A stretch of DNA of 37,812 nucleotides from a bacterium (GTDB taxonomy: Bacteria; Planctomycetota; Planctomycetia; Planctomycetales; Planctomycetaceae): the NCBI GenBank assembly GCA_016124895.1, contig WGMU01000053.1, positions 1 through 37,812 on the forward strand. The letters run 5' to 3'. Positions 1 to 37,812 of the stretch are shown one piece after another. Every line of letters begins with the position of its first letter. Positions within the stretch are counted from its first letter, which is position 1. The translations under genes and the position numbers were made by a program. The notes below the pieces were generated by a model. It ran no database searches. It was not told the DNA's origin and worked only from the letters and a program-made list of their open reading frames with translations.

Positions 1-483
1 GGCCAGGGCGACGGCCGACGTATCGCTGCCGCCGCGACCGAGCGTCGTGATGTTGCCTTCTGCGTCGATCCCCTGAAATCCGCAGGCAACAACGATGTGC
101 CCGGAATCAAGCTTCTCGCGAATCCGGTCGCTGGCGATCGACAGAATCTTCGCCTTGGTGTGATGGCTGTCCGTCGCGATGCCGAGGTGCGAGCCCGTCA
201 TGCTGAATGCTTTGCCGCCCATCTCGTGAATCGCCATCGAGACGAGAGCCACACTGACCTGCTCGCCCGTCGAGAGCAGCATGTCCATGTCGCGCGACGG
301 CGGATTCTCACTCAGCTCAGCAGCGAGATCGACCAGCCGATCCGTACTCTTGCCCATCGCCGAAACGACCATGACCACCTGATGCCCCTGACTCTGAGCA
401 TCCAGCGCCCGCTTCGCCGCAGCACGAATCTTTGCGGTGTCAGCAACTGAGGTTCCGCCAAACTTCTGAACAATCACAGCCAC
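1..483 (-). CDS. lysC: Aspartate kinase, N-terminal part (truncated by window edge)
   Basis: Aspartokinase phosphorylates aspartate in the first step of the lysine, threonine and methionine pathway (and diaminopimelate for the wall). Reading the minus strand from 483 gives 161 codons starting [14 protein letters not shown], the classic KFGGTS phosphate-binding motif of the family. Further on there are a VSAMGK segment, a STGEQ segment and a GRGGSDTSA segment, all conserved in the catalytic domain. The start is GTG at 483, preceded by a good Shine-Dalgarno stretch AGAAGGAG about 8 bases upstream; no ATG fits the conserved start. The C-terminal part of the kinase domain and any ACT domains lie outside the window. 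A promoter-like sequence at 628-656 and a hairpin at 527-580 lie upstream. Identity is secure for the fragment. Confidence 0.95.
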
Positions 484-526
484 GATCGTGGCTCCTTCTA
501 TGAAATGCAGTTCTCTGTCTGGAACA

Positions 527-580
527 GAAGGCAACGAAGGGACGAAGAACGCAAAGCCCTTCGTTCACTTCATTGCCTTC
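527..580. repeat. Imperfect hairpin in the lysC upstream region
   Basis: Bases 527-547 (GAAGGCAACGAAGGGACGAAG without one base) pair imperfectly with 559-580. The arms share GGCAA-GAAG-GACGAAG-like blocks with a few mismatches around an ~11-base loop. On the minus strand it lies between the promoter-like sequence at 628-656 and the lysC start, so it could be part of the lysC leader. It could equally be the 3' end structure of the upstream multihaem gene. There is no T-run, so it is not a classic intrinsic terminator. Confidence 0.4.
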
Positions 581-627
581 CGTTCGATCCAATTGCCCTG
601 ATGAATGGCACTGGGTTTAAGACTGCG

Positions 628-656
628 TATCTAGCACACCGTCTCTGTGGCTTCAA
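628..656 (-). promoter_or_regulatory. Sigma-70-like promoter candidate for lysC
   Basis: On the minus strand the sequence reads TTGAAG, a 17-base spacer, then TAGATA, each close to the -35 and -10 consensus. It would give a leader of roughly 135 nt before the GTG start of lysC at 483. It sits in the 224-base gap after the multihaem gene, which also contains a short CCGCC/GGCGG hairpin at 664-676. Match by eye only. Confidence 0.35.
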
Positions 657-707
657 TTCGCTGCCGCCTCTGGCGGTTCGACTTCTGGATTTCGGGCGGA
701 ATTGCAC

Positions 708-3700
708 TTACTTTCCAGAACCGCCAGACGGAATCCGGTACAGCGAGTAGTGACCGGTCGCGGGCCACAGCGGTTTGCCGTCGGGCTGCAGACCGCAGTT
801 GATCTCGTACACGAAGCCGGTTTTCAGCGGCGCGACTTCGAGCCTCACCTTCATGCCATCATCCGAAACGAAGACCCCTGAGATCTTCGGCTGGTAACGG
901 CCTGAATCCGGTGTCGCGTAGCTGCCCTGCCAGACGCGAGTGTAACCGCTGATTGACCAGGTGGAGGATTTTGCGGCGGCTGCTCGGTCGACGGGCCGGG
1001 TGAACGAAATCTCAAAGCCATTCGACGTTGCCTGGATTTCGCGGATGCCGGCCGGCAGTCTTCCGTTCGCGGTCAGCTTTACGATGCTGCCGGTGTTCAA
1101 ACCGCCGAGCCATCCACTGTCGTGGATGCTGCCAACATAAATCTCGCCGCGTGGGCTGACGGCAACAGAAATCGGCCCCTGAAAGTTGGCATCCTCGTCC
1201 GCGAAGTCCGGCTGCGTCAGGTAGTATGCGGCACCCTGAAGCTGGCCATCGACTTCGTGATACGTGAAACGGATCAGCAGCTTGCCGTTGTATTCGGCTC
1301 CGATGCCGTGTCCAGCGAACTCTTTGATCGGGAAGTCGTCTGGCAGAATGGCGATGCCATTAACGCTGCGGGTCCACGGGTGCGGAATCTGAATCGCTGG
1401 CGGCTGGACGTCGACTTTCAATTCTTCTTCGTACCGCTTCGGGACTCCGTAGTGCAGCCCCTGTCGCAGGTGGTTGATTTCGTTGAACGTGTTCTGCACG
1501 CCCTGGTTGTCGGTCGCGAACAGCCGGCCCTGAGCATCGATTGCCAGCCCGGTCGGATAACGGAAGCCGTGCGAAAACGGGCTCGGCGTTCCATCGGGAG
1601 CAATCTTCAGCACCTTGCCGCGCCAGCGAGCCTGCTCGCGCGGCCGGTCCCGCTGTGCGTAATCGCTGCCCAGGCCGACGTAGAGATTGCCGGCGTTGTC
1701 GCGGACGATGCCGCACGTCCAGTCGTGGTAATTGTCGTTGTACCCCCAGCCGGTTGAGAACACCGACCGCTCGTCGGTTCGCCCGTCGCCATCGGTGTCG
1801 CGCAACCGCAGCAGTTCCGGCTTGTGCGAAACAAGCAGACTGTCGCCGTCCTGAATGATCCCGTATGGCGCCGCGAGTCCATCCTCAACCAACGTCAGCG
1901 AATCCTCGACACCGTCGCCGTTCGCATCTTTCGCCGTATAGACGTGCCCCTGCAGCGACGTGAAGGCGAGTCGTCCATCGTCGAGAAACGTCATCGCCGT
2001 CGGCATGATCTTCGTGTTGATCGGCAACTGCACGCCGTCAAAGCCGGGCGCCGATCTGATCTCGTTCCGCGGCCCCGGCCCAGCGTCCTTAAGCGTGACG
2101 GACAGCGGGGTTCGTTCAAGTGCTGCGGTGTATCGAAGCTGCGTCTCCGCCGCCCCGTTTTCTGGTTTCAGTCGCAGGTTCAGTCCGAGCGATTTCGATG
2201 ACGAGTTAGACGCCTCGGTGAGAACCTGGCTGTCCGGGCCACGAGTCTCAATCGACGTCGGCTGACCAAGCAGGACTTTGCCGGCGTGATTCAACATGAC
2301 CAGGTCGTACCCGGCTGGGATCGAACGGACGACAACGTCGCGCGTCCAGCCACTGCGGCTTTCGCCATCAATGCCCGCCGGCCGCAACGTTTCCTCAAGA
2401 CTGACCTCTCGCTGCTTGCCGTTCAGTTCAAACTCAAGCACGTAGCGGAACCGGATTCCGTCCGCGTACGGCGCGTAACTCAGCAGCCGCCCGTTCGTGT
2501 TGTTCTCTCGACGTGGAGCAATCGACGCGTCGAGTACGTTTGCCTCTGCGACGTCCGACTTAACGAGTGCGTAATTTGAACGTGCTGGCGTATCCAGTGA
2601 CGAGCCCAGTCCAGCGACGATGTCCGACCCCGCCATGTCCCAGTACCAGCTCTTGCCGATTGTTCTCTGCCGGGCGAAATCGCCGAACGTCCAGCGGCGC
2701 AGCGTCAGCGTGTCGAGGTCGATGAGCAGGCTGTGGCCGTTGTTGAAGCCGACGGCGAAGGCGCGCGCGATCGCTCCGCCACCGTTCTCTTCGGGATTCG
2801 TGAAGACGTCGCGGACGATTTGTGCTGGGCTGTCGGGAGCGACGACGAGGAACTGCTCGACGGACGCCGGATTCGTCGGTGGCTCGAACCGCGGATCGGC
2901 CAGTGTCTGCCAGAGTGTTTCAAGCTGCCGGTCAACGTCTTCATCGAGCACATGTTTCACCGGCCGCGTGTACGACGGCATCTCGACGCCGGGCACAATC
3001 CGCAGCGGCGAACGCGTCCAGCGCAGGTAGTACGAATACCGCATGCGCTCGCCGAGCCCGACCAGGTCCGAGCCGCGCGTGCCGACGATCGTCTTCTGCG
3101 GGACGTACTCGCCGACCTGATGACACGCGATGCAACTCCAGCCTTTCGCCCCGACCAGTTCCTGCCCGATCAGCAGCGTCTGGTCGTCGGGCTTCGAGGT
3201 CGGCTCAGGCTTGTCCCACGTCGGCGCACTGTCGGGAATGCGGTCATGGCCGATCAGATAAGTTGTGATGGCTTTCGCGTCGGCGTCGCTGTGTTTGAAC
3301 TTCGGCATCCGGACGAACAGCCAGTCCATCCGCCGCTTCTGCTCTCCGGCGATCGATTTCGTGAGCGCCTCGTCGAGCAGCTTGTCGCCAACAGCGGTCA
3401 GATTCGGCGGGACCAGTTTCGGAGCCTGCCCCTGCAGCGGTTCGTGCGTCCGAGCCATTGCGCCGGCTGTTGCCACCAGTCCGCGAAAACTCTCGCGCGG
3501 ATGACACGCCACGCAGTTGCGACTGATCAGAAGCTGGCGTCCACGATCAAACGGACTCGTCTGAGACGGAGCGCCCGAGATTGACTTCAGATATGCCGTC
3601 ACTGCTTTACGATCGAGCTTCGGAAACGCCGGCCGCGACTTTGTTCGATCGGCCTTTTCACTCAGGCACGAGTTGTCGCCCGCACTGTCAAGCTGCAGTT

Positions 3701-4925
3701 TCGTCAGCGAATGCAGCGGCGCCGACTTCGCCGCATCGTCGAGACCGTTGATTCGGTGACAGGCGACGCAGCGAGCTTCCGCGACGAGCCGTTTACCGAG
3801 CACGACGTCGGCGTCATTGGCCGCAGGCTTCGCCTGCTGCTTTGCCGGCTTTGCGAGTGCCAGCGCGAGTTGCCGCTTCTCGTTGTTCGACAGTGAGAAG
3901 ACCGGCATCCGATGATCGCGGTTGAGCTTTTCCGGATCGCTGAGCCAGGTAAAAACCCACTCGGCCGAACGCCGCTGCGCGACCTGAGCCAGATCGCCGC
4001 CACTGAATGTTGTCGGCTCGCCCGTTTCGCCGAACTTGTGGCACGCCAGGCAGCCGAGCGACCTGACGAGCGTCGCTCCATCGGCGCGGTCCTGTTCGTC
4101 GCTGCGCCCTTTCGCCGCTTTCGGCAGTGATTGCAGATCAGGCTTCTCAGCCGTCGACTGCAGATAGGTCGCGACAGCCGCCGCCTGGTTCTGCTCGAAT
4201 CCGAACAACGGCATCGCTCCGCCGTGTCCTGCGGTCAGCCGTTTCTGGATCTCCGCGTTCGGCAGCCCGGCAACTGACCGCGTCAGATCCGGCGCGGTCG
4301 CCGCTTGCGGAATCTTCTCGTCGAGATGGCAGCGTGCGCAGCGATGCGACTCGACAAGCTGCCGGCCCCGCTCGATCTCCGCGAGGTCCGGTCGCCCGCC
4401 TTCGCGAAACAGCAGGTGTGCCGGCAGCGGTTCGAGCGGAAACGCATCCGATGACCAGAACAGGTGAACCTCAGACGCGTCGGACCTCTTCTCAAACCGA
4501 ACACTCAGCTCGCGCAGTCCGAGTTCCGGGGAGAACTCATCGCCCGAGATCCATTTCGCCGTCGCCGATTCGCCTGCAACAACCGACGTCCCGTCGAGCT
4601 GTACATCGACCTTGCCGGCAACAAACGTGTGCAGCCGATACGTCCCCGGCTGCTGCACGAGCAGCACACCCCGCCACTCGACCGAGAGTTTGTCACTCAC
4701 CAGCCGAGCGTCTGGCGCCGCGTCCTTCCAGATAAAGGAAACGCCCGAATCAATCCGCTCGACCGTCTTATCGCCCGCCTGATAAGTCCCCAGCAAACCA
4801 GCCGGCAGATCGTCGGACTCGTCGACCTGAGCGAGACCAATGGTCTGGCTGAGAAAAAAACAGCCCAGCAGCGCAATCCAGGATTTGTGACGGGGGATAA
4901 CTGCGGTAACGTTTAGTCTCGTCAT
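708..4925 (-). CDS. Exported multihaem cytochrome c / dehydrogenase-like propeller fusion
   Basis: A 1405-residue exported protein. The chosen start (ATG at 4925) places a signal peptide ending near LSQTIGLAQ (residues ~14-33); upstream in-frame starts exist to 5162 but add a non-conserved arginine-rich stretch. Residues ~43-172 resemble a PA14-type carbohydrate-binding fold. Five CxxCH haem motifs follow at about 196-200 (CARCH), 292-296 (CLACH), 386-390 (CVACH), 471-475 (CVACH) and 598-602 (CIACH), each in a small cytochrome c domain. The C-terminal third, from about residue 1000, has propeller-type repeats (AMTFLDDGRL, DANGDGVED, DTDGDGRTDE, LYVGLGSDY, FRYPTGLAIDAQGRLFATDN) like the glucose/sorbosone dehydrogenase and NHL families. 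Such fusions are abundant in planctomycetes and are presumed periplasmic oxidoreductases for sugars or polysaccharide products; the substrate is not deducible. Shine-Dalgarno is weak. Confidence 0.85.
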   Translation of the reverse strand: MTRLNVTAVIPRHKSWIALLGCFFLSQTIGLAQVDESDDLPAGLLGTYQAGDKTVERIDSGVSFIWKDAAPDARLVSDKLSVEWRGVLLVQQPGTYRLHTFVAGKVDVQLDGTSVVAGESATAKWISGDEFSPELGLRELSVRFEKRSDASEVHLFWSSDAFPLEPLPAHLLFREGGRPDLAEIERGRQLVESHRCARCHLDEKIPQAATAPDLTRSVAGLPNAEIQKRLTAGHGGAMPLFGFEQNQAAAVATYLQSTAEKPDLQSLPKAAKGRSDEQDRADGATLVRSLGCLACHKFGETGEPTTFSGGDLAQVAQRRSAEWVFTWLSDPEKLNRDHRMPVFSLSNNEKRQLALALAKPAKQQAKPAANDADVVLGKRLVAEARCVACHRINGLDDAAKSAPLHSLTKLQLDSAGDNSCLSEKADRTKSRPAFPKLDRKAVTAYLKSISGAPSQTSPFDRGRQLLISRNCVACHPRESFRGLVATAGAMARTHEPLQGQAPKLVPPNLTAVGDKLLDEALTKSIAGEQKRRMDWLFVRMPKFKHSDADAKAITTYLIGHDRIPDSAPTWDKPEPTSKPDDQTLLIGQELVGAKGWSCIACHQVGEYVPQKTIVGTRGSDLVGLGERMRYSYYLRWTRSPLRIVPGVEMPSYTRPVKHVLDEDVDRQLETLWQTLADPRFEPPTNPASVEQFLVVAPDSPAQIVRDVFTNPEENGGGAIARAFAVGFNNGHSLLIDLDTLTLRRWTFGDFARQRTIGKSWYWDMAGSDIVAGLGSSLDTPARSNYALVKSDVAEANVLDASIAPRRENNTNGRLLSYAPYADGIRFRYVLEFELNGKQREVSLEETLRPAGIDGESRSGWTRDVVVRSIPAGYDLVMLNHAGKVLLGQPTSIETRGPDSQVLTEASNSSSKSLGLNLRLKPENGAAETQLRYTAALERTPLSVTLKDAGPGPRNEIRSAPGFDGVQLPINTKIMPTAMTFLDDGRLAFTSLQGHVYTAKDANGDGVEDSLTLVEDGLAAPYGIIQDGDSLLVSHKPELLRLRDTDGDGRTDERSVFSTGWGYNDNYHDWTCGIVRDNAGNLYVGLGSDYAQRDRPREQARWRGKVLKIAPDGTPSPFSHGFRYPTGLAIDAQGRLFATDNQGVQNTFNEINHLRQGLHYGVPKRYEEELKVDVQPPAIQIPHPWTRSVNGIAILPDDFPIKEFAGHGIGAEYNGKLLIRFTYHEVDGQLQGAAYYLTQPDFADEDANFQGPISVAVSPRGEIYVGSIHDSGWLGGLNTGSIVKLTANGRLPAGIREIQATSNGFEISFTRPVDRAAAAKSSTWSISGYTRVWQGSYATPDSGRYQPKISGVFVSDDGMKVRLEVAPLKTGFVYEINCGLQPDGKPLWPATGHYSLYRIPSGGSGK

Positions 4926-5087
4926 CTCGAAAGGCTCTTGAGTCAGCAGGAACAGCGTCATTCCGATCAGACAACCGATCGTCGACCGCCGATGAGATTG
5001 GCAGAAGTCTAGGAACGCAGTTCGGAACCTTCGACTCAGTGGTCTGGTGGCCGGTCGGACAGAAAGAACAGGTCTGCCAGCAAGCGA

Positions 5088-5534
5088 GTGGGAATGATCA
5101 TGATCTTCAGAAGCCAAGATATCCCGGGACTGGAAAGTCTCACCGAGCAGCATCGTCAGCAAATCATGGTAATTGCTGCAAAAATGGTATTCTGGAAACC
5201 GGCCTCGCTGTTGCTTTCCGCATCGCTGGCAATCGCGTTCTGTGCGGCGATCGTTTTGCCTTACTGGACCGGACCGACCGACAACATGCCGTCGTGGCTC
5301 TGGGGCTGCGTACCGGCGGTTGGTTCCTACGGATGTTGGGCCATCTACTGGCTCACTGGAATCAATTCCTTCTTCCGACCTGCGATCAGGTCGATGCTCG
5401 AAGCTGGGCTGCCGCCTGAAACACCTGAAGTCAAACGCCCAACGGTATCACCTGGTGAGCAGTTTACAGTCATTGCATTCGTCCTGACGGTCTTCCTCCT
5501 TTTTGCCCTGCTGGGATTCAGTACGACGCGGTAA
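5088..5534 (+). CDS. Small membrane protein, unknown function
   Basis: A protein of up to 148 residues starting with GTG at 5088, with alternative ATG starts at 5094 and 5100. No family is recognised. Three hydrophobic segments are visible: about residues 38-59 (LLLSASLAIAFCAAIVLPYW), 70-88 (WGCVPAVGSYGCWAIYWL) and 126-144 (FTVIAFVLTVFLLFALLGF). A short soluble, proline-containing loop (PPETPEVKRP) precedes the last one. It is divergent from the multihaem gene and ends three bases before the HNH gene, so the two are probably co-transcribed. Function unknown. Confidence 0.7.
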   Translation: MGMIMIFRSQDIPGLESLTEQHRQQIMVIAAKMVFWKPASLLLSASLAIAFCAAIVLPYWTGPTDNMPSWLWGCVPAVGSYGCWAIYWLTGINSFFRPAIRSMLEAGLPPETPEVKRPTVSPGEQFTVIAFVLTVFLLFALLGFSTTR

Positions 5535-5537
5535 GTC

Positions 5538-5825
5538 ATGGAGCATCTTCCCACACCCTGCAAACTCTGCCATCGCACTCCGCGCAAGGGGACGACGGCG
5601 CATCATTTGATTCCTCGGACGTGCCATCGCAACAAGTGGTTCAAGAAGCAGTTTTCGCGTCAGCAGATGCAGCAGATCGTCGATCTGTGCCGCGACTGTC
5701 ACCGTGCCGTGCATGAGCTGGTGCCGAGCGAGAAGGAACTCGGACGGCATTTCAACACGATCGACAGGCTGCTCGCGCACGAATCGATCGCCCGGTTCGT
5801 CGAGTGGGTTCGCCGGCAGAAGTGA
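5538..5825 (+). CDS. Small HNH-type zinc protein
   Basis: A 95-residue protein with a CKLC pair near residues 8-11, AHHLIPRTCH at about 21-30 and a CRDCHRAVH block at about 51-59. This is the Cys/His arrangement of a compact HNH endonuclease fold: the AHHLIP histidines supply the catalytic His, and the CxxC plus CxxCH hold a structural zinc. Family members of this size occur in many bacteria, usually without known targets. It begins three bases after the upstream membrane protein and has no further partner downstream: the next gene, holB, starts 263 bases on. A nuclease role is family inference; it could be a structural zinc protein. Confidence 0.75.
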   Translation: MEHLPTPCKLCHRTPRKGTTAHHLIPRTCHRNKWFKKQFSRQQMQQIVDLCRDCHRAVHELVPSEKELGRHFNTIDRLLAHESIARFVEWVRRQK

Positions 5826-5900
5826 CGACAGCGAGCACTCGCTTGACGCGACCGGGTGGTGGCAGGTCACATCCCCGTTCTGAGTTGCGGTCGGTGCGTC

Positions 5901-5955
5901 AGACAGCTGTAGGCAGGTTTTTCCAAAACCTGCAGGTGCGCAAAGAATGCTGTCT
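5901..5955. repeat. Nested inverted repeat downstream of the HNH gene
   Basis: A perfect 9-bp inverted repeat GCAGGTTTT (5913-5921) / AAAACCTGC (5925-5933) with a 3-base loop is enclosed by a second inverted repeat AGACAGC (5901-5907) / GCTGTCT (5949-5955). It sits in the 263-base gap between the HNH gene and holB. It could be a terminator-like structure or one copy of a dispersed intergenic repeat; no T-run follows directly. Confidence 0.55.
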
Positions 5956-6088
5956 GTGATTTGGAAGGCTGGCGACGGAAGGATGGCTCGCGGTATCCCG
6001 CATTCAGAAGCCGATTATTCGGACGAGCGGCAACTGACGGCACTCCGGTTTCGGAGAAACTGGACTACTACTGAAGACTCGAAAAACG

Positions 6089-7168
6089 ATGAACTGGGAC
6101 GACTTGCGGGGACATGGCGGTCAGGTAGAGATGCTGCGGCGGTCGATCGCGCGCGGGCGGCTGGCTCACGCCTATCTGTTCGCCGGGCCGGCGGGAGTCG
6201 GCAAGTCTGGCTTTGCCCGCATCTTCGCGCAGTGTCTGTTCTGCGAACGGCACGCGGATGAGGAACTGCTGGCCTGCGGCGAATGCTCGGGCTGCAAGCA
6301 GATGCAGGGCGAGTCGCATCCGGACTTCTTCTTCGTCGGCTGCCCGGAGGGCAAGGGCGAGATTCCCGTTGCGGTCTTTTACGGCAGTGGCGACAAGCGC
6401 GGCAAAGAGGGTCTGATCCACGATCTCTCGCTGCGCCCGATGGCCGGCTCGCGCCGCGTCGCGGTCATCGACGACGCCAATAAGATGAACGAGGAAGGCG
6501 CGAATGGGATGCTCAAGACGCTCGAAGAGCCGCCGCCGAACTCGCTGCTGATCCTGATCGCGGAAAACCTCGACGCTGTGCTGCCGACGATTCGCTCGCG
6601 CTGCCAGTTGCTGCGGTTTGGAGCGCTCAGCACGAATGACGTCACCGAACTGCTACTTGAAAAAGAACTTACTACGAACGCGACCGACGCCGCCTCAGTC
6701 GCCGCGATGAGCGACGGCAGTCTGCAGACGGCGGCTCAACTGCTGAATCCGGCGCTGCGGACTCTGCGCGAGCGGCTGTACGGGTTCCTGTCCGAGCCTG
6801 ACATGAAACCGCTCGATGCGGCAAAGACGCTGACCAGCGGGCTCGACGAAATCGGTGGCGACACGCACGAGCAGCGGCGCGGCGCCGGCTGGCTGATCCG
6901 CTTTGCTCAGGAATTCTACCGCCAGACAGTGCTGGTTCTCTCCGGAGAATCGCTGGCCGGGCAGAGCATCCCGTCTGAGGTTCAGCAGTTCGCGCGGCGT
7001 CTGCAGTCGCGCGGCCTCGCCGGAACGGAACTCGCGATGGATCTGTTCGACCGCTGCGTGCTCGCCGAAAATCACATCGACTGGAACGTCAGTCCGGGCA
7101 AGACGATTGAGTCCCTGTTCGACGACCTGGCGCGCATGTCACGGTCGCGCGTTCAGAAAACTGTTTGA
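6089..7168 (+). CDS. holB: DNA polymerase III delta' subunit
   Basis: Clamp-loader AAA+ ATPase subunit of the replicative polymerase, 359 residues. The Walker A motif GPAGVGKS is at residues 33-40. The zinc module expected in delta'/tau subunits is visible as Cys52, Cys63, Cys66 and Cys69 (ACGECSGC). A DDANKMNEEGANGMLKTLEEP block contains the Walker B-equivalent segment and is followed by the conserved SRCQLLRF sensor segment. The C-terminal collar domain is present. Delta' normally has an altered nucleotide-binding site, whereas this copy keeps an apparently intact P-loop. Start ATG at 6089 begins MNWDDLRGH, the usual family start. It is convergent with the next gene, 13 bases apart. Confidence 0.93.
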   Translation: MNWDDLRGHGGQVEMLRRSIARGRLAHAYLFAGPAGVGKSGFARIFAQCLFCERHADEELLACGECSGCKQMQGESHPDFFFVGCPEGKGEIPVAVFYGSGDKRGKEGLIHDLSLRPMAGSRRVAVIDDANKMNEEGANGMLKTLEEPPPNSLLILIAENLDAVLPTIRSRCQLLRFGALSTNDVTELLLEKELTTNATDAASVAAMSDGSLQTAAQLLNPALRTLRERLYGFLSEPDMKPLDAAKTLTSGLDEIGGDTHEQRRGAGWLIRFAQEFYRQTVLVLSGESLAGQSIPSEVQQFARRLQSRGLAGTELAMDLFDRCVLAENHIDWNVSPGKTIESLFDDLARMSRSRVQKTV

Positions 7169-7181
7169 CCGCAGAACCCTG

Positions 7182-7976
7182 TTACGACTTCACAATGTGC
7201 TCGTGATTGTGGATATGGTCTTCGCAGTAGCACGGCGTGCCGGCGCACTGGCTGCAGTAGCGAAAGTCGAGCCTCGGATCCGTGAGATCTGTCCGACCGC
7301 AGACAGCGCATTCGTGAAAGGCTTCTGAGGAACCCGGCACCATGAACTTCGCCTGCTCCGCCATGCGCCGTCGGCCGGTCTTTGCGCGGTCGACGATCTC
7401 GGCGCCGAAGAAGATCAGGAAGTTGCCGACTCCGGCCAGCACAAACAATCGTTCGGGCCAGCCACCGGTAATCAGGATATAGCCGTAGGAGATCCACGTA
7501 AGCAGAGCCAGCCAGCGCACCTGAACCGGCAGAATAAACATGATGTAAAAGACGTACCGCGGGTAAAGGTGAGCGAATGCCAGGAACACCGATCCGCCGA
7601 TGAACGCGACGGTCGCAGGCAGCTCGGGATACACGAAGCTGATCCCAACCGTGAGAATGTATCCCAGCACCAGGTAAGCGTTGTACCGGAACGTTCCCCA
7701 TGTCTGTTCGAGTGCCGAGCCCATCATGTAAAAGCACCACATGGCGAAAAACATGAACACCGGGTGCATCCGAAACGGAGGCGTAAAGACGAACGTCACA
7801 AGCCTCCAGACTTCGCCGGCCAGAACCTGAGCCGGCACCATCTGGATTCGCTCTATGATCTCCGGCTTCGAAAACGTCGTCAGCCAGAAAAAAATCTGGC
7901 CGATGACGACGTACAGCGTCACGTTCGGAATTGCGTAGCGGCCGAAACGCCGTTCCAGTCGAGCGAGCAGTCGCAT
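7182..7976 (-). CDS. Rhomboid-like membrane protein with C-terminal zinc finger, probably inactive
   Basis: A 264-residue, about six-helix membrane protein. Rhomboid-family landmarks are VWRLVTFVFTP (residues ~56-66) after the first helix and a GSALEQTWG loop (~86-94). The serine motif that should be GxSG reads GGSV at 127-130, and the later helix that should carry the catalytic histidine reads AGVGNFLIFFG with no histidine. This suggests a non-catalytic rhomboid. The tail (~221-264) is rich in Cys and His: C223, C226, C241, C244, C249, C251 and several His, like a small treble-clef zinc finger. Topology and zinc binding are inferred. The start ATG at 7976 leaves a 27-base gap to ispH upstream, so the two may be co-transcribed. 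Confidence 0.8.
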   Translation of the reverse strand: MRLLARLERRFGRYAIPNVTLYVVIGQIFFWLTTFSKPEIIERIQMVPAQVLAGEVWRLVTFVFTPPFRMHPVFMFFAMWCFYMMGSALEQTWGTFRYNAYLVLGYILTVGISFVYPELPATVAFIGGSVFLAFAHLYPRYVFYIMFILPVQVRWLALLTWISYGYILITGGWPERLFVLAGVGNFLIFFGAEIVDRAKTGRRRMAEQAKFMVPGSSEAFHECAVCGRTDLTDPRLDFRYCSQCAGTPCYCEDHIHNHEHIVKS

Positions 7977-8003
7977 CGGTAATCTCAGGTCCGGATTTCT
8001 TCG

Positions 8004-8939
8004 TTAGTCGACGGTCTGCAGACGCAGCTCTTTCGGCAGCGGAAAGCTAACGTGCTCTTCGCGGACGACGACGGATTCAACGGTCGCTCCAAAACGTTCC
8101 ACCAGCGAATCGATGCACTCCTGCACGACGACTTCCGGAGCGCTCGCGCCCGCAGTAATCAGAACGGTTTCGTCCCCCGTCAGCGCGTCGGGCGGCAGTT
8201 CGTCGACACTGTCGATTAGAAACGACCGGGCATTGCAGTCAGAGCCGAGTTCCATCAGCCGGCGGCTGTTGGAACTGTTCTGGCTGCCGAGCACGATGAC
8301 AACGTCCGCGTTCGTCGCCAGAGTGGACACTGCTTCCTGACGGTTCGTCGTCGCGTAGCAGATATCCTCTTTCGGCGGCGCTTCAATCTGCGGGAACCGT
8401 CGTTTCAACCTCGTGATCACCGCCTCGGCCTCGCTGACACTGAGCGTTGTCTGCGTCAGATAAGCGATGCGGTCTTCCAGGCCGAAGGGGAGTGCGTCGA
8501 CCTCGCCAGCATTCTCAACCAGAGTGATGCTCTCCGGAGCTTCGCCCATCGTGCCGATGACTTCGTCGTGACCTTCGTGTCCGATGAGAACGATGTTGTA
8601 TCCATCGCGCGCGAAGCGGACGGCTTCGAGATGCACTTTCGTCACCAGCGGGCAGGTCGCGTCGATCGTGTGCAGATTCCGCTCGCGCGACTGACGCCGA
8701 ATCTCCGGCGAAACGCCGTGCGCGCTGTAAAGGAGGATCGAGCCGTCCGGCACTTCCGAGATCGAGTCGACAAACGTGACACCGAGCTTCTCGAAGCGAT
8801 TGACGACGTAGCGGTTATGAACGATCTCGTGGTAGACGAAGATGTTCGGGCCAAAGCGGCGAATCGCCTCGTCCAGACATTCAATCGCCATATTGACGCC
8901 CGCGCAGAAGCCACGCGGATTGGCGAGCAGGATTTTCAT
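8004..8939 (-). CDS. ispH: 4-hydroxy-3-methylbut-2-enyl diphosphate reductase
   Basis: Last enzyme of the MEP isoprenoid pathway: it reduces HMBPP to IPP and DMAPP using a [4Fe-4S] cluster. At 311 residues it has the usual length. The three cluster cysteines are at Cys12 (GFCAGV), Cys96 (DATCPLV) and Cys194 (EDICYATTNRQ). The substrate-contacting histidines (His41, His74, His124) and the catalytic Glu126 (HEGHDEVIGT) are present. Start ATG at 8939 gives the conserved MKILLANPRGFCAG opening. Followed 27 bases later by the rhomboid-like gene on the same strand. Confidence 0.97.
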   Translation of the reverse strand: MKILLANPRGFCAGVNMAIECLDEAIRRFGPNIFVYHEIVHNRYVVNRFEKLGVTFVDSISEVPDGSILLYSAHGVSPEIRRQSRERNLHTIDATCPLVTKVHLEAVRFARDGYNIVLIGHEGHDEVIGTMGEAPESITLVENAGEVDALPFGLEDRIAYLTQTTLSVSEAEAVITRLKRRFPQIEAPPKEDICYATTNRQEAVSTLATNADVVIVLGSQNSSNSRRLMELGSDCNARSFLIDSVDELPPDALTGDETVLITAGASAPEVVVQECIDSLVERFGATVESVVVREEHVSFPLPKELRLQTVD

Positions 8940-9107
8940 GGAGATGTCTCACAGCATCTGGTCTGTTCAGTCGGCAGCGTAAAGACGCTCAGCCGCTGAG
9001 ATTCGCAAAGCATGAAAAATTATTGCTCTTGCTCTCGCATTGGTACTTGACCTTTGCGGGCATTCGCGCCTCAGCGACTTTGCGCTGCCTGGCAGTCCTG
9101 TCCGCTG

Positions 9108-9992
9108 TTATTCGTCGCGAATTCGCAGGGCGTAGAAGCCGATGCGGCGATCGGCCATGAGGACTGTCCCGGCCATTGCGGATTTGTCTTTCGTCCACAG
9201 ATAGGCGTCGATGGTCTGCGAGGCGTTGGCCAGTTCGATGTTGAGTTTTGCGTTGTGTGGCAGTGCGAGGATTTTGCCGGCGATTTCGTAGACGCTTTGA
9301 GTTTCATCCGAGATGAAACGACCGAAAATGCGCCGCTCCTCGACATCCAGTTCCCAGCGGCCTGACCAGCGGCCGTCGATATGGACTTCCCATTTGCCTG
9401 CGAAGTCCGTCGGCAGTACACCCTGATGCTCGTCCGGGTCGGGATACTTCTGGTCTTCGCGCGGCGGCGTAGCCGGGCCATCGAGCCCATGCAGCTTTGA
9501 TCCTTCCGCTGGTTTCAGGTCTCCCTGTTCGAGTGAGATGATGTCTTCGCCCTGCCCGATTCCAACCGGCACAATCTGGCCGATATCAAAGTTGAAGCCG
9601 AATCCAGGAAACAGCATGACGTTCTCACCCTTCGCGGACGTCAGGTTCTCCCGGTCGCCGCGGTACGTGACAAATCGTTCGATCACGACGACCGGTATGC
9701 GGTCTTCTTTGCCCTTGCGGAAGCCCCACGTGATGATTGCCTTCGCCCAGTTGTCCTCGTCGGTACGGACAACGATGCAGGGCGATGTCATTCGAGCACT
9801 GATTGGTTTCAGCCGGAGCGCATCGCGCATCGACAGTGATTCGAGGGCCGTGGCGCCTTCGGTTCCCTTCCGCAGCCAGTAGGCCGAATGATTATCAAAC
9901 GCGTCCGCTTGAACGCGACCGGCCAGTGAGCACAGCAGAAGCAGTGGCACCGTCAGCAGTCTGAGGTGCGTTCGCAATGAAATTGTAACCAC
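9108..9992 (-). CDS. Exported protein, unknown function
   Basis: A 294-residue protein starting with GTG at 9992. Residues ~1-29 form a signal peptide (LLTVPLLLLCSLAGRVQADA). No catalytic family is recognised. The middle is an all-beta-looking stretch with WAKAIITWGFRKGKED and FPGFGFNFDIGQIVPVGIGQG. The C-terminal ~90 residues read as a beta-barrel-like domain (GKWEVHIDGRWSGRWELDVEERRIFGRFISDETQSVYEIAGKI, written here in part) reminiscent of small-molecule or lipid-binding folds. It is divergent from infA with 218 bases between the two starts. Likely periplasmic or surface-associated; function not assignable. Confidence 0.75.
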   Translation of the reverse strand: MVTISLRTHLRLLTVPLLLLCSLAGRVQADAFDNHSAYWLRKGTEGATALESLSMRDALRLKPISARMTSPCIVVRTDEDNWAKAIITWGFRKGKEDRIPVVVIERFVTYRGDRENLTSAKGENVMLFPGFGFNFDIGQIVPVGIGQGEDIISLEQGDLKPAEGSKLHGLDGPATPPREDQKYPDPDEHQGVLPTDFAGKWEVHIDGRWSGRWELDVEERRIFGRFISDETQSVYEIAGKILALPHNAKLNIELANASQTIDAYLWTKDKSAMAGTVLMADRRIGFYALRIRDE

Positions 9993-10210
9993 GATGAGAC
10001 GCCCTGTCAGAGGAGGGAAACGGGACCGCGAGGCAGACCGCAGCAGGCCGCCACTCTAGCAGCCCGCGCTGCCCGGCACGACTCGCTGGCAATGGTTTCG
10101 CCAGACTGGCAGAATGCTCGCTTCTTTCGGCCGTCCCGGACGCGAAGTCTGCCTGTCTGGTTGGCGACGGCTCGATGCTCGCAGGGGTTCTGATTGAGGA
10201 ATGTATTCTT

Positions 10211-10429
10211 ATGGCCAAAGAAGAGGCCATTGAAGTCGAAGGTACGGTTGTCGAGGCGCTGGCGAATACGCAGTTCCGCGTGAAGCTCGAAAACGGCCAC
10301 ATGGTGCTGGCTCACGTCGCCGGCAAGATGCGAAAGAACTTCATCCGAATCGTGCCAGGCGACCGCGTCAAAGTCGAAGTGTCGCCGTACGACCTCAGCC
10401 GCGGACGGATCACTTACCGCGAGCGTTGA
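10211..10429 (+). CDS. infA: Translation initiation factor IF-1
   Basis: IF-1 binds the 30S A site and helps set the initiation complex. The 72-residue product from ATG 10211 starts [17 protein letters not shown] and carries the OB-fold motifs [32 protein letters not shown] and [13 protein letters not shown], all standard for the family. An in-frame upstream start at 10175 would add 12 residues not found in IF-1. A GAGGA sequence ~10 bases upstream of 10211 supports the shorter form. Followed 52 bases later by rnhA. Confidence 0.97.
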
Positions 10430-10481
10430 GCTGCATTCACGCCGCCGCGGCAAACAACGGCTCTCCAGACCGCACTCTGCC

Positions 10482-10964
10482 ATGCCGGAAATCTTACCGA
10501 CCTCCGTCCCGGAAGTGCTCCTGTTTACGGACGGAGCCTGCAGCGGTAATCCTGGTCCCGGCGGCTGGGGCTGCATTCTGCGTCACGTTAAAACGGGCAC
10601 CGAGAAGGAACTCTCGGGAGGCGACGCGTCGACCACGAACAATCAGATGGAACTGCAGGCGGTCATTTCGGGGCTGCAGGCACTGACGCGCCCGACGCGT
10701 GTCCGCATCGTGACCGACAGCTCGTATGTGCAGAAAGGCTGCACCGAATGGCTGCCCGGCTGGAAGCGAAACGGCTTTCGCCGCAAAGAGGGCAAGTCGT
10801 TCAAGCCACTGAAAAATGAAGAGTTCTGGCGGCAACTGGATGACTTACTCGCCCGCCACCGCGTCACGTTCGAGCTGGTCAAAGGCCACGCGGGGCATCC
10901 GGAAAATGAGCGGTGTGATGAGCTGGCCGTCGCCGAGTCGCAGAAGTTCGGGGGGAGGCAGTAG
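10482..10964 (+). CDS. rnhA: Ribonuclease HI
   Basis: Cleaves the RNA strand of RNA-DNA hybrids, removing primers and R-loops. The 160-residue product has the catalytic set Asp17 ([13 protein letters not shown]), Glu57 ([10 protein letters not shown]), Asp79 (IVTDSSYV) and Asp146 (ENERCDELA). It also has the KGHAGHPEN loop with the assisting histidine and the basic handle [12 protein letters not shown]. Start ATG at 10482 is three residues before the family's first beta-strand, so no extension is needed. Lies between infA and a lipoprotein gene. Confidence 0.96.
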
Positions 10965-11193
10965 GAAGTGATGAACAGCGAACAGGCGGTTGAAGAAACT
11001 CAGCATTCGGAATTCTCCCCGACTACCTGCTGCCTGTTCCCTTCTCCCCCTCCTCCACCCGATCTGGACACGAATTCGATTTTTCATCAGAAATCCCGCC
11101 TTCAAACGCTGGGGGGCGTCGCTGCGGTCGAAATCCGGCCGCTCACGGAAGGCAGAAGTCGACGTTTCGAGACTTCTGAAGCAGGGATTGCTG

Positions 11194-11967
11194 ATGGTTC
11201 GCTCCGGATCCATTCTCGCGGCGGTGGCCGCTGTCTGCGCGACCGCATTGTCTGGTTGCTACTCGTTCCCGCCGTACGGCGCATATCCAGGAGCGTACCC
11301 CGCTGGACCGGCGGTGTATCCGCAGCAGTCGCTGGTCATGCCCGGTGACGCAGCCGGCAGCCCGGCGGTCAACGGAGTTCAGTCCGCTCCGTCAACGTTT
11401 GCTCCCAGCGGAACTCTCGAAGCCCCGCGTTACGAGCCGAAAGCGAACGTCGGCACGCCGGCTGTAAATCCCGTTCCGCAGCCTCGCGATCCAGGACCGG
11501 ACGCGGCCACGATGGACGACCCGGCCGAGCGGACCTCGCAGAAAGTCGAGCCAACTGACGCTGACGACGTTTCGCTGATCGAACCGGATCGGCTGCAGTT
11601 TGCCGAGCCGATTGTCCGCAGCACAACCGACACACCCGCTGACGGCATTGTCGCCGTATCGCTCGAACAGGAAGCGAAGGCGCTGGCCGACGCGTCAGGG
11701 CTGGCCCGCGATGTCGAGTTCCGCTGGGTGCAGGGCATCGTGGAATTCGACAAGGCTCAGCGTACCTGGCATTTAATCTACGATCTGGAACCGGCCGTAA
11801 CCGACACGCTCGGCGGCGAGATTACATTGAGCGGAAAGTTTCCGCTGACCGAAACCGACAACGGCCGCCTGATCCGCGTCGCCGGTCAGTTTGACCCGAG
11901 CCGTCTCGACCGTTTGAACAAGCCGGTCTACCGTGTCAGTCGAGTGGAACCAGTCGTCACGCGGTAG
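11194..11967 (+). CDS. Putative lipoprotein, unknown function
   Basis: A 257-residue product. ATG 11194 was chosen because it starts a lipoprotein signal MVRSGSILAAVAAVCATALSGC, with lipobox LSGC giving Cys22 as the lipidated residue; a longer in-frame start at 10990 reads into unlikely sequence. A GGGA stretch ~10 bases upstream is a plausible ribosome site. The first half is proline/alanine-rich and low in structure (PPYGAYPGAYPAGPAVYP). The C-terminal ~100 residues form a compact domain containing EFDKAQRTWHLIYD and GEITLSGKFPLTETDNGRLIRVAGQF. No family recognised. It ends 18 bases before convergent cmk. Confidence 0.75.
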   Translation: MVRSGSILAAVAAVCATALSGCYSFPPYGAYPGAYPAGPAVYPQQSLVMPGDAAGSPAVNGVQSAPSTFAPSGTLEAPRYEPKANVGTPAVNPVPQPRDPGPDAATMDDPAERTSQKVEPTDADDVSLIEPDRLQFAEPIVRSTTDTPADGIVAVSLEQEAKALADASGLARDVEFRWVQGIVEFDKAQRTWHLIYDLEPAVTDTLGGEITLSGKFPLTETDNGRLIRVAGQFDPSRLDRLNKPVYRVSRVEPVVTR

Positions 11968-11985
11968 CTCAGGAATCGCAGGACG

Positions 11986-12636
11986 CTATCCGATCGCCAG
12001 CCGCGCAATTCGTTCGACCTGATCGAGCACCTGGGCCGCAGTCTGCGACGACGTGTCGACCTCGACGGCGTCGTCTGCTTTTACGAGCGGCGCGACCTCG
12101 CGCTGCTGATCCCGTTCGTCGCGATCGACGATCTGCCGCAGAACGTCATCCAGCGTTGCAGCCTCGCCACGCTGTTCGAGTTCTTTCAGTCGACGTTCCG
12201 CGCGGCGGCGAGGATCAGCCGTCAGGAAGATTTTGCACTCAGCATCCGGGAAGACCACGCTGCCCTGGTCGCGACCTTCGGTGACAATGTTCCGCCCGGA
12301 CGCGACTTCACGCTGCAGGCGGACGAGTTCCTGGCGGACGGCCGGAACGGCGGCGACCAGTGACGAGGCTTCGCTGACTTCGCCCGTCCGGATCTGCAAG
12401 GTCACGTCGCTCCCGTTGCAGATGACCGCGTTCGGAGTCATTTCGAGCGTGACGCTGGCGGCGGTGTTTCCGACCGCGTCGGCGTCTTTGAGATCAACTC
12501 CCTGCGACAGGCAGGACCAGGCAACCGCTCGGTACATCGCTCCCGTATCGAGAAACTCGAACCCGAGCCGTTCGGCCAGGCCGCGCGCCATCGTGCTCTT
12601 CCCCGCCCCTGCGGGGCCGTCAATCGTGATGACCAT
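11986..12636 (-). CDS. cmk: Cytidylate kinase
   Basis: Phosphorylates CMP and dCMP. The 216-residue product from ATG 12636 opens MVITIDGPAGAGKST with the Walker A loop at residues 7-14. LDTGAMYRAVAW (nucleotide pocket), VTEGRDQGSVVFPDA (GRD motif) and the LID-type arginine cluster ADPRRRAERRLKEL follow. In-frame codons up to 12825 are not part of the family and would run into the next gene's tail. feoB lies 41 bases upstream on the same strand. Confidence 0.96.
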   Translation of the reverse strand: MVITIDGPAGAGKSTMARGLAERLGFEFLDTGAMYRAVAWSCLSQGVDLKDADAVGNTAASVTLEMTPNAVICNGSDVTLQIRTGEVSEASSLVAAVPAVRQELVRLQREVASGRNIVTEGRDQGSVVFPDAECKIFLTADPRRRAERRLKELEQRGEAATLDDVLRQIVDRDERDQQREVAPLVKADDAVEVDTSSQTAAQVLDQVERIARLAIG

Positions 12637-12677
12637 CGTCGTGTGTGAAACTCGCAGCAGATGAGGCGGATCGGCAA

Positions 12678-15014
12678 TTACGTCAGCAGGACCATGCCGA
12701 GCTGATACGTCAGCAGCGCCCCAAGATAGGCCAGAGCCGTCATATAGGCGAATGTGAAGACCGGCCAGCGCCACGAGTTCGTTTCGCGGCGAATCACCAT
12801 CAGCGTCGCCGCGCACTGGGCACACAGCGCAAAGAATACCATCACCGAGAACGCCAGCACGATTCCGTTCTCGCGGTAGTGCGAAGTGAGCTGAGAAATC
12901 AGGCCTTCGTCATCTTCCGTCACGTCGCTTCCGAGACTGTAAATCGTGCCGAGTGTCGCAACGATGACTTCGCGTGCCGGGAATGAGGCGATCACGCCGA
13001 CGCCGATTTTCCAGTCCCAGCCCAGCGGCCGGACTGCGGGTTCGATGAAATGCCCAGCCCGGCCGAGCACGCTACCTGCCAGCAGCTCTCCATTGGTTCG
13101 ATTCAGCTCGTCAGCCACCAGCCCAAGCCGGGCTTTCGATTCGGCCAGAAACGCCTCGGCTTCCGCAACTCGATTGCCGGGTTCTTCGTCGGGCGAGTCG
13201 GTGGCCGTGACTTCGTCATCCTGCAGTCGATCCAGCCGTTCCTGTGCCAGGTCGACAGAAGCCTGCAACGGCTCGATGCTCGCTTCCAGTTCGTGCTGAC
13301 GCGAGTGGTCGCCGGGGAAGTAACTCGCCGCCCAGATCAACACAGTCGTCGCGAAGATCAGCGTACCAGCACGCACAACAAAGGCCCGCACGCGGTCATA
13401 AACCCGAGCGGCGACGATCCGCACCGACGGCCATTTGTACGACGGCAGTTCCATCACAAACGGCGGTGTCTCGCCTTTGAAGAACGTCTTCTTCAGCAGC
13501 CAGGCGACCGGAATTGAAATCGCCGCACCCAGTGAAACCATTGCAAAGAGAACGATTCCTTTGAGGCTGATGCCCAGCGGCGTCTCCCAGTCGGCCGTCG
13601 CCGCGGTGAGGAACGGCACCGAATAAACAACTGGCGGAACGAACGCTGCCGTCATCAGCACATAAACCGGCAACCGGGCCGAGCAGCTCATCAGCGGAGC
13701 GATCAGAATCGTGACCATGCGGTCGCGGCGGTTTTCGATCACCCGCGTCGCCATGACGCCGGGGATCGCGCAGGCAAATGAGGACATCAGCGGCACGAAC
13801 GATTTGCCGCTGAGCCCGATCCGCTTCATCAGCTTGTCCATGACGAAGGCCGCCCGTGCCATGTAGCCGCAGTCTTCGAGAATCGCAATGAAGAAAAACA
13901 GCAGCGCGATCTGTGGCACAAAGACCAGCACGCCACCGACTCCCGCGACAACTCCGTCGTTGATCAGGCTCCTCAGCGGTCCCGGCGGAATGCGCGACGC
14001 GACGAGATCAGCGACCATTGACTGCCCGGTCTCGATCAGATCCATCACCGGCGCAGCCCACGTAAAGATGGCCTGAAAGACGATAAACATCAGCAGAGCA
14101 AACACGCCCAGGCCGGCGAAGCGATGCGTCAAGACCCCGTCGATGCGGTCGCTGCGCGTGCGGACCCGACGTTCGGGCACGGAGACCAGTCCAGTCAGTA
14201 CCTCGCGCGCCCAGGCGTAACGGGACTTCGCTTCCGCCAGGGGAATCCGGAAGCCGCTCTCTTTGAGACGGCCACGAATATCGGCAAGCGTGCCACTGAT
14301 GGTCTCACCATGCTTCTCGACCAGTGTCGTCTCGACCTGGCCGCCAACGTCCAGCAGCAGCCGTTCGATCAGATAAAAGGCGTTGTGTTTCTCACCCAGT
14401 CCTCGCAAGCGGGCCGTCAGGTTTGAACACTCCTGGTAGAATTCGGCGGGAAATGGCTTCGGTCGCAGCGGAGCGACCAGCGTGTCGCAATGCACGATCG
14501 CGCTGCGAATCTCGTTGATGCCCATCCGCCGGTGCGCCTCGCACACGATGACCGGCAGGTTGAGTTTCTGACGCAGTCCCTCGACATCAATGCTGACATG
14601 GCGGGCCTGAGCAACGTCCCACATATTGAGAACGAGAATCGTTGGCAGGCCGAGGTCCAGCACCTGACTGACGAGGTACAGATTTCGTTCGAGGTTCGAA
14701 GCGTCAACGATACAGACGACGGCGTCGACATCGCCGACGTCACGCTGCCGGCCAAGCAGAACATCGACGGAAACCATTTCGTCGAGCGTCCGAGGCGACA
14801 GACTGTACGTTCCCGGCAGGTCGATCAGCTCGACGGTTCGATTGTCGAACTGGATTCGTCCGACTTTCTTCTCGACGGTGACGCCGGGGAAGTTACCGAT
14901 ACGGGCCTGCATTCCGGTCAGCGCGTTGAACAACGTGCTCTTGCCGGTATTTGGATTGCCGATCAGAGCGACCTTTCGCAGGCCGGTTTTCACAGGAGTT
15001 TCGACGGCGGGCAT
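12678..15014 (-). CDS. feoB: Ferrous iron transporter FeoB
   Basis: Inner-membrane Fe(II) importer with a cytoplasmic G-domain. The 778-residue product from ATG 15014 has the G1 loop GNPNTGKST at residues 19-27, switch I GNFPGVTVEKK, G3 DLPGTYSL and G4 NMWD. Two Gate-type membrane blocks follow, with LMSSFACAIPGVMATR and SCSARLPVYV, both typical of FeoB. Between two C-terminal membrane helices (residues ~567-646) there is a charged helical loop (HELEASIEPL to LGLVADELNRTNGELL) predicted as a coiled coil. Longer starts to 15134 are not supported by the family. It is on the same strand as feoA but 321 bases away. Confidence 0.95.
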   Translation of the reverse strand: MPAVETPVKTGLRKVALIGNPNTGKSTLFNALTGMQARIGNFPGVTVEKKVGRIQFDNRTVELIDLPGTYSLSPRTLDEMVSVDVLLGRQRDVGDVDAVVCIVDASNLERNLYLVSQVLDLGLPTILVLNMWDVAQARHVSIDVEGLRQKLNLPVIVCEAHRRMGINEIRSAIVHCDTLVAPLRPKPFPAEFYQECSNLTARLRGLGEKHNAFYLIERLLLDVGGQVETTLVEKHGETISGTLADIRGRLKESGFRIPLAEAKSRYAWAREVLTGLVSVPERRVRTRSDRIDGVLTHRFAGLGVFALLMFIVFQAIFTWAAPVMDLIETGQSMVADLVASRIPPGPLRSLINDGVVAGVGGVLVFVPQIALLFFFIAILEDCGYMARAAFVMDKLMKRIGLSGKSFVPLMSSFACAIPGVMATRVIENRRDRMVTILIAPLMSCSARLPVYVLMTAAFVPPVVYSVPFLTAATADWETPLGISLKGIVLFAMVSLGAAISIPVAWLLKKTFFKGETPPFVMELPSYKWPSVRIVAARVYDRVRAFVVRAGTLIFATTVLIWAASYFPGDHSRQHELEASIEPLQASVDLAQERLDRLQDDEVTATDSPDEEPGNRVAEAEAFLAESKARLGLVADELNRTNGELLAGSVLGRAGHFIEPAVRPLGWDWKIGVGVIASFPAREVIVATLGTIYSLGSDVTEDDEGLISQLTSHYRENGIVLAFSVMVFFALCAQCAATLMVIRRETNSWRWPVFTFAYMTALAYLGALLTYQLGMVLLT

Positions 15015-15335
15015 GTGTGAGGCGATGTAGGCAGGAGTCAGGCGGGCGTCGCCGATCCGAAAACCGGCCACTGATAAGGTGGGACAGCCCGAATAGCGGG
15101 GCTGGCAAAACGAGGGATCATACCGCAGCAGCACCCGGATTCGACCCTGCGACTGAGACCGCGTGTCAATTTCCTGGCGGTTTTGCCAGCCACACGGCAG
15201 ATGAAGCTGTCAGTTTTGCGGAAGATGCGCCAGTCCGCACACTTTTGCGTCAACTTCCGAGGTCGACCTGCAACGTCAAGTGATAGAACACCAAATGTTG
15301 TCTGCAGAACCTCGAACAAGCGGGTCCGAGGATTG
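15015..15335. other. 321-base gap between feoA and feoB
   Basis: No convincing gene is seen on either strand. The stretch holds a short 5-bp hairpin CTGGC/GCCAG at 15174-15189 with a T-rich loop, and an AACA-5-TGTT inverted motif near 15289-15301. Neither is a clear Fur box. The length is unusual for an otherwise compact feoA-feoB pair, so feoB may have its own promoter here. Confidence 0.5.
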
Positions 15336-15569
15336 CTACTGCAGGCGTTCGATCGAGATCCGGCGAGCCTCTTCGGTTCGCAGCGACAGGCGGTAACCGC
15401 GGATGGCGAATTCGAGAGGATCTCCCAGCGGAGCCCGACCGATCAGCTCAATTTCCTCGCCGTCAGTCAGGCCCATCTCCATCAGACGTACGGTGATCGC
15501 ATCTTCACCGCTGACTTCGATAATCCGCCCGCGCTCGCCGGGCTGCAGTTCATCCGGGGTATTCACCAT
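15336..15569 (-). CDS. feoA: FeoA-type ferrous iron transport accessory protein
   Basis: A 77-residue SH3-like protein that assists FeoB at the inner membrane. It shows the family pattern of LQPGERGRIIEV near the start, RLMEMGLTDGEEIELIGRAPLGDP in the middle (family form: RLxxMGLxxG..I....APLGDP, given here in parts) and FAIRGYRLSLRTEEARRI at the end. Start ATG at 15569. It precedes feoB on the same strand, separated by 321 bases, and follows a gene for an exported protein by 44 bases. Confidence 0.93.
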   Translation of the reverse strand: MVNTPDELQPGERGRIIEVSGEDAITVRLMEMGLTDGEEIELIGRAPLGDPLEFAIRGYRLSLRTEEARRISIERLQ

Positions 15570-15613
15570 CGAAGCCTCAGTTGCCGCCAGCAGTGGATCA
15601 TCCGACTCGTTCC

Positions 15614-16450
15614 TCAGTTTTCGGAGTCAGTCTTTGGAGCCTTCTCGTCGGAGTCAACCTTATCGTCTGTTTCAGTCGCCGAGGAGCGACGGCGGCGACT
15701 GGTCCGGCCGGGCTTCTCGTCCTCGTCGTCTTTGAAGTAATCCTCCGACTTCAGTTCCTCATCGAGCATGACTTTGACGCTGAGGATGACCGGTTGTCCG
15801 TTCGGAGCGAGGGCGAACTTGATTTCGCAGTTATTTCCCGCCGCGATTTTGTCAGTTTCCGACAGGCTGGCAACGACGGTTGCGCCTTTGTCGATATAGA
15901 CCGGCTTGCCCTTCAAGGCGGGCACATTCAGCGTCAGCGTCTCGTAGTCGGGATAATCCTTGTCCGTCTGTCGTGAGACGACTTGTCCCAGCACGTCGTA
16001 GCTATTGACGCTTTCGCCAATGACTTTCTCGGCTTTCTGCACGCCGCCTCGCATTCGCCGAGCTGCCGGGCCGAGATGCACCGTCCAGTTCTTGACGAAC
16101 AGAGCTTCGTTTGTGAGTGTGCCGCGGCCCGAGACAACCTGCTTCTCGCGGAGGAATCCGTCGTCGGCCTTCGCCTCGACGGCAAACTGCAGCCGCGGTG
16201 TGATCGCAACGGGAATCGGCTCGCCGCCCCCTTCGCTCTTGATCATCAGGGTCAGAGAACGGCCTTTTCGAACGACGTCGGTAATCGTCCCTTTTGACTC
16301 GGAAACCGCAGACTGCTGCTTCTGCGTCTGACGTTGCTGCTGCTGATTTCCAAACTGAGCTTCTGCCGGAGCCGACACGGCCAGACAGATAGCGGTCAGG
16401 CAGATCAGGAAACAGAACCGACGCAAATACGAAACGTCAGAGCGACTCAT
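15614..16450 (-). CDS. Exported protein, unknown function
   Basis: A 278-residue product. ATG 16450 begins a clear signal peptide (YLRRFCFLICLTAICLAVSAPAEAQ); an earlier start at 16513 adds 21 non-signal residues. After cleavage there is a glutamine-rich stretch (QQQQRQTQKQQ), then two beta-rich segments (SKGTITDVVRKGRSLTLMIK and DYETLTLNVPALKGKPVYIDKGA). The C-terminus is highly charged and probably unstructured (DDEDEKPGRTSRRRRSSATET). No family recognised. Same strand as feoA; a link to iron uptake is not supported by the sequence. Confidence 0.72.
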   Translation of the reverse strand: MSRSDVSYLRRFCFLICLTAICLAVSAPAEAQFGNQQQQRQTQKQQSAVSESKGTITDVVRKGRSLTLMIKSEGGGEPIPVAITPRLQFAVEAKADDGFLREKQVVSGRGTLTNEALFVKNWTVHLGPAARRMRGGVQKAEKVIGESVNSYDVLGQVVSRQTDKDYPDYETLTLNVPALKGKPVYIDKGATVVASLSETDKIAAGNNCEIKFALAPNGQPVILSVKVMLDEELKSEDYFKDDEDEKPGRTSRRRRSSATETDDKVDSDEKAPKTDSEN

Positions 16451-16594
16451 CACGACATCTCCGGTCACGCACGCGGCACGTGCTGGGCGAACTTCAGCGA
16501 CGTCGGAAGCCAACGCCGTCAGCGAAGCCGTCAGAATATCGACAGCCTTCGATCAGATGCCAGTAACCCCGGCGTTTCCCGCGAAAAACGATGA

Positions 16595-17452
16595 TCACGA
16601 ATGTATTGAGGCGCGGAACTGGCGCCACGAAAACTTCGGCTGAAAGCCGAGCAGGTGGCGCGCCTTCTCAATACTGATGACGCTGCCCGAACCTCGAATG
16701 GGAGCATCGAGTTTGACCTCGGGAGCAAACTCGCGCAGCAGCGCAGCAGTCTCGGCGTCGAACCGGGTTTCTTCGGCAGCGATGAAGACGGCTTCGTGTC
16801 CACTGACGGGCGCTTCGAGCGCCAGCCGACATGACGTGGCCGCGTCCCGGACATCCACGTACGGCCACAGGACAAAGCGTACTGGCTGCCCGCGCGTCGG
16901 CACGGGCCACGGCAGCGCGAAGTAGCCGTCCTCCTGAATGATATTCATCAGCCGCAGGCTGACCGCTGGAATGCCGCAACGACGGCTGACCGTCGCGATG
17001 ATCTCCTCACCGACGACTTTCGACAGCCCATACGCTTCGTACGGCGTCACCGGGTGCGATTCGTCAACAGGCACCGATTCCGGCCAGTAGGTCTCGGGAG
17101 ATTCGTGCCAGCCAAGTGTGAACACCGACGATGCCGACACGATCCGTTTGAGTCCGACGGCCGCAGCCGTTTCGGCAACGTTCCACGTGCTCAGGACGTT
17201 GTTTCGGAACGTGACCGACCGCGGCTGCGACAGTGGTCCCGGAATTGCGCCGAGATGGATCACGGCATCGGCTCCGGTGAGGACATCGAGCACGGCGGCG
17301 GCATCCGTCAGATCGGCCTGCAGAAACCGGCACGGTATCGACTCGGGGCGTTCGAGATCGGTGGCGAGCACTTCGTAATCTCGACTGAGCAGTTCGGCGA
17401 CAACTTTCCGCCCCAGCCGCCCCGCGGCTCCGGTCACAACGATGCGTTTCAT
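16595..17452 (-). CDS. NAD-dependent epimerase/dehydratase (extended SDR)
   Basis: A 285-residue Rossmann-fold enzyme. The nucleotide motif TGAAGRLG is at residues 7-14, an acidic ATDLERPE follows the second strand, and the SSV...YGLSK catalytic pattern places Ser near 109, Tyr141 and Lys145. The overall length and the SVPVDESHPVTPYEAYGLSK segment resemble the sugar-acid dehydrogenases and nucleotide-sugar epimerases of the extended SDR class. The substrate is not deducible. Start ATG 17452 immediately precedes the Rossmann strand MKRIVVTG. It lies 75 bases downstream of the PhyH-type gene on the same strand, so the two may form a small catabolic unit. Confidence 0.88.
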   Translation of the reverse strand: MKRIVVTGAAGRLGRKVVAELLSRDYEVLATDLERPESIPCRFLQADLTDAAAVLDVLTGADAVIHLGAIPGPLSQPRSVTFRNNVLSTWNVAETAAAVGLKRIVSASSVFTLGWHESPETYWPESVPVDESHPVTPYEAYGLSKVVGEEIIATVSRRCGIPAVSLRLMNIIQEDGYFALPWPVPTRGQPVRFVLWPYVDVRDAATSCRLALEAPVSGHEAVFIAAEETRFDAETAALLREFAPEVKLDAPIRGSGSVISIEKARHLLGFQPKFSWRQFRASIHS

Positions 17453-17527
17453 GGAGAGCTTTCATCTGGCGGAATGCGGACGCCTTATCATTCAGCTCAC
17501 CCTACCGCATTCGGTCGACGAGAACAC

Positions 17528-18415
17528 TCAACTGAGCAGCGGGAAAAACCGGCCGCTCAGCGGCTGGCCGGGCGGAATCGGCGGAATGCCCTGCATCAGC
17601 GGTTCGTCTGACGCCGAGCAGACTCCGTCTCGGACGACGTTCAGCACGACGGCTCGCCGCGGCCCGTCGGTTCGATTTTCGTACGATCCGTGAATCAGCA
17701 GCGGGTGATGAAAAGCCGCCTCGCCGGGCTGCAGTTCGATGGCGACGGGTCGCTGAAACCGGTCCCACTGCGCGTCACTCAGGACGTCGCGAATCGCCTC
17801 CATATCACCTGCCAGGCCGGTAATCGGCAGCAGATCCCAGCGATGACTGCCAGGAACGTACTGCAGGCAACCGTTGTCACGCGTGCTTTCATCGAGCCCG
17901 ATCCAGCAGGTCAGATGAGCCATCGGCTGCGTTCGCCTCCAGTAAGAATAATCCTGGTGCCACGCGACAACGCCGCCATGTCTGGCAGGTTTGCAGAACA
18001 GTTGATCGTGCCAGAAGCGAACCGGACCACCGAGCAGTTGCCTGGCTGCCGCCACGAAATTCGGATGCCACAGCAGATCGTGAAGACCTGGCCGCGTCCG
18101 CCAGGCTCCCAGAGCGTGAAACAGGACCGTGCTCGGATCAGTCGACTCGTTTGAATGATACTCGTGCCACAGTCCAGAGCCGTCATGCTCTGGCCGAACG
18201 AGTTCCGCCAGTTCGTCGCGTAGCCAGCTCACCTGCTGCCCGGACAGGATCCGCACACCGGCGACATAGCCGTTTTCCTCGAAGAACTGAAGCTGTTCGG
18301 CACTGAGGATGTCCGGCAAGGGCGAGTCGGTACTCTCGTCCGCCGTTGTCGACTCCGGCACTGCGAGAAGGAAATCAGAGACTGGCTGGTGCTGAAGCGA
18401 AAGATCGGATGTCAT
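17528..18415 (-). CDS. Phytanoyl-CoA dioxygenase (PhyH) family protein
   Basis: A 295-residue Fe(II)/2-oxoglutarate oxygenase-like protein. The iron-binding facial triad is visible as His153 and Asp155 (AWHQDYSYW) plus a distal histidine near 242 ([14 protein letters not shown]). A basic pair follows (GPRRAVVLN) that would bind 2-oxoglutarate. [13 protein letters not shown] is the characteristic turn of the family. ATG 18415 ([12 protein letters not shown]) was preferred to an upstream in-frame start at 18661, which reads into the bamA upstream region. It is divergent from bamA with 273 bases between them. Substrate unknown. Confidence 0.88.
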
Positions 18416-18688
18416 GCAGAATGCTCCGGTCAGGAACTGTGTGGACGCGGCCTGTCTGAACCCGTGGCGACGATTTCCGGCGATATTGCTGTCGTCAGAC
18501 GTGCGAAACCCATCTTGAGGCACATTGGGGATTTCATTACACGTACCACCCCTTCTCAAGCAACCTCTCTGATTGCACCTCTTCTGTGCGTGAATCCGGA
18601 CCGAATCGCTCGACCGATCGGCGCCCTGCCGACGGATGATTCGATCCTGTTTGCGGACCACTCTGACCTCCCTCCAAAGAGTTTTCTC

Positions 18689-21625
18689 ATGCTCCAGTCC
18701 CGGGTCCCAGGACAGGATACATTTCGCTGCGGACCGGCGTCGGTTCTGCTGCTGGCTGCAGCGGCGTTGTTCAGTTTCGCCGGCTGCCAGTCTCTGCCCG
18801 GCGTCCGCGATCTTTCGCTGTTCCGTGGCCAGTCACCCGACAGTGTCGTCGCCATTGGTGATGAAGAAACCCGTCCGGAGTTTGACGACGCGATCGCTGA
18901 CATCATCGTCGAAGGCAACCAGACGATCGAAACCGGCGCGATTCTGGCGCACGTGAAGTCGCAGTCGGGCCGTCCGGCTGACGAGCGGCAGATCAAGGAC
19001 GACCTGCGGGCACTGTACGCGACTCGCTGGTTTTACAGCGTCGAACGGCGTTACCGGATGACTGACGAGGGGCTTATCCTCGTGTTTCGAGTCATTGAAC
19101 GTCCAGTCGTGCGTTCGATCGTCGTCAAAGGGAACAGAAGTTTTTCGACGCGGCAGATTCTCAAGCAGATCACTCTGGAAGAAGGTTCCCCCTACGACGT
19201 CGCAACCAACCGCAGCGCCGCGAAGAAAATCGAACGCTTCTATCACGACGGGAAGTCGTATCCACTCGCGACAGTCGCGCTGGAAAAAGGCGGCGACCCG
19301 GACGATCGCGATGTCGTCTTTGTCATCGACGAGGGACCGTACACCGTCGTTCGCAATACGGAATTTGAAGGTAATGAGAATATTCAGAGCGGCCTGCTGC
19401 GTCTGAAGCTGAAATCGAAACGGACCATGCTCGGCTGGCTCGCGAATATCTCGCCGTTCGGAGCAATGTTTGGCGGCAAGTACGACGAAGGCACACTGCC
19501 GGCCGACGTCGCCGCTCTGAAGGAGTACTATCACAATCTGGGGTACTTCGATGTCACTGTCGAAAAGAACGTTGAGACCGACGACGGGCACATCGTCCCG
19601 CAGATTCGGCTGGTGAAAAGCCCGTTCAAAAAAATCAAGTACGAGCACCTGCCGATTCCGTACATCCGGCTGCGGCGTTCGCGTGGCATCACATACCACT
19701 ATGTGATTGACGAAGGTCCGCGCTACCGTGTGCGGAATATCGAAGTCGAAGGTAACCAGGTCTTCGATCAGCAACAGCTTCTGGCGGAATCGAAGCTGCG
19801 CACTGGCGACGAATTCAACGCCCGGTGGCTCAACAAGGACGTCCAGGACATTCGCGAGAAATACGGTCAGCGCGGCCATCTGTTTGCACAGATCAATGCT
19901 GTGCCGCGGTTCCTGGAGGGTGAAGGCAATACCGTCGACGTTGTCTATCAGATTCAGGAAGACCGGCCCTACACGATTCGCCGCATCAACGTGCATATTG
20001 ATGCTCCGGGCGGAAATCCTCACACGCGTGAGACCGTCGTTCTGAACACGATCAAAGTCGCACCGGGCGAACTGGCCGACCCGCAGAACATCGAATTGTC
20101 CAAAGGTCGCCTGGGTGGTCCCGTGTTTGAACGCGGTGGCCAGCAGGCTCCGCGAATTCAGATTTCACGCGTTGACGACAAGAAATCGCCCGTTGCCAGC
20201 GCGATCGCTCGCGGCCAGAACTCTCCGCAGCGTGAGACCGTCGTTCTGAACACGATCAAAGTTGCGCCGGGCAAACTGGCCGATCCCCGAGATAGCGAGG
20301 TGTCGAGGTCCGGGCCGGGAAACTCAGTCTTTGAACGTGGCGAAGCAGCGGCTCCACGCATTCAGAACCAGAAGTCGAATGTCGCGGAAAAGCCGTGGCC
20401 ACAGACCAGTGCGATCACGCGCGGCCAGAATCCCATCGAAGGACAACAGAATCCGTACAACCCGATCTTTGAAAACAAGAACGCCGGCGATCCTTATGGC
20501 GGTCTGACTGGCCCCTACGGTGACGCACTTACTCGTCCGGGGCAGGTCGACCTCGACATCTTTGCGACGGAAGCTCAGACCGGCCGCCTGATGTTCGGCG
20601 TCGGCGTCAACAGTAACGCGGGTGTGCTGGGCTCGTTCGTGCTCGAAGAAAACAACTTTGACATCACACGCGTGCCGACCTCGTGGCGCGATCTGGCTGA
20701 CGGAACCGCCTTCCGCGGCAATGGTGAGCGTTTCCGACTCGAAGCGGTGCCTGGCCAGTACGTCAGTCGCTATTCCGCAAGCTGGCAGACGTCGAACTTC
20801 CTCGACACAAATTACAGTGGTGGCGTCAGCGGCTTCTACTATCAGCGGTTCATGCCGGACTGGAACGAACATCGCATCGGTGGCCGCCTCACGCTCGGCA
20901 AACAGATCGATAAGTGGTGGTCGCTGACGTCCGCTCTGCGTCTGGAAGACGTGTCAATTCTCAACGTCAACAACCCGACCGGTGTTCTTGCACCCGACGC
21001 TGCGAAGGTGCTGGGCCAGAATTTCCTGTCCACCGCGCGCGTTTCGCTCGTCAATGACACACGCAATTCTGCATTCCTGCCGAGTGAAGGTCACATGGTC
21101 GAACTGGCTTACGAGCAGGCGTTCGGAAACTACCTTTATCCGCGGTTTGAAGTGCAGGGCACACAGTACTTCACGACCTACGAACAGCCGGACGGTACCG
21201 GACGGCACATCTTCTCACTGCATGGTGAGTACGACTGGACCGACAGCGACACACCGATGTTCGAGCGGTACTTTGCCGGCGGTTACCAGTCATTCCGTGG
21301 TTTCTCCTACCGCGGTATCAGCCCGCAGCAGAACGGAATCGGCGTCGGCGGCGACGTCATGATTCTGAGTTCGGCGGAATACTCAATTCCGCTGACGGCC
21401 GACGAAATGATTCGAGTCGTCGGGTTCGTCGACGCAGGTACCGTCGAGACGTCTCCCAGAACGATCAGTGCCAGCACATTTCGCGTCACCGCTGGTTTTG
21501 GCCTGCGTCTGACCATTCCGGCAATGGGCCCGGCTCCGCTGGCGTTCGACTTCGGCTTCCCGATCTCGAAGGAGCCCTACGACAACACGCGGCTCTTCAG
21601 CTTCTACATCGGCCTGACACGGTAA
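18689..21625 (+). CDS. bamA: BamA-family outer membrane assembly protein
   Basis: A 978-residue Omp85/BamA protein that inserts beta-barrels into the outer membrane. ATG 18689 is chosen for its leader ([17 protein letters not shown]), which ends in a lipobox-like FAGC with Cys33. Several POTRA repeats follow: ~72-145 (IIVEGNQTI), ~146-225 (IVVKGNRSF), ~226-310 (TEFEGNENI), ~350-430 (IEVEGNQVF) and a partial fifth from about 440. Residues ~447-582 hold a tandem 68-residue duplication (separate entry). The surface-antigen barrel runs from ~620 to the C-terminus and contains the family [11 protein letters not shown] and [14 protein letters not shown] strands and a [16 protein letters not shown] hinge motif (RGF/Y motif). 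Confident family call; being a lipoprotein is inference. Confidence 0.92.
20027..20434 (+). repeat. Tandem 204-bp duplication inside bamA
   Basis: The unit starting at 20027 recurs at 20231, exactly 204 bases (68 codons) later. The first 35 bases are nearly identical (CGTGAGACCGTCGTTCTGAA shared). Both units encode [14 protein letters not shown]-x-L-A-D-P, then a variable stretch, then a VFERG...APRIQ block and a RGQN end. The repeated segment looks like the first half of the fifth POTRA. It lies between the POTRA array and the barrel and keeps the reading frame. Confidence 0.85.
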
Positions 21626-21738
21626 TCGCGAGCCAACCCCGGAACGGCCCCACACTCTGTGCGGAAAGCATGGCATCCCGGCTGACGCGGCAGAGTCGTG
21701 TGCCACTTCGATCGAGGCCACCTGCCGCGAATAAGTTC

Positions 21739-22308
21739 CTATGCCGAGTCGCGGGCGGCTTCGAGCAGTTTGATCCACGGGCCGACGTACTGGCCGTTAT
21801 CGTGGAAGGTGCGGCCGCTGACCAGGTTGCCGTCGATCACGCAGGCCTCGTTGACGAACGTGCCGCCGCAGACTTCCAGATCGAACTGGCACTTGGGCAC
21901 GGTCGCCATCTTCCGGCCGCGAACGCAGTCAGCGTAAGCGGGAATCTCGACGCCGTGGCAGACGCTGGCGACCGGCTTGTTCGTCGCGAAGAAGTGCTTC
22001 GTGATGCGGACCAGATCCGCGTCGTACCGGATGTATTCCGGAGCCCGGCCACCGGAGAACAGAATGCCGGCATACTCCTCTTCGTTGACGTCGGCAAACG
22101 CGACGTCCGCGTCGATCGTGTAGCCTTCCCACTCCTTGGTGATCGTCCAGCCCGGCTTGATTTCGTGCAGCACCATCTGGTACCTGCGCTTTTCCGGAGC
22201 CGCCACAACGGGCTGAAAACCCGCCTCGATCAGACGGTAATACGGATACATCGTATCCAGCGTCTCGGTCGCATCGCCGACGATGATCAGCACTTTGTTG
22301 AGGCTCAT
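21739..22308 (-). CDS. DJ-1/PfpI family protein
   Basis: A 189-residue class I glutamine amidotransferase-like protein. The nucleophile-elbow sequence ASVCHGVEIP places the catalytic cysteine after the fifth strand, and ILFSGGRAPEYIR supplies the conserved acidic/GG region before it. The family includes proteases, chaperones and glyoxalase-like deglycases. The sequence alone does not decide between them. Start ATG 22308 (MSLNKVLIIVGDA); an alternative ATG at 22329 would add seven residues. It is convergent with bamA (113 bases apart). An intrinsic terminator at 22347-22374 lies just upstream, separating it from the next minus-strand gene. Confidence 0.9.
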   Translation of the reverse strand: MSLNKVLIIVGDATETLDTMYPYYRLIEAGFQPVVAAPEKRRYQMVLHEIKPGWTITKEWEGYTIDADVAFADVNEEEYAGILFSGGRAPEYIRYDADLVRITKHFFATNKPVASVCHGVEIPAYADCVRGRKMATVPKCQFDLEVCGGTFVNEACVIDGNLVSGRTFHDNGQYVGPWIKLLEAARDSA

Positions 22309-22346
22309 GGCTTGACCCGTACATGACATTTAGAGGAAGGCTGGCG

Positions 22347-22374
22347 AAAAAAAGTTGAACGGGCAGCGTTCAAC
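22347..22374 (-). terminator. Intrinsic terminator after the orphan membrane gene
   Basis: On the minus strand the sequence reads GTTGAACG, a 5-base loop CTGCC, CGTTCAAC, then seven T residues. The stem is a perfect 8 bp and the T-run follows directly, as in a Rho-independent terminator. It is placed 51 bases downstream of the minus-strand gene ending at 22425 and would stop its transcript before the DJ-1 gene. Confidence 0.85.
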
Positions 22375-22424
22375 GAACAACGAAGTAATGTTCAAGAAAA
22401 GTCACGCTTTTGTTGATCCGGCCA

Positions 22425-22973
22425 TCAAGCCGCTTCGTCCTTTTCAGTTCCGGCTTTGTTTGCTGCGGCGATGATGCTTTCGAGCAGAGAAGGATAGGAC
22501 CGCCATGCACTTTCGCTGTGATTGAGATCGCGACGAAGCCACTCGATAAGGTCTGTGCGTTCGCCAGACATTAGCGCTTCGCGTTTGATCTTCCCATCTG
22601 CAAATTCGATAAGCTTGTGCCGGAGTTTGAAGAGCGCCAAGCGTGCTTGTTCCGACATTATCAAGCCCGATCGGCCGTAACCCCAGTGATTAAGCTGCTC
22701 AGCAAGTTGTCGAATTGAGGCTGCGTCTTCAGCGTCAATCCTGAAGTGCGATAGTCGCTCCATTTCAGCGAAGATCGCGGGATAGTCATTGATCCGCAAA
22801 GCGTGAAGTTCAAATTCGAACTTCGCGTGAAGTTCAAGGATCCACTTCTGTCGTTCGTGATCAATACGACGCTCTTCAAGTCCGGCACGATAGTGGTTTA
22901 CCATTGCACCGAGAACGGCACCGAATAAAGCGTACGCACCACCGACCAAGGCAACTGTGATTGCTGTATCCAT
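22425..22973 (-). CDS. Orphan membrane-anchored helical protein, unknown function
   Basis: A 182-residue product from ATG 22973 (MDTAITVALVGGAYALFG). One membrane helix spans about residues 4-27, followed by a long predominantly helical cytoplasmic portion with RAGLEERRIDHERQKWILEL and an RHKLIEFADGKIKREAL segment. No family recognised. Its base composition is visibly lower in GC than its neighbours, with many AT-ending codons, and the gene sits between an intrinsic terminator and two strong intergenic hairpins. Together these suggest an acquired single-gene unit. An alternative in-frame start at 22994 adds seven residues. Confidence 0.7.
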   Translation of the reverse strand: MDTAITVALVGGAYALFGAVLGAMVNHYRAGLEERRIDHERQKWILELHAKFEFELHALRINDYPAIFAEMERLSHFRIDAEDAASIRQLAEQLNHWGYGRSGLIMSEQARLALFKLRHKLIEFADGKIKREALMSGERTDLIEWLRRDLNHSESAWRSYPSLLESIIAAANKAGTEKDEAA

Positions 22974-23027
22974 TCGACGTTGTCTCGATCGCAATGGGTA
23001 CGTTGATTTGGCCGAATCAGAAACAGC

Positions 23028-23083
23028 GATGAGCCGCGAAACGGCGGCAGGAGGTTCATGCTGCCGCCGCTTCGCGGCTCATC
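23028..23083. repeat. Strong 23-bp stem-loop (intergenic REP-like element)
   Basis: Bases 23028-23050 pair with 23061-23083 across a 10-base loop, matching 22 of 23 positions; the single mismatch becomes a G-U pair in the minus-strand transcript. The arm core is GAGCCGCGAA-CGGCGGCAG. Position 23060 is followed at once by the complementary arm. This type of GC-rich hairpin looks like a dispersed intergenic repeat. It lies between the orphan gene and rpoZ. Confidence 0.8.
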
Positions 23084-23101
23084 ACTCGCTGACTTTGCCA
23101 A

Positions 23102-23121
23102 CCTTGGGCTGACGCCCAAGG
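23102..23121. repeat. Second intergenic stem-loop, CCTTGGGC type
   Basis: CCTTGGGC (23102-23109) and GCCCAAGG (23114-23121) form a perfect 8-bp hairpin with a TGAC loop, only 18 bases after the larger stem-loop. The two together make a paired element in the 229-base gap between rpoZ and the orphan gene. Confidence 0.75.
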
Positions 23122-23202
23122 CTACATGCTGTCGTCGCCTCGCGACTTGAGTGATTCCGATTTGCTGGCCCTGGACTCTCAGCCCTCGACTCTCGACAGT
23201 TC

Positions 23203-23484
23203 CTACAGCAGATCGTCGAGCGTCGGACCGGCGTCGCCCTGGCCGGCACCGGCTTCCAGCGGCATTCCGTCGTCGCTGGTGGCGACTTCGCCTGAAGCGT
23301 CCAGAAAGATCTTGTTCTGCATAATCTCCTGGACGACGACTTCCATCTGATTCTTCGTCGGCAGTTCGACCAGCGGCCGGGCGCCGCGGTTCAGAGCGAC
23401 CAGACGCTTCTGAATCAGAGCCGACAGTTTGAATCGGCCGCCGACCTTGTTGACAATTTCTTCTTCTTTGAACTCTTCAATCAT
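23203..23484 (-). CDS. rpoZ: RNA polymerase omega subunit
   Basis: Omega supports assembly of the beta' subunit of RNA polymerase. The 93-residue product from ATG 23484 begins [20 protein letters not shown] and carries [19 protein letters not shown], the family's conserved helix region, in a planctomycete-like variant; the C-terminal 30 residues are acidic and divergent. It overlaps the 3' end of gmk by 8 bases, the same gmk-rpoZ order as in many bacteria, which supports the call. The longer in-frame start at 23580 lies inside gmk. Confidence 0.85.
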
Positions 23485-24124
23485 TCTGTTCCGCCTCGCT
23501 CGCTGTGAGGATGTCGATAATCTCTGCGACCGCCCGGTCAAGGTTATCGTTGACCACCTGATGCCGATAGCGATCCGCAAACTTCAGTTCGTTACGCGCC
23601 GTCTGCAGACGCCGCTGAATGACTTCTTCCGATTCCGTGCCGCGATCCCGCAGCCGCTGCTCAAACACCTTCTCGTCCGGAGTCTTCAGGAAGATCGAAA
23701 CGGTCGCGGGATACTGCTCCATCACTTTCAGCGCCCCGTTGACGTCGATCTCCAGAAACGCCCACCCGCCGAGTTGCCTCGCCCGTTCGAGTTCCGACTT
23801 CAGCGTTCCGTACCAGAAACCGGATGAGAACACTTCTTCGTACTCGACGAACTCGTCACGATCGCGTCGCGCTGCGAACTCGTCCGGCGTCAGAAAGTAG
23901 TAGTCCTCTCCGTCGACTTCCTTCTCCCGCCGCGGACGCGTCGTCGCCGAGATCATCTTGATCAGTTTGACCGGCGACTCGTTGACAAGCCGGTTCACAA
24001 TCGTCGATTTCCCACTGCCACTCGGCCCGGAAATCAGCACGATCTGCTGCGGCGTCCCGGTCATTGAGACCGAATCACCAGCCGCTGCCGAATGTGTTTC
24101 CGGAGTGTCGGACATCGAACTCAT
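23477..24124 (-). CDS. gmk: Guanylate kinase
   Basis: Converts GMP to GDP. The 215-residue product from ATG 24124 has the P-loop GPSGSGKST at 33-41, the GMP-binding block [19 protein letters not shown], the [10 protein letters not shown] substrate region and the [11 protein letters not shown] segment. The first 26 residues ([20 protein letters not shown]) are an unstructured N-terminal extension. ATGs at 24115 and 24064 are alternative starts. It lies 169 bases after yicC and overlaps rpoZ. Confidence 0.95.
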
Positions 24125-24293
24125 AACTCGGATGGAGAATCGCAGAGTGATACCGGGTGACCGGGACTGGACTGAGCCTGCGAAGGACGCCCCGGCTGTA
24201 ACAGATTGCAGCACACCGGCGTTTCGCTCGTGCTTCGCTCCAACTCCGGCCACTCAGAACTGTTTCGGAATCCCATATTGATCGTTGATCGAT

Positions 24294-25178
24294 TTATTCG
24301 ACGTTCTGCAGAACCTCGCGGATCTTTTCGACGGCGGCTTTCATTTCCACAACGTGATGGGCGATCTCGACATTACTCGCCTTCGAGCCGGTCGTGTTGA
24401 TCTCCCGGAACATTTCCTGGCTGAGGAAGTCGAGTTTACGTCCCTGCGACTGCGGAGCGTCCATCACCTTGCGAAACTCTTCGACGTGGCACCGCAGTCG
24501 CGTGATCTCCTCATTGATGTCGCAACGGTCGGCAAAGACCGACACCTCGCGGATCAGATCATTCGGCTGCACCGACGCCCCCGAGCCTTTGAGCATTTCT
24601 GATACCCGGTCGAGCACCTTGTCGCGGTAAGCGCTGACGACATCGGGAGCCCGCTCGGCAATTTTCCCCACGCGTTCGCTGATGATGTCGCAGTTCAACG
24701 TCAGATCACGCTGCATTGCCTCGCCTTCGCGCTGCCGGAACTCCTGCAACCGCTCGATCGCTTCGCGGATCGTCTGCTCCAGTAGCGGCCACTCGACTTC
24801 CGGGTCGACCGTTGAGCCCAGTTCGTCGGCGACGACGCCGGGCAGCGAGAGGATCGCATCGCTCCATTCCGGAACCGGCAGTGACTGCTGCACGCCGATC
24901 TGCCGAAGCTGATGCGAATACGCCGCGACAACTTCCGGCACGATGTGATAGCGGCTGCCCTGACCAACAGGAGCGAATCGCAGATTGAGTGACACGGTAC
25001 CGCGCGCGATTGACTCTCGAATCAGTCGCTCGAATTCCGGTTCCAGCGACGCCAGCACGTCGGGAAACCGCGTCGAGACTTTCAGATAGCGGTTGTTGAC
25101 CGCTTTGATTTCGGCTGCGGCGGTAAAGCGTTCGTTTTGACCGCTCGCATTGCCGAACCCCGTCATACTCAGCAGCAC
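24294..25178 (-). CDS. yicC: YicC/YloC family endoribonuclease
   Basis: The family is known for stress-linked endoribonuclease activity on selected RNAs. The 294-residue product opens with L-L-S-M-T-G-F-G-N-A, the characteristic MTGFG signature. It continues with EIKAVNNRYLKVSTRFP and ends with LDFLSQEMFREINTTGSKASN and IAHHVVEMKAAVEKIREQ-like sequence, matching the family's conserved C-terminus (…REVLQNVE). The start is GTG at 25178, four residues before the signature, the usual spacing; ATG 25166 is possible. It follows secG by 59 bases. Confidence 0.94.
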   Translation of the reverse strand: MLLSMTGFGNASGQNERFTAAAEIKAVNNRYLKVSTRFPDVLASLEPEFERLIRESIARGTVSLNLRFAPVGQGSRYHIVPEVVAAYSHQLRQIGVQQSLPVPEWSDAILSLPGVVADELGSTVDPEVEWPLLEQTIREAIERLQEFRQREGEAMQRDLTLNCDIISERVGKIAERAPDVVSAYRDKVLDRVSEMLKGSGASVQPNDLIREVSVFADRCDINEEITRLRCHVEEFRKVMDAPQSQGRKLDFLSQEMFREINTTGSKASNVEIAHHVVEMKAAVEKIREVLQNVE

Positions 25179-25237
25179 GTGACTGTCTCCAGTGAGTGCA
25201 GGTCGCGTTCTGCCGCCGCACCCGTTTCGGTTGCGAA

Positions 25238-25834
25238 CTACTCAGACTTCGCGTCGCTGTCGGTGCCCTTGGCCGGAGCGTCGCTCGACTCGACCTTTTC
25301 GCCATTCGCAGGCTTCTCACTCTCCGCCGGCTTGCCCTCTACCGGCGGACTGTCAGCAGCCTTGCCGTCAGCCTTCGTCGAGTCATCGCTGCTCGGCGCT
25401 GCGGCTTCAGCGTCCGACTTTGGCTCAGTCGCACCGGCACCCGTTGCGCCGTCAGCGGGAGCCTTTTCCGTCTCCGGAGCAGCCTGTTCAGCGCGCGATT
25501 CCGGGGCACCTTCCGACGTCGCCGCATTGCCGGCCGAACCGCCAGCCGCCGAATCATCGGTAGTCTGCTTTTTGGCAGGTTCTTCCTTATCGAGGAAGAC
25601 TCGATTGGCATTACGCGCGGCAATACCGCTCACACCTGCGAGCAGAACCCAGGCCGTGACGAGCCCGATCGTAATCTTCGTAAAGACGTCACCGGCCTTT
25701 GTTCCGAACGCACTCTGTCCGCCCTGCCCGCCGAAGGCTCCCGCCAGTCCGCCGCCGCGACCTCGCTGCAGCAGAATGACCAGAATCAGCAGGAAGCTGA
25801 TCAGCATCAGAACAACCATGGCGAATGTGGCCAT
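25238..25834 (-). CDS. secG: Protein translocase subunit SecG with long acidic tail
   Basis: SecG is the small subunit of the SecYEG channel. From ATG 25834 ([20 protein letters not shown]) the first helix is followed by [31 protein letters not shown], the hallmark SecG loop (seen here in two parts), then a second helix [24 protein letters not shown] ribosome site lies 9 bases upstream. The remaining ~120 of 198 residues are a low-complexity Ala/Ser/Glu/Asp/Lys tail that typical SecG (about 75-110 aa) lacks. Its reading frame is open throughout. 107 bases downstream of tpiA. Confidence 0.9.
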
Positions 25835-25941
25835 GACAAACTCCTCAATCGGAGATGACTGCGAACCGAAACGGCAGGGCATTCCGGATCGCAGCAGTAT
25901 GAAATTGTGACGTGGAGAGGCAACTCTCGACGGCCGTGACT

Positions 25942-26712
25942 TCAGGCAACCGACGCCGCTCCGGCCTGAATGATCGGGATGAACAATTCTGTCTTAAGGC
26001 TGGCTCCGCCAACGAGTGCTCCGTCAACGTTCGGCTGACCGAGCAGACCGGCCGCGTTATCCGGCTTGACACTGCCGCCATACAGAATTCGCGTGGCCGC
26101 GGCGACATCCAGGTTGAATCGCTTTTCCAGCCATGAACGCAGAAACGCGTGCGCTGCTTCGGCCTGCTCGTCGGTCGCGACTTTACCGGTGCCGATTGCC
26201 CAGACAGGCTCGTACGCGATGACGACGTTCGCCATCGATTCGGCCGTGACACCAGCCAGACCGCCGGTCATCTGTTCTTCGAGCACGGCTTCGGTCTGAT
26301 CAGCTTCCCGCTGTTCGAGCAGTTCGCCGACGCAGAGGATCACGCCAAGTCCGGTCGACAGTGCCTTATGTGTTTTCTGGTTGATCAGACTGTCGGACTC
26401 GCCATTGATCTGGCGTCGTTCGCTGTGCCCCAGAATGACCCACTGACAACCGACGTCCTTCAGCATCTGACAGGACGTTTCGCCGGTGAAGGCGCCAGCG
26501 TCTTCGTGCCAGGCATTCTGTCCACCGACCTGAATGCACGAGCCGGCCACCTTTTCGGCCGCCAGCGACAGATACGGAAACGGCGGGCAGACGATGACTT
26601 CGACGTCAGAACGTGACTCGGCCGCTTCACCTTTGAGACCGTCAATCAGCGCGGCAGCACTCTCGCGGCACGTATTCATCTTCCAGTTGCCGGCGATAAT
26701 CGGACGTCGCAT
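25942..26712 (-). CDS. tpiA: Triosephosphate isomerase
   Basis: Interconverts DHAP and glyceraldehyde 3-phosphate. The 256-residue TIM barrel has the catalytic Lys11 (GNWKMN), His96 (ILGHSERR) and Glu168 ([11 protein letters not shown]), plus the phosphate-gripping [12 protein letters not shown] loop and a final [10 protein letters not shown]. Start ATG at 26712 gives [13 protein letters not shown], the standard opening. secG follows on the same strand, a pairing seen in other bacteria. Confidence 0.97.
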
Positions 26713-26965
26713 TTATCAGGAACCCCTGTCGTTCGTAGAGTCTGGAACTTGAGCGGCAGTCGAGGGCGACAGAACCGCAACAGATCGCGGAGCCAGATCA
26801 AGAGGCCGACTCTCGCACCGCCTTCGCAGCAGATTCCGGCGGTAAGCGGGGCGGACTGTATCAACAATAGACGCCTGCCCCAAGCAATCCCGCCTTCTGG
26901 TCAGGATTTCCTGGCGGCCTTCCGCTTCGGTCCTGTTTGCCGCGGCCGGTCGGGTCAGCAGCGGC

Positions 26966-28144
26966 CTACCAGACCGGCTCGGACCGCGGAAATGAGCCAA
27001 GCACTTCGATGCGAACCGCATTGCGAGCCAGCGATTCGATCGTTCGCTTGATCCGTGGTTCCTTCTCATGCCCCTCGAAGTCGAGGAAGAACAGGTAACC
27101 GGTCTCCGGACCACGCAGCGGGAACGATTCGATCCAGCTCAGATTGACCTTCTGCTTCTTGAAGGCGACCAGTGCGTCGGCCAGGGCGCCCGGTTTGTGC
27201 GGAATCTGCAGGAGCAGCGCCGTGCGGTCTTTTCCGGTGGGCGCTGGATTCTGGTCTCCAATCACCGCGAATCGAGTGACGTTGTTTTTGTTGTCTTGAA
27301 CATCCTCAGCCACGATCTGCAGACCGTACTCGACGGCTGCTTTTGCGCTGGCAATCGCTGCTGCTCCCGGTTTGTCGCGCGCGAGCTGGGCCGCCGTCGA
27401 AGTGCTCGTCACGTCGTGCAGTCGGGCGTGAGGCATGTGCCGATTCAGCCAGTTGCGGCATTGCGAAAATGCCTGCGGTTTGCTGTAAATCTCGGAGATT
27501 TCGCTGCGTCCGCATTTCGCGAGCAGGTTGTGATGGACACTGAGCTGGACTTCGCCACAAATCCGCAGCGGCAACCGCGTGAACATGTCCAGCGTGTCGA
27601 CGATCCGGCCATCGGTACTGTTCTCGATCGGCACAATTCCAAACTCGGCGTGCCCGCGATTGACCTCTTCAAACACGGAAGCGATCGTGCTGACCGGGAT
27701 CAGGTCGGCCGCCTCACCGAACCGTTCAATCGCCGCCTGGTGCGAGTAGCTGTAGGCCGGCCCAAGATACGCGACGCGTTTCAGGCGAACCTTGCGGCGG
27801 GCACCGGCGAGCACGTGCTGCAACACTCCGGCAACGGCATGGTTCGACAGCGGTCCGGCATTCTTCGCGACGAGTGCTGCCACTGGCGCGTCGCTGATTT
27901 CCGGGGAAAACAGGGCTCGACGCGCGTCATCCTGGGCTTCAATCCAGTTAATCGTGAGCTGGGCACGCTGGTTGATGAGCTTCAGGATTTCCTGATCGAG
28001 TTTGGCCGCTGCGGTCAGCATTTGGGCCGGCGTCTTCTTCCGCGAAGAGCTGCTGGCTGCCGGCTTCACACTCGACCGTGTCGGAGCCGCTGAGGTACGT
28101 CGAGCAGTTGCCTTCTTGCGGACCGCGGTTTTCTTCTTCGCCAT
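26966..28144 (-). CDS. pheA: Bifunctional chorismate mutase / prephenate dehydratase with a basic N-terminal tail
   Basis: Converts chorismate to phenylpyruvate in phenylalanine synthesis. The 392-residue product from ATG 28144 first has a ~37-residue Lys/Ala/Ser/Arg-rich histone-H1-like tail. A chorismate-mutase-like helix bundle (~38-115) follows with [13 protein letters not shown]. The prephenate dehydratase domain (~122-300) includes [26 protein letters not shown] and [12 protein letters not shown] (the catalytic TRF motif). A C-terminal ACT-type regulatory domain carries [19 protein letters not shown]-like sequence and [10 protein letters not shown] (the ESRP-type motif, read ESFP here). 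The longer start at 28213 is unlikely. 253 bases of gap precede tpiA. Confidence 0.9.
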
Positions 28145-28425
28145 GGGAGCCCTTCTGCGTGCTCTCTCGGACCATTCCGCCCTCCGCAGAGCATCCTTGC
28201 CCGGCTTGGACACAATCCTCTAACCAGCTATCCAGAAACAAGTTAGGTGTCCTGTTGACGTCTCTGCGCGGGGCAGAAATCACCGGTCTGGAATGGAGGC
28301 GGAAAGGTACAGATGCGGATCCAGAGTGTCAAGGAGTCGCAACCCGTTGTCAGATCGAGAGATAAGGCAAATCAGGCAGTTTTACGAACAGAAACTGTCG
28401 GATCTGAAAATCTCGTCCGTCAGCT

Positions 28426-29478
28426 TCAGGCTCCTGGCTGCGCAGGCCGCTGTTGGCCGGCACCGGCAGGACGTCGGGGTGGACCGGGGCAGCAGTCGAT
28501 CGGGCAGACGTCGTGATTCGGCCCGAACCGGCCGATAGATTCGCGCGGCGCCCCGGACAGTCGCTCCTCAACGAGCTTGCGAAGCATCCGGACAAACAGA
28601 GGGTGCGAACCGACTGTCCCGGCCCGAACCATGTTGAGGCCCATTTCCTGGCAGGCCAGCGCGGCCTCTTCATCCAGATCAAACAGCACTTCCATATGAT
28701 CGGACAGGAATCCGACCGGAGCGACAACGACGTCGGCAACGCTGCTCGTTGCGAGTGCCTTCAAGTGATCCACAATGTCGGGTTCGAGCCAGGGATCCTG
28801 AGGCCGTCCGCTGCGACTCTGATAAACGAGGTCCCAGCGATCCTCCGAAATGCCCAACGACTCAGCGACAAGACGACAGGTTTCCAGCAGTTGCTTCACG
28901 TAGTCGCACGTGTCGGCCATCGAGTTTGGAATACTGTGTGCCGTGAAGGCGACGCGTTCCGAGCCTCGTCGGTTGTCCGGAATCTGCTCGAGCGCCGTGT
29001 GGACGCAGTCCGCACTCGCCGCCACAAAGTCCGGGTGGTTGTAGAAGACGCGAATCTTGTCGACCTGCGGCGCGCTGTCGCCGAGTTCCGTTCGCGCCGC
29101 TTCGATGTTCTCGCGGTACTGCCGGCACCCCGACCAGGAACTGTAAGCCGACGTCACGTAGGCCAGAGCGGTTTTGATACCCGCGTCCCGCATTTCGCGG
29201 AGCGTGTCTGACAGCAGCGGATTCCAGTTGCGATTTCCCCAGTAAATCGGCAGATCGATCCCGTGCTCGTCGAGTTCTGCCCGCAGTGCCGCAATTAGTT
29301 CCCGACACTGAGCATTGATGGGACTCACGCCGCCGAAATGCTGGTAATGCTCAGCGACTTCGAGCAGCCGCTCGCGCGGGATGCCGCGGCCTCGCGTGAC
29401 GTTTTCCAGAAACGGCATCACGTCGGCCGGGCCTTCGGGGCCGCCGAACGAAACAAGCAGAATCGCGTCGTAATTCAT
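28426..29478 (-). CDS. hemH: Ferrochelatase, probable [2Fe-2S] type
   Basis: Inserts Fe(II) into a porphyrin late in haem synthesis. The 350-residue product from ATG 29478 has the metal-site His181 (FTAHSIP) and Glu263 (FLSDHMEVLFDL), VSPINAQ and SGCRQYREN as family blocks. The tail ends GPNHDVCPIDCCPGPP: Cys325, Cys329 and Cys330. With Cys158 (ASADCVH) these give four cysteines in the same broad places as the [2Fe-2S] ligands described for Mycobacterium ferrochelatase. The cluster is inferred. Whether it acts on protoporphyrin or coproporphyrin cannot be read from sequence. Gap of 60 bases after the photolyase gene upstream. Confidence 0.93.
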   Translation of the reverse strand: MNYDAILLVSFGGPEGPADVMPFLENVTRGRGIPRERLLEVAEHYQHFGGVSPINAQCRELIAALRAELDEHGIDLPIYWGNRNWNPLLSDTLREMRDAGIKTALAYVTSAYSSWSGCRQYRENIEAARTELGDSAPQVDKIRVFYNHPDFVAASADCVHTALEQIPDNRRGSERVAFTAHSIPNSMADTCDYVKQLLETCRLVAESLGISEDRWDLVYQSRSGRPQDPWLEPDIVDHLKALATSSVADVVVAPVGFLSDHMEVLFDLDEEAALACQEMGLNMVRAGTVGSHPLFVRMLRKLVEERLSGAPRESIGRFGPNHDVCPIDCCPGPPRRPAGAGQQRPAQPGA

Positions 29479-29538
29479 CGTGAGGCAGAACCCTGAAGTG
29501 ATTTGGCTGCCGATCCGAACTGGCGAGAGCACGAGTAA

Positions 29539-31029
29539 CTACCAGAGAGTTTGCTGTCCTCGAAGTCGTGGACGGTATTGCTCGATGTAGTCACGAACTC
29601 GGACTTTGCGAGCCGTATTCTGCGAACTCATAAAGCGAATCGTGCCGAAGATAGGTCGTTCCGGTCCCCAGGCTCGATCATAGCGGCCCAGCACCCAGAA
29701 GATGCCGGAGTACGAATTCGGATCGCGACCGTCGAGCGCGTACTTATTGTTGAGATGGATCATCGTGTCGAGCGCGTCGCGCGGCGTTGCTGACCATTCG
29801 AGGATCTTTTTACCCCACAACATCCTCAGATAGTTGTGCATCCGGCCTTCGGTCAGCAGTTGATTCTGAGCGGAATTCCAGAGTTCGTCGTGCGTCGCCG
29901 CCTGCTCAAATTCATCCCGCGAGTAGACATGCTGGCGAGTGTCGCCTTCGTGCTCGGCCAGCGTTGCCTGAGCCCACTCAGGCAATGACTCGTACCGATC
30001 GTAATCCGGCCTCTGCCAGCACATGTTGAATCCGACTTCCCGCCAGGTGATCAGTTCGTCGAGAAACGCTTCGGCCGCCTCGCTCATGCCCCACCATCCG
30101 GCTTTCGAACCCTTTGTTGACGCAGACAGACTGCCAGGATGCCAGTCTTCCTGCTGAGCCAGTTCAACAAAGATCTGGTGCGTCGAGAGGTGGCCGAAGT
30201 GCAGCCACGGCGACAGGCCGCTCGACACATCAGCTTCCGGCTGATTCCGCTCGTCCGGATAGCGGTGGAGTTTCGTCGTCAGGAAACTTCGCAGAACAAC
30301 CTTTGCCGCGGACGCGCCTCCGTCCGCGAGTCCCGGACCGACAGAATGGTCAATCGGCAGCTTTGCAAGCTGCTCCGGCGAAGCAGCGAGTAGCTCATCA
30401 GATGCCTCCGGCCAGCGCTGCAGAATCTCCGTGTCGATTTTGACTGGCGGCGGCAGCGTGACTCCCGCCAGCGGATCGCGGTCAGGCAGTTCGTTGAGAT
30501 GTTCAGGCAGCCGTTTCTGCAGAAAGCGGCGAAACGCGTACGCCGTCGGGAAGACCTGCGAGGCGGCCCGCATCGGCAGCAGACCGTTCGAGTCGACGGC
30601 TTCGAGCCGGACATACAATCGCGACGCCACTGCCTGTTGCATCCGCGGCAGGAAGAAGCACGGGTAATCGTCCGTCACGACGACGGCAGCCTGGTTCGCC
30701 AGAGCTTCCAGCAGCCCGGCTCCGTGCCCTGCGCCGAGTTCGACATAGCAGTAATAACGAACCGGCGAACCCCGCAGTCGCCGCCGGTTCTCCGCCATCC
30801 CCTGCAACACAAACCGATGCAGCCGATCGCTCGCCCACGGGTATCCGACACGGAGTGCCTCCAGGATGACGAGCGGTCGGCCCAGTGCGACCGCCAGCTC
30901 AACCGCCCGCTGCAGTCCAAAGTTCCACTGAACCCGGCGGCTGGCCGTCATCCAGTACAGAACGAAGGATCTATCGGAACGTAGCGGCTGATTATTTAAC
31001 GCCTGAATGCGCAGTTCAGGAACACGCAC
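29539..31029 (-). CDS. phrB: Class II CPD DNA photolyase
   Basis: Repairs UV-made cyclobutane pyrimidine dimers with a flavin cofactor. The 496-residue product has an N-terminal alpha/beta antenna domain and a helical FAD domain. Class II-specific motifs are visible: LITWREVGFNMCWQ, LLTEGRMHNYLRMLWGKKIL, LDTMIHLNNKYALDGRDPNS, GIFWVLGRYDRAWGPERPIF and TIRFMSSQNTARK. The length fits class II (about 450-500). Start ATG 31029 (MRVPELRIQAL). Upstream the ECF sigma gene is 131 bases away. Confidence 0.94.
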   Translation of the reverse strand: MRVPELRIQALNNQPLRSDRSFVLYWMTASRRVQWNFGLQRAVELAVALGRPLVILEALRVGYPWASDRLHRFVLQGMAENRRRLRGSPVRYYCYVELGAGHGAGLLEALANQAAVVVTDDYPCFFLPRMQQAVASRLYVRLEAVDSNGLLPMRAASQVFPTAYAFRRFLQKRLPEHLNELPDRDPLAGVTLPPPVKIDTEILQRWPEASDELLAASPEQLAKLPIDHSVGPGLADGGASAAKVVLRSFLTTKLHRYPDERNQPEADVSSGLSPWLHFGHLSTHQIFVELAQQEDWHPGSLSASTKGSKAGWWGMSEAAEAFLDELITWREVGFNMCWQRPDYDRYESLPEWAQATLAEHEGDTRQHVYSRDEFEQAATHDELWNSAQNQLLTEGRMHNYLRMLWGKKILEWSATPRDALDTMIHLNNKYALDGRDPNSYSGIFWVLGRYDRAWGPERPIFGTIRFMSSQNTARKVRVRDYIEQYRPRLRGQQTLW

Positions 31030-31160
31030 GACGGAACCTCGTTTCAGAACAACTTATCTGCAGTCGTAGTGAATGCTGCGATGAGACAAGCCGGAGGCAC
31101 GTGGCCGCCTGATCAAGAAACAGAATCGTCAGCGCCGCCGAATGAGGCACACGAGAAGAT

Positions 31161-31742
31161 TTACTCGTCATCTTCTCTCAGTGCGATTCGCAGCTTTTCG
31201 CGCAGTTCGTTCCGGGCGCGGTGAATGCGGCTACGGATGGTTCCGATCGGGCAGCCAACGGCGTCGGCGGCGTCCTCGTATGACAGCCCTTCAATCTCCG
31301 TCAGCACAATCGCCGTGCGGAACTCTTCGGACAGTTCTTCCAGAGCCGCTCGAACGACACGCTGCTGTTCGTGAGTCTCCAACCGGGCCGACGGACGCGT
31401 GCCATCATTGTCGTCGATCGGCTCGTTGCCGCTCGCCTCGCGAACGGACTCGACCGAGTACGTCTTTCGTCGCGCGGCCTTGCGGCGAAAACTGATCGTC
31501 GCGTTGACGGCGATACGGAACAGCCAGGTGTAAAAGGCCGAATCACCGCGAAACGAATCGAGTCGGCGGAACGCATGCACGAAGGCTTCCTGCGTGAGAT
31601 CGCGGGCGTCTTCCGACGAGCTGACCATCAGATAGACCGAGTTGTACAGCCGGTCCTGATAGCGCAGCACGAGATCGCCAAACGCTTCCGACTGGCCCGC
31701 AAGGCATCGCTGAATCAGGATCTGATCGTCGTCGTTGCTCAA
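31161..31742 (-). CDS. ECF-type RNA polymerase sigma factor
   Basis: A 193-residue sigma-70 family protein without region 1 or 3, so an ECF factor of the RpoE type. Region 2 (~residues 9-80) has YQDRLYNSVYLMVSSSEDARDLTQEAFVHAF and FYTWLFRIAVNATISF (given in parts). Region 4 (~128-185) has EEFRTAIVLTEIEGLSYEDAA and GTIRSRIHRARNEL with its helix-turn-helix. The linker is long and acidic (GNEPIDDNDGTRPSARL). No anti-sigma gene is adjacent: lgt is 53 bases upstream, the photolyase downstream. The regulon is unknown. Confidence 0.92.
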   Translation of the reverse strand: MSNDDDQILIQRCLAGQSEAFGDLVLRYQDRLYNSVYLMVSSSEDARDLTQEAFVHAFRRLDSFRGDSAFYTWLFRIAVNATISFRRKAARRKTYSVESVREASGNEPIDDNDGTRPSARLETHEQQRVVRAALEELSEEFRTAIVLTEIEGLSYEDAADAVGCPIGTIRSRIHRARNELREKLRIALREDDE

Positions 31743-31795
31743 TGAACGGCCGGGGTCGGGAATCTCGAAGTGTGTGCGAGTGACTGCGGCACACC

Positions 31796-32872
31796 TCAGA
31801 CAGCAGGCCGCGCCGCGGATTCAGGAAGCGAGGATGGTACTTCCGCCTCTGCGCGAGTCCAACTCCACCACGCCAGACCGGCGCCCGCGATAAACGTCCC
31901 CAGGCTGACGAGCTGCGAGATTGTCAGTCCGGTGCCGAGCTGGCCGAACTCGTCGTTGCGCAGGATCTCGATAAAGAACCGAGTCACGGCGTAAAGCATT
32001 AGAGCAACTCCGACGACGCCTCCATTACCTCGTCGGTAGCGGTAATAAACCGTTGTCACCGCGGCGAGAACCAGCCCGTTAATCGCGCTGTAGATCTGAG
32101 TCGGATGCAGCGGCATCGTGGCCGGAGCGTTTTCCAGCAGCACACCGCGAAAGACCAGCGCCTTCCACGGCAGGCTGCCCTGCGGAAACGTGATTGCCCA
32201 CGGCAGCGAGCACGCGTCGCCGAAACAGCAGCCATTCATCAGGCAGCCCATCCGACCAAACGCGATGCCGACAAACACCGCCGGAATGACCGCGTCTCCG
32301 AACTTCAGCGGATCGATCCCGTTCCGCCGGCACAGCAGCACGTAGGCCACCCCGGCAAAGATGATTCCGCCATACAGCGTCAGCCCGCCGTCGGGCAGGC
32401 TGACCAGCGTGATCAGATAATCGCCTGGCGTGACGCAGTCTTTGAAAACGCGTTCGTGGTGCTGCGCGACATGAAACAACCGCGCTCCGACGACGCCCGC
32501 CAGAACGAGATACATCCCGAGATCCCGCGCAAATGCCGGCTCAACACCAACCAGCCTTGCCCGAGTGCCGGCTGTCAAGCCGGAGAAGAACGCCGCCGCG
32601 ACGAGGAACACTCCGTAGCCATAAACCGGCAGCGGAGGTTCCCGGAAGTTCGGCAGCAGCACGATCGCCGTCGCAATTCCGGCCCACCAGAGCAATGCGG
32701 CGCGAGTCTCTGATCCGAAACCGTTCTCGTGTCGGCGAGTTCGCCACAAGGAGACGGCTCCGAAAATCGACCACAGCAGCAGGACGAGCCCGAAGCCAAA
32801 CCCCGGCCACTGCCCCAGCGGCCCGAAGTCCCAGGGTTCGCGGATCGGTATCTCAAACAGGATTTGTCTCAT
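31796..32872 (-). CDS. lgt: Prolipoprotein diacylglyceryl transferase
   Basis: Transfers diacylglyceryl from phosphatidylglycerol to the lipobox cysteine of prolipoproteins at the inner membrane, relevant to the lipoproteins elsewhere in this window. The 358-residue multi-spanning product has GVVGARLFHVAQHHERVF, GLTLYGGIIFAGVA, GIAFGRMGCLMNGCCFGD (the Lgt signature region) and HPTQIYSAING with its conserved histidine. Start ATG 32872. The N-terminus has an extra membrane pair before the core. Followed by the sigma gene, 53 bases on. Confidence 0.94.
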   Translation of the reverse strand: MRQILFEIPIREPWDFGPLGQWPGFGFGLVLLLWSIFGAVSLWRTRRHENGFGSETRAALLWWAGIATAIVLLPNFREPPLPVYGYGVFLVAAAFFSGLTAGTRARLVGVEPAFARDLGMYLVLAGVVGARLFHVAQHHERVFKDCVTPGDYLITLVSLPDGGLTLYGGIIFAGVAYVLLCRRNGIDPLKFGDAVIPAVFVGIAFGRMGCLMNGCCFGDACSLPWAITFPQGSLPWKALVFRGVLLENAPATMPLHPTQIYSAINGLVLAAVTTVYYRYRRGNGGVVGVALMLYAVTRFFIEILRNDEFGQLGTGLTISQLVSLGTFIAGAGLAWWSWTRAEAEVPSSLPESAARPAV

Positions 32873-32947
32873 GTCACCTGAAACCCGCTGTTGTCAGTAG
32901 CGAAATTCGTGCGGACTTTGGGCAGTTTCGTACCGCCGATCGTGAAA

Positions 32948-33020
32948 GGGTCGGGAGTCTTGTTCGGAGCCTGGCTCTTCGCATTCACGATCACCGCCAA
33001 CCGAAAAAGACTCCCGCCCC
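32948..33020. repeat. Inverted repeat upstream of lgt
   Basis: The arms 32948-32967 (GGGTCGGGAGTCTTGTTCGG) and 33001-33020 are inverted copies matching at 18 of 20 positions, separated by 33 bases. It resembles other dispersed planctomycete-type hairpins. It lies about 75 bases upstream of the lgt start, so a regulatory role is possible but not shown. Confidence 0.7.
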
Positions 33021-33401
33021 CCCCCTGTGTTTCGAAGCACGGGACCGAGTGCCCGCATTCAGACTCGGAAATCTGTTTCGGACCAAGCCCTTAGTTACGC
33101 TCAGTGTTCGCCAAATTCGTGGGCGCCAAATCAAAACAGACAACCGCCGAAGTCCCGGACGGTTGCCTGAGATTCTAGACAGAGCAGATTAAATCGCTTC
33201 CGCAGATCTGCCACCAGACGGATTGTTGGACGGCCCGCCGTCGCCGAGTTTCTCCGAAGCACGACTATGTGAGAAGCGAAACCCGTGTGTAGGTGTCGTG
33301 TTACGCGCAAGCTTCTGTGCGAGCGTTAGTTGCGTGGATCTGGTCTCTTGTGGTCATTGTCGGCTGTTTCGAATTGTTTGGCGATAAGTTCAGCACAGTC
33401 G

Positions 33402-33620
33402 ATGATTCTTGCTGCGGACATTCTGGGCGGCGTGGTTCCTGAAGGTCGTGCTGCACGTCGGCGCGGACGCAAGATCGAACAGACAGCAACTGGTCACGAT
33501 GGTCCGGTGACGGAGGCAAGTTATTCGCGCTTCAGCTCAGAACTGCGCCGACTGCTGCTGCAGATCAGACCGCCGGGAGAGAACGGAATCGAATCAGAAA
33601 ACCCGGACAGCTCGGACTGA
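33402..33620 (+). CDS. Possible small protein (72 aa), unknown
   Basis: An ATG at 33402 opens 72 codons ending before the RM remnant: M-I-L-A-A-D-I-L-G-G-V-V, then RAARRRGRKIEQ and a basic-amphipathic RFSSELRRLLLQIRPPGE with an acidic end. Codon third positions look only moderately like the local coding genes. No family is recognised and there is no clear ribosome site. It could be spurious. Confidence 0.25.
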   Translation: MILAADILGGVVPEGRAARRRGRKIEQTATGHDGPVTEASYSRFSSELRRLLLQIRPPGENGIESENPDSSD

Positions 33621-33973
33621 AAGCTCGTTCTCCCGAGATCATGGGCCGGCAACAAACGACGCGCTCGCGGGAGTTCCGACGCCTTCCTGCGGCGCGCGTC
33701 TGGAGTTCGGACAGTCAGCAACTGCTGCGGGTCCTTCACCGACGTCTTCCGGCTCATAGGTAAGCGAACTATCGAGCTGCACGGGAATGTTTCTTTCCGG
33801 CGCACGCGCATTTCTGGCCGGTGACCGTCGCGACTCGCGAGACCGACGCCTGAACAGTCGCTAGGCTTTCGTCTGCGACGCGATGCGAAGTTGTGCCGAG
33901 CGTCGCGGGCCGGGCGGGAGGGCCGCTGCTGGCCGGGAATCTGTCTGCCTGAGACGCCGGGACGCCGCCTCGA

Positions 33974-35083
33974 ATGACGCCGCAGGAATTCATCGCCAAG
34001 TGGCAGGACACCACGCTGTCGGAGCGGTCCGCCTGTCAGCAGCACTTTCTCGACATCTGCGAGCTGCTGGGACAGCCGAAACCTGCCGACGTCGACAAGG
34101 ATGGTTCGTGGTACACGTTCGAGCGGGGCGTCTCGAAAAACGACGGCGGCAAGGGCTGGGCTGACGTCTGGATGCGCGGGCACTTCGGCTGGGAGTACAA
34201 GGGCAAGCACAAAGACCTCGAACGCGCGTATCAGCAACTGCTGCGCTACCGTGAGGACCTGGACAATCCGCCGCTGCTGGTCGTCTGCGATATGGACCGG
34301 TTCGAGGTTCACACGAACTTCACCGGCACGGCCAAGACGGTTCACGCCTTCGACCTGACGGGACTGGAGCAACCGCAGAACCTCGACGTGCTGCGGAAGC
34401 TGTTCACCGACCCGCAGGCACTCAAACCGGGTGAGACCACTGAAGACATCACGCGCCGAGCCGCCGAAGAATTCGCCCGGCTGGCAGACGGAATGCGGGA
34501 CCGGGGCATCGAACCGCACGACGCGGCGCACTTCCTGATGAAGCTGAAGTTCTGCATGTTCGCCGAAGACATCGGCCTGCTGCCGGACAAGCTGTTTACG
34601 GACCTGCTGACGCGATCGAAGGACGAACCGCCGCGACTGGCGAAGTACCTGCGGGACCTGTTCGACGCAATGTGCGAGGGCGGTGACTTCTGGGGCATCG
34701 ACATCCTGCACTTCAACGGCGGGCTGTTCAAAGACGCGGACGTCGTCGAGCTGACTCCGGCTGAAATCCGCATCCTTTCGCGCGTCAATGACTTCGACTG
34801 GAGCAACGTCGAGCCGTCCATCTTCGGCACGCTGTTCGAGCGAACGCTGGATCCGGCGAAGCCGTTGCGAAAATTGGGATACAAGACGAGTCCAGAAGCC
34901 AGAGAATCATCGACGAAAGAAGTTATTCCGGGTGGCTTATCGATCGGATCCGGAGACGTTTTTGTCACCACGGACACTAGAGGTCGATGGCTGACGACGA
35001 GAGCTAATCTCGTAACGATCTCGGATCACTGGACAATGCCCAACGCACGTTACAGCACCGCGAGGAGGCCGGTGTGCCAATAG
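33974..35083 (+). pseudogene. N-terminal remnant of a MmeI-like type IIL restriction-modification enzyme
   Basis: MmeI-like enzymes join an N-terminal nuclease, a helical spacer, an adenine methyltransferase and a target-recognition domain in ~900-1000 residues. From ATG 33974 the frame encodes MTPQEFIAKWQDTTLSERSACQ, then GWADVWMRGHFGWEYKGKHKDLERAYQQL, a PD-(D/E)xK-like nuclease with the Asp and E-x-K. The spacer (HFLMKLKFCMFAEDIGLLPD, DFWGIDILHFNGGLF) reaches PSIFGTLFERTLDPAK near base 34858, where family members continue into the methyltransferase. Here the sequence changes at once (PLRKLGYKTSPEARE) and the frame ends at 35083 without any methyltransferase motif. The last 10 bases overlap the next gene. 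A free nuclease with no methylase would be expected to be harmful, so it is probably inactive. Confidence 0.85.
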
Positions 35084-35715
35084 AACCGCCAGATTATCAC
35101 GACTATCCGAAGTTGCTCACACCGACAGCGGGAGGAGTAGCTACTGCCATCGGTACTGTGTTGGGAGTCGTCGTATTCCTTCGGCCCGAAACAGGCAGTT
35201 GGGAACTCAGCACACGAATCGGCGTTGCGATCGGTGTAGCGATCGTGCCGTTTGCGTTATGGGGCGTCTCGCATCTATGGCGATGCACTCTTGTGCGTAC
35301 GGAAAGACTCCGTGATTACGATGCACTCCATGAGGCTCATCGCCAAGCGAGTGAATCACTTCAACAGGCGACCGACACAATCAGCCTTCTGATGCGTGAG
35401 CGGCAGGAAGTTCGCACGCTTCGGATAAACTATTGCTACACCTACGACTCAAAGGTCCTCATGTCGCTAAGACGTAAGGCGGGATTCAAACCCGAGGTGG
35501 GAAGCGCTGTGATCGTTTTGGGAAGGAACGACGGCCAAGTGTACGGCCATTTCAGAATTACCGAAGACAATGGCGAGAGTTACACCGCTACAGCGCAAGG
35601 CAACATTGACCCATTGTGGAAGGGCTACATCGTTCAAAATGGTGCTGGACGCTCAGAAGCACCACCAGAATCGATTGCTGTCGTACCAAGGATAGAGGAT
35701 CAAGAAGATGAATGA
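35074..35715 (+). CDS. Two-helix membrane protein with coiled coil and C-terminal beta-domain (cassette gene A)
   Basis: A 213-residue product starting GTG at 35074, set by a strong GAGGAGG ribosome site five bases upstream. Two membrane helices lie at about residues 18-36 (TAGGVATAIGTVLGVVVFL) and 47-69 (TRIGVAIGVAIVPFALWGV), in a hairpin. A charged helical stretch at ~72-115 (RTERLRDYDALHEAHRQASE) looks like a coiled coil. The C-terminus (~138-190) has EVGSAVIVLGRNDGQVYGHF and GESYTATAQGNIDPLWKGY, a small beta-barrel-like pattern. No known family is recognised. Base composition is lower in GC than the flanks. It ends inside the next gene (8-base overlap), so the two are almost certainly translated together. 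Confidence 0.75.
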   Translation: MPIEPPDYHDYPKLLTPTAGGVATAIGTVLGVVVFLRPETGSWELSTRIGVAIGVAIVPFALWGVSHLWRCTLVRTERLRDYDALHEAHRQASESLQQATDTISLLMRERQEVRTLRINYCYTYDSKVLMSLRRKAGFKPEVGSAVIVLGRNDGQVYGHFRITEDNGESYTATAQGNIDPLWKGYIVQNGAGRSEAPPESIAVVPRIEDQEDE

Positions 35716-36145
35716 CGTCATAGTGAAGGCTGAAAGAGGTCGAGTCGCGGCGATCCTGAATGCTCGCGAATTAGTGATCAACTTGGGAAATGCAGACGGC
35801 GTGACCAAGGGAATGCGGTTTGCCGTCCTTGCCGATGAGCCAATCGCAATTCGCGATCCTGAATCTGGCGATGTCTTGGATACATTGGACCGAGAGAAGG
35901 TCCGCGTACGAGCAAAGGAAGTGCGTGAAAGAATCACAATCTGCGAAACGTATCGAATGAAGGGCGCAAGGGGTGCTGTGGCCTTAGCAAGCAACTGGGC
36001 AAAGATCATCACCGAGGAGATGCAGAAGCCACAGCGCGAGACGTTCCACATTAGTGATGACTCAACTCTTCCGCCGCTCACCGAAGAGGAGAGCTACGTG
36101 AAGATTAACGACAGGGTTCGAGCCATAGAGGACGAGAACGACTGA
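35708..36145 (+). CDS. Small FlgT-C-like beta-domain protein (cassette gene B)
   Basis: A 145-residue product from ATG 35708, overlapping gene A by 8 bases with a purine-rich GAAG site upstream. Residues ~11-80 read GRVAAILNARELVINLGNAD, GVTKGMRFAVL, AIRDPESGDVLDTL and KVRVRAKEVRERITICE. This ordering (a strand, ELVINLG-x-x-DGV, KGMRF, D-P-x-S-G-x-x-L, V-x-V-x-x-V) resembles the C-terminal domain of FlgT and related flagellar or curli-export proteins. A closing YVKINDRVRAIED strand follows at the end. There is no signal peptide or membrane helix. The family match is by pattern only. It may sit beside gene A at the membrane; function unknown. Confidence 0.75.
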   Translation: MNDVIVKAERGRVAAILNARELVINLGNADGVTKGMRFAVLADEPIAIRDPESGDVLDTLDREKVRVRAKEVRERITICETYRMKGARGAVALASNWAKIITEEMQKPQRETFHISDDSTLPPLTEEESYVKINDRVRAIEDEND

Positions 36146-36188
36146 GGTAGGCAACCTCAATGGGTGGTCGAGTTCACAAGTCATGTGA

Positions 36189-36548
36189 CTGCGCAGCAAC
36201 TGGCTGAATCCGCCGGAGCGGACGCGCGAGGAAGTGCTGGAGTTTCCCGGTTCGGTCGATGGTCCGTGGTCCCGCTACGTGACCGACCCCGACGACCGAG
36301 GCATCGGCACCGTCCGCTACCCGCGACTGGTCCCCAAAGACGAGGCCGCCGCCAGGAAGCTCAAAAAGCGAACCCTGACCAACCTCTACAACGAACGCCC
36401 GACGTGGCTCGACCTGGCCCACCGAAAACTCGACGAAGCCGTCTTCGCCGCCTACGGCTGGGACCCGGATATCAGCGACGACGACCTGCTGGCCCACCTG
36501 CTGGAACTGAACCTCGCCAGGGCGGCTGCGGAAAAAGGGGCGTCCTGA
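36189..36548 (+). pseudogene. C-terminal remnant of the same MmeI-like enzyme
   Basis: Immediately after an in-frame TGA (36186-36188) the frame encodes LRSNWLNPPERTREEVLEF, then GPWSRYVTDPDDRGIGTVRY, KKRTLTNLYNERPTWLDLAH and RKLDEAVFAAYGWDPDISDD with an ending LARAAAEKG. These are the last ~119 residues of MmeI-like methyltransferases (the LNPPE, NLYNxRPTWL and AVxxAYGW blocks). It has no start of its own upstream. It is the far end of the enzyme whose N-terminus is at 33974, so roughly 500 or more codons, including the whole SAM/catalytic core, are missing between them. Confidence 0.85.
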
Positions 36549-36583
36549 CCTGTCAAATCGGACTTTCCCGATCCCAGGTATAA

Positions 36584-36612
36584 TTGACACCTTGAATTCC
36601 CCTGTGGAATAA
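36584..36612 (+). promoter_or_regulatory. Promoter candidate for the toxin-antitoxin pair
   Basis: TTGACA at 36584-36589 is a perfect -35 hexamer. A 17-base spacer leads to GAATAA at 36607-36612. An overlapping TATAAT at 36579-36584 and an inverted TGTCAA/TTGACA pair (36551-36556 and 36584-36589) lie nearby. It is 50-60 bases upstream of the toxin start. Confidence 0.5.
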
Positions 36613-36629
36613 AATCCTGTACTTTCCGC

Positions 36630-36645
36630 TATCGCGTTGGCGATA
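36630..36645. promoter_or_regulatory. Operator-like inverted repeat before the toxin
   Basis: TATCGC (36630-36635), spacer GTTG, GCGATA (36640-36645): a perfect 6-bp inverted repeat just downstream of the promoter candidate and 22 bases before the toxin start. It is the right place for binding by the XRE antitoxin dimer, but binding is inferred. Confidence 0.45.
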
Positions 36646-36667
36646 ACATGACTGTGGAGCGTATGTC

Positions 36668-37057
36668 ATGGCATGGAGGTTGGAGTGGTCGCCGCGTTTT
36701 GAGGCCACGTTTAAGAAGCTCAAGAAGCAGCACAAGAACGAGTGCCTGAACGCTGCCGACAATCTCGACACGTACTTTCAGGCACTGGAGGAGGGGGCGA
36801 AACCGGCTCAATTGAGTTCGCAGGGATTCGTCCATAATGAAGGTGAGGGCGCCTATGCCGTCGACCAAACCATGCAACGCGACAAGTCGAAGCCACGACG
36901 GCGGACGAACACCGAAGTCCGGCTGTACGTGTACCCGGACGAATCCGCCGACGTGCTCTACGTCATCCTGATCGGCGGCAAGGGTTCACAGAGCCGGGAC
37001 GTGAACGAGGTTCACGAATTCGTCCGCGATATCAAAGCAGAATCCGAAGAGAAATAA
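36668..37057 (+). CDS. RelE/HigB-like toxin
   Basis: A 129-residue basic protein from ATG 36668. It opens WRLEWSPRFEATFKKLKKQH, the RelE-superfamily start with a helix that ends in basic residues, and has EVRLYVYPDESADVLYVILIGGKGSQSRD, the later beta-strands with an IGGKGSQS turn and an Arg-Asp pair. These are typical of ribosome-dependent mRNA interferases, though the catalytic residues cannot be assigned with certainty. The middle (AYAVDQTMQRDKSKPRRRTNT) is an unusual basic insertion. The toxin comes before the antitoxin, as in higBA. It ends 5 bases before the antitoxin gene. Confidence 0.8.
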   Translation: MAWRLEWSPRFEATFKKLKKQHKNECLNAADNLDTYFQALEEGAKPAQLSSQGFVHNEGEGAYAVDQTMQRDKSKPRRRTNTEVRLYVYPDESADVLYVILIGGKGSQSRDVNEVHEFVRDIKAESEEK

Positions 37058-37062
37058 GTCCA

Positions 37063-37668
37063 ATGGGCAAGACATCATCAAAATCCGCTACCAGCGTCCT
37101 CGACATGATCCGCGAGATCGAAGACGACGACTTCGCGGCTGAGCTGGAAACCATTCTGGCTGAGCGGCGAATTCTGAAGTCACTGATCGCAATGCGCATT
37201 GCAGCGGGCGTTTCGCAGGGAGACATCGCCGACAAGCTGGGGTGTTCGCAATCCCGTGTTTCGAAGCTCGAACGCGCCAATGACGGGGACCTGAAACTGG
37301 ACGAACTTGCCGCCTACGGTGCGGCGACCGGACGCGAATTTGAGATCCTCGCCCATCGCAAAGGCTCGACACCGGTCGACCGCGTCAAAGCCTACGCATT
37401 CTGCATTCACCGCGAACTGAAGTTCCTGGCATCCCTTGCGAAGGGGGATCAGTCGATGGCGCAGGGCGTCAGTGCGTTCATCGGTGAGGCGCTCTTCAAC
37501 GTTGTGAAAGCGATGAAGGACGCGGCGAAGACTCTTCCCAAACGTCCGCCAATCACGATGGAACTTGACGCCGACGAACTCGACGACGATTGCCCGGATG
37601 AGGCGGCAGCGGCACAACCACGCAAGCGGGCAAAACGCCGACGTCGTGAAGATGCCGTACCTGCTTGA
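37063..37668 (+). CDS. XRE-family antitoxin/regulator with long C-terminal extension
   Basis: A 201-residue protein. Residues ~20-38 are an acidic helix (EIEDDDFAAELETILAERR). A Cro/C1-type helix-turn-helix spans ~41-95 (LIAMRIAAGVSQGDIADKLG, SQSRVSKLERAN). The last ~100 residues, HRKGSTPVDRVKAYAFCIHR and on to an acidic then Lys/Arg-rich end (QPRKRAKRRRRED), are much longer than usual antitoxins, suggesting extra binding sites or a second role. It lies 5 bases after the toxin, so both are in one transcript. It would neutralise the toxin and repress the promoter at 36584. The identity as antitoxin follows from the context and the HTH. Confidence 0.8.
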   Translation: MGKTSSKSATSVLDMIREIEDDDFAAELETILAERRILKSLIAMRIAAGVSQGDIADKLGCSQSRVSKLERANDGDLKLDELAAYGAATGREFEILAHRKGSTPVDRVKAYAFCIHRELKFLASLAKGDQSMAQGVSAFIGEALFNVVKAMKDAAKTLPKRPPITMELDADELDDDCPDEAAAAQPRKRAKRRRREDAVPA

Positions 37669-37680
37669 GGCTTGCTGGCC

Positions 37681-37812
37681 TGCCCCCTGAAAACTGGTCC
37701 GGGGTTTATGAGAGTTTCCGGCCGATAAAGATCGGCGAAGGAGGCTTTCGATGACGAAGCAACGAAGACGACACAATCCCGAGCAGATCGTGAAGAAGCT
37801 GCGTGATGGGGA
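37681..37812 (+). mobile_element. Left end of an IS3-family insertion sequence (truncated by window)
   Basis: A terminal sequence TGCCCCCTGAAAACTGG at 37681, close to the IS3-family end consensus (TGx-CCCCTGAAAA-CTGG), begins 13 bases after the antitoxin stop. A strong AAGGAGG ribosome site (37738-37744) and an orfA start follow at 37751. The right end is outside the window, so the group, length and target duplication cannot be read. Confidence 0.75.
37751..37812 (+). CDS. IS3-family transposase OrfA, N-terminus (truncated by window edge)
   Basis: From ATG 37751 the first 20 codons encode M-T-K-Q-R-R-R-H-N-P-E-Q-I-V-K-K-L-R-D-G, the start of the helix-turn-helix of OrfA-type transposase proteins of IS3 elements (…PEQIVxxL). 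The rest is outside the window. A perfect ribosome site AAGGAGG is 6 bases upstream. Confidence 0.75.
   Translation, partial: MTKQRRRHNPEQIVKKLRDG

Follow-up and report, generated by a model that had tools for sequence, protein, structure and literature searches.

A two-gene cassette in place of the core of a planctomycete MmeI-like restriction-modification gene, possibly one of a recurrent class of replacements

In the window, 37,812 nucleotides of a planctomycete contig, the core of an MmeI-like restriction-modification gene is gone and a two-gene cassette occupies its place. We consider it somewhat more probable than not that this gene belongs to a recurrent class, in which genes of the subfamily, mostly in Planctomycetota, were repeatedly broken, one or both of their arms were left beside mostly defensive cassettes, and the ends then served as homology arms. 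The first step would be an insertion-deletion that sets a cassette against the gene ends; the conserved ends might next act as homology arms, such that ordinary homologous recombination with incoming DNA of the same ends could swap what lies between them. The cassette could also rely on the old gene's promoter and start region, and the one in the window, a predicted two-helix membrane protein plus a FlgT/TsaP-like barrel, would act as a defence at the membrane.

The 5' end of the gene, here called the N arm (33974..34861, + strand), comprises codons 1-296 without any stop or frameshift and encodes the nuclease domain of an MmeI-like enzyme followed by its helical spacer. Its residues 1-176 match Pfam MmeI_N (E 3e-14) and residues 182-252 match Pfam MmeI_hel (E 8.5e-14), which is the helical spacer of type IIL enzymes. 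The arm also matches the sequence of the MmeI structure 5hr4 (E 5.1e-21), and D64, E74 and K76 align with D70, E80 and K82 of MmeI, giving the catalytic D, E and K of a PD-(D/E)XK nuclease. Beyond the arm, the frame continues into a 73-codon tail without recognised similarity to the enzyme, making 369 codons in all (33974..35083, + strand). The 3' end, or C arm (36189..36548, + strand), encodes the last 119 residues of the same enzyme and its stop. It has no start codon at its head, the first in-frame GTG being at 36234, and is a separate fragment of the C-terminal helical bundle lacking approximately its first 17 residues; it matches Pfam MmeI_C at E 2.1e-4, which is under Pfam's own cut-off, and found no match in the PDB at E 1. 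The available part of the published description of MmeI type IIL enzymes (PDB 5hr4; PMC4833311) gives the same order of a nuclease with D...ExK, a helical spacer and a C-terminal end, whereas the window lacks the methyltransferase and the target recognition domain and carries the cassette between the two ends.

Both arms have their best match in one intact gene of 983 aa (locus L019; 83% identity for the N arm and 86% for the C arm), which bears out the proposal of an earlier note that both ends of one type IIL enzyme lie here on the same strand. DNA similarity to this gene extends from 33966 to 34860, breaks, and restarts at 36189, a restart position that was the same against nine further loci; the earlier note had placed the end of the nuclease and spacer at about 34858, a few bases off, and the beginning of the last 119 residues at exactly 36189. 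The junctions correspond to approximately MmeI residues 306 and 843. Thus placed, the left one lies just past the border between spacer and methyltransferase (300/301) and the right one 17 residues into the C-terminal bundle (826-919), similarity resuming only at L019 residue 867 (about MmeI 843). The methyltransferase and target recognition parts of the parent are gone (L019 5766-7461, 1696 bp or about 565 codons, the earlier note having put the missing methyltransferase at about 500 codons or more). No match to a gamma-class N6-adenine methyltransferase domain (motifs I and IV) was found between 34861 and 36188, nor to a target recognition domain between the two arms, and we infer that the remaining enzyme can no longer recognise or methylate DNA. 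Two observations would have spoken against a replacement, namely remnants matching different parent genes and intact homologues in which the cassette sequence belongs to the regular enzyme. Neither was found, because the remnants share a single best parent and no searched locus carried the cassette: neither cassette protein was matched at E 1e-4 in 38 loci or, among the matches listed, at E 1e-3 in eight loci.

The inserted DNA (34861-36188) measures 1328 bp, is lower in GC and contains two overlapping genes, as the earlier estimate of roughly 1.3 kb of unrelated DNA with a two-gene cassette had it; its GC3 is 0.52-0.60, compared with 0.84 and 0.83 for the two arms. It opens with a leader (34861..35073) that has no DNA match to intact genes and ends with 43 nt of spacer after cassette gene 2 (36146..36188), with an in-frame TGA (36186-36188) directly 5' of the C arm. 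An AGGAGG at 35063-35068, 5 nt 5' of the GTG at 35074, is read by us as a putative ribosome-binding site. When the insert was resampled 2000 times under a first-order Markov model, a stop-free + strand frame of at least 213 codons arose in 0.4% of cases, and such a frame plus a second one of at least 145 codons in 0.1%. The window junctions showed neither terminal repeats nor microhomology beyond chance, and transposon-like ends were rejected, with no direct word of 7 or more nucleotides and one 7-nt inverted word, which is within chance.

Cassette gene 1 (35074..35715, + strand) encodes 213 aa with two predicted membrane helices (18-36 and 45-63, by hydropathy), a predicted long helix and a predicted small beta domain. 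This protein belonged to no Pfam or NCBIfam family at cut-off and matched nothing better than E 0.59 in PHROGs, and a fold search of the PDB with its AlphaFold2 model, which is of low confidence (mean pLDDT 66, two-sequence alignment), found nothing at E 1e-3 or better. Cassette gene 2 (35708..36145, + strand) overlaps gene 1 by 8 nt and encodes a small beta-barrel of 145 aa related to the C-terminal domain of FlgT and TsaP. It matches phrog_27728 (E 4.4e-4), a TsaP profile over 27 residues (E 3e-5) and FlgT 3w1e (Foldseek E 7e-4, with a TM-score of only 0.44). Full FlgT has a three-domain architecture, whereas the resemblance here is to the C-terminal domain only and below Pfam's cut-off, and no other FlgT or LysM domain was found in the protein. 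The barrel fold is thus shared with FlgT and TsaP, but in a protein of only 145 aa that is paired with a membrane protein. In CBASS membrane effectors of the Cap15 or S-2TM-beta type, a beta domain comes after two membrane helices, and cassette protein 1 is like them in this respect; in contrast to CBASS or Pycsar effectors, neither cassette protein matches a PADLOC family at E 1, and no cyclase gene was recognised among the neighbours, the direct ones being the MmeI-like remnant and a TA-like pair. IMG/VR contained no near relatives of either cassette protein, and none of the Lacticaseibacillus phage P7.1 barrel protein.

At 11 of 21 inspected loci with a barrel gene, the gene immediately upstream lies on the same strand and encodes at least one predicted membrane helix; the small membrane partner is absent from the other 10. 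The pair occurs at 10 loci outside this genome, five of them within about 1.7 kb of recognised defence-type genes, and similar pairs occur in a Lacticaseibacillus phage and on two plasmids, one of Glutamicibacter and one haloarchaeal. None of nine further planctomycete barrel genes is preceded by a small two-helix gene, but the one at L100 lies 23 nt behind a seven-helix, channel-like gene; the genes seen in this check include ones that we take to be hisD and ClC. The window pair is probably an undescribed module with a predicted defensive role, and would represent a membrane-acting, abortive-infection-like one.

A census of the subfamily comprised 63 distinct loci, of which 39 are intact, 4 have a frameshift, 11 run off the end of a contig and 9 (the window included) lack the core. 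These loci were found with the window's own arms, for which reason the census is not a rate, and the counts leave aside L065 (intact), duplicates and more distant MmeI relatives. Ectopic arms were present at nine further loci, counting one extra C-terminal copy, and at eight of these nine a restriction, defence or TA-like gene lies against the arm. Between both arms, we found a GmrSD cassette (L176), HNH, HNH_2 and m5C-MTase-fragment genes replacing the core (L037), and an HTH plus PIN_10 pair (L175, genome G931). Other arms adjoin Olokun OloA/OloB (L042), a SIR2-like gene (L179), a PLDc_2/RE_NgoFVII gene (PLD nuclease; L177) or an Eco57I/TaqI_C methylase (L178, genome G943); in L024, a D12 MTase and Mrr are followed by a second C arm that is 97% identical to the gene's own, and L117 is a bare remnant without a defence gene. 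Counting the window, there are ten loci with ectopic arms, most of them with different cassettes against the same conserved borders, both borders being kept in only four (window, L037, L175 and L176) and the 3' arm in seven. Two candidate orphan C arms were discarded, since the one in G196 proved to be a frameshifted full gene and the one in G078 matched weakly and distantly, over 53 residues.

The earlier note had left the choice between decay after one insertion-deletion and a hot spot of cassette exchange; recurrent replacement fits better in view of the nine further loci. The contrary account, in which a defunct restriction gene lying in a defence island received two unrelated genes through a single insertion-deletion and the parallels are ordinary island turnover, we hold to be the less likely of the two, though with a real share of the probability. 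It is consistent with the bare remnant L117, with the stop codons in the C arm of G943, with window arms that form no clear mosaic against other intact genes, and with loci of changing defence systems being known (from the available parts of PMC12707154 and PMC5398294). It also fits the left breakpoint, which differs in every locus: the last matched residue (L019 numbering) is about 56, 99, 112, 150, 194 or 202, and 301 in the window. The right breakpoint falls at 819-888 in six of seven loci and at 940 in the seventh, a clustering that is partly forced because the upstream recognition domain is too variable to align well. The claim of a replacement at one precise place therefore holds only in part. 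Against decay stand the defence-type genes at eight of the nine other loci, and the orientation of the cassettes. At the eight other defence-type loci, they lie on the gene's strand in seven, and six have a C arm, which the cassette abuts in five; of the seven C-arm loci, six have their last cassette gene on the same strand, ending from 57 nt before the C arm to 23 nt inside it.

Defence-island clustering explains part of this pattern, because intact genes also neighbour defence genes. Scanned singly, two of nine downstream neighbours of intact genes were defence genes; these were the first nine of ten singly scanned neighbours, which had partly been chosen for a defensive look. In a joint scan of 44 neighbouring proteins, at least 4 were defence genes, since there were matches beyond those that the three positives of the ten-protein single scan explain; the joint scan lists families rather than members, and each listed family matched one member at most. 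Genes for this control were called by a crude longest-ORF rule.

Two allele pairs argue further against single-event decay and support the proposed arm exchange by homologous recombination, on which the window itself does not decide. In the first pair, the cassette-bearing L037 and the intact L029 share a 5' flank and N arm (93.6% DNA identity over 949 nt) as well as part of the downstream flank (96% over 237 nt), while the C arm region is more diverged than either flank (85% over 627 nt). Their synonymous divergence is 0.14 (0.07-0.22) for the N arm and 0.35 (0.21-0.50) for the C arm, a borderline difference. In the second pair, L175 (cassette, G931) and L180 (intact, G989), which carry the same genus label but lie in different genomic surroundings, the values are clearly apart, at 0.44 (0.31-0.61) for N and 0.16 (0.08-0.25) for C. 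Only such intact-versus-cassette pairs were found, and no exchange between two cassette-bearing alleles was caught. An empty site in the host genus was sought via the lgt gene, which gave no match in G001 at E 1e-60. For the window, the dS intervals of the two arms overlap widely against L020, L021 and L024 and slightly against L022. The contrast seen against L019 (0.80 versus 0.28) probably stems from L019 itself, whose arms are at 1.9-2.8 (N) and 0.9-1.05 (C) from three other intact genes; we therefore dropped a reading of different histories for the window's arms, as the L019 N arm is far from other genes too.

A broader proposal, in which planctomycete MmeI-like genes are an exchange slot whose conserved 5' and 3' ends let entire defence cassettes be swapped, also under the old gene's promoter, the window pair is a new and widespread anti-phage module and the captured nuclease half a possible effector, strikes us as rather doubtful. 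Narrower and improbable is a new three-gene operon, with the severed nuclease half kept as effector of the membrane-plus-barrel pair. The 296 intact codons with their catalytic residues would suit it, as would the stop of the N-arm frame 10 nt inside cassette gene 1, and elsewhere the pair directly follows a CAP12-type TIR gene (L133) or a type ISP/IIG gene (L145), or comes 0.6 kb after an HSDR_N gene (L134). Nor is there an excess of amino-acid changes on the window branch of the N arm (9 amino-acid to 15 synonymous substitutions, compared with 22 to 33 on the intact L019 branch), counts that do not decide on purifying selection after the break. However, the start-less C arm is equally well preserved, and a recent break therefore explains the conservation of the N arm; at the other loci read, the pair has no N-arm relative next to it, and the 10-nt overlap may be due to chance, as the 73-codon tail stays open in about 6% of resamplings, which is not significant. 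A contig falsely joining pieces from different genomes, in keeping with the differing GC of the insert and with cassette genes that had no match at E 1e-3 in 58 other relatives searched, is very improbable, given that the arms come from one parent in order and orientation, that two false joins would be needed, and that a layout of this kind recurs at nine other loci.

It is already known that defence islands trade whole systems between conserved neighbour genes. According to the available parts of the sources, different defence systems alternate between conserved borders in the enteric immigration control region and hotspot 37 (PMC12707154) and at S. suis site 39 (PMC5398294); P2/P4 hotspots (PMC9122126) are listed as another case. 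The borders of the immigration control region, hotspot 37 and site 39 are described there as conserved ordinary genes or a tRNA gene, whereas here a single restriction gene provides both borders with its two ends, its surroundings differing in the G931/G989 pair. An accessory gene inside a restriction locus, as in the window, is also described in PMC12707154 for prrC, embedded in the type IC ecoprrI locus, but that part of the source has a functional restriction enzyme whose inhibition activates PrrC, while the window enzyme is cut in two. With the ends of one restriction gene as border markers, a slot formed by recurrent replacement could be carried along when the gene moves to a new setting. 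If this is true, orphan MmeI-like ends would be a search tag for undescribed defence genes; so far, besides the window, the tag has led to restriction-modification, defence or TA-like genes at all but one of its loci, and it points at one unclassified pair, the membrane protein and its FlgT/TsaP-like barrel.

The replacement of the core of the MmeI-like (type IIL) restriction-modification gene in the window is confirmed, and similar replacements recur elsewhere. The frame at 33974-35083 (+) opens with a complete MmeI-type nuclease and a helical spacer, as identified with Pfam (MmeI_N, residues 1-176, E 3e-14; MmeI_hel, residues 182-252, E 8.5e-14) and in a sequence search, in which its product matched MmeI itself (E 5.1e-21). 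Upon alignment, D64, E74 and K76 of this N arm coincided with D70, E80 and K82, the catalytic residues of MmeI according to PMC4833311. DNA similarity to intact relatives ended at 34860 and resumed at 36189, where the C arm, recognised by similarity as the final 119 residues of an enzyme of this type, begins and runs to the stop codon at 36546-36548; this bears out the earlier note, which had placed the nuclease and spacer up to about 34858 and the last 119 residues from 36189. The closest intact relative of both arms was L019 (JABMPE010000470.1, from a Rhodopirellula MAG), a single 983-codon frame from position 4864, with identities of 83% for the N arm and 86% for the C arm that exceeded those of nine other relatives (eight for the C arm). 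The intact-homologue alignment therefore agrees with the two remnants being ends of one enzyme, as the note had read them, rather than pieces of different parent genes. Between the arms, L019 has 1696 bp that encode its methyltransferase and recognition domain, and the window has 1328 bp of other DNA, consistent with the absent methyltransferase core and the approximately 1.3 kb of unrelated DNA described at 33974-36548. The same paper divides MmeI into nuclease (1-155), spacer (156-300), methyltransferase (301-620), TRD (621-825) and C bundle (826-919). As the window junctions fall at about MmeI residues 306 and 843, almost the whole recognising and methylating part is missing, and little else. 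No second N-arm match was found in the window's own genome at E 1e-20.

Third-position GC (GC3) dropped from 0.84 outside the cassette to 0.52-0.60 within it. Gene 1 (35074-35715) starts with GTG, with AGGAGG 5 nt upstream, and its product has two predicted membrane helices by hydropathy, followed by a modelled long helix and small beta domain. Gene 2 (35708-36145) encodes a small barrel, as judged from AlphaFold2 (high confidence across about residues 11-80), Foldseek and a family profile. The only Foldseek matches at E 1e-3 or better were the LPHT ring (8z5n, TM-score 0.41) and FlgT (3w1e, 0.44), the profile of the gene 2 family matched TsaP (E 3.3e-5), and the similarity to phrog_27728 was weak (E 4.4e-4). 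For neither gene was there a Pfam or NCBIfam family above cut-off or a PADLOC match. Directly 3' of the C arm, a small protein (36668-37057, +) with weak RelE/HigB-like matches only is followed by its partner, an HTH protein (37063-37668, +; HTH_3, E 1e-6); together they resemble a toxin-antitoxin system in which the antitoxin is long. What appears by eye to be the start of a transposase gene occupies 37752-37812 (+), and since the window stops inside it, the right border of the island may lie outside.

To follow the recurrence of such loci, we used the N arm, the C arm and a joined N-plus-C query (the latter in 209 genomes of the class) and set locus classes from coverage and open-frame lengths. 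The 82 collected loci reduced to 62 distinct ones, or 63 with the window; the census omits L065, which is intact, and more distant MmeI relatives. Among the 63, 39 were full length, 4 frameshifted, 11 cut by contig ends and 9 without the core, counts that are not a rate, as every arm was found using the window's own sequence. The core-less loci were the window, L037, L042, L085/L117, L160/L176, L161/L175, L165/L177, L166/L178 (whose contig stops short of where any N arm could show) and L168/L179 (whose remnant comprises residues 846-918 only). L024 has a full-length gene, with a restriction cassette and then an additional C arm behind it. Across 336 nt, this second arm is 97.3% identical to the gene's own C arm, and it starts approximately 4 nt from the equivalent of the window junction; L024 brings the loci with ectopic arms to ten. 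Two MmeI-like genes, in L070 (2961-3256) and L075 (871-636), are longer by roughly 80-100 codons at a point close to L019 residue 490, in or near the methyltransferase region. In one MAG (bin.20), three contigs (L039, L040 and L041) each end within the first 80 codons of the gene, which suggests that several gene copies or alternative continuations broke the assembly.

Restriction-modification, defence or toxin-antitoxin-like genes were present at eight of the nine ectopic-arm loci besides the window; at L117 none was recognised by reading only. The cassettes comprised a HicB-domain protein, a D12 methylase and a CsrA-Mrr protein (L024); HNH, HNH_2 and the start of a cytosine methylase, assigned by motif (PADLOC MTase_II E 0.0024, no Pfam match; L037); an Olokun pair (OloA E 7e-24, OloB E 2e-22; L042); a toxin-antitoxin-like pair of HTH_66 (E 8e-4, under its cut-off) and PIN_10 (E 6e-11; L175); GmrSD_N (E 2e-34) and GmrSD_C (E 1e-26; L176); PLDc_2 and RE_NgoFVII (L177); an Eco57I/TaqI_C methylase split over two frames (L178); and a SIR2-like gene (PADLOC E 5e-9; Pfam E 0.0014, under its cut-off) with a phage-type primase on the far side (L179). 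The L024 frame at 7170-8177 is predicted to fuse a CsrA domain to an Mrr nuclease domain, and its true start is probably later, because its first part overlaps the D12 methylase gene. The cassette lay on the gene's strand at eight of nine cassette loci, window included (exception L037), and its last gene ended between 57 nt before and 23 nt inside the C arm at six of seven C-arm loci (window, L024, L175, L176, L178 and L179). As a control, PADLOC matched (E 1e-5) two of nine downstream neighbours of intact loci scanned singly (L025 and L032), and when 44 intact-locus neighbours were scanned together, at least four members were positive and each family listed matched a single member at most. 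By this small control with crude gene calling, defence genes beside intact loci are apparently rarer than beside broken arms, and part of the cassette signal must be ordinary defence-island clustering.

Allele pairs allowed the histories of the two arms to be compared. L029 (intact) and L037 (core replaced) represent one address in two MAGs. Their DNA identity is 93.6% from the 5' flank through the N arm and 96% along a 237-nt stretch of the downstream flank; the C arm region, at 85%, is more diverged than either flank, as if the L037 cassette and C arm had arrived together. Their synonymous divergence was 0.14 (0.07-0.22) for the N arm and 0.35 (0.21-0.50) for the C arm, intervals that barely touch. 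L175 and L180, of the same genus label, have the gene arms and approximately 190 nt upstream in common and no other similarity in the stretches compared; here the values were 0.44 (0.31-0.61) and 0.16 (0.08-0.25), with separate intervals. In ten pairs drawn from other intact genes, which are far more diverged, the N/C ratios were about 0.6-1.7. Such unlike arm histories are predicted by arm-mediated recombination; recombination in the intact partner would give the same. Between window and L019 the values were 0.80 (N) versus 0.28 (C), and intact L019 showed as strong a contrast with three other intact genes (N 1.9-2.8, C 0.9-1.05). The window arms were similarly diverged from L020, L021 and L024, with intervals overlapping only slightly for L022. 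Given the divergence of L019 itself and the L020, L021 and L024 comparisons, there is no clear mosaic sign in the window arms. The L019 N arm (4864-5766), unusually far at synonymous sites from the three other intact genes, hints that intact genes may also be mosaics.

Neither cassette gene of the window had a match at E 1e-3 among 58 other relatives. Joined as one query, they matched 21 of 392 genomes of the phylum, own included, and with at most five candidates scored per genome, both halves were matched only in G351 and the own genome. We read the context of 21 barrel-gene loci (the window, G351, nine other Planctomycetota, four phage or plasmid records, and three loci each from 201 genomes around G436 and 214 around G434); the weaker joined-query matches L103, L105-L113 and L115 lie outside this set. 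At 11 of the 21 (window, G351, a Glutamicibacter plasmid, Lacticaseibacillus phage P7.1, a Haladaptatus plasmid and the six G436/G434-set loci), a gene predicted to encode one or more membrane helices, two of them at eight loci, lay directly upstream on the same strand, overlapping or within approximately 30 nt. The small membrane gene was absent from the other ten, namely Gordonia phage DatBoi and the nine other Planctomycetota (L095-L102 and L104); seven of these nine have beside the barrel gene what we take to be hisD (histidinol dehydrogenase), and L100 has a seven-helix channel-like gene upstream. Defence-type genes occurred within approximately 1.7 kb of the pair at five of ten outside loci. 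At three of these they were, respectively, a CAP12/Pycsar TIR gene (PDC-S35), an HSDR_N gene, and ResIII with SLFN_AlbA_2; the fourth has a type ISP/IIG enzyme gene 30 nt upstream of the pair, and the fifth an m5C methylase gene, also upstream, at a distance of 1.6 kb. No defence gene could be named within this distance at the remaining five, and a 326-aa neighbour of the G351 pair matched no family. On the 6.6-kb mobilizable Glutamicibacter plasmid (L133 4485-6311), a CAP12-type TIR gene, a membrane protein and the barrel gene follow one another as a compact three-gene unit.

The data show that the core was lost and other DNA inserted, and that this recurs, with contents that are mostly defensive and share an orientation. 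Averaged across 21 pairs of intact genes, DNA identity lay mostly at 0.70-0.76 in the N arm, falling as low as 0.58, and at 0.62-0.71 in the C arm, compared with 0.44-0.55 in the recognition domain. Such conserved ends would allow homologous recombination to exchange the contents, and the region where the old gene starts would be of benefit to a cassette. The severed nuclease half may still have a function, but its intactness can be explained by recency, as the C arm is equally intact. Among the matches listed from the open-access literature, we found no description of MmeI-like genes as a cassette slot, nor of this membrane-plus-barrel pair. Known analogues are loci of variable content that are flanked by conserved genes or sit at a tRNA gene (PMC12707154 and PMC5398294) and prrC within ecoprrI (PMC12707154). 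The kind of event is already known, namely defence-gene exchange, and the local content is an undescribed two-gene module that, with less confidence, we infer to be defensive and to act at the membrane.
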